Assembly (NCBI RefSeq): GCF_026210795.1
Contig: NC_089441.1
Coordinates: forward strand, 744,001 to 808,000
Source: Rhizophagus irregularis
Taxonomy: Eukaryota > Glomeromycota > Glomeromycetes > Glomerales > Glomeraceae
Direction of reading: 5' to 3'
DNA length: 64,000 nt
Below, one piece after another: positions 1 through 64,000 of this stretch (position 1 is the stretch's first letter; the number at the start of each line of letters is the position of its first letter). A model generated the notes under the pieces. That model made no database searches. It was not told where the DNA came from and worked only from the letters and a program-made list of their open reading frames with translations. The position numbers were made by a program, and so were the translations under genes.

Positions 1-1479
1 TTGAAAGAATTGAATATGAGAATAATCACTCGAAAAATTTTTCATATATAATTGTATATCCCGTTAAACGTTAATTTGATTTAAAATATTTAATAAATCA
101 TTAATTTTGTACGATCAAAAATGATATCAAAAATATTTGTGACACAGTTGTTAAAATTTTATTATGTATTCTATGTTCTTTAAACGTTAAAATTTTTTTT
201 TTTTAAAAAAACAAAACTATGCACGTGCTTTATTCACTTTTAATAAATGTTAATGTATTCAATAAAATTGTAATATAACTTTTTGATAATGATGAATAAT
301 TAAGGACACAAATAATTTTGGAAAATCCGAATTTTTCTTTTTTTGTAACAAAATTTTGAAAAAGAAAAAAAAAAATTTTTTTTTACATGCATAATTTTAC
401 ATACGGCTAAAGCGATTTACAAATAAATGTATATAAAGGTAATAATGTCATATTGATATTCTATAAACGTGTTACTGTACGCCCGTCGCCTTGCATACAA
501 CGAATTCCAAATATGTACATTTATCAAATACATTCCTTAAAAAGTTACGTTATTGTAATATTGTCCTTTTCGAAAAAAATATCAACTCAATTGCACGTGT
601 CATTGTAAAAATATTTTTTTTTTTGTTATACAAGAAAAAATTTTTTAAACCGTACGCCTAAAGATTATATATATATATATTTTTAGGTAAATGTTACTTA
701 TTTTGATACATAAAATACGCACATGGAATATAGTTGCAATATCGAATAAAATCCAATAAAAAAAATACGATAATAATAAAAAACGTAGTATTATATTTCA
801 TAATTAAACCATTGAGTGAAAAGCGAAACTATTTTTAGATAAAGTCCGCACAGTATCCAATGGCGCAGTTTCCATCAACAATAGTTTGTCTAAAGTCTAT
901 TATGACAATACTTTCATTTATTTCATATAATTATATTAATTAATTTCGTAATTTAATATTTATAATTTAGATAACGTTCATGATTATTTACCATCACATC
1001 TACCATCATGTCAAACTACGAGAATTTAGTTTTTATTAATTTGCGTAATTAAAAAAATTCTGAATTGATCCAAATTTTACACGAAATTTTCAAACACATA
1101 AATAATAATAATTGAATAATTACGATATAATTAGATAATGTATAATAGTTTAAATAACCCGCTAATACAGATGACAAATTTATTATTCTTTTTTATTCGC
1201 CGTTTAAAAGATTCAAACAATTAATAACAGATAATAATCAAATGATGAGCGTAAAACAAGTAGACAAAACTACTATGCTATAAAAAAATCATGCTTAACG
1301 AAAATACATGGATAATGATAATTAATAATTATTTCTATACAATTTTCAATTTTCATACACTGTATTTAGTCATCACTTGTTTCTTCTTTATCAACATCTG
1401 TATTTTTAAATACACAATTAATATTGTATAGTATTATACTTAAAAATAAATATTATGTACAACCTTATATTACCTCTTA
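1..1479. other. AT-rich intergenic region
   Basis: No gene, RNA gene or transposon end could be supported here. The sequence is A/T-rich with poly-T and poly-A runs and a short TA microsatellite near 667-680. It lies 3' of the decayed kinase copy that follows on the minus strand. Confidence 0.6.
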
Positions 1480-2890
1480 ATTGTAATGAGTTATAAACAT
1501 TTAATTCAACCAATTGAGAATCTTTATAATTATTAATCTTCTTGCTTTAATAAATTGTTAAGTTTAATTAATAACAATATTTTAAGCATAAATATTCTAA
1601 ATATTCTTACGATTTTCTTCATTAGAAGTAATAATAGATGAATTAATGGGATTTGACTAATTGTTAGATGTGAAGGCTCCACTAGTATAAATAGCATCGA
1701 AATATTTGGTATTTCTTTATCAGCTTCTTTAAACATAGCTTTTAATATCTTTGCTTTTGTAGCCAAATTTCTCTTCTTTATAACTTCTAAAAGATGTTGA
1801 ATTATACCAAAATTCTAATATTTCATGTAATTCATCTGCCGTTGGTCGTACCTATTCCAAATTCGTTACACATTTCTAATACTACTAAACTAGTAACATG
1901 TTTTCTTTTATGAAAAGGTGGTTTTCCAGATGATAATTCTGTCGTAATTACGCCAAAACTATAAATATCAGAAGATAATATATACGGTTCTCCATTAATA
2001 CTTCTGGAGCAACATATGGTAGTACGCCACATATTTTACCATCTAATTTTGTAATATAAGAAATGTTTGATTGTGCGCCAGGATGATAAATTTGTAATAT
2101 ATTTCCACTATGAAATCTTTATGACAATATCCTAATTTATGTAAACTCGTAAGATCAAGTATTGATTCTTGTAAGAATATAATTTTATCTTCCCATAAAA
2201 TATTATTGAAATTATTTAAAATAACGTATAATTTCCTTGACTTGCAAATTGCATAACTAACATAAATTCTTTAGTTTCTGAATCTTTGGTTATTCTATAA
2301 AATTTTAGAGAATTACTTTCCAAGTTGTAGAGATTCCAATGTGTTTTAATCTAATATAAAAATTAAATATTAAATAAAAAAAAATCAATTTATTATTATT
2401 ATTAAAAATAATAAAATTATACATACGGTACTTCATTCAAATATTTAGCTGACATATTTTGTGATCCTTTTAACTTTTTAAAGCAACTTCCATAGGTTTA
2501 GATTCTTATTTTTTTTCAACTTCCATCACATTGTTTAGTATATTTTGTTTTACCATCAAATCCATATTACAGAATATACTTTAGAAAATCTACCTTCGCC
2601 AATTTGTTTCATATCTTTGAATTTATCAAATGGAATCCATTCAAGAAATAATGGATAAAATCCATTATGATATTTTAATTTTGCATTATAAATTGTTTCC
2701 TTAATGATTTCATCAATATAATTATTTTCACTAGTCCAACCTTCAATTATGAAACAAGAAACACATTCTTACACCATGGTAAATTTATTATCTTTTAAAT
2801 TATAACAATTTTCATGATTAAATTAAAATTTTTATCGGATATATTCAATTCGTTAAATTCGGATTTTATTTGGATTTCGATAATTCGATT
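1480..2890 (-). pseudogene. Decayed TKL-type protein kinase (paralog of the 28.8, 45.4 and 61.7 kb genes)
   Basis: Read on the minus strand, this segment follows the intact paralogs from N- to C-terminus: the E-I-Q-I..E-F-N-E-L-N-I-S-D leader, a C..EGWTS region, the IDE lead-in, a G-loop relative (I-G-E-G-R-F-S-K-V), an intron, the H-K-D-F / H-S-G-N catalytic loop, Y-V-A-P-E, the DIYSFGV segment and a C-terminal S-S-I-I-T-S tail. It cannot be translated as one frame. A T is lost between HKDF and HSGN, a base is gained after the W-I-D segment, and several stops are present. Two short open pieces (1832-2032, 1533-1766) are fragments of it. The 5' end abuts a foldback element. It is a dead copy of the same dispersed family. 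The family is clear; the exact ends are approximate. Confidence 0.85.
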
Positions 2891-2930
2891 ATTAATATTC
2901 ATAATTATATTTTGCGTTTAAAAAAATTTT

Positions 2931-3224
2931 TTATTGCGGTTTTCAGAAATGTTGGCATTGATAGATTTTCCATATATATATTTTGTGTTTTTGTGTTTTT
3001 CCGGACATTTTTGATGACAATTTCCGGACATTTTCCAGATATTTTCCGGACAAAAAAGAACACAAAATACAAAACACAAATACAATATTTTGTCTGTAAA
3101 ATATCCAGAAAATATCTGGAAATTGTCCGGAAGTTGTATCAAAAATGTCTGGAAAAACACAAAAACACAAAATATACAATATATTGAAATCTATCAATGC
3201 CAACATTTCTGAAAACCGCAATAA
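2931..3224. mobile_element. MITE / foldback element with 38 bp terminal inverted repeats
   Basis: The left arm (2931-2968, starting TTATTGCGGTTTTCAG) is the exact reverse complement of 3187-3224. The interior is a near-palindrome in which the CCGGACATTTT motif occurs in both orientations, so the whole 294 bp can fold into one hairpin. No transposase is encoded; the short open frames on both strands are by-products of the palindrome. It lies directly upstream of the decayed kinase. No clear target-site duplication was found, so the superfamily is unassigned. Confidence 0.8.
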
Positions 3225-4093
3225 TTCAGCGTATTTTTTTTAATGAGAATTAAAAAAGGACAAAAGGCGTAAATAATCATGTGCCGAAATGCCATGGTTC
3301 GAAAATTATGACACAATCGGGGATGACGAAGTTTAATAAAGGTCACATGACCAAAGTGCTAACCTTTGTTCTGCGGTAAAGTTGGGATGACATAAATCCT
3401 GATATGATGAGGCATTTTAGATTATGTTATTCAGAACCTTCAAAAGGAAGCGAACGAAAGAGATAGAAGACCTTTTATCAGAGGAAAACAATGGATAGAT
3501 TTTCCTATACATATATTTTTAAAGTGAAAAAAAATAATATACATTGTTGCTAATAAAAATCGGCATGTTTTTATTAGTTATATGGTGGTCGACTTTATAG
3601 AGAAAAAATAATTGATTTTTTTTTTTTTTAGGAAAATGGTGACGCTAGAATTGTTGTTCGAATGTGATATGAAGTTATTCATTAATTCATTTACTGTACA
3701 TACGTATTTTTTATGTATTTTAAATTATACTTTGAGATCATTTAAATACTAATACCAGGAAATCTTCAAAATGATTTTAGAAAACTCAACCACTTATCTA
3801 TCATTCATATAGTAATTACTGTGTAAGTGTTTTTAGGATTAGCTCCAAAATTAGATAAGATATTATGCGTAAACAATGATAATACTGAAAATGAAGAATG
3901 ATTTTTTGAAATAAGAAAATCGATTTCAGCATTTTATATATTGTTTTTTTTTTTTATGCGTGAAAATTATATAAATGTATAATTCGCAAGCACATAACAA
4001 CTTTATTAATCTACAATCGATTTTTTTAAAAAAAGATCAGTTAACCTTACAAATTGTTGTAAATTTAACAAATTTTATTTTGAATATGTTGTA

Positions 4094-4213
4094 GGTGGAA
4101 ACGGAATCTATGTGGATTCTGAATCCACATATGTGGATACGGGATGTTGGCCAGAATTAAAGCATAGTGCCGGACTAGGATTTCGTAATGCTTGCCAAGA
4201 TCTGATTTCCACC
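4094..4213. repeat. Small foldback repeat (GGTGGAAA ... TTTCCACC)
   Basis: The ends GGTGGAAACGGAATC and GATCTGATTTCCACC are imperfect inverted repeats. Inside there is a second palindrome around ATCCACATATGTGGAT, and a GGCCAGAATT word near 4149 that recurs in other elements of this window. It is probably a MITE remnant; no target duplication is seen. Confidence 0.45.
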
Positions 4214-4917
4214 GGTATTCAGAAACCACATACAACAAATATAAAAAAAGTTTATAAATAATTTTCTGTCTTTTTTAAGTCAGAGATTAGCAAAATATAT
4301 ATATAATAATTAATTAGTAATCCGTATAATAATAATTTTCATAATTTTGGAATCCAACTTTCTTTCTAATTAAGACATCATTTATAAAATGTAATATTAG
4401 AATTAGCAAACATAGTAAATTTTATAATTTAGGAAATTTACATTCATATTGTACTTTATGTCAAAAACTAGCTTATAGCACTCATCTCAGTATTTTAAAT
4501 AAATAATGGGACATTATTTCAAGTAATAGTACAAGGTAGTGATAGGAACTGAACTCATTTATTTTATCAAAGAATAAATTATTTAATACATATTTACTCC
4601 ACTCCTTGTGGTCGCGTAATTTTGGTGATGAAAACATAAGAATAAATTTAAAGTTTCATGCTTCAAATTTATAATAACTGATTTTATATGCATTTGTAAT
4701 ACAGAAATACAGCAGCAAGGTTTAACAAATAGTCTATATCTCATAATTATATACTAATTATTCTGGATTAAGAAACCTAAATTATAAAAACGGGAGCACA
4801 TATTTATTTGGCGGGTTTTGAAAGAAAATATGCATATTATGTTAGATGCTTCACGAGTGAATTAATATTATATAATCGATTTGATGTACAATTTAATTAT
4901 TCTTAAGTTTGACCATT

Positions 4918-5110
4918 GCAGTGTCACAATTCACCATAAAGTGGTAGGTAAACCATAAAAACCAATGTCAAAGAAACAAGTAATATCACGTGACTTTGTG
5001 TCACGATAAGGCAGATAATTATTACGTAATCAGGATGATTACATAATCATGAAGATCAATTACATAATCACCTGACGATCAATTAACCTGCTACACTATG
5101 ACTCACATTT
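4918..5110. repeat. Dispersed repeat, copy 1 (shared with 15755-16060)
   Basis: The order of words is shared with the copy at 15.8-16.1 kb: AATTCACCATAA, AAGTGGTAGG, then ATCACGTGACTT (there ATCACATGACC), followed by repeated GGATGAT and GATCAATTAACC words. The two are diverged but collinear, so this is an old interspersed repeat, not chance similarity. No coding potential is seen. Confidence 0.55.
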
Positions 5111-5935
5111 CATTAATCGGTTATGTGATCTTCATGTATCACTATCTCGTTGCATTAGTATAAACCTATAGTTTTTCCTAATAACCTATAATTTATTCAA
5201 ATGAATAAATATGTCCATTTTCCTTTTACTTTTTACTCAGACTATTCTGAGATTTTTGGGATCAAAGAAAATTAATAAAGTCTCAATTTAGTTATCCTAA
5301 TCAGTACATGTTAGATTATTAGATGTGTAATTTAATTTTAGTTGAGATAGTCTCTATAAACTAAATTCGGGATGAAATCATAAAATTTGCCAGAATTTTC
5401 TTAAATAACATATTTAAAGCATGTTTTATTTTACTTAAGCTTTAATAATTGGTAATTGTAACTAAAAAAAACTATGGTAAGAAGTAAATATTTGGAGAAA
5501 TGATATTATTAAGTATTGACCTCACAAATTGAATTATCTCTTGAATTAATCTATAAGGCGCTTTGCGCAGAGGCTCTTAAAACCAAAAGTTCAACGTATA
5601 CAGTATAGCACAATTTTTATTTTATTCTTAATAAAAACATTATAGTATTTTATTTAAAAATATTCTATAATTGTAATGCATTTAAAGATGGATATAAATT
5701 TATGAAATATAAACAGACTCTTTACAATTAGTAATTCCTTTTAATGTAGGAGTAAAATGGATATATTATTCTAATTTAAGCTAAAATTATTTAATTCAAG
5801 TCTAGTATTTAGGAAATATTACATAATTAATTGGTGGTTTTTAAATTAAGTGCATATTCAATTCTATTTATTTGTCAGCTTTTAAAAAAAAGAAATACAC
5901 AATTGTTTTTACATTTTTGTAACTTCTTTGAAAAT

Positions 5936-8900
5936 CTAATTGCTTTGAGTGTTATTCAACGCTTTGCTCCAGTCAACTAAATATAATAAAGTATGTAATA
6001 TGAGTTCAATATCAAATCTTAATAAGTAAGGAAAGTAAAGGATTATAAACTTACTGTGGAAATATGAAGAAGAATGAACATATTCTAAAGATTCGGCACT
6101 AGCTTGCAATTCCAAAGTTAAATTATCATTATCTATAATGAACAGATACTATCAATATAAATAAAGACAAAAATTAAATGTAATAGGAACATAAATAAAT
6201 ACCTTCGGATAACTTATTTGTAACATTATTTCCAAAACCCATTCTTTCAAATTCACCCAATATTTCATTAATACTTGATCTTTGTTCAGGTTCTTGATTC
6301 CAACAATTTTTATAGAGATTTTCATATTCTTTAGGTGTACCAGGAATTGTGACCTCACGAGCACCATTACTAATAGAAACAGCAAGTGCAATTTTATTGT
6401 CATTATCTTTAAATGGAGGATATCCACTAGAAATTTCCCACATTAATACACCAAAACTATAGATATCTGAAGGTTCAGCATATGGAAAATTTGGATCTAT
6501 AAAACGTTTTGGTTCCATATAAGCAACAACACCAAAATTGCCAACATAGGCTGTTGAAGATTGATTATTTTGATTTTTTGAAATACCAAAATCTGTAATT
6601 TTAGCATTATTTTCATGAATAACTATATTCTTAGAATGCTAAAAGAAAAAAAATTGCATAAATACATTATTATTATTACTAGTACTTATGATATTAAACA
6701 ATAAATACTAATAGTACTTACAAGATCTCTATGTAAAATATTTTCATTATGTAAGTAATTTAATCCATCTGCAATTTGAAATGCTAATTTTTTCTTGTCA
6801 TTCCATGTTAAATTCTTAAAATTATTTTTAAGATGATTTTGAAGATCTCCACCATTAGCATATTGCATAATAAGAAGATATTCATTTGTTTTTGGGTCTA
6901 AAAAGGAAAAATTTATGAGAAATTAAAAAAAACAATGCAAAAAAATAAAAAATATATTTCAATTACCTAAACTAATACCAAAATAACGAATAATTCTATC
7001 ACTATAATTAAGGTGCAGGTGCATTTTTAGTTCATGAATAAATGCATCTAACAAATCATTCTTAATATAAGTTGCATTAGCCAATTTTTTACAAATAACA
7101 TAACTATTAGTTTTAGTCCAAATAGCTTTTGATATTCTTCCAAATCCTCCTGTATCAAATGATACTTCATTTTTTAGTTCATTATAAGATATGAATTTAA
7201 CTTTTTCATAATTCAAAGCTTTTTCAATCCATTCATTTGCATTTAAACTTCCCTTTTCTGCTTTTTTAAAGCAATAAATAGACTCGTCAATCTTATTAAT
7301 GAACTCAGGTTTATATTGTGCATTTCTAAATCCTTGTTGAGCTGCTTTTTGATACCAATAAGAGGCTTTAACTTCATCTTTTTCGATACCAATTCCTACT
7401 TCATAGCAAACACCTAAATTAAATTGTGCTTCTTTATCTCCATTTTCTGCTGCTTTTTGATATAAATCAAAGGCTTTTTCTAAATCCTTTTTTGTTCCTA
7501 TTCCATTTTCATAACAAATGGCTAAATTATTCATTGCAATTCCATTACCATTTTTTACTGCTTTTTGATACCAATAAAAGGCTTTTTCTAAATTCTTTTC
7601 TGTTCCTTCTCCATTTTCATAACATATGGCTAAATAAAACATTGCAAATTTATTATAATTTTTTGCTGCTTTCTGATACCAATGAAAGGCTTTTTCTAAA
7701 TTCTTTTCTATTCCTTTTCCATATTTATAATACCCGGCTAACCTATCCATTAAAACTTCATTATCATTTTCTGCTGCTTTTTGACACCAATAAAATGCTT
7801 TTTCTAAATTCTTTTCTGTTCCCTTTCCCTTTTCATAGCATTTGACTATTTCAAATATTGCACCTTCAATACTGCTTTCTGCAGCTTTTTGGTACCAATA
7901 AAAGGTTTTTTCCAAATTCTTTTCTGTTCCTTCTCCATATTTATAGCAATTGGCTAAATTAAACATTGCATCTTCATTACCATATTCTACTGCTTTTTGG
8001 TACAAATGAAAGGCTTTTTCTAAATTCTTTTCTGTTCCTTCTCCATATTTATAACAATTGGCTAAATTAAACATTGCATCTTCATTACCATTTTCTGCTG
8101 CTTTTTGACACCAATAAAATGCTTTTTCTAAATTCTTTTCTGTTCCTTCTCCATTATAATAAAGTAAAGACAAATTATACATTGCTCCTTTAATATCATT
8201 TTCTGTTGCTTTTTGGTACCAATAAAAGGCTTTTTCTAAATTCTTTTCTGTTCCTTCTCCATACCTATAGCAATTGGCTAAATTAAACATTGCATCTTCA
8301 TTACCATTTTCTGCTGCTTTTTGATACCAATAAAAGGTTTTTTCTAAATTCTTTAATGTTCCTTCTCCAATTGCATAATACAAGGCTAACCTATTCATTG
8401 CATTTTCATTACCATTTTCTGCTGCTTTGTGACACCAATAAAATGCTTTTTCTAAATTCTTTTCTGTTTCTTCTCCATTTTCATAACACATGGCTAAATG
8501 AAACATTGCAAATTTATTACCATTTTCTGCTGCTTTTTGGTACCAATAAAAAGCTTTTTCTAAATTCTTTCCTGTTCCTTCTCCATATTTATAATAATTG
8601 GCTAAATTAAACATTGAATCTTTATTACCATTATCTGCTGATTTTTGGTACCAATGAAAGGCTTTTTCTAAATTCTTTTCTGTTCCTTCTCCATTATAAT
8701 AACAATTGGCTAAATTAAACATTGCATCTTCATTACCATTTTCTGCTGATTTTTGGTACCAATGAAAGGCTTTTTCTAAATTCTTTAATGTTCCTTCTCC
8801 AATTACATAATACAAGGCTAACTTATTCATTGCATTTTCATTACCATTTTCTGCTGTTTTTTGACACCAATAGAATGCTTTTTCTAAATTCTTTTCTGTT

Positions 8901-11110
8901 CCTTCTCCATTATAATAAAGCAAGGACAAATTATATATTGCATCTTTAATACCATTTTCTGCTGCTTTTTGATACAAATGAAAGGCTTTTTCTAAATTCT
9001 TTTCTACTCCCTTTCCATTTTCATAACAAATGGCTAAACTATTCATTGCATTTTTATTACCATTTTTTACTGCTTTTTGATACCAATAAAAGGCTTTTTC
9101 TAAATTCTTTTCTGTTCCTTTTCCATTTTCATAACATATGGCTAAATGAAACATTGCAAATTTATTACCATTTTCTGCTGCTTTTTGGAACCAATAAAAT
9201 GCTGTTTCTAAATTCTTTTCTGTTTCTTCTCAATTTTCATAATATATAGCTAAATGATATATTGCAAATTTATTACCATTTTCTGCTGCTTTTTGATACC
9301 AATAAAAGGCATTTTCTAAATTCTTTTCTGTTCCTTCTCCATATTTATAGCAATTGGCTAAATTAAACATTGCATCTTCATTACCATTTTCTGCTGATTT
9401 TTGGTACCAATGAAAGGTTTTTTCTAAATTCTTTTCTGTTCCTTCTCCAATTGCATAATACAAGGCTAACCTATTCATTGCATCTTCATTACCATTTTCT
9501 GCTGCTTTGTGACACCAATAAAATGCTTTTTCTAAATTCTTTTCTGTTTCTTCTCCATTTTCATAACATATGGCTAAATGAAACATTGCAAATTTATTAC
9601 CATTTTCTGCTGCTTTTTGGTACCAATAAAAGGTTTTTTCTAAATTCTTTTCTGTTCCTTCTCCATATTTATAACAATTGGCTAAATGAAACATTGCATC
9701 TTCATTACCATTTTCTGCTGCTTTTTGATACCAATAAAAGGCATTTTCTAAATTCTTTTCTGTTTTTTCTCCATATTTATAACAACTGGCTAAATTAAAC
9801 ATTGCATCTTTATTACCATTTTCTGCTGATTTTTGGTACCAATGAAAGGCTTTTTCTAAATTCTTTAATGTTCCTTCTCCAATTTCATAATACAAGGCTA
9901 ACCTATTCATTGCATTTTCATTACCATTTTCTGCTGCTTTTTGACACCAATAAAATGCCATTTCTAAATTCTTTTCTGTTTCTTCTTGATTTTCATAATA
10001 TATAGCTAAATGATATATTGCAAATTTATTACCATTTTCTGCTGCTTTTTGGTACCAATAAAAAGCTTTTTCTAAATTCTTTTCTGTTTCTTCTCCATAT
10101 TTATAACAATTGGCTAAATTAAACATTGCATCTTTATTACCATTTTCTGCTGCTTTTTGACACCAATAAAATGCTTTTTTTAAATTCTTTTCTGTTCCTT
10201 TTCCCTTTTTATAACAAATGGCTAAGTTATCCATTGCATCTTTATTACCATTTTTTACTGCTTTCTCATACCAATGAAAGGCTTCTTCTAAATTCTTTTC
10301 TATTCCTTCTCCATTTTCATAACATATGGCTAAATTTAACATTGCACTTTCAATGCCATTTTCTGCTGCTTTTTGGTACCAATAAAAAGCTTTTTCTAAA
10401 TTCTTTTTTGTTCCTTCTCCAATATAATAACATAAAGCTAAATAAAGCATTGCAGATTTATTGCCATTTTTTACTGCTTTTTGATAACAATGAAAAGCTT
10501 GTTTTAAATTCTTTTCCGTTCCTTCTCCATTTTTATAACATATGGCTAAATTATACATTTCATCTTCATTACCATTATCTGCTGCTTTTTGATACCAATA
10601 ATAGGCTTTTTCTAAATTCTTTTCTGTTTCTTCTCCATTATAATAACATGCAGCTAAACCATTCATTGCTATAATATGATTTTTTCCTGCTGCTTTTTGA
10701 TACCAATAAAAGGCTTTGGCTTTATCACTTTTGGTACCAATTCCATTTTTATAAAATATGGCTAAATTTAACATTGCATTTTCATTACCATTTTCTGCTG
10801 CTTTGTGACACCAATAAAATGCTTTTTCTAAATTCTTTTCTGTTTCTTCTCCATTTTCATAACATATGGCTAAATGAAACATTGCAAATTTATTACCATT
10901 TTCTGCTGCTTTTTGATACCAATAAAAGGCTTTTTCAAAATTTTTTTCTGTTCCCTTTCCATTTTTATAACATATGGCTAAATTATTCATTGCATCTTCA
11001 TTCCCATTTTTTGCTGCTTTTTGATTCTGATTAAATAATTTAATTTCATTTTTTTTGCTATCAGTTACATTTTTCTTAGTACTTAAAAAAAAAAAAGGTT
11101 TAATTTTCAT
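5936..11110 (-). CDS. Sel1-repeat array fused to a TKL-type protein kinase (five exons, one in-frame TGA)
   Basis: Exons on the minus strand: 11110-6967, 6897-6722, 6638-6203, 6132-6055 and 5976-5936. All phases match and the model is 1625 codons. Residues 30-1253 are 34 uninterrupted 36-residue Sel1-like units (consensus AMFNLANCY..GEGTEKNLEKAFYWYQKAAENGN), a solenoid fold used for protein binding. A kinase domain follows from about residue 1310: G-loop TGGFGRIS, V-I-C-K-K lysine, alpha-C H-E-L, catalytic HRDLHSKN, DFG, and DIYSFGVLMWE. The key catalytic residues are present. Codon 627 (9230-9232) is TGA where sister units have GGA or CAA, which would truncate the protein before the kinase; it may be a null allele, an assembly error or readthrough. 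The start is the first ATG before the array; an upstream exon cannot be excluded. Confidence 0.85.
7352..11023 (-). repeat. Coding tandem repeat, 34 x 108 bp (Sel1 units)
   Basis: The interval is exactly 3672 bp, or 34 units of 108 bp, with no indel between units. Blocks of several units recur in the same order. A unit with N-K-F-A-M/I..ENGEETEKN is followed by N-E-N/D-A-M-N-R-L-A-L-Y-Y..IGEGT and then N-E/K-D-A-M-F-N-L-A in at least three places (near units 10-12, 14-16 and 24-26). This suggests multi-unit duplication as well as single-unit slippage. The complementary strand has long spurious open frames caused by the repeat. Confidence 0.9.
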
Positions 11111-12036
11111 TATTAAAAATGTCTAGCCAGTCTAAGATTTTGTTCAATTTTATTAAGAGTAATAAAATAAACAATGTAAAACCTTTGATACAACAAATTA
11201 CAAAGTAAAAAGAAAATAGACTCCCCTATCTATAAATGAAATAATGAAGGTTGAAACAAACAATTATGTTTGTGGGCGTTGTAGATCAACAATTTGTGTA
11301 ATAGAACAGTTCTGGTGTCTGGTTTGACAATGCAAGAAATTACAAAGTAGAAAGAAAATTGACTCCCTGTCTAAACAAACAATTATGTTTGTGGAATTGT
11401 GGGCGTTGTAGATCAATAGTTTGTTTGTGTAGTAGTGGTTCTGATGTTTGGTCTGACAAAAGATCAGCTTAGTGAGCTAATAAAGATCAGCACCGATGAG
11501 TTGACAAAAGATCAGCATCGGATTGGCAACAGGGTTGACTGACAGATCGGCGGAGTCAATCTTTTTTTTTGTTGGCACAGATATTAAAAAAAACGCGAAT
11601 TTTTTTGTATGTATAAAATAAAAATTTTTTGTAGAGGATTTTTTTAATATAGGTAAACCCTTTTTTTGTTAGAATTTAATTTTTTTTAATAAGATTTTTT
11701 TTTTTTTGATGGAGAATTCGTTAAAGAATTTTTTTTTTTAATAGAGGGGAGTTTTTTTTTATAAGAGAATTTTTTTAGAAAATTTCTATAATAAGGGAGA
11801 TTTTTTTTTGATAGAGAATTTCATTAAATTTTTCTTTAATAAAGGAGTTTTTTTTATGATAGTTTTGTTGGTTGAAAAGTTTTTTAAAGGTGAATCTTTT
11901 TTTGATGGAGAATTTCATTTAAAAGTCTTAATAAAAAATTTATTGAAAATAATTTTTATTTTTAATAAGGGTATTGAGAATTTTGGCTTGAAATTTTTTT
12001 TTTTTTTTTAATAAAGAATTTCGTTAGAAAAGTATA
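11111..12036. other. Intergenic region upstream of the Sel1-kinase gene
   Basis: It holds a direct repeat (11195-11459, separate entry), then a stretch of AAAGATCAGC words (11459-11550), then a low-complexity T-rich block (11570-12010) built from irregular GAGAATTTTTT units. The 67-codon open frame in that block looks like a repeat artefact. Confidence 0.5.
11195..11459. repeat. Direct repeat, two copies of about 125-135 bp
   Basis: Copy 1 (about 11195-11329) and copy 2 (about 11338-11459) share AATTACAAAGTA, GAAAAT.GACTCCC, AACAAACAATTATGTTTGTG, GGGCGTTGTAGATCAA and GGT.TGACAA in the same order. Copy 1 has a 30 bp insertion relative to copy 2. It lies just upstream of the Sel1-kinase start, so it may fall in that gene's 5' region. 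Confidence 0.6.
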
Positions 12037-12222
12037 CAGTCGTCCTCCCATATAGTCACCCCCTGTATAATCACAACTCCCTTATAAGCACATTTACATT
12101 AATCCCAAGTTACTAATAAACTTATTAAAAAAACCTTCCCTTTAATCACATCATATATAATTTTTATAGTCACACCATTTTTTTATAGTCCCGAAGGGTG
12201 TGATTATATGGGAGGATGACTG
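12037..12222. mobile_element. MITE, Tc1/mariner-pogo type (TA target site)
   Basis: The ends CAGTCGTCCTCCCATATA and its near-exact reverse complement form inverted repeats of about 26 bp with three mismatches. They are flanked by TA on both sides (12035-12036 and 12223-12224), as expected for the Tc1/mariner/pogo superfamily. The 186 bp interior has no coding capacity. Confidence 0.8.
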
Positions 12223-12389
12223 TATTGGAAAATTTTTATTAAATTTTACAATTTTACAATTTTTTTAATAAATTTATAAAATTAATTATTATTTTTTTTT
12301 TAATAATAAATATTTGTTTTACTAATGTTTTATTTTTTTTTCTAAATTTTTAATATTATTATAATATAAATATAAATTACAGTATATAT

Positions 12390-12702
12390 ATAAGGGTTTT
12401 GTTTTTTATCGCACCTGCGTTATGTCGCACCCCTATAATATGTTACATATAAAAGTCAAAAATGACATTCTAAATCCTTTTTGATATATTAAGAAAACTT
12501 GTAGAACGGTCAAAAATACGTATAGTATAAGGTTTCTTATAGTACATAGTAAGTGCATAAGGTCTCACGCAAGGATTTTTTAAAAAATGGGAAATCTTAA
12601 CAAAGTCATGTGATAAAAATGATCGACATAATTAATATATAAAAATTACCAAAAAAGGGAGATGTGACATATTGCAGGTGCGAAAAAAACATATTCCCTA
12701 TA
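12390..12702. mobile_element. MITE with TCGCACCTGC inverted repeats
   Basis: Left (from about 12390) and right (to about 12702) ends share, in opposite orientation, GTTTTTT.TCGCACCTGC..TATGTC, about 45 bp of imperfect inverted repeat. Both ends sit in TATATA, so a TA target duplication is possible but cannot be resolved. There is no coding content. Confidence 0.65.
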
Positions 12703-12959
12703 TAAAAAAATTGCTTATTTCAGGGGTATTTTTCAAAAATTTTAAATTACATACCCCTGCTTTTTAACTAACCAAAAAATTAAAATTAAAACATTTAATA
12801 TTCTATTAATTGACTATATTTATTTAAAAAAATAATTCCATTAAAATTAATATCTGTAAAAATAATAATTTAAATTAATAATAGTTTCTATTTATGCATA
12901 AGGTATTTAAATAAAAAAAATGTTTTTATGCCAATTATTTAATATTATTAATCAAAAAA

Positions 12960-13353
12960 AGGAATTAATTACTTATAACACGACAAATTGTATAACGCAG
13001 CAAATTAAATTGATAATCAACTTCTTTTTTGCTCCATCCATTATATTATCAATAGGACCTTTTTAATTATCTCTTATCGAAGTTTTTAGCAATTAATGAA
13101 CATTAGCCAACCAAAACCATCGAATATCTAACTTGTTTATATACCGAATCTACAAATCAAAATTTCAAAAAATTTTTTCCTATTATAAAGGTCGAGAACT
13201 GACTATATCGATTTTAATTAGCTTAGAACTTGTTACAGCATTAAATTTAATTGTATTTTAATATGAGAACTGAAACTATAATTGAGCATATCATTCTAAT
13301 ACAAAATTTTAAACCATGTGAATTTTAATGCTGCTGATCAACTTGGTGATATC
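12960..13353. repeat. Orphan duplicate of the kinase-gene 5' flanking region
   Basis: This stretch is collinear with 28140-28640, the sequence just upstream of the intact kinase at 28791. Shared words include GACAAATTGT.TAA.GCA, AATATCTAACTTGTTTAT, ATACCGAATCTACAAATCAAA, TATAAAGGTCGAGAAC, TTAGAACTTGT and TGATCAA.TTGGT. No kinase coding sequence follows. The hAT-type element at 13354 is inserted into it, so it is a promoter fragment without its gene, or the remains of a lost copy. Confidence 0.7.
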
Positions 13354-14286
13354 TAGAGCTCCGAATGGGTCAGGTCAGGTCAGGTTAATTGATAAACCTG
13401 ACCTGAAATTTTTTTTCAGGTCAGGTCAGGTCAGGTTATATCAGGTTGTCTGTTTGACCTGACCTGACCTGAAACCTGAAAATTTTCAGGACTATTTTTA
13501 TTAAAGTATTGAAAAAAAATGGTACAAAACTTTTTTTTTAATATAATATTATGAAAAAAAAACGTTTTTGCAACGTTTTTTATTAAAATATTGAAAAAAA
13601 ATATTGCAAAACGTTTTTTTAATATAACATTATGAAAAAAATGTTTTCGCAACGTTATTATTGAAATATCAAAAAAAAAACGTTACGAAACATTTTTTTA
13701 ATATAATATTATGAAAAAACGTTTTCGCAACGTTTTTTCTCGAAATATTGCGATTCAACATTTTTATATTAAAATCATATAAAAAAGTGAATCCCAATAC
13801 TGCAATTCACTTTTTTATATTGATTTTGTATAAAAAAAGTGAGTTGCGGTATTGCGATTCACTTTTTTTATATAGAATTAATATAAAAAAGTGAATCGCA
13901 ATATCGCAACTCACTTTTATTATATAAAATCTATATAAAAAAGTGAATCGCAATACCGCAACTCACTTTTTTTATACAAAATCAATATAAAAAAGTGAAT
14001 CGCAATACCGCAACTCACTTTTTTTATATAGAATCTATATAAAAAAGTGAATCGCAATACTGCAACTCACTTTTATTATATAAAATCAATATAAAAAAGT
14101 GAATCGCAATACTGCAACTCACTTTTATTATATAGTAGAATCAATAGTTTCAGGTCAACAGGTCAATCAGGTCAGGTCAATCTTCATACCTGACCTGAAT
14201 TTTTTTTAAAAATCTCATACCTGACCTGAATTTCAGGTCAGGTCAGGTCAGGTTACCTGAATTTGGCTGACCTGTTCGGAGCTCTA
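13354..14286. mobile_element. Non-autonomous hAT-type element, 933 bp, with internal palindromic satellite
   Basis: The ends TAGAGCTCCGAA and TTCGGAGCTCTA are perfect inverted repeats. They are flanked by an exact 8 bp duplication, GTGATATC (13346-13353 and 14287-14294), the size typical of hAT transposons. Next to both ends are tandem TCAGG/CCTGA words (GGTCAGGTCAGGTC). The centre holds about 5 tandem copies of a 65-70 bp unit that is itself palindromic: AAAAAGTGAATCGCAATA..GCAACTCACTTTT. Further out, ATAT..GAAAAAACGTTTT units repeat at 13500-13740. No transposase is encoded. Its target is the orphan kinase 5' region. Confidence 0.9.
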
Positions 14287-14294
14287 GTGATATC

Positions 14295-16076
14295 TAATGA
14301 AACAGATACAAAACGGGAAGCCTGAATAATAATTAATAATATACTTAAATCGCAAATTAAAGTACATTTTTGAGATCAATATTGAACATATTGATTAGTC
14401 ATTAATAATTTTATTATTTTAATGGTACGAGTTAGTACCAAAGCAGTAAGTATATTTCCCGATCTATGGGTTCCCGGATGGAAAAAAATTTGTTTTGAGT
14501 TCTCCAAAAGGACGAAAAAAAAAAATTCTAAAATAATCAAATGGGAGATCAGCGATCACCATAGTAAGAATCTACAACTGAATATGCTTAAAAATACAAC
14601 TTAACAATAATATTGTTTTGCATCAATATTAGTATCTCGTTGTTTTGAATCATATAGAGAATAAATAATCAAAACAAACTATTCTAATGATTTTCGTTGT
14701 GGAATTAGTTTTTAATTCAATAATTTCTTTTTTTGAGTTAAATGTGTTTTCTTGTTGAATGGTTGCAAGTTGTGAACTTGTGATCTATGATCATAAATCT
14801 CCTTTTTTAAGTAAATCTACTTTACTATTTTGTTTTTGTGAATTATAATCGAAGTTGGTGAATATAATTCAGAAATATGTACAGAAATTCTTTAGCTAAT
14901 TTATTTTTTAAATGTTCTTTTTAATCGATTCTTTAAAAAAATGCTCAAAATACAAAGGATATAATTAAGTTCTGATAGTAAAATATGAGGAAATTTTAGG
15001 ATTTTGAACGAATCTTAATTCAATTACTCGTTCCCAAATTTGTACTTAGCTCGTTTTGTAAATAATCATTTTAAATAAGAGATATCAAAAGCTTTTCTGG
15101 AATTAAAGAAAAATTTGGGTGATTTGAATATTATAACCAGTTTTTTAAATATTAAATCAAAAAAGAATCATTTTTGAAACTTGTCTGATATATTAAATCA
15201 AAATAATTTTTCCATTAGTAATTAGCGGTACCTAAAATTTTAATTATATCTGGAGTATCATATTTCTTCAGAGAAATTCTTCCCATAAATATACTTAGGA
15301 AAATTATACTACAATAAATCAAAACCAAAAAAAAAATAATGAACTATTTAACTATTTATAGTTCTTAATACCTTAAAATTATTTGAAAAATTTTAGATGA
15401 TGCAATTGATAATTTAACGTGCGCTAAATATTTTTTACATAGTGGTTATTACCAATTGAACTTCAATTGTAATATTACAATATTCTTTATCGTTTAGAAT
15501 AACCATTACAACTATTATAATTAAATTTAAAATTTTAAAATTGAAAGAGTTGAAAATGAATTACCAATTAACCTTTGTAAATCAGGCAGTTAAAGCCTAT
15601 AAACTGTAATTAAATAATTTAAAAAATCCTTTAATAATAAAAGAATAAATTACTATCCAATTGTTTTTAAAGATCATTTATAAGTTGAATAATGTTAAAG
15701 TAAATACAGAAAAAATTAATATAAAAAAGGACGTGAGAAAAATCATGTGACCACTGTAGTGCCAGAATTCACCATAACATATAATTAACCACGAAAGTGG
15801 TAGGCAACTCAAAACCGAACTAATGGAAAAGTAACAATCACATGACCTTAAACAATAATAACGATTACACCAACAGGATAATCATTTAGCCGGATGATCG
15901 ACAAGAGGTACCAGACCCGATGATCAATCAAGGAACTAATGATCGGCATGCAAATCATTTGATCTGATGATCAATTGACCGGATAGTACCACCAAGAAGA
16001 TCATTTAACCGAATAGTAGCACAGCCAAGGAGTAGGAGTCATGTGAAATATTTAGTGTAGCATAAATAACATAATG
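14295..16076. other. Intergenic region with an old dispersed repeat
   Basis: No convincing gene. A 60-codon open frame at 14422-14604 has no recognised domain and no homologous context, and was not accepted. The dispersed repeat at 15755-16060 is listed separately. Confidence 0.5.
15755..16060. repeat. Dispersed repeat, copy 2 (shared with 4918-5110)
   Basis: It is collinear with the copy at 4.9-5.1 kb (AATTCACCATAA, GTGGTAGG, ATCACATGACC). It continues into a series of GATGATC(A/G)..C.GGAT words that look like a degenerate short tandem repeat. Non-coding. Confidence 0.55.
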
Positions 16077-16265
16077 GTGTAGTTAGCCGAAAAATTCAGC
16101 CGAAGGCGCAGTAAATTTTCGGCTAACAACACCCAGCCGAAAAAAATTCATGTTGATCTAGAATATTTTATTGAATATTTTATTGGTTCAACATCTACTA
16201 TTTTCGGCTGAATATTTTCGTCTAACTACACTTTTTTTAAATAATAGTGTAGTTAGCCGAAATAT
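16077..16265. mobile_element. MITE with GTGTAGTTAGCCGAA ends, plus a third solo end
   Basis: GTGTAGTTAGCCGAAAA at 16077 and its reverse complement ending at 16231 bound a 155 bp foldback element with more GCCGAAAA words inside. A third copy of the same terminus begins at 16247 in the same direction as the first, with no partner nearby. It is either a truncated neighbour or a second element cut by deletion. No target duplication could be fixed. It lies immediately 3' of the OTU-transposase gene. Confidence 0.65.
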
Positions 16266-16478
16266 TTAACCAGGAGTGCAAGAAACGCCAATATATAATA
16301 TTCCAGGAGACCAAATCGAATCAACAAGACAAGGAGGAACATCAATTTTATATATATTTAATATATTTAACCTATTTAATTTATAAAATATATAAAATTT
16401 TATAATCATTTATACTTTATTAAGCTATAATAAATGTTCAAACAAAATTTATTTTAATTACATTATTATTCAATTTAA

Positions 16479-19400
16479 TTATGCCACAAATGCCTTACTT
16501 TCAGTTTGTTTCTCAATCCATAATTTAATAGCATCTCTCGTCAATGCATTAGCAGGTAATTCAGATCTTTTAACAATTTTAGAAACAGCTGATTGTCCAA
16601 ATCCAATTTGTGATTTAGCTAATTCACAAATTTCATCAGCAGCAATTTGTTGTGTAATACCTTTAAAAGAATTTTTACGCTTTTGAAATGCTTCAACAAA
16701 TCCATTTGCTATTATTTGATCCTCTAGTGATACTTTTGTTTCTTTCCATTGTTCAATAGGATCATCATCTTTAATTTCATTTAACCTTTGTTTTTTATTT
16801 GGCTGAGAGCTTTTTACATATTTTCGTGATCTTTATATTTAATATTATTATATTAGTAATCTAAATTAAATATAGCAAATAAAGAAATATCAATCTTACC
16901 TATTATTTATTAATTTATCAGCAACTAATAGTTGATTGGCTTTAAGTGCATTAGTTCTTTCATATAGATATTTATCAAGATCCAGGTTACGTTGCTTTAT
17001 ATCATAATGCTTTATAATTTTATTCTCAACTTCAATTGTTGCTGTAGTTTTCCTTGATCTTTCTCTTATTTGAGTCACAACATTACTCCATAAAACTAAA
17101 GTCTTCCACCATGTATTTTTTAAATATTGTTGTAGATTTATATTAAAAAAAGGATTATGAATATCATTAATATCAGTTGTTACTGTTGATATTTTTAAAT
17201 TTATTATTGGAAATATACAGTATAATTATTTGTATCATCTTTGAAAATTTGAAGAATTACTTCATTATTAAAGGTATATTTCCAGTAAAATTGTTGAAAT
17301 TCATTATTTTGGTTACTATTTTGCAATGAATTTTCATAGATTTCTGAAATAATATTGGAATCATCTTTATCTAATAAATTATCCAAATCTGAAATTTCTG
17401 TAAATGCATCTTCATTAAAATCATAATCTAAATTCAAGGTAACAAGATTGCTAATTTTTGAAATATCAATTTCAAGATCCTGTAATTTTAAAGTTTTCTG
17501 TTCCAAAATCCAATGCCATAATCTTGCTTTTATTTCTGCATTATAGAGTGTTTCTTGAATTCGTACATTATTCCAAATTTTCATTGCAAATTTAGATAAC
17601 AACTTCTTGTCACAACATTTACATTGACATGATATTACAAACTTTTTATCTTTTACATATTGACATACAGCTCTAATTGAATGACCATAACACCATGCAA
17701 TAATTACTTTTGAATTATCATGTTCTTTTTTTCATACAAATCATTCAACATCCTTTTTATATATTCAGCATAACTTTCATTATTGTATGCATGAAGGCAA
17801 GCCAATAAAATATTTTTTCCACAATCAGCATTAATCAAAAATGGAATAACATTAAATCCATAAATTCTTTTTTCTTCACTTCTTAAAGTGCGAAGATAAT
17901 TTTCTAAATTAGATGCAGTCAAATCATTTGTAATTATTTCAAAAATATTAATAATAGGAGCATCTAATCCAGATCCTGAGTTCATTGACATCAAAGCATT
18001 TAAAATTCTTGGTTCCGATTGTGATAACATTGTATTAGAATGAGTTGAAATTAAATACTTTGGTAGAGATCTATAATAATTAAGCATATATCAGTAAATT
18101 CATCAAACTAACTGAAATAAGTATATATTATAAGTTCATTATTTACCTTACAAGAGAACCTGTATAATCTATAAATACCCCAGGATCATTTCCAGCATAC
18201 ATGTGATAATAACAAAGTGAAGCTTCATTCAATAAAAAAATTGACAATGGTACAGTTTTTATGGGTGGTTGAATATATCCCCACATTTTTATTTTCTTTG
18301 CAGCCTCCTCTCCATTTTCAAAAATATATTGTGACTTATGAGTTTCATTAATGCTAGCAATTGCTATATGAATTCGTTCAATTATTGATTTTTTGGGCTT
18401 AATTTGAGCTGATAAAGTTTTAGCTGCACTTGCAGTTGGAACATTTTGTCTATTTCCTGTAAAACGAGATTCTGAAGAAATATTATTTAATGCATATTGT
18501 CGTAATTGTCTTGGATATAATTTATCGCTTATCATTTTTATAGCACTTTCTTTTCTTGCATACCCACGTAATTGACCATAGGATTTTCCTTGTTCATGTT
18601 GGCAAATATTTTTCTCTTTATTAAAATTAACTATAATGTGAATAATTTCTTTTTCAAGAAATAATTCTTGTTTATTAATTTTTACTGAAAAAGTTGACCT
18701 ATCTTTATCTCTATTCCCATAACATCCCTGACAATATAAATCCAATACTAGCATTTTAGAATAAAAATCTTTATGAGTTTTTCTAATAGCAACTGCTATT
18801 TGTGGTGGAAAATTCTTATTATTTTTTAACAAAGATACTATTTCATAAACTGACTCATCAGTTTGTTTCCATTTGAAATGTGTTTCATCATTAATAAGAA
18901 TAATATCCACAAAATCCCTTAAAACTTGAGACCTTGGTAATTCAATTGTAAAATCTTTAGCTGCTTCATAACAAATCAGATCACCTTTTAAAGTAGAGTT
19001 AGGAATTTTACTAACATCAGTATGTGTTAATAAACCAACTAATTTGCTAGTATTATCTAAAGTAATGTTATTGAAATCAGAATTAACATTATAATCTTCA
19101 GAATAAACATTTTCTTTTACATTAGAATCACTATTTTGATTATCAAGTAAAATATTTTCCTCATAATTTGTGTTGATAATATCTTTAATATTCATCCTAG
19201 AATCACTATTTTGATTATCAAGTAAAATATTTTCCTCATAATTTGTGTTGGTAATGCCTTTAATATTCATCTTAGAATCACTATTTTGATTATTAAGTAA
19301 AATATTTTCCTCATAATTTGTGTTGATAATATCTTTAATATTCATTTCAGAATCAATGTTTTGATCTTCAAACAATGTACTTTCATCATTTACTATAGTA

Positions 19401-20404
19401 CTAGTATCAGAGTCAAAATTTGGGTCTTCAAAAAAAGTGCTTTCTTCAAAATTAAAATCAAAATTAATTGGATAATTAACAGTAGATTTATTCTAACAAA
19501 AAGTTAATTATTATTAGTGAATTATATATAAAATGTATAATACAAAATTTTAATTAAATAAAATAATTACCTTCAAATAGCAACCAACAAAATGATTAGG
19601 TGCAAAATAGTTAGAAGATAATAGCTTCTTGGCTTTTTTTTCATTTACTCCACCTACAGACCATAATACAGCAATTGCAACATCATATTTTTGTTTTCTA
19701 GGTTCAATGATTCGTGTAAAACCTCTTAATAATGGTGAGTTTATTGGAGAATAAATTGACTGTATTGGTCTTTCTAATACTGAAGCTAAACCATATAGAG
19801 CACCTAATGGACTCCATGCTCCTATACGACACATTTCCATAATCTCAGCAACAAATGGTGCAATATTTCTATATTCTGGTTGCTGATATCTCTTATTATT
19901 TGCTTTTGAAAATGCTCTATCTGAATACGAATAATCTTTTTCAAAAACTTCTAAGACAAGATATTCATCAGCATATGCCATCAACTCTAATATTGTAGAT
20001 AGACGAAGTTGTGTTGATAAAGAGTTTTCGTGAATAAAAAAATAGGATACTGCATTATATAAGCAATTTCCATCAGCAGTTGTATCAGCACATATATAAC
20101 CATTAAATTCATCTGGTAATAATAAACATGCACCTTCATCTATAACTATACCCTCAGATATATAAACATCTACATATGAAAGATCACAAGATAAAATTTG
20201 AATTTTTTTATGCTTTTGTCCATAAGACATTATCTCACTTAAACTTGGTAATTTGGCAAGAAATTTTCTAGTTTTAGTTAAAAGTTGTTTAGTGGAAATG
20301 GAATCCATAATTAAGTGAAAAATTTCAGTAAATTTAGCAAATTTGATAACAAAGAAAAAAAGTTTATGAAAAAAAAAATTATCTTTGATTATATTTAAAT
20401 CCAT
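16479..20404 (-). pseudogene. OTU-protease / MULE-like transposase gene, two frameshifts
   Basis: Exons (minus): 20404-19571 (probable true start ATG at 20308), 19492-18147, 18070-16900 and 16830-16479. Exon 1 has an OTU-like cysteine protease: D-G-N-C-L-Y-N-A holds the catalytic Cys and PNHFVGCY the likely His. Exon 2 carries three about 27-residue repeats (MNIKDIINTNYEENILL), then the start of a MULE/vertnin-like nuclease (VFIDYTGSLVR, probable first Asp). Exon 3 has a second Asp region (INADCGKNILL) and a WCYGHSIRAV C-x2-H motif. Exon 4 ends with a helix-turn-helix-like segment (QIAADEICELAKSQIGFGQS). Exon 3 needs two 1-nt shifts, one in a 7-T run near 17725-17731 and one near 17210-17220. 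With both corrected every phase closes, so loss is recent or an assembly error. Transposition or domestication are both possible origins. Confidence 0.75.
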
Positions 20405-20767
20405 TTTATTGAATATTTTCCATGTCTATAATATAATTTCCGCGTCTATAATATAATTTTCCGCGTCTATAATATAATTTTCCGCGTCTATAATATAATT
20501 TTCCCATAGCTATAATTAACCATGCAGATCATTAGAATTGTTAGAACTAATTCAAATCAATATTTAATTTTTTAAAAAGAAAACCAAAAAATTTAAAAAT
20601 TATTTACAAGCAAATATTAAAATTACACATTTTAAAGAAACAATTTTACACCAAACAATACCATTTAATAATTGACGATTCTGTATTACATAAATTAATA
20701 TTATCAAGAAAAGTATATTATTTATTATTATTGTAATAATTACATAATATTTACCGTTAAATAATAA
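20405..20767. promoter_or_regulatory. 5' flank of the OTU gene with a 20-21 bp minisatellite
   Basis: At 20413-20519 a unit like ATTTTCCGCGTCTATAATAT is repeated about five times, the outer copies degenerate. It begins within 10 bp of the first ATG of the minus-strand OTU/transposase frame. Each unit contains a TATA-like TATAATATA word, so it may act as a repeated core promoter. This is inferred from position only. Nothing else is seen up to the kinase modules. Confidence 0.4.
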
Positions 20768-23700
20768 TGGCCACTTATTAAGAAGTATAGTTTGAGTGAA
20801 AGTTATTATACAAGAGATTCAAATAAAGTAATTTCTTTAAAATGTTTGCATAATTTAAAGGAATCCATTGATTCTTTAATAAGTGAGGTATGAAATTTCT
20901 TTAAATATTTAAATACTTTTCTTAATTAGTATATTTACTATTTTCTTTTATTTATAATTAGGCTAAAAAATATCCAACAGAACATAATAAATTTCAAGCA
21001 TTATATGGAATATCTCAAAATCCCAATACAGTGGATTATATTTTGGTTCAAAATAATTTTATGAACTTAACAAGTTGGACCAGTGGAAATGAAAAAATTG
21101 ATGATTTTATTCAAGAAAGGCAATTAAAATTAAAATTTGATAACTATGATGATATAATCTTTGAATGGATACCATACAATCAGTTTAATGAAATTAAAGA
21201 AACAGAAAAAAATAAACTTATTACATTATATTCAGCAATATGGAAGGATGGTCCACTTATTAAGAATCAAAGTTTGGGTGTAAGTTACCATACAAGAGAT
21301 TCAAATAAAGTAGTTTCATTAAAATGTTTGCATAATTTAAAAGAATCCATTGATTCCTTAATAAATGAGGTATGAATTTCTTTAAATACTTAAATACTCG
21401 TTTTTAATTAGTATACTGTATTTACTAGTATTTCTTTTATTTATAATTAGGCTAAAAAATATCCAACAAAACATAATGCATTTCAAGCATTATATGGAAT
21501 ATCTCAAAATCCAGGTGCAGAGGATTATATTTTGGTTCAAAATAATTATTTATGGATAAGTGGAAATAAAAAAATTGATGATTTCATTCAAGAAAGTCAA
21601 TTAAAAATTAATAACTATAATGATATAGTACTTGAATGGATACCATACAATCAGTTTAATGAAATTAAAGAAATAGGCAAAAATAAACTTATAACAGTAT
21701 ATTCAGCAATATGGAAGGGTGGTCCATTACACAGAAAGAATCAGCAAGATAAAAATTATACCAGAGATTCAAATAAAGTAGTTTCTTTAAAATGTTTGCA
21801 TAATTTAAAGGAATCCATTGATTCCTTAATGAATGAAGTATGAAATTTCCTTAAATATTTAAATACTCTTTCTTAATTAGTATATTTACTATTTCTTTTG
21901 TTTATAATTAGGCTAAAAAATATCCAACAGAACATAATAAATTTCAAGCATTATATGGAATATCTCAAAATCCCAATATAATGGATTATATTTTGGTTCA
22001 AAATAATTTTATGAACTTAACAAGTTGGACCAGTGGAAATGAAAAAATTGATGATTTTATTCAAGAAAGGCAATTAAAATTAAGATTTGATAACTATGAT
22101 GATATAGTGCTTGAATGGATACCATACAATCAGTTTAATGAAATTAAAGAGACAGAAAAAAATAAACTTATTACATTATATTCAGCAATATGGAAGGATG
22201 GACCATTGTACTATTATAATAATAAGTATAAATATACAAGAGATTCAAATAAAGAAGTTGCTTTAAAATATTTGCATGATCCACAAAATTCTGTTGACTC
22301 CCTAATAAATGAGGTATGAAATTTCTTTAAATATTTAAATACTTTCTTTATAATTAGTATATTTACAATTTCTCTTATTTATAATTAGGCTGAAAAATAT
22401 TCAACAAAATATAAAGCATTTCAAGCATTATATGGAATATCTAAAAATCCAGATACAGAGCAATATATTTTTGTTCAAAAGAATTCTATAAACTTGACAA
22501 ATTGGATAAGTGGAAATGAAAAAATTGATGACTTTATTCAGGAAATGCAATTAAAATTCAATGACAAACATTATACAATATTTGAATGGATACCTTACAA
22601 TCAACTTAGCAAAATTAAGGAAATAGGTAAAAATGGACCTATTACTATATATTCAGCAATATGGAAGGATGGACCATTGTATTGTAATAATAAGTATAAA
22701 TATACAAGAGATTCAAATAAAGAAGTTGCTTTAAAATATTTGCATGATTCACAAAATTCTGTTGACTCTCTAATAAATGAGGTATAACATTATATTTTAA
22801 TAGTTATTTTTAATATTTACTATATTATATTTATCTCTTTTATTTATATTTAGGTGAAAAAATATTTGTCAAAAAAAATACTTGACAGAGTAATTTGTAA
22901 TATATATGGTATATCTCAAAATCCAAATACAAAAAATTATATTTTAATTCTGGCATGGGCAAGTGGAAATGAAAAAATTGATGATCTTATTCAAGAAATA
23001 CAATTACAAATAAATAATCATAGTGATAAAGTATTTGAATGGATATCATATAATCAGTTTAATAATATTAAGGAAATAGATAAAGGTGGATTTGCTACAG
23101 TATATTCTGCAAATTGGAAAGATGGTCCATTAGAATATAATACTGCTAACGAAGTATATAAAAGGAATCCGAATAGAGTAATTGCTTTAAAATGCTTGCA
23201 TAATTCACAGAATATTACCAATAAATTTTTAAATGAGGTATGAAATTTCTTTGATAATTGAAGTTCATTTTAGTAATAAATATGTTAGTTTAAGCATAAT
23301 ATAGTAATCATTATTTATTATAAATACATTTAACAGGTCAAAGAATACTCAATAAATAAAAGAAGTAATATTCTTAATGTACATGGAATATCTCAAAATC
23401 CAGATACAAAAGAATATATTATGGTTCTCCAATATGCAAAAGAAGGCAATTTTAATCATTGGATAAATAAAAACTATGAATATTTTAATTGGAAAAATAA
23501 ATTATCTGCATTGCTTGATATTATTAATGGTCTTAAAGAGATTCATCAAAAAAATATAGTTCATTGTGATATTCATACAGGAAATATATTATTTTTAAAT
23601 AATATAAATGTTTTTGGTAATTGCATATCAATTTCAGACATGGGATTATGTGGAGAAGTTGGTAATATAGATGAAACAAAAATTTATGGAGTTATGCCTT

Positions 23701-24200
23701 ACGTGGCTCCTGAAGTATTAAGAAGAAAGCCTTATACCCAAGAATCTGATATCTATAGTTTTGGTATGATAATGTATTTTGTAGCAACTGGAAGGCAACC
23801 TTTTTACAATCGTGCGCATGATAAGTTATTAGCATTAGATATTTGTGAAGGAGTTAGACCTGAAATAGATGAACTTGAAGCACCAAGTTGTTATATTGAT
23901 TTAATAAAAAAGTGTTTGGACTTAAATCCAAATAATAGGCCAAATAGTTTTAAAGTAAAGGAATTAATCATGTCATTTCATAAGTCATATGGAAGGGATT
24001 TTTTCATAGTAGAAAATGAAGATATTGAAATGCAATTCAAGAAAGCAGAAGAATATAGAAAAGCAAATCTTTCAATTATTAAAAATTATCAAATAACTAC
24101 CCATTCACAAGCTATATATACATCTCGATTACTTAATCCTTTTACAGAAGACCTTCCAGAATATGATGATAATTCCCAATGTTTAGATCAAGCAATCTAA
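20768..24200 (+). CDS. Kinase gene with tandemly repeated N-lobe exons and one full catalytic domain (5' end unclear)
   Basis: Exons: a 5'-truncated module at 20768-20887, then 20962-21369, 21451-21837, 21912-22313, 22389-22781, 22854-23237 and the final exon 23337-24200. All lengths are multiples of 3 and all introns are phase 0. Each repeated exon starts like a post-alpha-C segment (AKKYPTEHNKFQALYGISQNP) and continues into the S-G-N-E-K-I-D-D-F-I-Q-E lead-in and N-lobe. Only the last repeat has a proper glycine loop (DKGGFATVYSANW). Earlier ones read EKNKLITLYSAIW or GKNGPITIYSAIW, though most keep the beta-3 Lys (SLKCLHN/ALKYLHD). The last exon supplies HCDIHTGN, DMG (for DFG), APE and DIYSFGMIMY. 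The first module is blocked upstream by TAA and has no in-frame ATG, so the start is missing or lies in an unseen exon. Confidence 0.8.
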
Positions 24201-26399
24201 ATCAAATATTTGTATAACTGTTGTTTTATAGAAATTTACAATTAATTATAATTTTGTCCAACAACTATAGTTTTTTTTACAAAAATAAATCTGTTTGTAT
24301 TTGGACACATTGTGTGTAATATTTTCTTTGATATGATAAAAATATTGCTTGATAGAATTGGTTACAGTATAATTTCCTGAACGAATTATGAAACAATTTA
24401 AAGAAGCATAAATTTACGGAAAATTACACCTCTCTTCCTTTAAGAAAAAAAAAACAACATCCAAGGGCTATTTATACATATAAATTACTTGTTCTCTTTA
24501 CAAAAGATCTTCTATCCTTGTCGCATTTTAATATATCAATTAGATTCACTAAATTTTTGATACCTTATTATGAAATTAGTGTGCAGACGGTTAATTGACT
24601 ATAATATTTTGTTCTTATTACAATATTTTTACATATATCATAGATTTTATTTAATATCCTGCTTAGATGATTTCTTTCTATACTACTAACATTGGTAAAT
24701 CAAATTATAATTTTCAATATTATTGATAATCATATTAAGATATATGAATAATTACATTTTTTCCTATATATTATATATTTAGTTATTGTTCAACACTGAT
24801 TATAGAGTATACGTAATTTTTTATTTACATAAAATAAAATCAGTTTGTAATTGAGCAATTTCATTATAATTTTAAGAGCTTAAATAATAATTTTTCAAAT
24901 GATTAATAATCAGACTTTTAATATTGTCATAAATTATTGATGATCTTTCGAGTAGATTGATACATTCCTCAATTTCAGAAGCAACCGTAAGGAGGTTTCA
25001 TTTAACCTCCTTGAAAAAAAAATTATTGCAATTAAATTTATTGAAATTAGCTTGTATTTCATTAAAATAATTTATGAAATCGTTATTCATAACATAAAAT
25101 TACAACATTTATTTCATTATGGAACAATTATATATAAAATTCAAATATTAGATGTTCGTGGTGACTAAGTTTCTAAACTTTTAAAAATTTGATTTAATCT
25201 GAAATTTAATCGGTCAGATTATGGTTGTACACAATATAGATTTTAGTATAATATTTATAATGAAATAATCCATGGAAGTATTTTATTGTTTAGAAAATAT
25301 TTAAAATTTCTACGTCATACATTACTCCAAAATTGTGAAACCAAATGTAAACAAAATTTCCATTTACAATGATAATGAAAAGAAAAAGCCCAGTTGCCCA
25401 AAAGAGATAAAATATTGACAATCAAATAATGCAATTAACGATAAAAAATATTTCTTTATTATTACTTTGATTTTAATAAAAGCATCATACTAACATCTAG
25501 TGATGGCAAAACACATGTTTAAAACAAAAAAAAAGTTTTAGAACAATAAATTTAAATTGTTTTAAAACATCTTGTTTTAAATCGTGTACCAATTGTGCCA
25601 TCCCTATATCTATACATTTTTTATTTATTTCTGTCTTACAAACAACGTTCATTAAATTTTAATATTTCTACTGTTTCGTGAATGATAAATAAAATTATGT
25701 TAAATTTTGTTGATAGATTATATTTTGCGTTAAATTTAATCTGGTTTCGTCCCCTTTCTCTCTTTCATTAAAAAATCCAATAAGAATCATTTTTCACACA
25801 TATTTTTGCCATTTCATAAAAAATTTCATTATTACTTCCCATTTCATTTCCACATGTTTTTACTAATTTACTGAGGGTTAATTAAGCCTTTTTTTTGTTT
25901 CGACTAATTTAAAAAGAATGGAAGGGAACTTGTTTAGAGGTTAGTATAATCAAATTTATTACGCTCTGTTGCAGCAGAATGTTGATCAAATTTATTTTTT
26001 TTCTGTTTTTTAAACCTGGTTTTTTTTTGTATTATTAATATTTTTATTTTATTATTTTTTTTTTTAATACCGGAAATAAATTCTTCTAATCATTTTTTTA
26101 ATTTTTTCAGTACCAAAAAAAGATTAGCTGATTTTTTTTTTTAAAAAAAAAGGAAAGAAAATTATAATATACGTAATTTTTTTTTTTACAATTATCACTG
26201 CTATCTATTTAGTTGTATAATAACACGACATTTATTTCTTCTAATAGGGGTACAGATAGAGGTACAGTATAGATAATGTGAAGCTCTTTATTGTTAGAAT
26301 TAAAATCTATTTCGCGAAGCATATGTTAGTAATATTAGTTGAAATGAAAAAAAAAACAGATTTCTCTTCAAATGCCTTTATATAGTTAGTTTTTTTCTT
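24201..26399. other. AT-rich intergenic region
   Basis: No gene recognised. A 24 bp hairpin (AAGGAGGTTT ... AACCTCCTT, around 24989-25013) is the only strong local palindrome and could be a transcription-end or MITE remnant. A small hAT-like element is at 25498-25606. Poly-T tracts fill 25990-26190. Confidence 0.5.
25498..25606. mobile_element. Small hAT-like MITE (TAGTGATGGCA ... TGCCATCCCTA)
   Basis: The termini TAGTGATGGCA and TGCCATCCCTA are near-perfect inverted repeats. The 109 bp interior is a palindrome of AAAACA/TGTTTTAAA words. The TAGGGATGG-type end resembles the proven 8 bp duplication element at 57.3 kb. No matching target duplication is visible, so the hAT call is by terminus only. 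Confidence 0.55.
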
Positions 26400-27190
26400 T
26401 AATTTCCGTCACGCCAATATATAAGATTCGAATTACTTTTTTTTATAAAGCATTAATAATCATGATAATTTTATTCGATATTTATGATAGCATTTTTCAA
26501 TTCTAATTTCTGATATTAGGCTAGTAAATAATAAAATAATGCAAAAAATTATCATGAAATTATAAACCTTGTAGGAAAGCCTTGACTATAGAAATCTGAA
26601 TATTAAGTATTAACAAGGGAGGAATGAAATTTGTAAAAAAAAACTAACTTTTCATACAACACATCATATTGTGTTGCTGATCAATTTGGTACTACACGTG
26701 TATATACAAAAAAGGGATAATAACGAATCTATGTCCTATGATACTGAATCAACAAATCAGCATTTCAAATGTTTTATCATTTATTATTTATCACGACATT
26801 AAAATTTTAACAGACATAGCCATTATTTTAATTTAATTTTGGAGGAGTTAGAAAGCTGTTAGCATAAAGGTGATAGCTACAGTTGTTACAGAGCTGAAAT
26901 AAAGGAATTAAAGATGGTCAGCAACAGTGCTCGTAGATGAAGAAGAATAGTATTGGTGAAGGTGTAGCAGGATGTTCATTTCTGATGCCAACGGAATGTT
27001 AGTTGTATATTGATTTGTATAGGTTCTCTTCCCATATATCAATAAATTGCAGCAATATACCTTGTGTCGCGTTCGCGATTAAAAAAAAAAAAAATGTTTT
27101 ATCATTTATGATATTTTTATGAAATATATTCTAATCAACCAAGAATTTGTACGCCATTTAATTGCAATTTATTATGAGGCTATATATGTT
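26400..27190. repeat. Second orphan duplicate of kinase 5' flanking sequence
   Basis: Positions 26400-26700 are collinear with 61170-61530, upstream of the kinase at 61687: CACGCCAATAT, ATGATAGCATTTTT, ATCATGAAATTATAAA, TTGTAGGAAA, GAAATTTGTAAAAAAA and TGATCAATTTGGTACTA. A further block (27125-27185) matches the 28.5 kb flank (AATTTGTACGCCATTTAATTGCAATTTA). No kinase begins here; the next one starts about 1.6 kb further on. Confidence 0.65.
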
Positions 27191-28790
27191 TATCACATAT
27201 TGGAACACGCGGCGAAGTCCATTTAGTCCATTTGTCCGCACGTGTCACGACGTCACGTCACTGAAATTTTATGTTACATCCTTCTACTAAGTATTTGTTT
27301 TATTTTAAAATCGTATTAAAATACATTATTAATTACCGATATATAATTGTTTCATTTACAATAGTCTAATTTCGTTTACATTGGATACATTGGATATAAG
27401 TTGTTCATTTTGATTGGTTCGCTCGGTTCAATTTTTTGAGTCTTTTTTGGTCATACGCAAAATGGGCAAAATTGATCATTCAATTGGTTCAACCCTAAAA
27501 GTCCAAATTTTATTGGTCAAAAGTCAGATATTTCATGTGATACAAAAAGTCAGAGTCAGACGAATCAACCCAGAACCTGACAGGAGATGAATAGGGCTAT
27601 TATTATACAGTATATAGTATTGTAAAAAAGAATCTCTTAAAATTTTTCACAATCGTTAATTAATTTTTAAAACATTTAATTAAAAATATTATATTAAATT
27701 TTTAAAAACACTATGTATCATGTCAGATATAGATGTACTAGTACGTCAATTAGCCAATTGGTCTAACTTGAGTTATAAATTAAGTCCTTTATGTTATGCT
27801 TTCTTTATGTTAATAAGACTAAAATTACCTAATAATGGTACTGCACCTCTTGTCATACATTCTATTATCATTAATATATAATTTTAATTCAACAGGAAAT
27901 TAACATGTCATTATTGGATAAATAATTACTAAATATACTAAAGATGACAAAATTAGACTTTCGAGATGATTGGTTGGACATAACCATTGTATTAATAAAA
28001 AATTATTTTATATTTACAATAATGAAGATGAAATAAAAAATAGAACCCAAATTTAATGAATCGAATATTCCTAATAGGAATTCAAATAACAATCATAAAA
28101 CGAAAACTGATTTCAGCAAAATTTTATATTGTTCACAAACCTATGACATGACAAATTGTTTAATGCAACAAATTACTGTATATCGATAATCACATAGTCA
28201 GAATTACATGAGCCAGTCTTTGAAATATTACTTGATTCATATCAATATCAATATATTCGTTATTATCATCTCCATCATCTCCATCACCTCCATCATCCTA
28301 TCACCTCCATCATCTCAATCCATCTCCATCATCTCCATCTCCATAATCTCCATAATCTCCATCATCTCCGTCATCTGTGGAATAAGATGAAATATCAAAC
28401 TGCCAATTAAAACCATTAAATATCTAACTTGTTTATCATTATACCGAATCTACAAATCAAATTTTCTTTTTTATAAAGGTCGAGAACAACAATATTACTA
28501 TAACGATGATTATGAAATTTATTCTACTTAACTTAGAACTTGTACGCCATTTAATTGCAATTTAGTATGAGAAATGAAACGAATGCATATAATTGAAGTT
28601 TAATTCGAATCCTTAATGGCACAAATTTAAAACACGTGCCGCCGATCAATTTGTACTATACAATGAAACTATGTCCTACATCCCTTACTATTTTGTATTA
28701 CCATTCACGAACCACAAAATATAAATAAATAAAAATATTAAATTAACCGAAAATTCCTTTTACCTCTTAAAATTTCTTTTGTAAAAAAAA
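27191..28790. promoter_or_regulatory. Region upstream of the 28.8 kb kinase, including duplicated 5' flank
   Basis: The stretch 28140-28680 is the copy of the kinase 5' flank that actually precedes a kinase gene, and it is shared with 12960-13353. It is interrupted by a TCC/ATC minisatellite at 28257-28382. From 27190 to 28130 no gene is recognised. A CACGTGTCACGACGTCACGTCAC cluster (27240-27262) is the only GC-richer patch. Confidence 0.5.
28257..28382. repeat. Minisatellite of CATCTC / CATCAC words
   Basis: About 120 bp made of 6-12 bp variants of TCCATCATC and TCCATAATC. The open frame through it (28208-28390) is an Ile/Ser repeat artefact. It interrupts the otherwise conserved kinase 5' flank and is absent from the copy at 12.9-13.4 kb. 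Confidence 0.75.
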
Positions 28791-30335
28791 ATGAGCTACG
28801 ATAATAAAGAAGAAATACAAATAGAATCGAAATTTATTGAATTGAATATCTCAGATGGAAATGTAGATATCAATCATGAAAATTGTTATAATTCAAGTAA
28901 TAAAAAACCATGGTGTAAAGAATGTGTTCCTCGATGTATAATTGAAGGATGGACTAGTGAAAATAATGATATTGATGAATTTATCAAGGATACGATTTAC
29001 AATGCAAAATTAATATATGATGTTAATAATGCTAATTATAATCCAGAATGGGTACCATTTGATAAATTTAAAGATATAAAACATATTGGCGAAGGTGGTT
29101 TTGCTAAAGTATATTCTGCAACATGGATTGATGGTAAATCGAAATATTTTAGACAAAATGATGGAAGTTGGAAAAAAAGAGAATCCGAACCCATAGAAGT
29201 AGCTTTGAAAAAATTAAATGATTCACAGAATATTTCAGCTGATTATTTAAATGAGGTATATTTTATAATGAGTGTTTCTTTTTTTATTTTAATTCTCCTT
29301 TAATAATAATTAACTTTTTTTAATTTTAATTTGTTTAATAGCTTAAAACACATTGGAAATTATATAACTTAGAAAATTATTCGTTAAAATTTTATGGAAT
29401 AACCAAAGATCCAGAAACAAAAGAATTTATGATGATTATACAATTAGCAGATCGAGGAAATTTGAGAAGTGTTCTTTCAAGCAATTTCAATAATCTTTTG
29501 TGGAAAGCTAAAATATTTTCCTTATATTATATAGCAATTGATCTTAAAAACTTACATCAATTAGGATATTTTCATAAGGATTTTCATAGTGGAAATATAT
29601 TACAAAATCACAATAAAAACAATGATGGAAATCTTTCTTATATTTCAGATTTTGGATTGTCCGGACCATCAAATGAACAAAATTCAGATAATAAAATATG
29701 TGGAGTATTACCATATATTGCTCCAGAAGTTTTGAATGGAGAACCATATACAATATCTTCTGATATTTATAGTTTTGGGGTGATTATGGCTGAATTATCA
29801 TCCGGAATGCAACCTTTTTATGAAAGAAAACACGATACTATATTAGCATTAGAAATATGTAACGGAATCAGACCAGGATTTGGAAAAGGAACTCCTGAAA
29901 TATATAAAAAATTAGCTTATAGATGTATGAGTGCTAATCCTGACCAAAGACCAACGGCAAGTGAATTATATAGAATATTAAACTTTTGGTATAATTCTTG
30001 TAATAATAATATACATTATCAGGAAAAAGATAAATTTGGTTATAAAGGAAAAGAAATTAAAGCTATTTTTGATGAAGCTAATGAAAAGATACCAAATATT
30101 TCAACTTCATATGAAAAAAATCCTGATGCTATATATACAAGTAGAGTATTCACATTTAGTAATTTGCCGAAACCTGTTGATTCTTCTATTATTACTTCAT
30201 ATCTTAATGATGATGACGAAGGAGATAAAGGTATTATTACTATTATATCTATTACTAATTTCATAATTACTAATTTTTTTCATTTTAATAGATTGCCAGG
30301 ATTCTAAATTATTTGATCTAGAAGTTTCTAATTAA
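28791..30335 (+). CDS. TKL-type protein kinase, 465 aa (three exons)
   Basis: Exons 28791-29255, 29342-30230 and 30292-30335; phases match. Likely an intracellular Ser/Thr or dual-specificity kinase. Residues 1-60 carry an acidic leader and a small Cys cluster (WCKECVPRC), then the W-T-S..IDEFI lead-in. Visible in order: G-loop GEGGFAKV (about 100-107), V-A-L-K lysine (140), HKDFHSGN with catalytic Asp 235 (HKD, not HRD), DFG at 258-260, Y-I-A-P-E, and DIYSFGVIM. A tail of about 100 residues after the domain ends KPVDSSIITSYLND and is shared by all paralogs. There is no signal peptide or membrane segment. Paralogs are at 45.4 and 61.7 kb, with a dead copy at 1.5-2.9 kb. Start chosen because MSYDNK is conserved in the 61.7 kb paralog. 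Confidence 0.92.
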
Positions 30336-31784
30336 TTGTAATATCATTTATTCATAAATTTATAGTTTTTTTTATATAAATATTACTAATTCTAATAATT
30401 TATATTTTTACTCAATAAGTAGATGAGTACAAAGATAATTAAACGTCATTATAGTAAAGATTATTTGTTTGTTAAATAAACAAATTTTGCTATATCATGA
30501 AGTAGTTTACTTTATATGGAATACAACTGTCAGATTTTTTATTTATATCTAGAGAATTTTCTTTTGGTGAATCATTATTTTGTTATTTATATTTTTCAAA
30601 TATCTATTTTTTTATGTCCAGTATTCGATAAACAAATATTATTAATAAATTTTTTTTATTAATTTATGTTAATTTTATATTAATGAAAAAATTTGTCTCA
30701 GTAATTTCGGGCTAACGTAAAACTGGCAATGGACCAAACCTAAATTCTGGCCAGAATTAGTTAACATCAGCTTTATCACAAATAAATATAGTACGTATGT
30801 GCTAGTTTATGATTAAACTTCGGTATACGAAATTTAAATATAATGAATGATAAATTAATTTGTTATGAGTGATGTATCTGTTTATTTGTCTTACCATTCC
30901 TGGCATCTAAAAAAGGATGTTCTCCTGGAATAGATAGGTAATTGCGTACAAATATTGGTAACATGAGAAGTTTTTTTATTTTGATCCCCACTACTCAAAA
31001 GTTTTCGTAATATTTTCATTAGGATAATCGTTCAATTTAGCTGGATTTATTTTTACGTTTTTCATTTATAAAATATTTTTTTATTTTTTTAAGATAATTG
31101 AATTTTAAGAATTTTATTTTAAATAAAAAGTTTCGGAGCGTTAAAAAAAAATATTTCTAACAGTTGATTGGAGAAAATTTATTGATCTTTGGTTATTAGT
31201 CGTCCGTTACATAAACTGATTCCAACCTCAAAAACAATAAATTTGTGCTTAAATTATGCAACACACAATATAAATAATATAAACTGATTAAATTATGATG
31301 AGAATAATGTAAAACAATTGTATAATGATTACTTTTTCGGTATTTTTACGGAAATGTAATAATTGCTTTTAAAATTACTCACAATAAAATAACAGAAAGA
31401 ATATAAAATTTCATTCGTTTAAGACATTAAAATTATTGTTCGTTTTAACAGATCAATTAATAAAAGAATTCCATGAACATTAAATCAAGATATCAAGATG
31501 TTATCAAAGCCCATAATTATGTTAAACTTCAATTTTTTTCACTTATAAAACAAAGAAACAAACTTAACTAGGAAACGGGAACCGTTACAAGTCCGGAGCG
31601 ATTTCATTGGATAACGCCACGTGAGGGAGAAATTCACCTCAGTTGGTCGATCATTTTTCATAATTGCGTAGACGTAAATATATATGGCTTCTTTACTTTA
31701 TGGATTGACAGAGTGCATTATTTAGCCAATCTGCATTATTAATCAAACCCTCAATATTTTTTTTTTTCCCAAACATTTTAAACA
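30336..31784. other. Intergenic region between kinase and BTB gene
   Basis: Mostly A/T-rich with nothing coding. At 30745-30762 is a perfect 16 bp palindrome, AATTCTGGCCAGAATT, a word that recurs near several transposon ends in this window. The 80 bp before the BTB start contain a poly-T run and CAAACATTTT. Confidence 0.5.
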
Positions 31785-33260
31785 ATGTCTTCAAAATTTT
31801 GGGCAGAGTTGTCAAGTGATTATGAAAAACTTTTTAAAACAGAATTAGGATACGACGTTATCATTTATGCTGGAGAAGAGTCAAACGTTAAAGAAATTCA
31901 TGCACATTCAAATATTTTGAGCATCAGGTCTCAATATTTTCGTTCTGCATTTTCTAACGAATGGGCTGAAAAAAAAGACGGAAAATTTATTTTAAGAAAA
32001 CCAAATATTTCACCTCACCTATTTAATATCATTCTCAGGTAATGTATATATATAAATCAATTTATGAAATTATTTTTTGGAATTAGGTGAAATATATGTG
32101 ATTATAATTATTTTTAATATTTTAGATTTATTTATTGTGGAAATATTGAACTGAAGAATTTACAAGGTTCTGATGTATTGAAACTCTTGATAGCAGTTGA
32201 TGAACTTAATATTCAACAATTGATTTCTTATATTCAAGAATATTTGATTGAACACCAAACTGAATTTTTACATCAAAATCCAACTGGTATTCTTGAAACT
32301 GTTTATCAATATGAATCATTTACGGATTTATGGGATTTTTGTCTTGAAAAAATTTGTGAAAATCCTAAAATTTTATTTAATTCAGATAAATTTACTGATA
32401 TAAAGGCTCCATTATTGGAATTATTGATAAAACGGGATGATTTAAATATGGAAGAAGTTGAGATTTGGGAAGGTTTATTAAAATGGTGTTTTTATCAACA
32501 AAATATGATAAATGATCCAACCAAATGGAGTAAAGATGATGTTATAAAAATTGAGAGTTCATTACATAGATTTATTCCTTTAATTAGATTTCATGATATT
32601 AAACCTATAGATTTCTTTTATAAAGTTTATTGTTATAAAGAAATCTTGCCTCAAGAATTAATTCATAATCTTTTAGAATTTCATATAGTTCCTAATATGA
32701 AACCTAAAACTAATGTAACAACTCCAAGAAAACAAAATTTAAAATTTAATCTTGATTCAACTTTAATTGAAACAAAACACATTCCTCTATTTGCTTCATG
32801 GTTAGATAAAAAAAATTATTCACGTCATAATAAGATTCCTTATGAATTAAACTTATTATATCGTTCAAGTAGAGATGGATTTAATGCTGCATCATTTCAT
32901 AAAAATTGTGACAATAAAGGAGCTACTATTTGGATAGCAAAAATTAAAGGTTCATCACAATTAATTGGAGGGTACAATCCACTTGATTGGAATGGAAATG
33001 GAGCGAAAAACACTGCTGATAGTTTTCTATTTAATTTTACAGATGGAAAAAATACTTCTACTGCGAAATTTGGTTATGTCATTCATCCAAATAATGCTAT
33101 TTACTGTTATCATAATCAAGGGCCTAGTATGGGTAATTTGTTTTGCCGCAGTTCTAATAATTGGTCTTTTTATACAGGAGATATTTATCCTGATATAGAT
33201 ATTTCAGCAGGAGATTTGGCAGTGGAAAATTATGAAGTGTTCCAAGTAATTAGTCGGTAA
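31785..33260 (+). CDS. BTB-BACK-TLDc domain protein, 462 aa (two exons)
   Basis: Exons 31785-32038 and 32126-33260; the phase-2 splice restores R-F-I-Y-C-G. Residues about 15-120 form a BTB/POZ fold (Y-D-V-I-I-Y-A-G..EIHAHSNILSIRSQYFRSAFSNEW). A BACK-like helical region follows (about 130-250; LDDLNMEEVEIWEGLLKW type). The C-terminus from about 275 is a TLDc domain (SWLDKK..YELNLLYRSSRDGFNAASFHKNCDNKG, then IWIAKIKGSSQLIGGYNP). In other fungi and animals BTB-BACK proteins are cullin-3 substrate adaptors and TLDc domains are linked to oxidative-stress and V-ATPase regulation. This combination is strongly expanded in Rhizophagus. The specific partner is unknown. Length is normal and no defects were seen. 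Confidence 0.93.
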
Positions 33261-35480
33261 AATATTATTTTTTTGTTATGTAAAATTTAGTTTAACGGGA
33301 ATGAATTTTTTTTCTTAAATAAAATTTTCCTTTTAAAATATAAATATTAAAAATTTTTTTCATTAACATAATTTTAAAATTTTAAACATATTTTATTAAG
33401 TTTACTGTTTATAAAATTTTTTTGAGCGATCGAATATATTCGAAGAGCTAACATATGTTTAAAGGTTTTAATGTTTTCATTCCATTATTTTCAGTAAAAA
33501 ATAAAATATTCGGAAAAAATTTAAATTAAATTAAATAACCAGCATTATCGAATTATAATAGTAATATTCCATCGGCTTCGTTCGTAAACTGAAAGTTGGT
33601 TATTTTGAATGAATAAAATATCCATAATTTGCAGAACTTATATAAAAATTTTTTAACAATTGTCAGATAAATTCTTTCTATCAGCTGTTCTGATAATTTC
33701 GATAATTTCGAGTAAAATGAAAATTGATTTTCAAACAAATTTAATGTGTACAGTAAAATTAATGATAATTTACTTTTTTTTTTATGAAAATAAGAGTAAT
33801 ATGATATTTTGTCATCAATAAAGAAAATTAAAAATCACAATACAAAAAAAAACAAGAAATATATTGATCAATTTTTTTCCAAACTTTTATTCACCTTATA
33901 CATTATTTATTATTTATATAACGGGTAACTAGCGAGATGACATCAGCAGGTGAAATAAAGGAAAATTCCATGGGTTACCACAAAATTATTAAGTACTCTA
34001 CAATAGAAAGTTCTTCGATACGTTCCGGACAATTATTTCTACGATATATTAAATGTTTATGATATCTTTTCAAAGTTTCATATGACGTTACCATTTTGTT
34101 GGTGTAAATAATTCATATTTTTACGATTCAGTTCTCAAATCCTAGTTGCACTATATTTCTAAGGCTATTATATGCGTATTGTGAAGCTTGAAAGCAAACA
34201 AATACCTAAAATTTTGTTAATTAAGACCACTGCTAAATTATTAATGGATATTCAGTTTATTACTGATGAGAACTTTCCTAATGTAAGAAGAAAATTCAAT
34301 CTGGCAGTTTTTTTGTTTAACTATTTACATCGTTTGTATTTCGTAATTTATAAAGACAATTTCAGTGATTTATGGAGTCTTAGCGGCGGTACTCAGAAGT
34401 TATCACCCAAGAGATTTCCTATCCAAGATCAAGCGCTAGGCTCGCCTAGGGTATTTCCAAGCGAGGCCCCAATTATATAATAATGGTTGAATAATTAATC
34501 ATGATAATTAACTATGATAAATAAAAGGTCAATAAATTTTTTTAATCGTAACAAAAAATTTACCCTTTTGGAGCTTCTCATTATCCTCATGGCGAAAAAC
34601 AAGATTTCCAAAGTACTGTATGATATAATTTACCACTTCGATCACCATTTTATCCAAAATAATACAAGTACGTGACTGTTCACCTTTTAGATAGTCCTAT
34701 TTCAAAGTATTTTTTCGTAAATGATGAATTTTTTTCTTTTATTTACACCTTGTTATTTTTGACTTTCTCTAAAACTCAATAAAGAACTTGACTCTGCATT
34801 TTTATTTCTAAAAATTTTAATCGGAAAATTATTATTAACTTTTCCTTTTTCCGAAGGAATTTTGTTAATAATTTCAATAATTAAAATCAAATTCCCATTG
34901 TCTTATGCATAATTATTGTTTCATGTTTTATTCGAAAGTCTCAATTTTCAAAAAAATTATTTCAAGGAAAAAAATTGATCTAATGATAATCATAAATGAT
35001 AATACTTTGCCATCTTTGCATCTCATGAAAATTGAATAAAGGAGGGAACAAAAAGGGTCACATAATAGCCAATCTTGCAATCCGTTTCATGAGAAATTTT
35101 CAAATTTTAGATTAAAATTTGAAAATGGAAAACTTTGGGAAAAAAAATAATAAACTGGATGGTCATCCATGAATTGGATCGCCGGTTTCACCAAGTATTC
35201 CAGATTTTTTTTTATAACTGAACTAGGAAAACAGAAACCGTTATTGTGATTTTTGCTACGTAACAATGAGATGATTGACATTCATTCCTGACATGCAAAT
35301 TTTGTTTGTCATACATGCAATACTTGTACTTGTGATCAACATTTGTATACAATGCATTTTGCACAATGAAGTTTGCATAAATATTATTACCATATTTATC
35401 TGTACTAATAGGACGTTTAATATAAATAATAAAAAAGATATTTACTTTATCTTTCCAATTAGGAAGAATTTGATATAGTA
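33261..35480. other. Intergenic region; GC-richer segment near 34.4 kb
   Basis: No gene accepted. A 102-codon open frame (34172-34480) ends in a GC-richer stretch (34370-34475) containing TCTTAGCGGCGGTACTCAG and GCTAGGCTCGCCTAGG. Its composition is unlike the surroundings and could be a retroelement 3' end. The frame has no recognised domain. Just upstream of the next gene, TTTCCAATTAG (ending 35462) is a good splice acceptor, so further 5' exons of the array kinase may lie here. Confidence 0.45.
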
Positions 35481-38400
35481 ATGGAAGTAATGGATCAACG
35501 TATTGATGAAGGTAATCATACAGAATATAAAATTAGAATTATCCTGTCAAAATTTTTAAACAATTTTGCAAATATGAACTAACTATATTATATAAAAATT
35601 ATATTAAATAACTTAGCCCGTAAGTTAATAGGTTATCTCATAATTAAATAAAATTAAATAATAACAGATAATGAAATTAATTATTATTATTATATTCTAA
35701 ATTCATTTAATGATTAATAATACTATAGTTTGTAAGTTATTAGTTATTTAAATTTTAGCTTTTTACTTTATTTATTTTACATAATATTCAAATAACTAAA
35801 TACTTTGTTTAAATAACTAATTAATTATATTGCAGCTGGTAAGTTATAATACTTAAGGATATTATATTTAATTTATTTATTTATTAACATCTAATATTTT
35901 AATATAATTTAACTAATTATATTCTTAATTTAAATAAAATAGATTGTAAGTGATATATTAATTTATAGTAAATACTTTTCTATTATATTTATACCTAACT
36001 AATTAATAATTGATTATACTACAGGGTGTAAGTTATATGATGTTTATAGTTCTATTATTCAAGCTAACTAAATTCTTTATTTAAAAAATTATTTTTGCAA
36101 TTTCTTTTAGTTGGTAAGTTATTTAAAATTTAATTCTATTATTAGTACTTATTGTTATAATATTTACATATAATTTAAACTAAATACTTTTAAATTAACT
36201 AAATTCTTTATTTAAAAAATTTCTTTTAGTTGGTAAGTTATTTATTTAATTATTGTTATAATAATATTTACATATAATTTAAACTAACTAAATTCTTTAT
36301 TTAAAAATTATTTAAATAATATAGTGAGTAAGTTATTTATTTAATTCACTTATTGTTATAATATTTACATATAATTTAAACTAACTAAATTCTTTATTTA
36401 AAAAAATTCTTTTAGTTGGTAAGTTATTTATTTAATTCTATTATTACTTATTGTTATAATATTTACATATAATTTAAACTAACTAAATTCTTTATTCAAA
36501 AATTATTTAAATAATATAGGGAGTAAGTTATTTATTTAATTCACTTATTGTTATAATATTTACATATAATTTAAACTAACTAAATTCTTTATTTAAAAAA
36601 ATTCTTTTAGTTGGTAAGTTATTTATTTAATTCTATTATTACTTATTGTTATAATATTTACATATAATTTAAACTAACTGAATTCTTTATTTGATAGATT
36701 GTAAGTTATAAGTTATTTATTTAATTCTATTATTACTTATTGTTATAATATATACATATAATTTAAACTAACTAAATTCTTTATTTAAAAATTATTTAAA
36801 TAATATAGGGGGTAAGTTATTTATTTAATTCCATTATTACTTATTGTTATAGTATTTACATATAATTTAAACTAACTAAATTCTTTATTTAAAAATTATT
36901 TAAATAATATAGGGGGTAAGTTATTTATTTAATTCCATTATTACTTATTGTTATAGTATTTACATATAATTTAAACTAACTAAATTCTTTATTTAAAAAT
37001 TATTTAAATAATATAGGGAGTAAGTTATTTATTTATTTAATTCTATTATTACTTATTGTTATAATATTTACATATAATTTAAACTAACTAAATTCTTTAT
37101 TTAAAAATTTCTTTTAGTTGGTAAGCTATTTATTTAATTTTATTATTACTTATTGTTATAATATTTACATATAATTTAAACCAACTAAATCCTTTATTTA
37201 AAAAATTATTTAAATAATATAGAGGGTAAGTTATTTATTTAATTCTATTATTACTCATTGTTAAAATATTTATATAATTTAAACTAACTAATTTCTTTAT
37301 TTAAAAAATTTCTTTTAGTTGGTAAGTTAAATATTTAATTCTATTATTACTTATTGTTATAATATTTATAATTTAAACTAACTAATTTCTTTATTTAAAA
37401 AAATTTCTTTTAGTTGGTAAGTTATTTAAAATTTAATTCTATTATTAACTTATTGTTATAATATTTATATATAATTTAAACTAAATAAATTCTTTATTTA
37501 AAAAATTATTAATAATATAGCTTGTAAGTTATTTGTTATTTCTATTGTTATATATTTTATATAATATTTATTTATTAATTGTATTTTTTCTATTACTTTA
37601 GTTGGTAAGTTATGAATATAGCTTATTGTTATAAATATTTACACAAAAACTAAGGCATACATTATCCTAAATTCCTATTTAAATTTTAGAGTAAGTGTTA
37701 ATTTTAATTTTAGATTTTAGTGTAAATTTTATTATATAATTTTAATCATTTAAATTTGTAGATTTGGAAAAAGTGGAAATAAAATCATAGATGAATTTAT
37801 TCTTGAAAAAAAATTAAGTTGGATACCTTATAATAAATTTAAAAATGTTGAATATCTTATTGAAGGAGGATTTGGTACTATATACAAAGCTATTTGGTTA
37901 AGAAATAATGAAGATAATAAAGAAGTAATTCTTAAATGCCATAATAATTTAAATGAAAATTTAAATGAATTTTTAAATGAAGTATGATACTATATTATTT
38001 ACTTTTTTTAATTTAAATTATAATTTATTTGTATTAATATATTATTATTTTTTATAGTGGAAATATCATGAAAGTTGTTCATATTTATATGAAATGATTC
38101 ATTTTTATGGATTTACAAAAAATCCAGATACTTTGAAATATATGGCAGTAATTGATTATGCAAACAAAGGTAATTTAAGAGGAAACTTAACAGGAATAGT
38201 TAAAAATGGTTGGGGCCAAAAATTATACATGTTGTATGAAATTATTTCTGGACTTAATACTATACATAAACAAAATCTTATTCATTGTGATTTTCATGAT
38301 GGCAATATTTTAAATCATAATGATGAAGAGAATAAAGCAGACAAAATTTATATTAGTGATTTAGGATTATGTCAACCTGTAAAATCATTTTTGAAAGAGT

Positions 38401-39075
38401 ATAAGATTTATGGTGTTGTACCATTTATGGCACCTGAAGTTTTAAGAGGCAAACCTTATACTCCAGCTAGTGATATATATAGTTTTTCTATGATTATGTG
38501 GGAATTTACATCTGGAATACCACCATTTAATAATAGAGCACATGATATTCAACTTAGCTTAAGTATTTGTGAAGGTGAACGTCCTGAAATAATTGAAAAT
38601 ACTCCACAATGCTTTGTAGATTTGATGAAAAAATGTTGGGATGAAGATCCATTAAAAAGGCCATCTTCTAAAGAAGTGTTCAATATTATTAAAGAATGGA
38701 TTTCTCTTCCAGATAATGTGAAAGTTAAAGATATTAATGAAGAATTAAAATGCAATATTATGGAATTTATAAATGCACCAATTGGGCATAACAATCTTGC
38801 TACTGAATCTCACTCACAAGCTTGCTATACAAGTCGCTTACTTAATTTTACTAGTAAACAATTGAATGAAATTCTTGAAAGTAAAAATTCACAAACTAGT
38901 GTACAAGTGAGTGAAATGCTAGTAAGCGAAGATTTGGATGAATGCATATTTAATTTAAAGAAATTAGGTATGTAAAATGTATATAATATAGCTATTATAG
39001 TATAAAATAAATTAATTTACAAGTTAATTACTTTTATTTATTTAATATTTAGATATCAAAACAAATGAAAATTAA
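35481..39075 (+). CDS. TKL-type kinase gene with a 5' array of 3-nt microexon units
   Basis: Proposed exons: 35481-35511 (or from 35463, which is in frame and follows an acceptor), 21 three-nt units and one 1-nt unit (35617-37690), then 37762-37981, 38058-38967 and 39053-39075. The kinase part is secure: S-G-N-K-I-I-D-E-F-I lead-in, G-loop EGGFGTIY, V-I-L-K lysine, HCDFHDGN, a DLG motif (for DFG), M-A-P-E, and DIYSFSMIMWE. The tail encodes HSQACYTSRLLN, like the 20.8-24.2 kb gene. Joining 35511 directly to 37762 gives the wrong phase and a TAG after 9 codons. Including all 22 micro-units restores the kinase frame with no stop. The microexon reading is inferred from splice-site pattern and phase only. 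Confidence 0.7.
35617..37690 (+). repeat. Array of 21 intron-like units, each AG-NNN-GTAAG, plus one AG-A-GTAAGT
   Basis: Three-nt spacers start at 35617, 35729, 35836, 35943, 36025, 36111, 36230, 36325, 36416, 36520, 36611, 36698, 36809, 36913, 37017, 37118, 37223, 37319, 37414, 37521 and 37602. A 1-nt spacer is at 37690. Every spacer is preceded by AG (TTTTAG, ATATAG, CAG) and followed by GTAAGT (GTAAGC once). Most units also have a branch-site-like AACTAAC about 25-50 nt before the AG. Periods range from 81 to 119 bp. Units 6-19 are near copies; units 1-5 and 20-22 are strongly diverged yet keep the same AG-3-GTAAGT geometry. The spacer is TTG eight times; the others vary. Confidence 0.85.
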
Positions 39076-39479
39076 CTAATTATTTGTGTTTTAAAAAAAG
39101 ATATAGTTTTTTTTAAAATCATGCATTTAGCAAAAATTGTTCTTCATTTTATTCTTTTTAGATTTATTTAAACACTAATGCTAGAGTAGTAAAATATTTT
39201 AAAAGATTCTTAGTTTGTAATTTAAATAATTATTTTATTCAAATATTAAATATATGTATTCTCTTCTTAGAATTATTTAAACACTAGGACTAGAAGTAGT
39301 AAATACTATTTTACAAATTTCTTAGTTTGTAATTTAAATAAATCTTTTTTTTATAAATTATCAAATATAAGTATATAAGCCTATTTCTAATACATAAATT
39401 AAAAATGAATAATGTAAAATTTTTATACTTATTTCAATAGCTGATTGTATTTAATTGTTATTGTTAACTTTATTTTTGA
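39076..39479. other. Intergenic spacer
   Basis: A/T-rich, with two diverged copies of an AATTATTT/GATTTATTTAAACACTA..GTAGTAAATA word (39160-39220 and 39265-39330). Nothing else is seen. Confidence 0.4.
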
Positions 39480-39850
39480 TCTTATTTAAATATTTTGGTC
39501 AATATAGGAATCTAATACACCAATAATATCTGCTGGATTATATAATACATTAGTTACTTTTTTGATAAATCAAAGTCTGCTAACTTTATCCTATTTTGAT
39601 GTGCAAGTACATTTATGTATGCTAAAATGAATATATTTAATTTATTGCTTGATGTAATAAATTAAAAAAATCAATATACAGTAAACTATTATGTTACTAA
39701 ATCACAATAAAAAACTCCCTCATCATGCAAACATTTTACAGCATTTGCAAATTGAAGTGCTAATTTATATTTATCATTCTATTTGGAGTTTATTAAAATT
39801 CTCTTTTAAATAGAATTGTAATGATTCACAAAACTTCTCATTGCATTTTT
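39480..39850 (-). pseudogene. Kinase catalytic-domain fragment (dead)
   Basis: On the minus strand the pieces read as S-L-Q-F-Y-L-K-E-N-F-N-K-L, then (after a TAG at the usual Trp codon) N-D-K-Y-K-L-A-L-Q-F-A-N-A-V-K, C-L-H-D-E-G-V-F, Y-C-D-L. After an intron-like gap come V-L-A-H-Q-N-R-I-K-L-A-D-F-D-L-S-K and a stop. DFG has become DFD. The intron sits at the same place (after the catalytic D-L) as in the Sel1-kinase gene, so it derives from that kinase group, not from the neighbouring array kinase. Confidence 0.7.
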
Positions 39851-40138
39851 AGCTATATTAGCAGTATACACATACATATAAATATTACATACCAGTTTTA
39901 AATATTTTACCTCATTAACAATATTGTTAATGGTTAAATTAATTAAAAATATTAAAGCTATAACAATATCAGAAATTTACAATTTGTACAAATGCATTCT
40001 TAAAGACTCAGTGAGATTAAATTAGATTAATTTGGGGTTAATAATTATGGTTATTACCTATTGCTTTTATGATGTTAGTTTTAATATTATTACTATACTT
40101 ATTATAATAAATTAATCGTAATAACTTCACTAAAATGC

Positions 40139-40583
40139 ACGTCTGAAATGTGTGCCAGGTTGATGGCGCAGTGTGACGCAGTAATTTCAAAAAAAAATTA
40201 AGTTAAAGATTTTCTTTTTAATGTAAAGCTTTCAAATTTATGCATTAGATGTATTTTCATCTGTTTTACAAAATTCACTTATAAATGGAAGGAGGTTTTG
40301 GAAGTAGATTTTGACTTTAGTATATAACAACCAATTTTTATCGTCTTTGCCGATCATTTCCAAAATTGGATTTGTTGAAAAAACAGTTTTTGTTAAATAA
40401 CTCGAAAATGGCCTTCTAAACCACCTGTATATTCTTTAAGTAAATTTGCAGAGCGGACGAAAATACATCTAGTGCAGGAATTTAAAGGGTTTATTTTAAA
40501 TAAAAAAAAATTGTAATTTAATTTTTTTGGAAAAATCGCTGCGCCACACTGCGCCATCAACCTGGCACACATTTCAGACATGC
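40139..40583. mobile_element. MULE-type MITE, 445 bp, 9 bp target duplication
   Basis: Ends GCACGTCTGAAATGTGTGCC and the inverse of GCATGTCTGAAATGTGTGCC form an inverted repeat that stays nearly perfect for about 48 bp and recognisable for about 75 bp. It is flanked by an exact 9 bp duplication, CACTAAAAT (40130-40138 and 40584-40592). Long inverted repeats plus a 9 bp duplication fit Mutator-like elements. There is no transposase; the 67-codon frame inside is an artefact. Confidence 0.88.
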
Positions 40584-43500
40584 CACTAAAATACACTACT
40601 GCTCAATAACATAGTATGTGTTTTCACAAAAACTATGGCCTAAATCAAAGAAGTTGCTCTAATTAAAATTGCTTAACACCCACACCTTCAAAATGGCCGG
40701 AAAAAAGGTTTAACTAGTACTATTCTTATTTATTTTATACTACAAATATTGCAAAATAAAAAATTTGAAAAACTTGGGAAAATATAAGCAAAGTATATGT
40801 TGCAGCTAAAGACTGTTTCTTAATAGTTACAATATTACAACTATATAAAAGACTTACTAGAGTTGTGGTTGTGAATTATGGGTTGTGATCAGTAAGCTGC
40901 GGCATTTAGTACTATAATGTGAAATATAATTATTACACTAATAATATCAGTTTAACTACATTATTAATATAAAATGCATAAATCATATAACTAAGGTATT
41001 TAACACCATTGTGTAAAATATAATTTTTGACAGTTTTAATGAATGATATTTAGCAGAAATTTCCTAATATTATCGATAAGTTGTTGTTTGGATGTATTTT
41101 TAAGTACAAATAATTCAAAATAATTCACAATATTGTTAGTATGGATATCTTTATTATAGTACATATTAAATCCGAAATGGTGGTTATGTTCAGTTTCTAA
41201 GATGAGGTACAAGATGCAGTAACAATTATTTAAGGTTTAAATTTTACAAATTTGGGTTAATTCTTTTTTATTTCTTTCGTAACTTGATTCATTATCAAAG
41301 ATATTTAATTTATCAAGTTCAGTTTCATTTTCTTTATAATTATCCTTACTCATTTTTTTATAATCAAAGATTTTTGGGCGCTAATTTAAATTTTTTAATC
41401 AGGGTAAAAAAGGAGGTATATAACCAAAAATAGAATAGAGATGTATTGCAGTTATTTATTTATTAGGGATTAGATTGGAAAAAAATGCTGTACAAAACAA
41501 TAATTTTTAAAGTCTTTTAAACTGAACACTATGAATTTTTTTGCCAGAAAATTATTTACGGTACATCGTGTTCATGTTTTTAACAAATAAACAGATAAAT
41601 CTTAAACCTTTTATAGTAAAGTGTTAATCATCAAATAAAATACTTTCAGTAGTTTTTTCTTTATTTTCCTCCAAGTTTTGTTGGACTTTTTAATCTTCAT
41701 GTTCATACGCTTCCCAATTTTCTTTGTCCTATAACAATAGATTTATTAAGAAAAATATAATTTTTTAAATTTTACTTAGACGTCATAAAATAAATTGTAC
41801 ATTAAAGAGAAAACCAGAATAAACAAATTATATAGACGTATATTAAACGTAGTGTACCTAAAAATATCAAAATTATCATGCACAGACGTAAAATTCAAAA
41901 TTTGATACGAGAAACTTGGATCTTTTTTTAATTTTATTAAAAGGGTTTTATATAATCGAAGAAATATATTTTTTATTGAATATAATCTTTGTAAAATATT
42001 ATGAAATTGAATATTTCAATACTACCACAACAATTGACAATGGTTAAACTTAAACCGTTAAAGACTGTTAGGCGGAATGGATGTCACGTGATAAGTAGTA
42101 TTAGATAAAATCTGTACGAAGTCGATTCTCCTATAAATATATTAAATTTTTTAGATCTTGTCGTTAATACAAGCAGTAAAGAAGTTTGTAGTTTTATATT
42201 ACTAAACGAGCGTTGCTGAAATTAATTAATTTAGTATTACAATAAGTATAATCCAAAAAAATAGAAAAAAAAATAATCTTTGAATTTCTTAATGTAGTGA
42301 ACTTTGAGCTTTGATAAACTTATACAAATAATATTGTAGTTTTCTATGTTGTTCACCCACGTTACTATTTTTGTATATTTTTTTTGATTGGACGAAAAAT
42401 TATTCAATTATTCCTATATTATACTTAATTTCAATACTATTTTTACCGTACCATAGAAATTATAGGAATCGTTCTTATCCCTCAATATTTTATTACTTCG
42501 ATCACCTTTTTCAAGCAAAAATATAATTTCACGAACGTATAAATTATGAAAATAAAAGCTTCACAATTTTTTACGCAATGCTTGGGTTTCTTCCTAATGT
42601 TGTGTTAAAAATGTACTAAGCTTTTAATATGTCATTCTTCGTGTTGTAATTTTCAATTAGTTCAGTCTTTAATTTCGTTAGCTGTACAGCATATCATGCA
42701 TATAATATTTGAAACAAAAGAAAAAATTGTTCTATATAATTAAGATATTTAAAAATAAAATACTCATTTAAATCGAATCTGATTATTCCCAGAGATATAC
42801 GTTTTTTGAACCGATCATATATTACTGTATTAGTGAAATTTTAAAAGAATTGTATACAAGCGTCAAAGCTTGTATAATAATTTATGATTCAACTCATAAA
42901 CTTGGCTCTTTTCAAATTACAAATTTTTTGAACCAACATAAATAATATTCATGGAAATTATTTTATGATGGTTATTTTCAGTGATGCTCATTACTAATAT
43001 CACAATTATTTTTCCTTGCAATTATAAATAATAAATTTTCAATGTTTATTGAAGTCGTTTATATTAATAATATCTCATCGTACGATTTTATTATTTCGAA
43101 TTCAACACACGAAATTATTCTTAAAAAAAAAAAATGTAATGTAAGTTAAAAATTTAAATATAGGCTATATTTTTTTGTAACTATAGATGCTTCAGTTGAC
43201 ATCAAGAGTGAAGTTAATAATGTTAATTTATTATTCAATTATTATAAGTTTCATGATTTACTGCAAAATAAAAAATAACTATATCTAAAATATAGTTAAA
43301 ATATACCGATCGTCTAAAGAGCAGATTATTATTCAATATAGTTTGTAAATATTCATTTACTGTTATTTTGTGACATGTTATTAACGTAATTGATGTGGAG
43401 TTCTAATTTACTAGGGATTTTTATTTGCTTTACCATCTTTTGGACTTTATTTGGTGAAGAAATTAGTTCTTATCTATACTATCGATGCAAGATGCATGTC

Positions 43501-43983
43501 CCAATATATTGTATTTTTCAGTTTTGAAGTCTTTAATATTTTGTAATTCGTTTACAAATAGATTTATTCAATTATTTAATATTAAAAATAATTCTATCCA
43601 GAGAGTATACTACCTAATGCATATGGTATGGCGATAAATTTGACTATAGTAATAAAATTATAGAATCAAGTTCCATTATTTATTAAAAATATGGATCTCA
43701 ATTTAATTTGTTTAATAATACGAAATTGTAATTTGATTTTTTTTTGTTTTATTGGCTCCAAGTTTTATGTGGTCACAATAGAAGCTGTCAATCGTATTTA
43801 ATACAGTTTATTACGATTGAGATTGTTTATCAAAAATAAATGAGATAAACTAAAGTTAAATTATTCTCCTCATAACTCTGAAATTTTACTACTCTTTTTT
43901 TTCCGAAATGTTTAGTCCGAAGTTTAACGAAATAAATCCGCAAAGATTACACAAAATGTTCCCGTTTGGTGTGACGTCCAGTG

Positions 43984-44240
43984 ATGGAAAATGACCAGGT
44001 CATTTGGCCATCTTCCTGAATGATCTGGTCATTTGTCATTTGAGTCATTTAGAATTAATTCAGGCCAAATTTATGCCAGAATTACAAATTTATATTATCA
44101 CGTGATATAAATTTATCCTCGAATAAGAAATTACATAGCTAATTTGGCCAGAATTATGACGTGATTTTTAAATGACCCAAATGACACGTGACCAATCATT
44201 TGAGGTCGTTTGAGTCTGCATACTAATTTTCGCCCCAGGT
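43984..44240. mobile_element. Foldback element with GGTCATTTG arms and a GGCCAGAATT core
   Basis: The left arm carries GACCAGGTCATTTGGCC and TGAGTCATTTAGAATTAATTC. The right arm carries their inverse (GACCCAAATGACACGTGACC, CATTTGAGGTCGTTTGAG). The core pairs AGGCCAAATTTATGCC with TTTGGCCAGAATTATG around ATCACGTGAT. The outer limits and target duplication could not be fixed. Non-coding. Confidence 0.6.
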
Positions 44241-44419
44241 TCCCATTGGATCCTATGTGGGATTAGCTCGGATTCCATGTAATGACAGAAAAAATACCAG
44301 ATGTTGAGGAATTAGGGGAAAAATTTAGTATAACCGGGCATCCTTAACCTGATCCACCGGTCCAGATGATTATCCTGGACCGGTCAAAATTGATTGGACG
44401 ATCTATTTAGATCAGCAAA

Positions 44420-44585
44420 ATTTATGTACACAATGTGCACATGTGCATGTTTTTTTTAGTGTGCACAATTATTAAAATTTAATGCACAAAAAAATTTTTT
44501 AATTTAAAGTAGGTTGTGCACAATTTTTTTAAATATGCGCAAAAAATTTCTTATGTGCATGGTGTGCACATAAAATTTTTTTCGG
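44420..44585. repeat. TGTGCAC-rich palindromic repeat
   Basis: The palindromic word TGTGCAC(A) or a close variant (ATGTGCATGGTGTGCAC, GTGTGCAC, TTGTGCAC) occurs about seven times in both orientations within 165 bp, between T- and A-runs. It looks like a small foldback element or a cluster of protein-binding palindromes. Confidence 0.5.
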
Positions 44586-45426
44586 ATTTTATACACTGAT
44601 TAGTATCATGGATTATTTTTCAGATTACCACACACATTATCCCTTATCTCTTTCGCAATACTCATGTTTTCATATTTCATTTTTTTTTATTTTTATTAAA
44701 AAAAATAATATTTTTAGTTAATAGTTGAATAATAATATTACTAATATTGCTATTTTTTATCATGGAGCTATGGAATTTTCACGATTATACTAATTCCGTT
44801 GACATAATTTTTACATTGGAACACTCCTGGAACTGACTCTGAAAACTAGAAATATTTTAATAATTATTTATTTATATATTTATTTATGAAACTATGAGTG
44901 TATTTTGTAACAATAAACTTTTTTTAAAATATTACTGAAATATGAATAAAGAGTACAAATTTTATTTATAATCTATTCTAGCATATATTACTGCTTGCGT
45001 GTAAAATACAAATAAAATTTTCTTATTTAAACATAAAATTTTCTGGGTAATAGCTAATAAATGACAAATTATTAATTGTTCACTCAAAAAAATTATTTTA
45101 AGGAGTTGAATTTTGTTTTCTTCACCCCCTTTTTTAAAAAAATAACATCACGAAATTTTTGCCAAGACATATTTTACATAAAACAATCTCTATAAAATCA
45201 AATTTAATGGTCCAGGTCTCCAGGATAAAGATAGGGACGCTCTGTGTGACGATATATAATAATAAAATTTGTGTAACATCCACACGAGTTAAAATGTGCT
45301 GCAATGAAAATTAATATTTTCTGTATTACTGTGATACAAATAATTGACTTTTTTTTATTCTAAATATAAATTAATAAGATAATAAGTTAAACAAATAAAT
45401 TTCTTACAAATTTAAACGTACTAATA

Positions 45427-46949
45427 ATGTTCAAGCCTTTATTTAATAAATTAAAAATTATTAATAATGATTCAATTGCAGTAAATTCAATAAAAGTCAA
45501 CAACAATCATGATGATTGCTATAAACCAAAAGATAGCGAATTATGGTGTAAAGAATGCGTTCCTCATTGTCTAATTAAAGGATGGACCAGTGGGAATAAT
45601 GATGTTGATGAATTTATCAAGGATACTATTTATAATGCAAAATTAAGTTATACTGGTTATCCATTATTTCTTGAATGGGTATCATTTGACAGATTTGAAA
45701 ATATGAAAAAAATTGGAGAAGGTGGATTTGCCAAAGTATACTCTGCAACATGGATTGACGGTAAGGCAGAATATAAAAGACAAAATGATGGAAATTGGAA
45801 AAAAAGAGGGCCTAAACCTATAAAAGTAGCTTTAAAAAAATTAAATGAATCTCAGAATATTTCAACTGATTATTTAAATGAGGTATATTTGCATTTAACT
45901 ATTTTTAAAACAAAGATTTTTTTTATTGCAACTAACTTATTGATTTTTAAATTTTGTAGGTTAAAACACTTTGGAGTATTTATTTTAATGATAGTAAATA
46001 TTATTTAAAATTTTATGGAATGGCAAAAGATACAAAAACTAAAGAATTTATGATGATTCTAGAATTAGCAAATCAAGGAAATTTGAGATATGTTCTTTCA
46101 AGTAATTTTAATAATATTTTTTGGAATAAGAAATTAAAAGTCTTAATTAATATGTTATATGACCTTAAAAATTTACATAAATTGGGATATTGTCATAAAG
46201 ATTTTCATAGTGGGAATATATTACAGAGTGATAAATATTCTTATATTTCGGATTTTGGATTATCAGGGCCACCAAATGAACAAAAATCTGATGACAAAAT
46301 ATGTGGAGTATTACCATACATTGCTCCAGAAGTTTTGAATGGAGAACCATATACATTATTTTCTGACATTTATAGTTTTGGTGTAATTATGATAGAACTA
46401 TCATCTGGAAAACCTCCTTTTTATAATAGAAAACATGATATTAGTTTAGTATTAGAAATTTGTAATGGAGTCAAACCTGGATTTGGAAAGGGAACTCCTG
46501 AAATTTATAAAAAATTAGCTTATAAGTGTATGAGCGTTATTCCAAATCAAAGACCAACGGCAGATGAATTATATAACATATTAGAATTTTGGCATAATGC
46601 TTTTATGGATAATAATCAATATGAAGTAAAATTTGGTTATGAAGGGAAAGAAATTAAAGCTGTATTTAGTGAAGCTGATAAAGAGACACCAAATATTTCA
46701 ACTACATATGAAAAAAATCCTGATGCCATATACACAAGTAGGGAATTCACATTTAGCAATTTGCCAAAACCCATGAATCCATCTATTATTACTTTATATC
46801 TTGATGAAAATAATAAAGGTATTATATACTTAAACTATTACTATTATGACTATTTTTTCTTTATGATTAATCCTATAATTTCTAATTTTTTTATCATTTT
46901 AATAGATTGTCAAGATTCTATGTTAATCAATTTAGAGGTTCCTAATTAA
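45427..46949 (+). CDS. TKL-type protein kinase (three exons)
   Basis: Exons 45427-45882, 45960-46818 and 46906-46949, phases 0 and 1. Paralog of the 28.8 and 61.7 kb genes with the same exon plan. The N-terminus differs (MFKPLFNKLKIINND), but the Cys cluster WCKECVPHC, KGWTSGNNDVDEFI, GEGGFAKV, V-A-L-K, HKDFHSGN, DFG, APE and DIYSFGVIM are all present, as is the tail YTSREFTFSNLPKPM. The last intron (46819-46905) is 87 nt and stop-free in frame, so retention would insert 29 hydrophobic residues with the same C-terminus. Protein is 452 aa if spliced. The leader may have been replaced by a different 5' exon. Confidence 0.9.
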
Positions 46950-47420
46950 TTATAATCAAAATGTAACATAATTTATTGCGTTTACTACATATAATTAATT
47001 ATATATTTGCTTATATTAAATTCTTTCGTTTCATTATAATTGAATCAAATATTTCAATTTCAATTCGTTATTTCTTTTATATTCGTATTTTTTAAAGATA
47101 TTTTCATTTTTATTTTGTTAAATTATATTTATATATAGTAATATATAACTTGATTTGCTGGCAAATACAGTGACATTAAATATTGTAAAATGTTCTCAGA
47201 CTGTAAAATTGAGTGTGCTGATCAAAAAATCCCCTATTTTTTGGAGGAGTTAAAAAATGGCGAAAAATATGACCTGGTGTTTTACTATAAATAATATACA
47301 TTTTTGATTGGTGATTTTCTTGTATTACATTTGCCAAAAATTTTCAAAGCCTTGTTAACGAAAATAAAGATTATCATAAAAATTTAAATTCGCTTTTTTT
47401 TAAAATTTTTGTTAAAAAAA
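46950..47420. other. Intergenic spacer
   Basis: A/T-rich 3' flank of the kinase. A GGAGGAG..AAAAATGG patch at 47240-47275 is unremarkable. Nothing supportable. Confidence 0.4.
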
Positions 47421-48660
47421 AATGGAAGCTAACGAAATTTCTTTACCACTTCAGACAGATCAACAAGTTAAAAAAAAACCTTGTTGAAATTAATAATTAT
47501 CCTAAGGAATCTGTTATTCAATTTTCTGATAATGAACGAAGTTATACTTATGATATTATTAAAAAAGTAAATTATCCACCTGCCACTTATCTTAATTATA
47601 CAAAAAGTCAAAAAGCTTTTCGAATTCCTGATAATTATGAAGTGGAATTGATTTTGAGAAAACCTAAGACAGGACAAGTAGTCTGATGTATGATTAAATA
47701 AATATGTGGAAAAAAATCCAGTTTATTGGATAATATTATGGAGATAAATTTCAATATCATGTAAAGCAAGAAAAATCAAGTTCAAATGCAGCAGGTTTAT
47801 ATGCTAAGGCATGCAATTGTAATAAACGGAAATTGATATTGAAAGAATTTTATTAATATAAATTATAAGATTTTTATAATAGGCCTTATATCTACAATAT
47901 TTGATCAAGTAGCGGCTAAAGATTGTCATTCAGATGATAATCTTATTGAATTTGATGCCAGAAGTTGTTCTTTTTGCCTTAGTGTTGATAAGGAAAATAT
48001 TGAAGAAATAAAGCTTAAAGCAAGAACTGCCGTTTAAGCATGTGATAAGGGTCAAGTAGGACCCAGAAATATATATAAAAGGGTCAGGTTTGAGTTTGCG
48101 TATTTTTAACTAAAAAAATCATGAAATTTTTTCCTTTTTTAGATAATTTTTGATAATTCCAGTCAGAATTTTATTTCCTATTATAGTAACCGACTGACAT
48201 TATCATAATTCCGGCCCTGAAAAAATGCGTACAGCTCATAATAAAAAATTTTTTTTCATCACCTGACCCCTATATACATATTTCTGGGTCCTGGTCAAGT
48301 ATCACGCAAATAAAGGACATCGAACTTTGGCTTCAATTAGTCAAGATTTGCCATGTGAATGGAAAGTTTCTGCAGAAAAAAGAGAATTACACGCGAAATG
48401 AATAAATTATACCAATTTCACTAATAAATATATCACCAGGATCTGATGATTTTGTAAATTCAGAAATACATATCAATGATGCTGAAATTGTTCATAACTT
48501 GTAACAATCAATTGGAAAAGATGGACGACGAAATGTTGTTGATATTTTAAAATATCTAATGCCTTGTCTTATTGGAAGGAAAATTTTAGATAAGTTAAGT
48601 ACACGCATGTTGATCTCTGCATTTCCCACGCTTAGTCAAATAGTGAAATAGGTCAATTAT
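47421..48660 (+). pseudogene. Pseudogene of a Glomeromycotina orphan protein family
   Basis: Translated pieces in changing frames form one recognisable series: MEANEISLPLQTD near 47422, then E-I-N-N-Y-P-K-E-S-V-I-Q-F-S, Y-T-Y-D-I-I-K-K-V-N-Y-P-P-A-T-Y, A-F-R-I-P-D-N-Y-E-V-E-L. Later pieces are Q-E-K-S-S-S-N-A-A-G-L-Y, A-C-D-K-G-Q-V and I-G-K-D-G-R-R-N-V-V-D-I-L-K-Y-L-M-P. I recall this series from large repeated Rhizophagus gene families, some with a C-terminal nuclease-like region, but no domain name can be given safely. At least four frameshifts or stops are present. It is split by a MULE-type insertion at 48059-48291. Confidence 0.55.
48059..48291. mobile_element. MULE-type MITE, 233 bp, inserted in the pseudogene
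   Basis: Ends GGACCCAGAAATATATATA and its inverse (CATATTTCTGGGTCC), with GGGTCAGG / CCTGACCCC next to them, form the inverted repeats. They are flanked by GGGTCAAGTA (48049-48058) and TGGTCAAGTA (48292-48301), a 10 bp duplication with one mismatch. Removing it rejoins the host reading (A-C-D-K-G-Q-V-S), which supports the boundaries. Confidence 0.82.
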
Positions 48661-48784
48661 AGGTCAATTGTACGACCGAAAATTGCGTAATAAATACTCA
48701 TCATGAATACCCATCATATTAATCATTTCTTTCGTATCTATTTTTCGAAGTATCTAGTATCGATATACATCTTCTAAAAAATAC

Positions 48785-49880
48785 CTGATGATCAAGTTGC
48801 CTAAAAAGAAGAAAAAATGAGTTAGTAAGTTTATTGAAAAAAATAAAGAAAAGAAAGAATCTTCATTTTACTTGCAGAAATCCTGTATCAAAAGTAACTC
48901 TCCCAGCCGTCTAAAAAAAAAGAAATTCAAAACGTTAACATTTGTTTCGTTAGAATTAATAAACTAGTAAAATAGAGAAATAAAACTTACCAAAAATGAA
49001 ATTCCGCGCGTCCAAAGAGGTCCCAAGAACTGCCTACCAGTCACCTAAAAAAAAGAAAAAAATAACGAAACGTAAGTAAAGTTTCGTTAAAATACAAAAT
49101 TCATGTTGAAAACTTATCAATATCCGCCAACGTACCTAAGATCCGATCGACTAAAAAAAAGAAAAAAATAAGAAAAAATCGTACAGTAAGTAAAGTTTCG
49201 TTAAAATATGAAATCTAAGATATTAAAAACATACCGAATCGAAGATCCAAAGAACCAGTCGCCTAAAAAAAAAGAAAATATCGAACGTTAGCAACGTTTC
49301 GTTAAATAAAAAGAAAAAATGTAAACTTACCGAAATGCTGCGTGCAAAGGAAATCCACAAGATAGAACCGCCTAAAAAAGTCCTACAAAAAAGAAAAGAA
49401 ACATTCAGTTAGAACGTTTCTTAAAGAAAAGAAAAAGAGAAAATTGGAAGTTTCGTGACGAAACGTACGAAACTTACCGTTTTCCGAATTTCTAAATTCC
49501 CAGAAACTAACCCTACAAAAAAGAAAGGAAACGTTAGTAAATGTTTCCTAATATAAAATTTTTTTCTAAAATAAAAATACTTCACTCCATAGCAACGATC
49601 TTGCAGGGAAGAAGATTTGTAGTTATTTCACTGACAAACCACTCGAAAAAAACATTCACATCGTTGTTAAACCACCTAAGCTAATACATATTAGTCTTGA
49701 AATTGCGCTCGAGGCGGGACTTTTAAATGAAGGAGGACGAAACAGATATCCTGAACCTACAAAAAAGAAAAGGAAGCGGCAGCAAACGTTTCCTAATAAT
49801 AAAAAAATTGAAAAATAAATTCAAGCTTCGTAATACTACGAAACTCGCCATTTCAAAGCTCCCCAATTCAACCCTCCATC
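48785..49880 (-). other. Array of short exons separated by homologous introns
   Basis: On the minus strand at least eight short non-AT-rich segments are bounded by acceptors of the type TTTCTTTTTTTTAG or TTCTTTTTTGTAG and donors GTAAGT, GTATGT, GTACGT or GTAAAA. Candidate exons: 49756-49581 (176 nt), 49512-49478 (35), 49371-49331 (41, with an alternative acceptor 11 nt upstream), 49262-49235 (28), 49150-49136 (15), 49044-48991 (54), 48910-48872 (39) and 48800-48785 (16); one more may end at 49880. The introns share AACGAAAC..TTACTTAC / TTTCGTTA words before the T-rich tract, and several exons start alike (GCGACTGG, GTGACTGG, ACGGCTGG). Lengths are not all multiples of 3 and no protein domain is recognised. 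It may be a repeated orphan gene or a non-coding transcript. Confidence 0.65.
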
Positions 49881-50823
49881 CTAAACAAATTATTTAGTTA
49901 TTGAAAAGCTTCAATGCACGATAGATTTTGAAATCATATTTAAAATTAATTTTTGACAGATTTATCATCAATTAAACATTGCTAATAATTTATTCGATAT
50001 ACAAATAATATGAAAGTCTTGTGACTCTTTCTCCATAAACCCATCAGAACGCTACGGTCGCTACGCAGATACGCAATTTAAAATTAGGGGTTGTGAAAAA
50101 AATATTCAAAGTTAAATCCTTAATTTGATATGTTTCCGTAAAAATTCATATAAAGAAAGAATTAAGATATGTAAAACTAAAACTATTTGAACTTTTTGAT
50201 ATATTTTTCCTTGGAAAAAAATCATAAATTTGTTGTGTAAATAAATAAACCTTAAAGTTTAATAAACACGAGGGGTGGTTCTTAGCAGCTGATTGAATTA
50301 GATAAACCCACTTGACCAAGTTTACTAATAAAAATTTTCTTCCAAATCATTAAGTACTTGAGGAAGCCTTTAATTTCGGGTAGAAGTATACTACTAAATT
50401 CGCTTATAAAGTATTAGACAAAAGAAGAGCGTCCGAAGAGATCAACTTTATAATGTATCACATCATTATAAAATCGAAAATAAATAAATAAAATATTCAG
50501 TAAATATGATTGATGAGACAGAATATTGCATGCATGATATGAGATTAAACGTCATAATCATATGATTACGAATAAAACCAAAAAAAAATAAATCATTCAA
50601 TATTATAAATTATATAAATAAGTTTGTGCTCATTGCAAACTTTTAATTTATTTCCATAGTGTTTCAATAAAAGATTACTTGAATGGCGATTGTTTAACGT
50701 TGAAAGTGGAAAAGTTTGAATTAAAAAAGTAAACGTTAAAATTTAGATCGATAAATCCGAAACGTTAAAGATAACGTTAGTATTTCATATCAAAACGAAC
50801 CAAATACATAACGTAAATCCAAA
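49881..50823. other. Intergenic region
   Basis: The 5' side of the short-exon array. No gene or element was recognised. The sequence is A/T-rich, with a few GAACGTTA.. words near 50690-50790. Confidence 0.4.
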
Positions 50824-52299
50824 TTAATCAACTTCCTTTAATAAATTATAAATATTACCAGTAAAAGAGAAATCATCCCAACTTCGAACTCTAATATTAT
50901 ATAGCTTAAATTCTTTCACTTCATCTTTCAAATCATACAAATCTATTTTATCTTCAAAATTCCTATTAGACAAATAATTGACTCTTTTTTTCTTCATAAT
51001 ATATTCCTTTGTATAATGTAAAATATCGTAACTACCTATTTGCTTAATTAACAATTTATTAATAAGAATATTTTCTAAGAATGTTCTAAAATCATTTTCT
51101 TTAATATAAAGAGTCAAACTTAAGTATTCTAATTTAGAAGGGAGAACTTGTCCTAAATTTTGCAATATATTTGAACTATATTCAATATTATTATTTAAGG
51201 AATAATATAAAGTATCATCCGATATACGAATTATAAGATGATTAAGTTTTTGTTGAATATTTTCAATTAAATTGAATAATTGATCAAATCCATAAAAATC
51301 AATAAATTTGATATTTTTACAATATTTTGTAATTACACGTAATTCTAATAATTGTTGTTTTAATGATAGATTGTAATAAAATTCAAATTCAAACCCAAAA
51401 TTTTCTAAATAATCACCAGATTTTTGTAATAATAATTGTATTGATTCAATTTGTAATATCTTACTCATAAATAAAGATTTTAATTTACATGGTTTAGTTA
51501 AAGTAATAATTTGTTGAATAAAACTATTATTTAAAGAAGAACAATAAACAATATGAACAGATTCTAAAACATTTAATTGTTCAAATACTTTATCTTGAGT
51601 TATTACTACTTTAAGATCAATGTAATAGAATATGATTGTATTTAAAGTATTCGAACAATTATAATCTTTTGATAATAATAATGATTGATAAAAAGCTAAA
51701 TTATAACAACCACCAATTAAAATTTTTTTTAGATTTTGATATGATTTAATCATTTGTGATACAAGATCTTCGGTTATATACACTATCATATATATTATAT
51801 TGTAAATGAAATTTGGGTTTTGTAAAATTAACTCAAGAATACTACAACTAGTATCTTCAATAATACATAGGATCTTAATTTCAAGGGTATGTAAATTTAC
51901 TTAATTTTCAATAAATATTTTAATTAGTGATAAACATATACTATCAATTATTGAATTTTTTTAAATATTTATTTTTGAAGGTTGAGGTTCTCCATTTCTC
52001 AACAGAAGAAATAAATTTATATGTATTCAAATATTTTAAAAGACTAATATAATTGAACAATGTATTTGAAGGTAATGAATTATTAATAATTTTATATTCA
52101 TTTAATTGTTTTGAATTATTTAAGTAAATTTCAATAAAATTATAGTTTCTGGTAGTAGAAATAGAAATGGATTTTCCCATAATAATGGAATCGTTAAACG
52201 ACACCATAATCTGTTAACTAAAATACATGAATGTAGAGTTGAATGAATATTTTATAATAATTCGAGCAAATCTCCTGAAAATAATTTAGAACATGACAT
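50824..52299 (-). pseudogene. F-box / LRR-like protein pseudogene
   Basis: Starts MSCSKLFSGDLLELL at 52299, the usual F-box opening of this Rhizophagus family. It continues N-I-H-S-T-L-H-S-C-I-L-V-N-R-L-W-C-R-L and W-E-N-P-F, then N-Y-N-F-I-E-I-Y-L. After that comes a leucine-rich C-terminal part of about 320 residues (50824-51789: FEQLNVLESVHIVYCSS, LNSSFIQQI-type repeats, K-S-G-D-Y-L-E-N-F-G-F-E). F-box proteins normally recruit substrates to SCF ubiquitin ligases. Defects are a stop after E-L-L, a frameshift near the W-E-N-P-F segment, a frameshift near 51945, and a TAA after I-F-I-E-N (near 51900). The C-terminal half is still open. Confidence 0.82.
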
Positions 52300-52355
52300 A
52301 ATGACATATTGACATGTTGTAAGTGAAGAGAGGAAGGTATTTGTATTATATTAAT

Positions 52356-52469
52356 TTTCGGGAACGATACTGTCGCACAATTAGTGTCAATCAATTGTGT
52401 AACATACTGACGTCTTAAGGACAAAATTATAATTGGCCGGAATTAAAAAGCTTGTCCTTAAAATTTAAT
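52356..52469 (+). repeat. 114 bp repeat, copy 1 (identical to 60510-60623)
   Basis: It matches 60510-60623 base for base over 114 bp in the same orientation, with sharp edges on both sides. It contains TTAAGGACAA ... TTGTCCTTAA inverted repeats enclosing AATTGGCCGGAATTA, and an ACAATT..AATTGT palindrome. Complete identity 8 kb apart implies very recent movement or gene conversion. Confidence 0.92.
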
Positions 52470-53096
52470 CACCGAAACCTATTTCGCCGAAGCCATTTCG
52501 CCGAAGGGTATTTCACTGAAAGGATATTTCGCCGAAAAAACGTCTCGTCGAAATACCATTTCACCGAAACTCCCATTTCGCCGGAGTCATTTTATCGAAT
52601 GGACATTTCGCCGAGTGGACATTCGCGGAAAATTATTTATTCCACTTAGTTATTTTATTGTTTTTATACTAAATACATAAAAGAAATGTTTTCTAGAAAA
52701 ATTTTGGGATTAGCTGATTTTTATTAAATTTATCTCGTTGTTTATAATATATTAATCGTCTTTTTTTTACTTACTTTTTCGTGAATAAATGTTTTCAGGA
52801 AAATAAAGATATTTATTTATTTCTTAACAATTAATATCAGTTACTTGAATGTTAAATTTATAATAATCCTGGAAAACAAAAATCTCTAAAAATAATTTAA
52901 TTTTTATTTTCATTGCGCGATGAATATTTTTTATTAAAATGTTAATCGTTACCATTTTCGGCGAAAAGGATGATTCGGTAAAATGGACGATTCGGTGAAA
53001 TGGATTCGATAAAATGCACTTTCAAAGAAACGAACCACGTCCCTTCGATGAAATATCCCTTCTGTGAAATGGATTTTGGCGAAATGTACCGTAACC
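52470..53096. mobile_element. Foldback element with CATTTCGCCGAA tandem arms
   Basis: The left arm (52470-52635) is a run of about 12-20 bp variants of CATTTCGCCGAA. The right arm (52955-53096) is its inverse, ending GGCGAAATGTACCGTAACC. The middle is plain A/T-rich DNA. A solitary end at 60741 begins GGTTACGGCACATCC and then CATTTCACCGAA, which shows what the intact terminus looks like. Here the left terminus is missing and the arm starts directly at the end of the 114 bp repeat, so the left end is deleted. Confidence 0.75.
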
Positions 53097-54475
53097 TTTT
53101 TTTATACATAGCATAGTTCAAACACTCAAACTAAACAGGCGGAAGGAACCATGTTTACTACAGAAGATAATTTTGCTATTTTGCTTAATAATTTATTTTG
53201 TATATCTATTTGTAAAACATTATCATATAGTTATTGTAAAACAATATTCTATTATCACTAATTAAAATTAAAAATTTACATGATTTGGAAAAATGTTATA
53301 TTGGGTTCGAGAAAAGATTACGTCGATTCTCATGTGAAAAATGTGAAACAAGAGATCATTTTCTTATTTTATTCATTTTATTATTGATGACGATCGTTTT
53401 CTATTTATATATACATTTATAATAATTAGTATAAAAAAAATAGGAAATTTATTACATATATCTGTATTTTCATAGGTATATACCAGGCGATCATAATTGG
53501 TGCAGGGTGTTTAATAAATGATATTAAAAAAAAATTTTCTTATTGGTGATATGCAATAATTTTCGCAATTCTGTGATCTACACAAATAAATTTTTTTTTG
53601 TCTTTTCGCGTCTTTTTAATAGCCGTCGTTATACTTATTACCTTGAAGATAACATATAGAACATTTTATTAATTGGTATTTTTATATTACACCAAAATTC
53701 AAATTCTTTTTTAACTCATTTATGTATTCTCTGTGAGAACAGGAAAAACTTTAATAGTAATTCCATAATTAAGTGAAAACATAAATATTAATCAAAGATG
53801 TCTAATAAATAATTTATGATATTCCATTTATAAATAATTAAGGGGATTGCCAGAAACGACATAATTTAAATTTTAGGATTTTACCACCCCCCTTAGGCAA
53901 TGATCATATAATATACCGAATCTAACTAAAATGTTTAACAACCTAATTCTTAAAAATTTGTGAAACATGCCAAGAAATGTATCTAATTGATTTTACAAAT
54001 GTTTTATCAAGTCGATACTGTTGATACTACGAAATTAGAAAAAGATGAAATGTTGGTGATATCGATGTTGATAAATATAAATTTTAGAAAGTGTTTATTC
54101 TAACCAATGATATTGCCGTATTAAAAAAAATGACACTGGAGTAAAAGATAAAGTGGAATTAATGGATTCCCAAGGAATACTTGAGATATTTGGTAAAGAA
54201 ATTATTTCAGGTTCACCAAGGGAAGAAAATATATGGACAAAGAGATGGTGAGTAAGAGTAAGACAAGGATTTTCGGCCTCCTTTTTATTAAATAAATTAA
54301 ATTTTAGTGACGATATACAACAAAATGAGAGAATGGGAGTAGTGGCATCACTAGATCATAGATGAACATCGTTTTTTTTAAATATATAAAGCGATGAAAA
54401 TAAGACATTCCTTAACAGTCCTCTAACTTTTCCCACTATATATCAATTTTCTAAAAATACGTTACCTTAACAAAA
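53097..54475. other. Intergenic region upstream of the protease gene
   Basis: No gene accepted. Between 54000 and 54300 there are short coding-like pieces on the plus strand without a consistent frame or recognised family. The last 110 bp hold a TATA-like word (54382-54390), annotated separately. Confidence 0.4.
54381..54390 (+). promoter_or_regulatory. Possible TATA box of the protease gene
   Basis: AATATATAAA lies about 90 bp upstream of the protease ATG, a usual distance in this A/T-rich genome type, followed by a C-containing stretch. In DNA this A/T-rich such words are common, so support is weak. Confidence 0.3.
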
Positions 54476-55360
54476 ATGAAGAAATATATACTATGTATAT
54501 TTGTTGTATTGATAATCATAACGAATTCAAGTTATGCGTTTCCAACAAGTTCTAAACCTATGAGTAAAAGAGCAAAAATGGAACCTATGATTAAAACATA
54601 TGATATTCCATCAGAAGAAAGAACGAGTAATACAACAGATTTTTTTGTTGATGATATTAATAATATAAATTCTGTCGGACTCTTAGAGATTGTAAAAACA
54701 GACGGATCAATTGATGGTTGTACTGCCTCTGTAATTAGAACTAATAATGGAAATATTGCGATTACCGCTGCACATTGTATTTTTGATTATTATCTTCAGA
54801 CGTGGAATACTAATCTTTATTTTTTTCCTGGGTACAACAATAATGTACCAGGTAGAGTTGGAAAAGTTTATGCTTATAAATCGTTTATATGGGGAGATTT
54901 TAGGCAAGACGCTACAAGGTTTGATTATGGCTTTATAAAGTTTTATTACCCAGAAGGAAGAAAATTACAAGATGATACAGGGGCTTTCGATTATGATCTC
55001 GTTATACCTCAAGGAAATGTTCCAACTACTGTATTTGGTTATCCACATGATAATTCTGGTGGTTTCGTGAACTGTTCCAAAGATGGACAACATCTTTGTC
55101 AGTGGCAAAGAGATTCATTTGATTTTCCATCAACTCTTCCAAATTACGAGTGGTATAGAGGTATAAATGTAGATGTTGGTTACGGCTCAAGTGGGGGTCC
55201 TTGGCTAAGAAATTATGATCCAAATACTAACGCAGGCAATGTAATGGGTATTTCACATGGTATATTATATGAACCTTATCCTGATACTAGTACCGCCTCT
55301 TGGGCATGGCATCAAGATGATTTTACAACTCTATTGGAATATGCTGAAAATTCACAATAG
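54476..55360 (+). CDS. Secreted trypsin-like serine protease, 294 aa
   Basis: Single exon. Residues 1-21 are a classic signal peptide (K-K, then a long hydrophobic stretch ending S-S-Y-A). A propeptide-like segment of about 35-40 residues follows. The chymotrypsin-fold catalytic triad is visible: His in ITAAHC (H100), Asp in RFDYGFIK (D150) and Ser in GYGSSGGPW (S239). Several Cys could form disulfides (81, 101, 200, 208). The short TAAHC and GSSGGPW style is closer to V8/glutamyl-endopeptidase-like S1 proteases than to digestive trypsin. It is predicted to act outside the cell or at the cell wall, and a role at the plant interface is possible but not shown. No defects. Confidence 0.93.
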   Translation: MKKYILCIFVVLIIITNSSYAFPTSSKPMSKRAKMEPMIKTYDIPSEERTSNTTDFFVDDINNINSVGLLEIVKTDGSIDGCTASVIRTNNGNIAITAAHCIFDYYLQTWNTNLYFFPGYNNNVPGRVGKVYAYKSFIWGDFRQDATRFDYGFIKFYYPEGRKLQDDTGAFDYDLVIPQGNVPTTVFGYPHDNSGGFVNCSKDGQHLCQWQRDSFDFPSTLPNYEWYRGINVDVGYGSSGGPWLRNYDPNTNAGNVMGISHGILYEPYPDTSTASWAWHQDDFTTLLEYAENSQ

Positions 55361-55735
55361 GAATTCAATGTTATTTAATATAATATAATTTTAATGAATT
55401 TAAAATTCTTTTAAATATAAATAACTAAATTAATTTACAACCAAATTAATTTACAACCTTTTAAGTATTTAAACCCATATCAATCTTTTTTTTTTATATT
55501 TATCAAAAATATGCTCATACTTTAATCAAGTATTTAAAAAATACTTTTACAATAATAAAATTTTCATAATAATTACGATAATTTACAAATTTATAATTTA
55601 AAGAAAAGGCATTTAAAAAGAAACCTTATTTTTCATCGTATTGTTGATTGCTATGTCCTAACAAAAATTACTTAAAATTACAAAAAAAAATAGTCTCATT
55701 TTAATCAGACCGTTATGTATTATGTTCTACGGTTA
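55361..55735. other. 3' flank of the protease gene
   Basis: A/T-rich, nothing recognised. A short direct repeat AATTAATTTACAACC occurs twice near 55430-55460. Confidence 0.4.
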
Positions 55736-57031
55736 CAGTATGATCAAATATACCTTTCCCGAAGTCAACATTTTCCCGAAATATACAATTCCGAATCCTG
55801 AATCACAATATCTCAAATCCCATTAGTTTATAAATATTGGATGACCTGTCACGTAAACCACGTGATTTATCATATATTAGAGAATCAAAATATTTTTAAA
55901 CATAATACAATGTCAGAGAATAAATGAATATAATTGTTTTTCAAAGTGTGCTGTCAAACAAAGACAATATTGAGTTTTTAGGTGAAAATAATGAAATAAA
56001 TACTTCGTGTAAAGATTGTAGAAAAAGAACAAGTTTCTAAATGATAAAAAACGAGAATAGGAAGGTTCTTTTCGTTGTACATTTTTTCCCTAAATGGGAT
56101 CAATGTATTCGTGGTAGATTTTCAAAAGCGGTAAGTGGTCATGTTGGGCACGAAGCCAAGCTGGTTCCAGCGAATTGAACGTGGGTAAGTAAAAGCGAAG
56201 GTAAAAGATTTTAATGAATTCTATAATTCCATATAATTTTTATATTTATAACAAACAAATTTTATTTCACATTTTTTGTTATTATTATTATTAATTTTAT
56301 TATTATTATTATTAAATATTATTTAGCATTTTTTTTATCAGACGATATGAACAGATAAAAAGTAATTTTTTTTTAGTTACAAATGTTATTATTATTATTA
56401 TTATTATTATTAGAGATAACTGGTCTAGTGGTTTATTGGTCATTCTTCATTATATTAACGTTATTTAGTATTCTTTGTAAAATCCGCAAAGTGGAAAACT
56501 AAACATCACATGATTTAAACATCATGTGATTTACGTGACAGATCTACTACTGGACGATACTAGAGGAACTGAGTATTGCATATTTATTTATTTAAGGAGA
56601 TCAGATGACGATGATACTATTAAAAACTTTTAAAATTGTATAACATTATTTATTGGAAATTGAAGTTAGTGTTTTGTTAGTAATTTTTCTATATATATTG
56701 TGAAATTAACAAATATCTAGTAATAGCTAAGATATTCTAAAATATAATTTTACATATTATAATTATACCGAAGTTTTTAAATTTAAAAATTCTAATGTTT
56801 AATATAATTTCTTATTTGGTAATTCTACAAATATTATTATTTGGCAAAAAAGTTTAAAAAAATAGCAATTTATGTGAAATATTGGAATTCGGAGTTCGGG
56901 AAATACAGTAGGATTTCAGAAAATTAGAGTTCGGGAATTGGGAAATAAGGAATCGGAAATTGTACGTTTCAGAAAAGGTCCAGTTCGGGAAATTAGTATT
57001 CAGGTAACTGACTTCGGGAAGAGATATACTG
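55736..57031. mobile_element. Foldback element with TTCCCGAA arms, TA target site
   Basis: The ends CAGTAT and ATACTG are flanked by TA on both sides (55734-55735, 57032-57033). Both arms carry many TTCCCGAA / TTCGGGAA words (left 55755-55800, right 56885-57025). Inside, CTGTCACGTAAA.CACGTGAT (about 55850) has an inverted partner near 56510-56545. The centre has ATT/TTA microsatellites (56278-56412). No transposase is seen, but the 1.3 kb length leaves room for a decayed gene. The superfamily (Tc1/mariner-like) is suggested by the TA only. Confidence 0.65.
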
Positions 57032-57033
57032 TA

Positions 57034-57341
57034 TTCAGGAAAATGGCATTCAAAAAATGATCCGACAATAGTTTACTGCACCTATAATGCGACTTGCGGA
57101 TCTTGAAGAACTTTGTTAATAGCTTTCCATGCGTTTCTATTATAATATTATTCTACCCTATAAAAAAAATTCTGGGAAAAACTCCAATAAATGATCATTT
57201 TTCTAGCTTTTATTCCAGTACACCATTTTTCTGAAAAATTTTTTATAGGGCTAGGAATGCGTGACCATTGTGAAATACCATCTCTATAAATTTATTTATA
57301 CATACATCGGTCATTCAAAATCAGTTACCGCCACTTACATG
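57034..57341. other. Spacer between two elements
   Basis: Ends with the left copy of the CTTACATG target duplication (57334-57341). AAAATTCTGGGAAAAA and its inverse CTGAAAAATTTTTTATAGGG suggest a further small hairpin at 57160-57250. No gene. Confidence 0.4.
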
Positions 57342-57710
57342 TAAGGATGGTCACCGGTCCTAGAAGACCGCGGTCTTACCGGTCCTACACCCCAAAAAGA
57401 CGGACCGGTAGGACCGCGGTCTTTCGGTCCTGGGCTAATTCTGGCCAGATACATAGTGTCGGCCGGAATTACTAAATATGTCAATCACGTGACCCTGGAT
57501 AAATAGTTTAGCCACCGGGCAAAAAATTTTTTACTGGTTCTGTCATTGTAACACAAAATTTTTTGTGTTACACTTACTTGTAATTCTGGCCGGTACTATA
57601 AGTTCGGCCTGAATTAACAGCAGGATCGAAAAGACCGAAAGACCGCGGTCCGTCTTAAGACCGGCAGTCCTGGGACCGAGTAGGACCGGTAGGACCGATG
57701 ACCATCTTTA
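57342..57710. mobile_element. hAT-type MITE, 369 bp, GC-rich, 8 bp target duplication
   Basis: The ends TAAGGATGGTCACCGGTCCT and the inverse of TAAAGATGGTCATCGGTCCT are flanked by an exact 8 bp duplication, CTTACATG (57334-57341 and 57711-57718). The arms are built from repeated GACCG / CGGTC words (GGACCGGTAGGACCGCGG). The middle holds two AATTCTGGCC sites and two GGCCGGAATT-like inverses around TCACGTGACC. It is far richer in G+C than its surroundings. No coding capacity. Confidence 0.92.
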
Positions 57711-57718
57711 CTTACATG

Positions 57719-58201
57719 ATATTATACCTTTTAGATAAAAAGACTATCTTTAAAATAACAAAGTAAACAAACTGCGCTACAGACCAGATAAGCGCGAATA
57801 ACAATCACATACACAAAGCAAGATGATATTGCAAACCAGTTTCTGAATCTCTAATAATTTGATTATCTCAAATCTTGAAATTTTTTTTTCTCGAAATTAC
57901 TTTTTATTTAAATAAATCCATGTAACAAAAACTCTAGGTACTTCAATGGTTGTGAACTATTAGAATTTTTATTATATATACTATACACCATTGTGGTAAA
58001 GCGCGGAAAAAATTTAACTAATTACAGTAAGCATTATAGCGTAATAAAACTAATATAATAAAATTTGAAACGTAAAATTATCTTGGACGTCTTAATAGAG
58101 CTAGGGTCAACTACGGGTCCTTTCTGGGTAAAAATTTTGCTAATCCCTAAACACCTTACCGAACAGCTTGTGCTTAGATACTTCAATGTACATTGGATAC
58201 T
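57719..58201. other. Spacer with a short unidentified open stretch
   Basis: An open frame from about 58065 (K-I-I-L-D-V-L-I-E-L-G-S-T-T-G-P-F) runs into the hAT-type element at 58210. Removing the element would extend it by only a few codons before a stop. It was not identified and may be the remnant of a gene interrupted by the insertion. Confidence 0.3.
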
Positions 58202-58209
58202 ACTGGAAT

Positions 58210-58743
58210 GGGTCGCGTTTAACTCACCGACAATTACTTCACCGACAAACGTTTCACCGACAGGGTTATTTCACCGACAAACATTTCACCGACATATATA
58301 TAAAATTAAATATACATATATCTTTATATGAAATGGGGATTTTTTTTTGTTAGTAACACGTATTTCTTTGTTAGATTTTATAAAATACAAAAAAACTACC
58401 ACTTTTGCAATAGTTTATTTTTTTTTTAATAAATGTATTAATGTTTTGTTGTGATCAAAAACTAAAAAGTTTATTATATATATATATATTTTTGTTAGTT
58501 TTTATTATTTTAATGAAATTTATAATAACATGTAAAAAAATAAAAAAAATATAATAGATATAACTATACGTTATTCTATCTACTAACCCGTCTAAGATGA
58601 AAGTAGAGTATCAATACTTATTACTAAATCTAAACTAAATATCTAAAAAAAAAATGTTTTATAATAAAATATCTCATATTCAATAATTATTTTTTATGTC
58701 GATGAAATGATAGAAGAAATTGTCGGTGAAATGAACCAGACCC
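58210..58743. mobile_element. hAT-type MITE with TTTCACCGACA arms, 8 bp target duplication
   Basis: The ends GGGTCGCGTTTAACTCACCG and the inverse of GGGTCTGGTTCATTTCACCG are flanked by an exact 8 bp duplication, ACTGGAAT (58202-58209, 58744-58751). The left arm repeats TTTCACCGACA(A) five times in tandem and the right arm carries it inverted. The interior is A/T-rich with a TA microsatellite (58474-58490). Non-coding. Confidence 0.87.
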
Positions 58744-58751
58744 ACTGGAAT

Positions 58752-59385
58752 ACCTCTGAAGGTTTTTGTAACAGAAGAGATATGGCTACACGAAGTTTAT
58801 ACTATTAAAATTTGGTGGAAACTTGAATTACAGTATTTGTTGTCAACCTATTTAGAAAATCATAAAATTATTTAATTCGACGTTTACTATTTTATTTTAT
58901 AAATTCTATAATAATAGAAGGATGCAAACAAAATGCATGTTACATTGTTAAATTTTAATAAATTTTATTTAAATTTTTGCTCCATGCAAAACTAAAAACT
59001 ATATGATAATGTATAATATATGCACCTGTGAGTGCGTAGAAAAAAAACCCATATAATAATATATAAAAAACAAAATAAATTCATCGAGTCAGTATTTAAA
59101 TAATTTATAATAATAATAAAAAAAGAAATTTTAGATGTAATAGTGCTTAATTTATATAATTCATTTGCAATACAATATTATTTACTGAACGGTTTAAAAC
59201 ATCTTTCAAAACATGCAAAACATGTTTTAAAACACCAAAGTTGTCTTAAGACATGTTTCTTGCCATTCTTACATTTAGGAAGTTTCGATTCGTCTAGTTT
59301 TTTTATGAATATTTATAATCTATTAAAAATCAAAAAAATCAAAAAACACTAAAATAATAATCAGCATAATAATTACTTTACATAC
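58752..59385. other. Intergenic region
   Basis: No gene recognised. At 59195-59260 AAAACATG / CATGTTTTAAAAC words form an imperfect palindrome like that in the 25.5 kb MITE. The 69-codon open frame there follows from it and was rejected. Confidence 0.4.
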
Positions 59386-60459
59386 CATCAACTTTAATTT
59401 GTTTTTGTATTGTTTCAATTTTATAATTAATTTGGACGTCTAAAAATTTAAATTAAGTTAGTATCATTTTTTGAAGAATTTTATTTTAAATATATTATTC
59501 ATTTCTAAAGGAATGATTCTTACTTTGTTCTTCTGAGTGAATATTTGGATTATTATATATATCGTCATCATCTATCAAATACAAATTAAAATTAACAAAA
59601 AATTAAAGAAATATTAAACTAATCATCAGTATAATAGTTATTTAACATACCTTCAACTTTAGGATAGTGTTTCTCTTCTTGTTGTTTCAATTTTATAACT
59701 ACTTTGGATGTCTAAAAATTTAATATTAAGTTAGCGCCATTTTTTAAGGATTTTTTTTTACACTACATGATTTTATAAGAGTAATCCTTACTTTCAGGAA
59801 GTTCCAATTCATTTTGTTCTTCTGAATGAATATTTGGATTATTATATATGTCATCATCTGCTAAATATAAATCAAAATTAAAAATAAAATCAAAAAATAC
59901 TAAATAATCATTAGCATAATAGTTATTTGACATACCTTCAACATTAGTATAATGTTTTTCTTCTTGGTTTTGCATTGTTTCGATTTTATAATTACTTTGG
60001 ACGTCTAAAATTTATATTAAGTTAGCACCATTTTTTGAGAATTTTTTTTAAATATACTATAATTTTCTAAAAGAGTAATTCATACTCTCAGGAAGTTCCA
60101 ATTCATCTTGTTCTTCTGAATGAATATTTGGATTATTATATATTTCATCATTATCTATCAAATATAAATCAAAATTAAAATGTATTAAAAAAATACTAGA
60201 ATAATCATCAGTATAATAGTAATTTAACATACCTTCAATATTAGGATAGTGTTTCTCCTCTTGTTTTTACATCATTTCAATTTTATAATTACTTTGGACG
60301 TCTAAAATTTATATTAAATTAGTACCATTTTTGAGAATATTTTTTTTTTAAATATAATTATACGTTTTCAAAAAAAAAAGTAATTCTTACTTTCAGGAAG
60401 TTCCAATTCATCTTGTTCTTCTGAATGAATATTTGGATTATTATATATATCATCATCAT
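59386..60459 (-). pseudogene. Tandem array of alternating phase-1 exon pairs (decaying gene fragment)
   Basis: On the minus strand two exon types alternate: X at 60459-60391, 60154-60086, 59860-59792 and 59571-59524, and Y at 60301-60233, 60004-59936, 59711-59651 and 59439-59386. Intact X and Y are 69 nt each (23 codons), all introns are phase 1, and the period is about 270-305 bp. X encodes D-D-D-I-Y-N-N-P-N-I-H-S-E-E-Q-N-E-L-E-L-P-E. Y encodes V-Q-S-N-Y-K-I-E-T-M-Q-N-Q-E-E-K-H-Y. Decay: X1 has lost its AG acceptor, Y1 contains a TAA, Y3 has an 8 nt deletion, X4 and Y4 are shortened. The 5' side is cut off by the 114 bp repeat at 60510. No known domain; the peptides are acidic and probably disordered. 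Confidence 0.75.
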
Positions 60460-60509
60460 TTGTCAAATATAAATCTAATTTAAAAATACTAAAATAATCA
60501 TCAGTATTA

Positions 60510-60623
60510 TTTCGGGAACGATACTGTCGCACAATTAGTGTCAATCAATTGTGTAACATACTGACGTCTTAAGGACAAAATTATAATTGGCCGGAATTAA
60601 AAAGCTTGTCCTTAAAATTTAAT
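60510..60623 (+). repeat. 114 bp repeat, copy 2
   Basis: Identical to 52356-52469. Here it is followed by about 117 bp of A/T-rich DNA and then the intact CATTTCGCCGAA element end at 60741. At the 52 kb locus the repeat directly abuts that element. It truncates the exon-pair array on its left. Confidence 0.92.
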
Positions 60624-60740
60624 TATTAAAACAAATTTATAAATTTATCAATTGCCCAAAAATTTTCAAGATTATATATATCTATTTTTAAAAATAAATT
60701 TTTTTTACGATACATTTCAAAAATTTTGACTTGATCTACC

Positions 60741-60832
60741 GGTTACGGCACATCCATTTCACCGAAACCTATTTCGCCGAAGCCATTTCTCCGAAGGGAT
60801 ATTTCACCGAAGGGATATTCTTAATTATATTT
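60741..60832. mobile_element. Solitary end of the CATTTCGCCGAA foldback family
   Basis: Begins GGTTACGGCACATCCATTTC, then CACCGAAACCTATTTCGCCG and further 12-18 bp units until about 60832. No matching inverted arm is found to its right within the window, so it is a truncated element. From 60759 it is collinear with 52470 onward. Confidence 0.7.
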
Positions 60833-61169
60833 ATTTTAATCAATATTGTATATTGTGTAACATTAAACACACATATGCTAAATATCAAATAATATTGGCC
60901 GATATACCAATTAATTTTTATCTTTTTACGAAAAAAAGTTTTGATTAAATGGTGTCAAGTAATTTTTTTTTTCAAAGAAATGTATTGTTTATTTATAATA
61001 ATTTTTTGAGTGGGAATAAATATTTATTATTAGTGAAAAAACAAAAAAAAAGTTTATATTTTCTATTTTATGGAGTGAAAAGATTTATATAATGAATTTA
61101 TTTTAAATTTTTAACAAAGAATCATCAAAGAAAAGTTTATAATTAATTCTTTTTTAAAAATTTTTTTTA

Positions 61170-61686
61170 TCACGCCAATATTATTTGTCATTATTTGTGA
61201 AAATAAGATTCAAGTTACTTTTATTTATAAAATAGTAACAATAATAAAATTTTGTTCAATATTATGATAGCATTTTTATAATTATAGATGATGATAAAAT
61301 AATGTAAAAACATATCATGAAATTATAAAACTTTGTAGGAAAATCTTAATTGTAGAAATCTAAATAATAAATAACGTGGGAGAAATGAAATTTGTAAAAA
61401 AATAACAATTAAGAAAAAATAATAACTGTTCATACAACTTTGGAATCCCACATATCTTTGAGTCGGTTGGCAAAATAATTTTCATATCAAATTCCCGTGT
61501 TGTTGATCAATTTGGTACTATACAAAAAAAGGATTAGTAGTGAATTTTATGTCTATGCCCATCACAGTTTAGCTCAACAAAATTAGTTTTCCTGTATTAC
61601 CATAATTTGTAAGCTGTACGACTCTATAAATAATACTTTTTATCCATGCAAAAATACAAAATTCCTTCTTTATAAACTTGAAAAAA
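61170..61686 (+). promoter_or_regulatory. Conserved 5' flank of the 61.7 kb kinase
   Basis: It is collinear with the orphan copy at 26400-26760, and its last part (TGATCAATTTGGTACTATAC) is also shared with 28640-28660 and 13335. Conservation outside coding sequence across four sites suggests a duplicated promoter or leader unit, although shared descent by segment duplication is enough to explain it. Confidence 0.55.
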
Positions 61687-63229
61687 ATGAGTTACGACAA
61701 TAAGGACGAGATACAAATAGAATCTGAATTTAATGAATTGAATATTTCTGATAGTAATTCAAATGGCAACCATGAAAATTGTTATAAACCAAATGATGGC
61801 AAATTATGGTGTAAAGAATGTGTTCCTCGTTATATGATTGAAGGATGGACCAGTGGAAATAATGGTATTGATGAATTTATCAAGGATACGATTTATGATG
61901 CAAAAATTGGTTATGATGATTATGATGATGATGATGATGATAATGATGATAGTGATGGTGACGATTATCCAATATTTCTCGAATGGGTACCATTTGATAA
62001 ATTTGAGGATATAAAGCAAATTGGTGAAGGTGGATTTTCCAAAGTATATTCTGCAATATGGATTGACGGTAAAGCAAAATATATTAAACAAAATGATGGA
62101 AGTTGGAAAAAAAAGGAACCAGAACCTAAGAAAATTGCTTTGAAAAAATTAAATGAATCACAAAATATTTCAGCTGATTATTTAAATGAGGTATATTTAT
62201 ACTTTTTATTTTTTTAATTAACTTTTAAAATATAAAGATTTATTACTGACTTTTAAATTTTTATAGATTAAAATATTTTGGAATTTTTATTTAAATGAAA
62301 CTAGTGATGTTTACTTAAATTTTTATGGAATAACTAAAGATACAAAAACTAAAGAATTTATGATGATCATAGAATTAGCAAATCAAGGAAATTTGAGAAG
62401 TGTTCTTTCAAATGATTTTAATAATATTTTTTGGAATGAGAAATTAAGTATCTTATCTAATATGATATTTGACCTTAAAGGTTTACATAAGCTGGGATAT
62501 TTTCATAAAGATTTGCATAGTGGAAATGTATTACAGGATAATGAACATAATGAACATTCTTATATTTCAGATTTTGGATTATCAAGGCCATCAAATGAAC
62601 CAAGATCATATGATAAAATTTATGGAGTATTACCATATATTGCTCCAGAAGTTTTGAATGGGGAACCATATACATTATCTTCTGATATCTATAGTTTTGG
62701 TGTAATTATGACAGAATTATCATCTGGAAAACCTCCTTTTCATAATAGAAAACATGATATTAGCTTAGTATTAGAAATTTGCAATGGAATCAGACCTGAA
62801 TTTGGAAAGGGAACTCCTGAAATTTATAAAAAATTAGCTTATAGATGTATGAGTGCTATTCCAAATCAAAGGCCAACAGCTAGTGAATTATGTGATATAT
62901 TGGATTTTTGGAATTATACTTTTGAAGATGAATATCAAGAAGAAGAAAAATTTGGCTATAAAGGAAAAGAGATTAAAACTGTATTTGATGAAGCTAATAA
63001 AGAGATACCAAAAATCTCAACTACATATGAAAAAAATCCTGATGCAATATACACTAGTAGACTATTCACATTTAACAATTTGCCAAAACCCATCAATTCA
63101 TCTATTATTACTTCATATCTTGATGATGAAGATAATAAAGGTATTATGCTTGAACTATTACTATTATGATTATTCTTCTATATGAATCCTATAATTACTA
63201 ATTTTTTATCATTTTAATATATAGATTAA
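61687..63229 (+). CDS. TKL-type protein kinase (three exons, minimal last exon)
   Basis: Exons 61687-62190, 62267-63140 and 63225-63229. Closest to the 28.8 kb gene: leader MSYDNKDEIQIES, WCKECVPRY, EGWTSGNNGIDEFI, then a unique acidic run of Asp (GYDDYDDDDDDNDD, about residues 77-98) encoded by a GAT microsatellite. Catalytic features are GEGGFSKV, I-A-L-K, HKDLHSGN, DFG, APE and DIYSFGVIM. Compared with its paralogs, the third exon has lost about 11 nt after the acceptor, so the splice G plus AT-TAA gives Asp then stop, removing about 14 residues. Without that splice translation stops in the intron at 63169. The kinase domain is intact. Confidence 0.9.
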
Positions 63230-64000
63230 ATTATTTGATTTAGAGGTTCCTAATTAACTAAAATACAACATAGTTATTATGTTTACTACATATAATTATA
63301 TATTCGCTTATACTAAATTTTTACATTTAAACTATAGTTTAAATAATTGTTTTTTTTTCTATTCGTATTTTTAAAAAGATATATTCATTATTTATTTTAT
63401 TAAATTATTATATTTATATATATTATATATAACTTGATTTACTCATTATAATAAAAGATGAGTAAAATAACAATTTAACAATTTAAATATTATAAAATGC
63501 TCGCGAACTGTAAAATTCAGTGGTGATTATATTATAAAATCTAAATTTATATTACGACCTTTGGGAGAAAGGTAAATTCATCTTTCTACTTCCTTTATGA
63601 TAGCGACATATTCAAAGAAATATAAATTGGAAGTAAGTCCAAAAGAAACAGTCAAAATCGGTAAAATCAATATATTTAATCCTTTGTCTTAATTAATTCA
63701 AGGATGAATACTTATTCTGAAATTTAGCTATAATAATGATAATACTGTAATAATCTAGTAAAATGAATGAAAATTATAAGTATTTGAATAAAAATTTAAT
63801 GTTCTGAATTTGGAAGTTCGATCATATTTAAATTGGAAATACATGAAATACATGAACAATCTACCGTAAATTTTTCTGTCATTCATCTGCGTCACTACTA
63901 CTTCACTACTGCGTTTGACGAAAAATTTATTTTATAAAAGTTATTTACATATTTCTGCGTAGTGGGTATAAACGTTTTATAAATAATTTTGAATTGCGTA
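63230..64000. other. 3' flank and end of window
   Basis: The first about 200 bp resemble the 3' flanks of the other kinase paralogs (GTTTACTACATATAATTA, TTCGTATTTTT.AA.AGATAT). The rest is A/T-rich with nothing recognised. Confidence 0.4.

Follow-up and report, generated by a model that had tools for sequence, protein, structure and literature searches.

How is a locus to be read in which an intron acceptor is followed, time after time, by exactly three bases and then by an intron donor? The question is raised by Rhizophagus irregularis, in a 64,000-nucleotide stretch of DNA analysed at its full length (C13:744001-808000, G000; hereafter the window) against a searched genome of 146,748,485 bases in 32 contigs. 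An earlier note had claimed a tandem array of AG-3-GTAAG units ending at 37690, with intron bodies of 78-116 nt and branch-like motifs, and had proposed serial one-codon microexons whose gain or loss would be neutral to the frame. The array was confirmed, with 21 three-base stretches between AG and GTAAG at 35617-37604 on the + strand. AG-N3-GTAAGT matched 21 times on that strand, 20 of them inside the array, and spacing 3 gave no match on the - strand; every other AG/GTAAGT spacing from 0 to 15 gave at most three matches on either strand. Donor-to-donor distances in the array are 81-119 nt, leaving introns of 78-116 nt, and the claimed intron length thus held for the introns between three-base units. 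The claimed end held only in part, as the 22nd unit, at 37690 (TTTTAG-A-GTAAGT), has a spacing of 1 and leaves one base rather than three.

The predicted gene, all on the + strand, starts with a short exon at 35481-35511 (ATG GAA GTA ATG GAT CAA CGT ATT GAT GAA G) that ends one base into a codon before the donor GTAATC at 35512. Its microexons, assigned on the AG-N3-GTAAG geometry, are in order CCC (35617-35619), TTT (35729-35731), CTG (35836-35838), ATT (35943-35945), GGT (36025-36027), TTG (36111-36113), TTG (36230-36232), TGA (36325-36327), TTG (36416-36418), GGA (36520-36522), TTG (36611-36613), ATT (36698-36700), GGG (36809-36811), GGG (36913-36915), GGA (37017-37019), TTG (37118-37120, with the donor GTAAGC at 37121), AGG (37223-37225), TTG (37319-37321), TTG (37414-37416), CTT (37521-37523) and TTG (37602-37604). 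A one-base exon, A, follows at 37690, between the AG at 37688-37689 and the donor GTAAGT at 37691. Alternating with these exons are 23 predicted introns (35512-37761, from the sequence): one before the first microexon, 20 between three-base exons and two flanking the one-base exon. The first large kinase exon (37762-37981; A TTT GGA AAA AGT GGA ...) is entered two bases into a codon, and the last (38058-38975) ends with the stop TAA at 38973-38975.

The predicted product, which reads MEVMDQRIDE-ALSDWFVVIGIDWGGIEVVAF-EFGKSGN... followed by the kinase, has 410 residues and matches PF07714 at E 1e-36; the stretch ALSDWFVVIGIDWGGIEVVAFEFGK is a possible array-encoded peptide spanning the microexons. 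The microexons account for 64 of about 1,230 coding nucleotides. The eighth would be a stop if TGA were taken as a whole codon, and gives none because the frame of the flanking exons splits each codon over two exons (G|TG + A|TT). For the window, a reading in which each exon is a whole codon was ruled out by this TGA and by the flanking phases. The term 'one-codon microexon' in the earlier note accordingly needs correction: the introns lie after the first codon base, and the exon trinucleotides are therefore not themselves codons, and the last exon is a single nucleotide. Elsewhere in the window, a 108-bp tandem repeat of 33 copies with strong negative GC skew lies at 7414-11025 and resembles Sel1-type repeats on the - strand, and a tandem repeat of period 477 with 4.4 copies at 20807-22865 possibly consists of repeated exon-intron blocks.

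The geometry is not peculiar to this locus. Genome-wide, AGNNNGTAAGT occurred 9,494 times (4,674 + 4,820), against 5,237 (2,719 + 2,518) for the reversed pattern. A genome search for AG-NNN-GTAAGT in series, which the earlier note had proposed as a check, was run at distances of 86-116 nt and returned 3,984 adjacent pairs, with 54 in the control. The same count at a spacing of 2, 4 or 6 between AG and GTAAGT returned 98 (control 24), 61 (control 15) and 16 (control 22) pairs, respectively, and of the pairs inspected at spacings 2 and 4, most belonged to other tandem repeats, each with its own fixed sequence. A chance origin of the geometry is ruled out by these other spacings and the controls. 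The number of arrays was approached through 100 of the 524 matches to a stricter pattern, with clusters tallied by eye; about 38 clusters fell on C1-C5, and extrapolation from these gives an estimate of roughly 200 arrays in the genome. A different tandem family, with GTAAGT about every 110 bp in fixed surrounding sequence, was seen on many contigs (e.g. C8:5274703-5276042); its exons are probably tens of bases long, and it likely represents an ordinary exon and intron duplicated in tandem. One region, L029 (C13:247500-252500), was found by the spacing-6 search and has no spacing-3 chain; it is possibly an array with longer exons.

For closer study we sampled 22 loci from the pattern listings (L001-L022), which together with the window make 23. 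In these, 29 chains with 976 distinct units were parsed, and chains of at least five units were confined to one strand in each locus. Most of the loci are kinases; L002, which encodes a coiled coil, and L014 are not, as far as they could be read, and the repeat unit of L002 appears unrelated to those of the other loci. If the usual definition of a microexon is applied (at most 30 nt, with GT-AG introns on both sides), it is met by the 21 window units and by the 976 units of the 23 loci.

The reading frame provides a test of whether such units are coding. The ATG exon predicts a frame with introns after the first codon base, and this frame was followed through 28 chains from 22 loci (all but L002). 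No stop was found in 831 distinct adjacent codons, as opposed to 137 stops in the other border-spanning frame and 38 in the predicted frame when the order of neighbours was reversed. Shuffling the exon order within arrays 2,000 times produced 20-54 stops (mean 35.5; 878 neighbour positions scored, gaps included), and the 364 distinct exon neighbour pairs contained none, compared with 22 after reversal. The whole-codon frame has few stops as well (two in 908 exons, one of them the TGA of the window), so the contrast is strongest against the other frame. An ATG exon was recognised upstream of the array in 19 of the 23 loci, and all 19 end one base into a codon before GT; the acidic second exon keeps the phase of the ATG exon where this was computed (L003, L004 and L012). 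L002 is open only in a different frame (no stops in 68 codons; three and five in the others), which by itself is weak evidence, 1.59 stops being expected by shuffling and P(0) being 0.038. The start codon of L002 would be split AT|G over its first two microexons, and the frame of its array reaches the coiled-coil exon, in frame, by way of a 26-nt exon.

Validation on six newly fetched regions gave the same picture. One of these, L029, gave no chain; the five chains from the others comprised 130 codons with no stop in the predicted frame, 20 in the next frame and four upon reversal, with one region, L028, free of stops in both border-spanning frames. Two kinase genes picked by protein search rather than by the array pattern both contained arrays, with no stop in 32 codons, seven in the next frame and none upon reversal. 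Pooled, these seven further arrays contain 162 codons without a stop. Retention of the array introns would bring a stop in 823 of 832 cases.

The transition into the downstream exon could be tested in 17 kinase loci out of 23, since L002 and L014 are other genes and in L003, L008, L016 and L017 the kinase exon lay outside the stretch or was not recognised. A one-base exon followed the last three-base unit in all 17 (A in 16, C in one), and the kinase exon was in frame only with this exon included. If either the array or the one-base exon was omitted, the kinase fell out of frame in 17 of 17 loci, and skipping the array led to a stop within 45 codons in 16, the exception being L012. The downstream exon of the non-kinase locus L014 is entered in the phase given by 3n bases, and no one-base exon was seen there. 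Four genes were built as far as the kinase (the window, L004, L012 and L020), and in all of them translation is open from the ATG into the kinase.

These results bear on a rival explanation, that the array is a minisatellite that grew within one long intron from the ends of the intron itself, and is removed whole with its inner sites idle. The units are indeed tandem repeats with similar introns (33,403 unit pairs passed the similarity cut), and an outermost donor and acceptor exist. Removal as one intron, however, loses the frame in all 17 loci tested, 16 of which then reach a stop within 45 codons, and idle sites would be expected neither to keep a spacing of 3 over diverged arrays nor to leave 831 codons free of stops in the frame that the ATG exon predicts. 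A minisatellite removed whole without effect on the frame is ruled out by the phase test (17 of 17 loci), and we regard the minisatellite explanation in general as very improbable. A second possibility is that the arrays are transcribed and perhaps spliced, with the upstream exon and the array belonging to non-coding or dead copies, and that any kinase starts at an internal ATG. At least one copy does look worn: the array of L001 is open, yet a straight reading of its second kinase exon runs into stops, and the copy may therefore be dead. Against this, the frame holds from the ATG, across the array and into the kinase, in four genes (the window gene, L004, L012 and L020), the window kinase is open to its end, and the non-kinase arrays of L002 and L014 also keep an open frame. 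This alternative, too, has very little likelihood.

What the sequence statistics show is the geometry, its genome-wide excess, a single open frame, the fit to the flanking phases and the need for a one-base exon. That the units are serial one-codon microexons, spliced in and translated, is very likely in our view (about 0.92); splicing is inferred here, as there are no RNA data. The proposal of the earlier note is supported by frame, phase and spacing and by the required one-base exon.

The donor is GTAAGT in 799 of the 976 units, followed by GTGAGT (39), GTAAAT (37), GTATGT (36) and GTAAGC (27), with GC or other donors in a few. One GC donor was noted at position 1301 of L001 (AG-AAG-GCAAGT); ahead of such a donor, AAG is the exon end that best matches U1. 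The branch-like motifs claimed earlier also held: CTRAY was present in 646 of 900 array introns of the 23 loci, compared with 217 of 900 with shuffled bodies, at a median distance of 36 nt from the 3' site, leaving 254 introns without the motif. A search for units by their flanks found that 913 of 926 centres of the right geometry (11 nt) kept AG and GT/GC; ten had lost the AG and three the donor, and six further centres had longer exons that remained in frame. This search used the flanks of intact units, and 781 more centres were unclassified matches to simple sequence. One L002 unit has lost its AG.

Some irregularities remain within the arrays. Neighbouring units lay more than 150 nt apart in 49 places, and at three of 48 such junctions a stop arises when the gap is treated as a single intron. 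The stop disappears in L005 and L011 once a unit with a weaker donor inside the gap is used; a unit of this kind was looked for inside the L016 gap with a stop, and none was found. With at most three donor-like candidates listed per gap, 11 were GTRAGT. Exons of 6 or 9 nt accommodate seven of the 11, two of which, both in L009, are ambiguous (6, 4 or 2); the remaining four do not fit (a spacing of 1 in L010, a spacing of 2 in L016, and no near AG in L002 and L016). At about 3690-3750 of L001, a short palindromic insertion (..CACTGGGGTGATGATTACCCCAGTG..) lies in an intron flanking a microexon, and a similar stretch is present in two gaps of L013; small insertions are thus likely tolerated in array introns.

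A further alternative concerns the use of the microexons rather than their existence, namely that they are mainly cassette exons, of which variable subsets are skipped to give many protein lengths per gene. Because of the array phases, any subset of the three-base exons could be skipped in frame, provided that the one-base exon stays. The strong and uniform donors (GTAAGT, 799/976) fit constitutive inclusion instead, and we consider predominant cassette use unlikely.

To compare the peptides encoded by the arrays, nineteen chains were selected by an early TGG, and the W itself is therefore not evidence; it is preceded by D or N in 18 of the 19 and followed by F, Y, W or L in all of them, with L three codons before it in 15 of the 17 readable chains. 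Among the 17 kinase loci of the entry test, 14 have F as the final residue encoded by the array, and the mid-array peptide varies between loci in both length and sequence. No Pfam family at or above its curated cut-off was found in five array-containing products with the kinase domain cut off. About 70 microexons of L002 (676-8440) encode a proline-rich stretch (PPTIPPPPPLPGRLP) ahead of the coiled coil. The array peptides of L016 and L027 are hydrophobic and membrane-like ahead of a kinase exon, located just downstream of L016 (C4:823585) and inside L027 (C21:742051), and a membrane-anchored kinase is possible for both; L027 also has 6-nt spacings near the end of its array.

The divergence of the units was analysed by pairing best-matching units on their introns only (two L005 units were counted twice). 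In 350 pairs with at least 95% intron identity, the introns differed by 2.7% and the three exon bases by 30, 22 and 45%; in 744 pairs with at least 80% identity, the corresponding values were 6.2% and 35, 26 and 49%. Among the exon positions, the third codon base differed least between best-matching units. Such an excess of exon over intron divergence is expected neither of an idle repeat nor of an ordinary conserved exon. Relative to the intron rate, synonymous and non-synonymous changes were raised 2.0- and 6.0-fold at 95% identity or more, 1.6- and 2.6-fold at 90-95%, and 1.7- and 2.2-fold at 80-95% (with every pair entered in both directions). Third-base C/T differences numbered 3 in 174, the intron rate being 0.0179; their use as a measure of neutral synonymous change was rejected, as C is so rare at that base that even unrelated codons would differ in only 6.3%. 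In the start block of 19 chains, the exon bases differed by 0.215, 0.206 and 0.332 and the introns by 0.148, so that the exons were not more conserved there either.

Two recent in-frame duplications of ten-unit blocks were observed in L011 (units 34-43 vs 51-60, and 45-54 vs 61-70), doubling a peptide stretch with 3 of 30 and 0 of 30 exon bases different. Similarly, L007 and L022 share eight units with no exon differences at 6.8% intron divergence. Clear segmental duplicates thus keep their codons, and a mutation hot spot is therefore unlikely. Many introns are near-identical, and fast codon change can for this reason not be separated from the keeping of codons during homogenisation of the introns. 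Both diversifying selection and homogenised introns around retained codons are possible sources of the exon excess.

The same numbers touch on the origin of the arrays. One could suppose that near-identical, Introner-like introns were inserted between the codons of an older, uninterrupted coding sequence, a view of their origin that is set against tandem duplication of units made of an intron plus a codon, and that is compatible with splicing. Introns that differ by 2.7% around exon bases that differ by 30, 22 and 45% are what would be seen with unlike codons between copies of an intron. The exon differences are nevertheless well below the 71, 56 and 75% computed by hand from composition for unrelated exons, adjacent identical exons are enriched (114 of 949 vs 83.8), and segmental duplications, as in L011, carry an intron along with its codon. 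We also know of no mechanism by which introns would be inserted at every codon in a single phase, and an insertion origin appears unlikely. An intronless or array-free homologue with a contiguous microexon peptide was not found in a limited search of the same genome. The search with the L002 product gave no match at all, its own downstream exon included, and therefore shows nothing; that with the L014 product returned the downstream exon of L014 itself together with two weak places on C25. With the L012 product, scoring covered 150 of 3,356 candidates, and in about 103 of these 150 the match begins at residues 73-78, at the kinase exon. Some ten start earlier and stay open; both of the two inspected (C25:1658292 and C28:1530151) are genes with arrays, and the extra match length at C25:1658292 is read-through of the last intron.

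The reading of the units as serial microexons suggests a model of how the window gene may work. The array would form the coding front part of a protein-kinase gene laid out as a short ATG exon, 21 three-base exons, one one-base exon and then the kinase exons, each microexon sitting between ordinary short GT-AG introns and each codon consisting of the last base of one microexon and the first two of the next. The spliceosome would remove the array introns singly, each step leaving one codon's worth of exon, presumably in 5' to 3' order; this order is the simplest because U1 and the 3'-site factors could not both fit at a three-base exon. The near-consensus GTAAGT donors would compensate for the missing exon. 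With less confidence, the tandem units may allow codons to be gained, lost or swapped in frame, leaving the segment from the conserved start to the kinase to evolve as a variable peptide; the function of this peptide is inferred only from its position before the kinase and its variability.

The nearest known things are single exons of one or three nucleotides, the RPS24 microexons and the micro-exon genes (MEGs) of schistosomes. MEGs have many short symmetric exons of 6-36 bp that make up about 80% of the coding region and can be dropped without loss of frame (PMC5825161). A coding region split into many short symmetric exons is common to both, but the R. irregularis arrays consist of three-base exons (one base at the end) arranged as tandem repeats whose introns resemble each other, and in this fungus they occupy an internal part of kinase and other genes; the MEG definition (symmetric 6-36 bp exons over ~80% of the coding region) is not met by the window gene. 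Spliceosomal exons of this size are known in isolation, with one base in Arabidopsis APC11, plant VPS55 and Fusarium CYP621A, the last needed for phase and seen in reads, and 3 bp in Drosophila homothorax (PMC12940212, PMC8831610, PMC4674806, PMC7392893). Such exons occur singly or as two adjacent ones (5 and 12 nt in rice; PMC8831610), not in series of tens. RPS24, a ribosomal protein gene, has a run of three microexons between exons 4 and 6 (PMC12686416, PMC11162997, both of which contain the term '3-bp exon'); this is a run of small exons in one conserved gene, whereas 20-80 tandem units are found in many R. irregularis genes.

Introners are near-identical introns with many copies per genome, some with 3-9 bp target duplications (PMC9860276, PMC4457414). 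Near-identical intron copies in many genes are also seen here, with similar introns within and across loci, but Introners insert into many genes with a nucleosome-linker bias and not in tandem at every codon (PMC9860276); 'Mucoromycota' and 'Glomero' are absent from the main text of that paper. In recursive (ratchet) splicing and stwintrons, an acceptor and a donor adjoin and removal is stepwise. These leave no exon or nest introns, whereas the arrays would retain three codon bases per step. A published precedent for such arrays was not found in the open-licence PMC literature searched, in line with the lack of a serial precedent stated by the earlier note, and 'microexon' is absent from the main text of Manley 2023 (PMC10234402). 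To our knowledge there is no precedent for a serial arrangement of such microexons, nor is an exon-intron structure known to be denser than dozens of exons of 1-3 nt in a row, in many genes.

If the serial microexons are indeed spliced and translated, the arrays raise the question of how exons smaller than the footprint of the spliceosome are defined by it. In a model arbuscular mycorrhizal fungus, the front part of a large kinase family may then escape standard annotation and read mapping. Protein evolution by single codons, with introns serving as recombination handles, could also be tested on the arrays. A bolder reading, to which we give slightly less than even odds, is that they constitute a codon-cassette system, where each codon of the variable segment resides on its own intron unit of roughly 100 bp, recombination between introns inserts, deletes or swaps single residues in frame, and splicing may add further variation. 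Were this true, some two hundred arrays, by extrapolation, would supply the fungus with a fast-diversifying repertoire of kinases and other proteins, for example for the recognition of self or partners.
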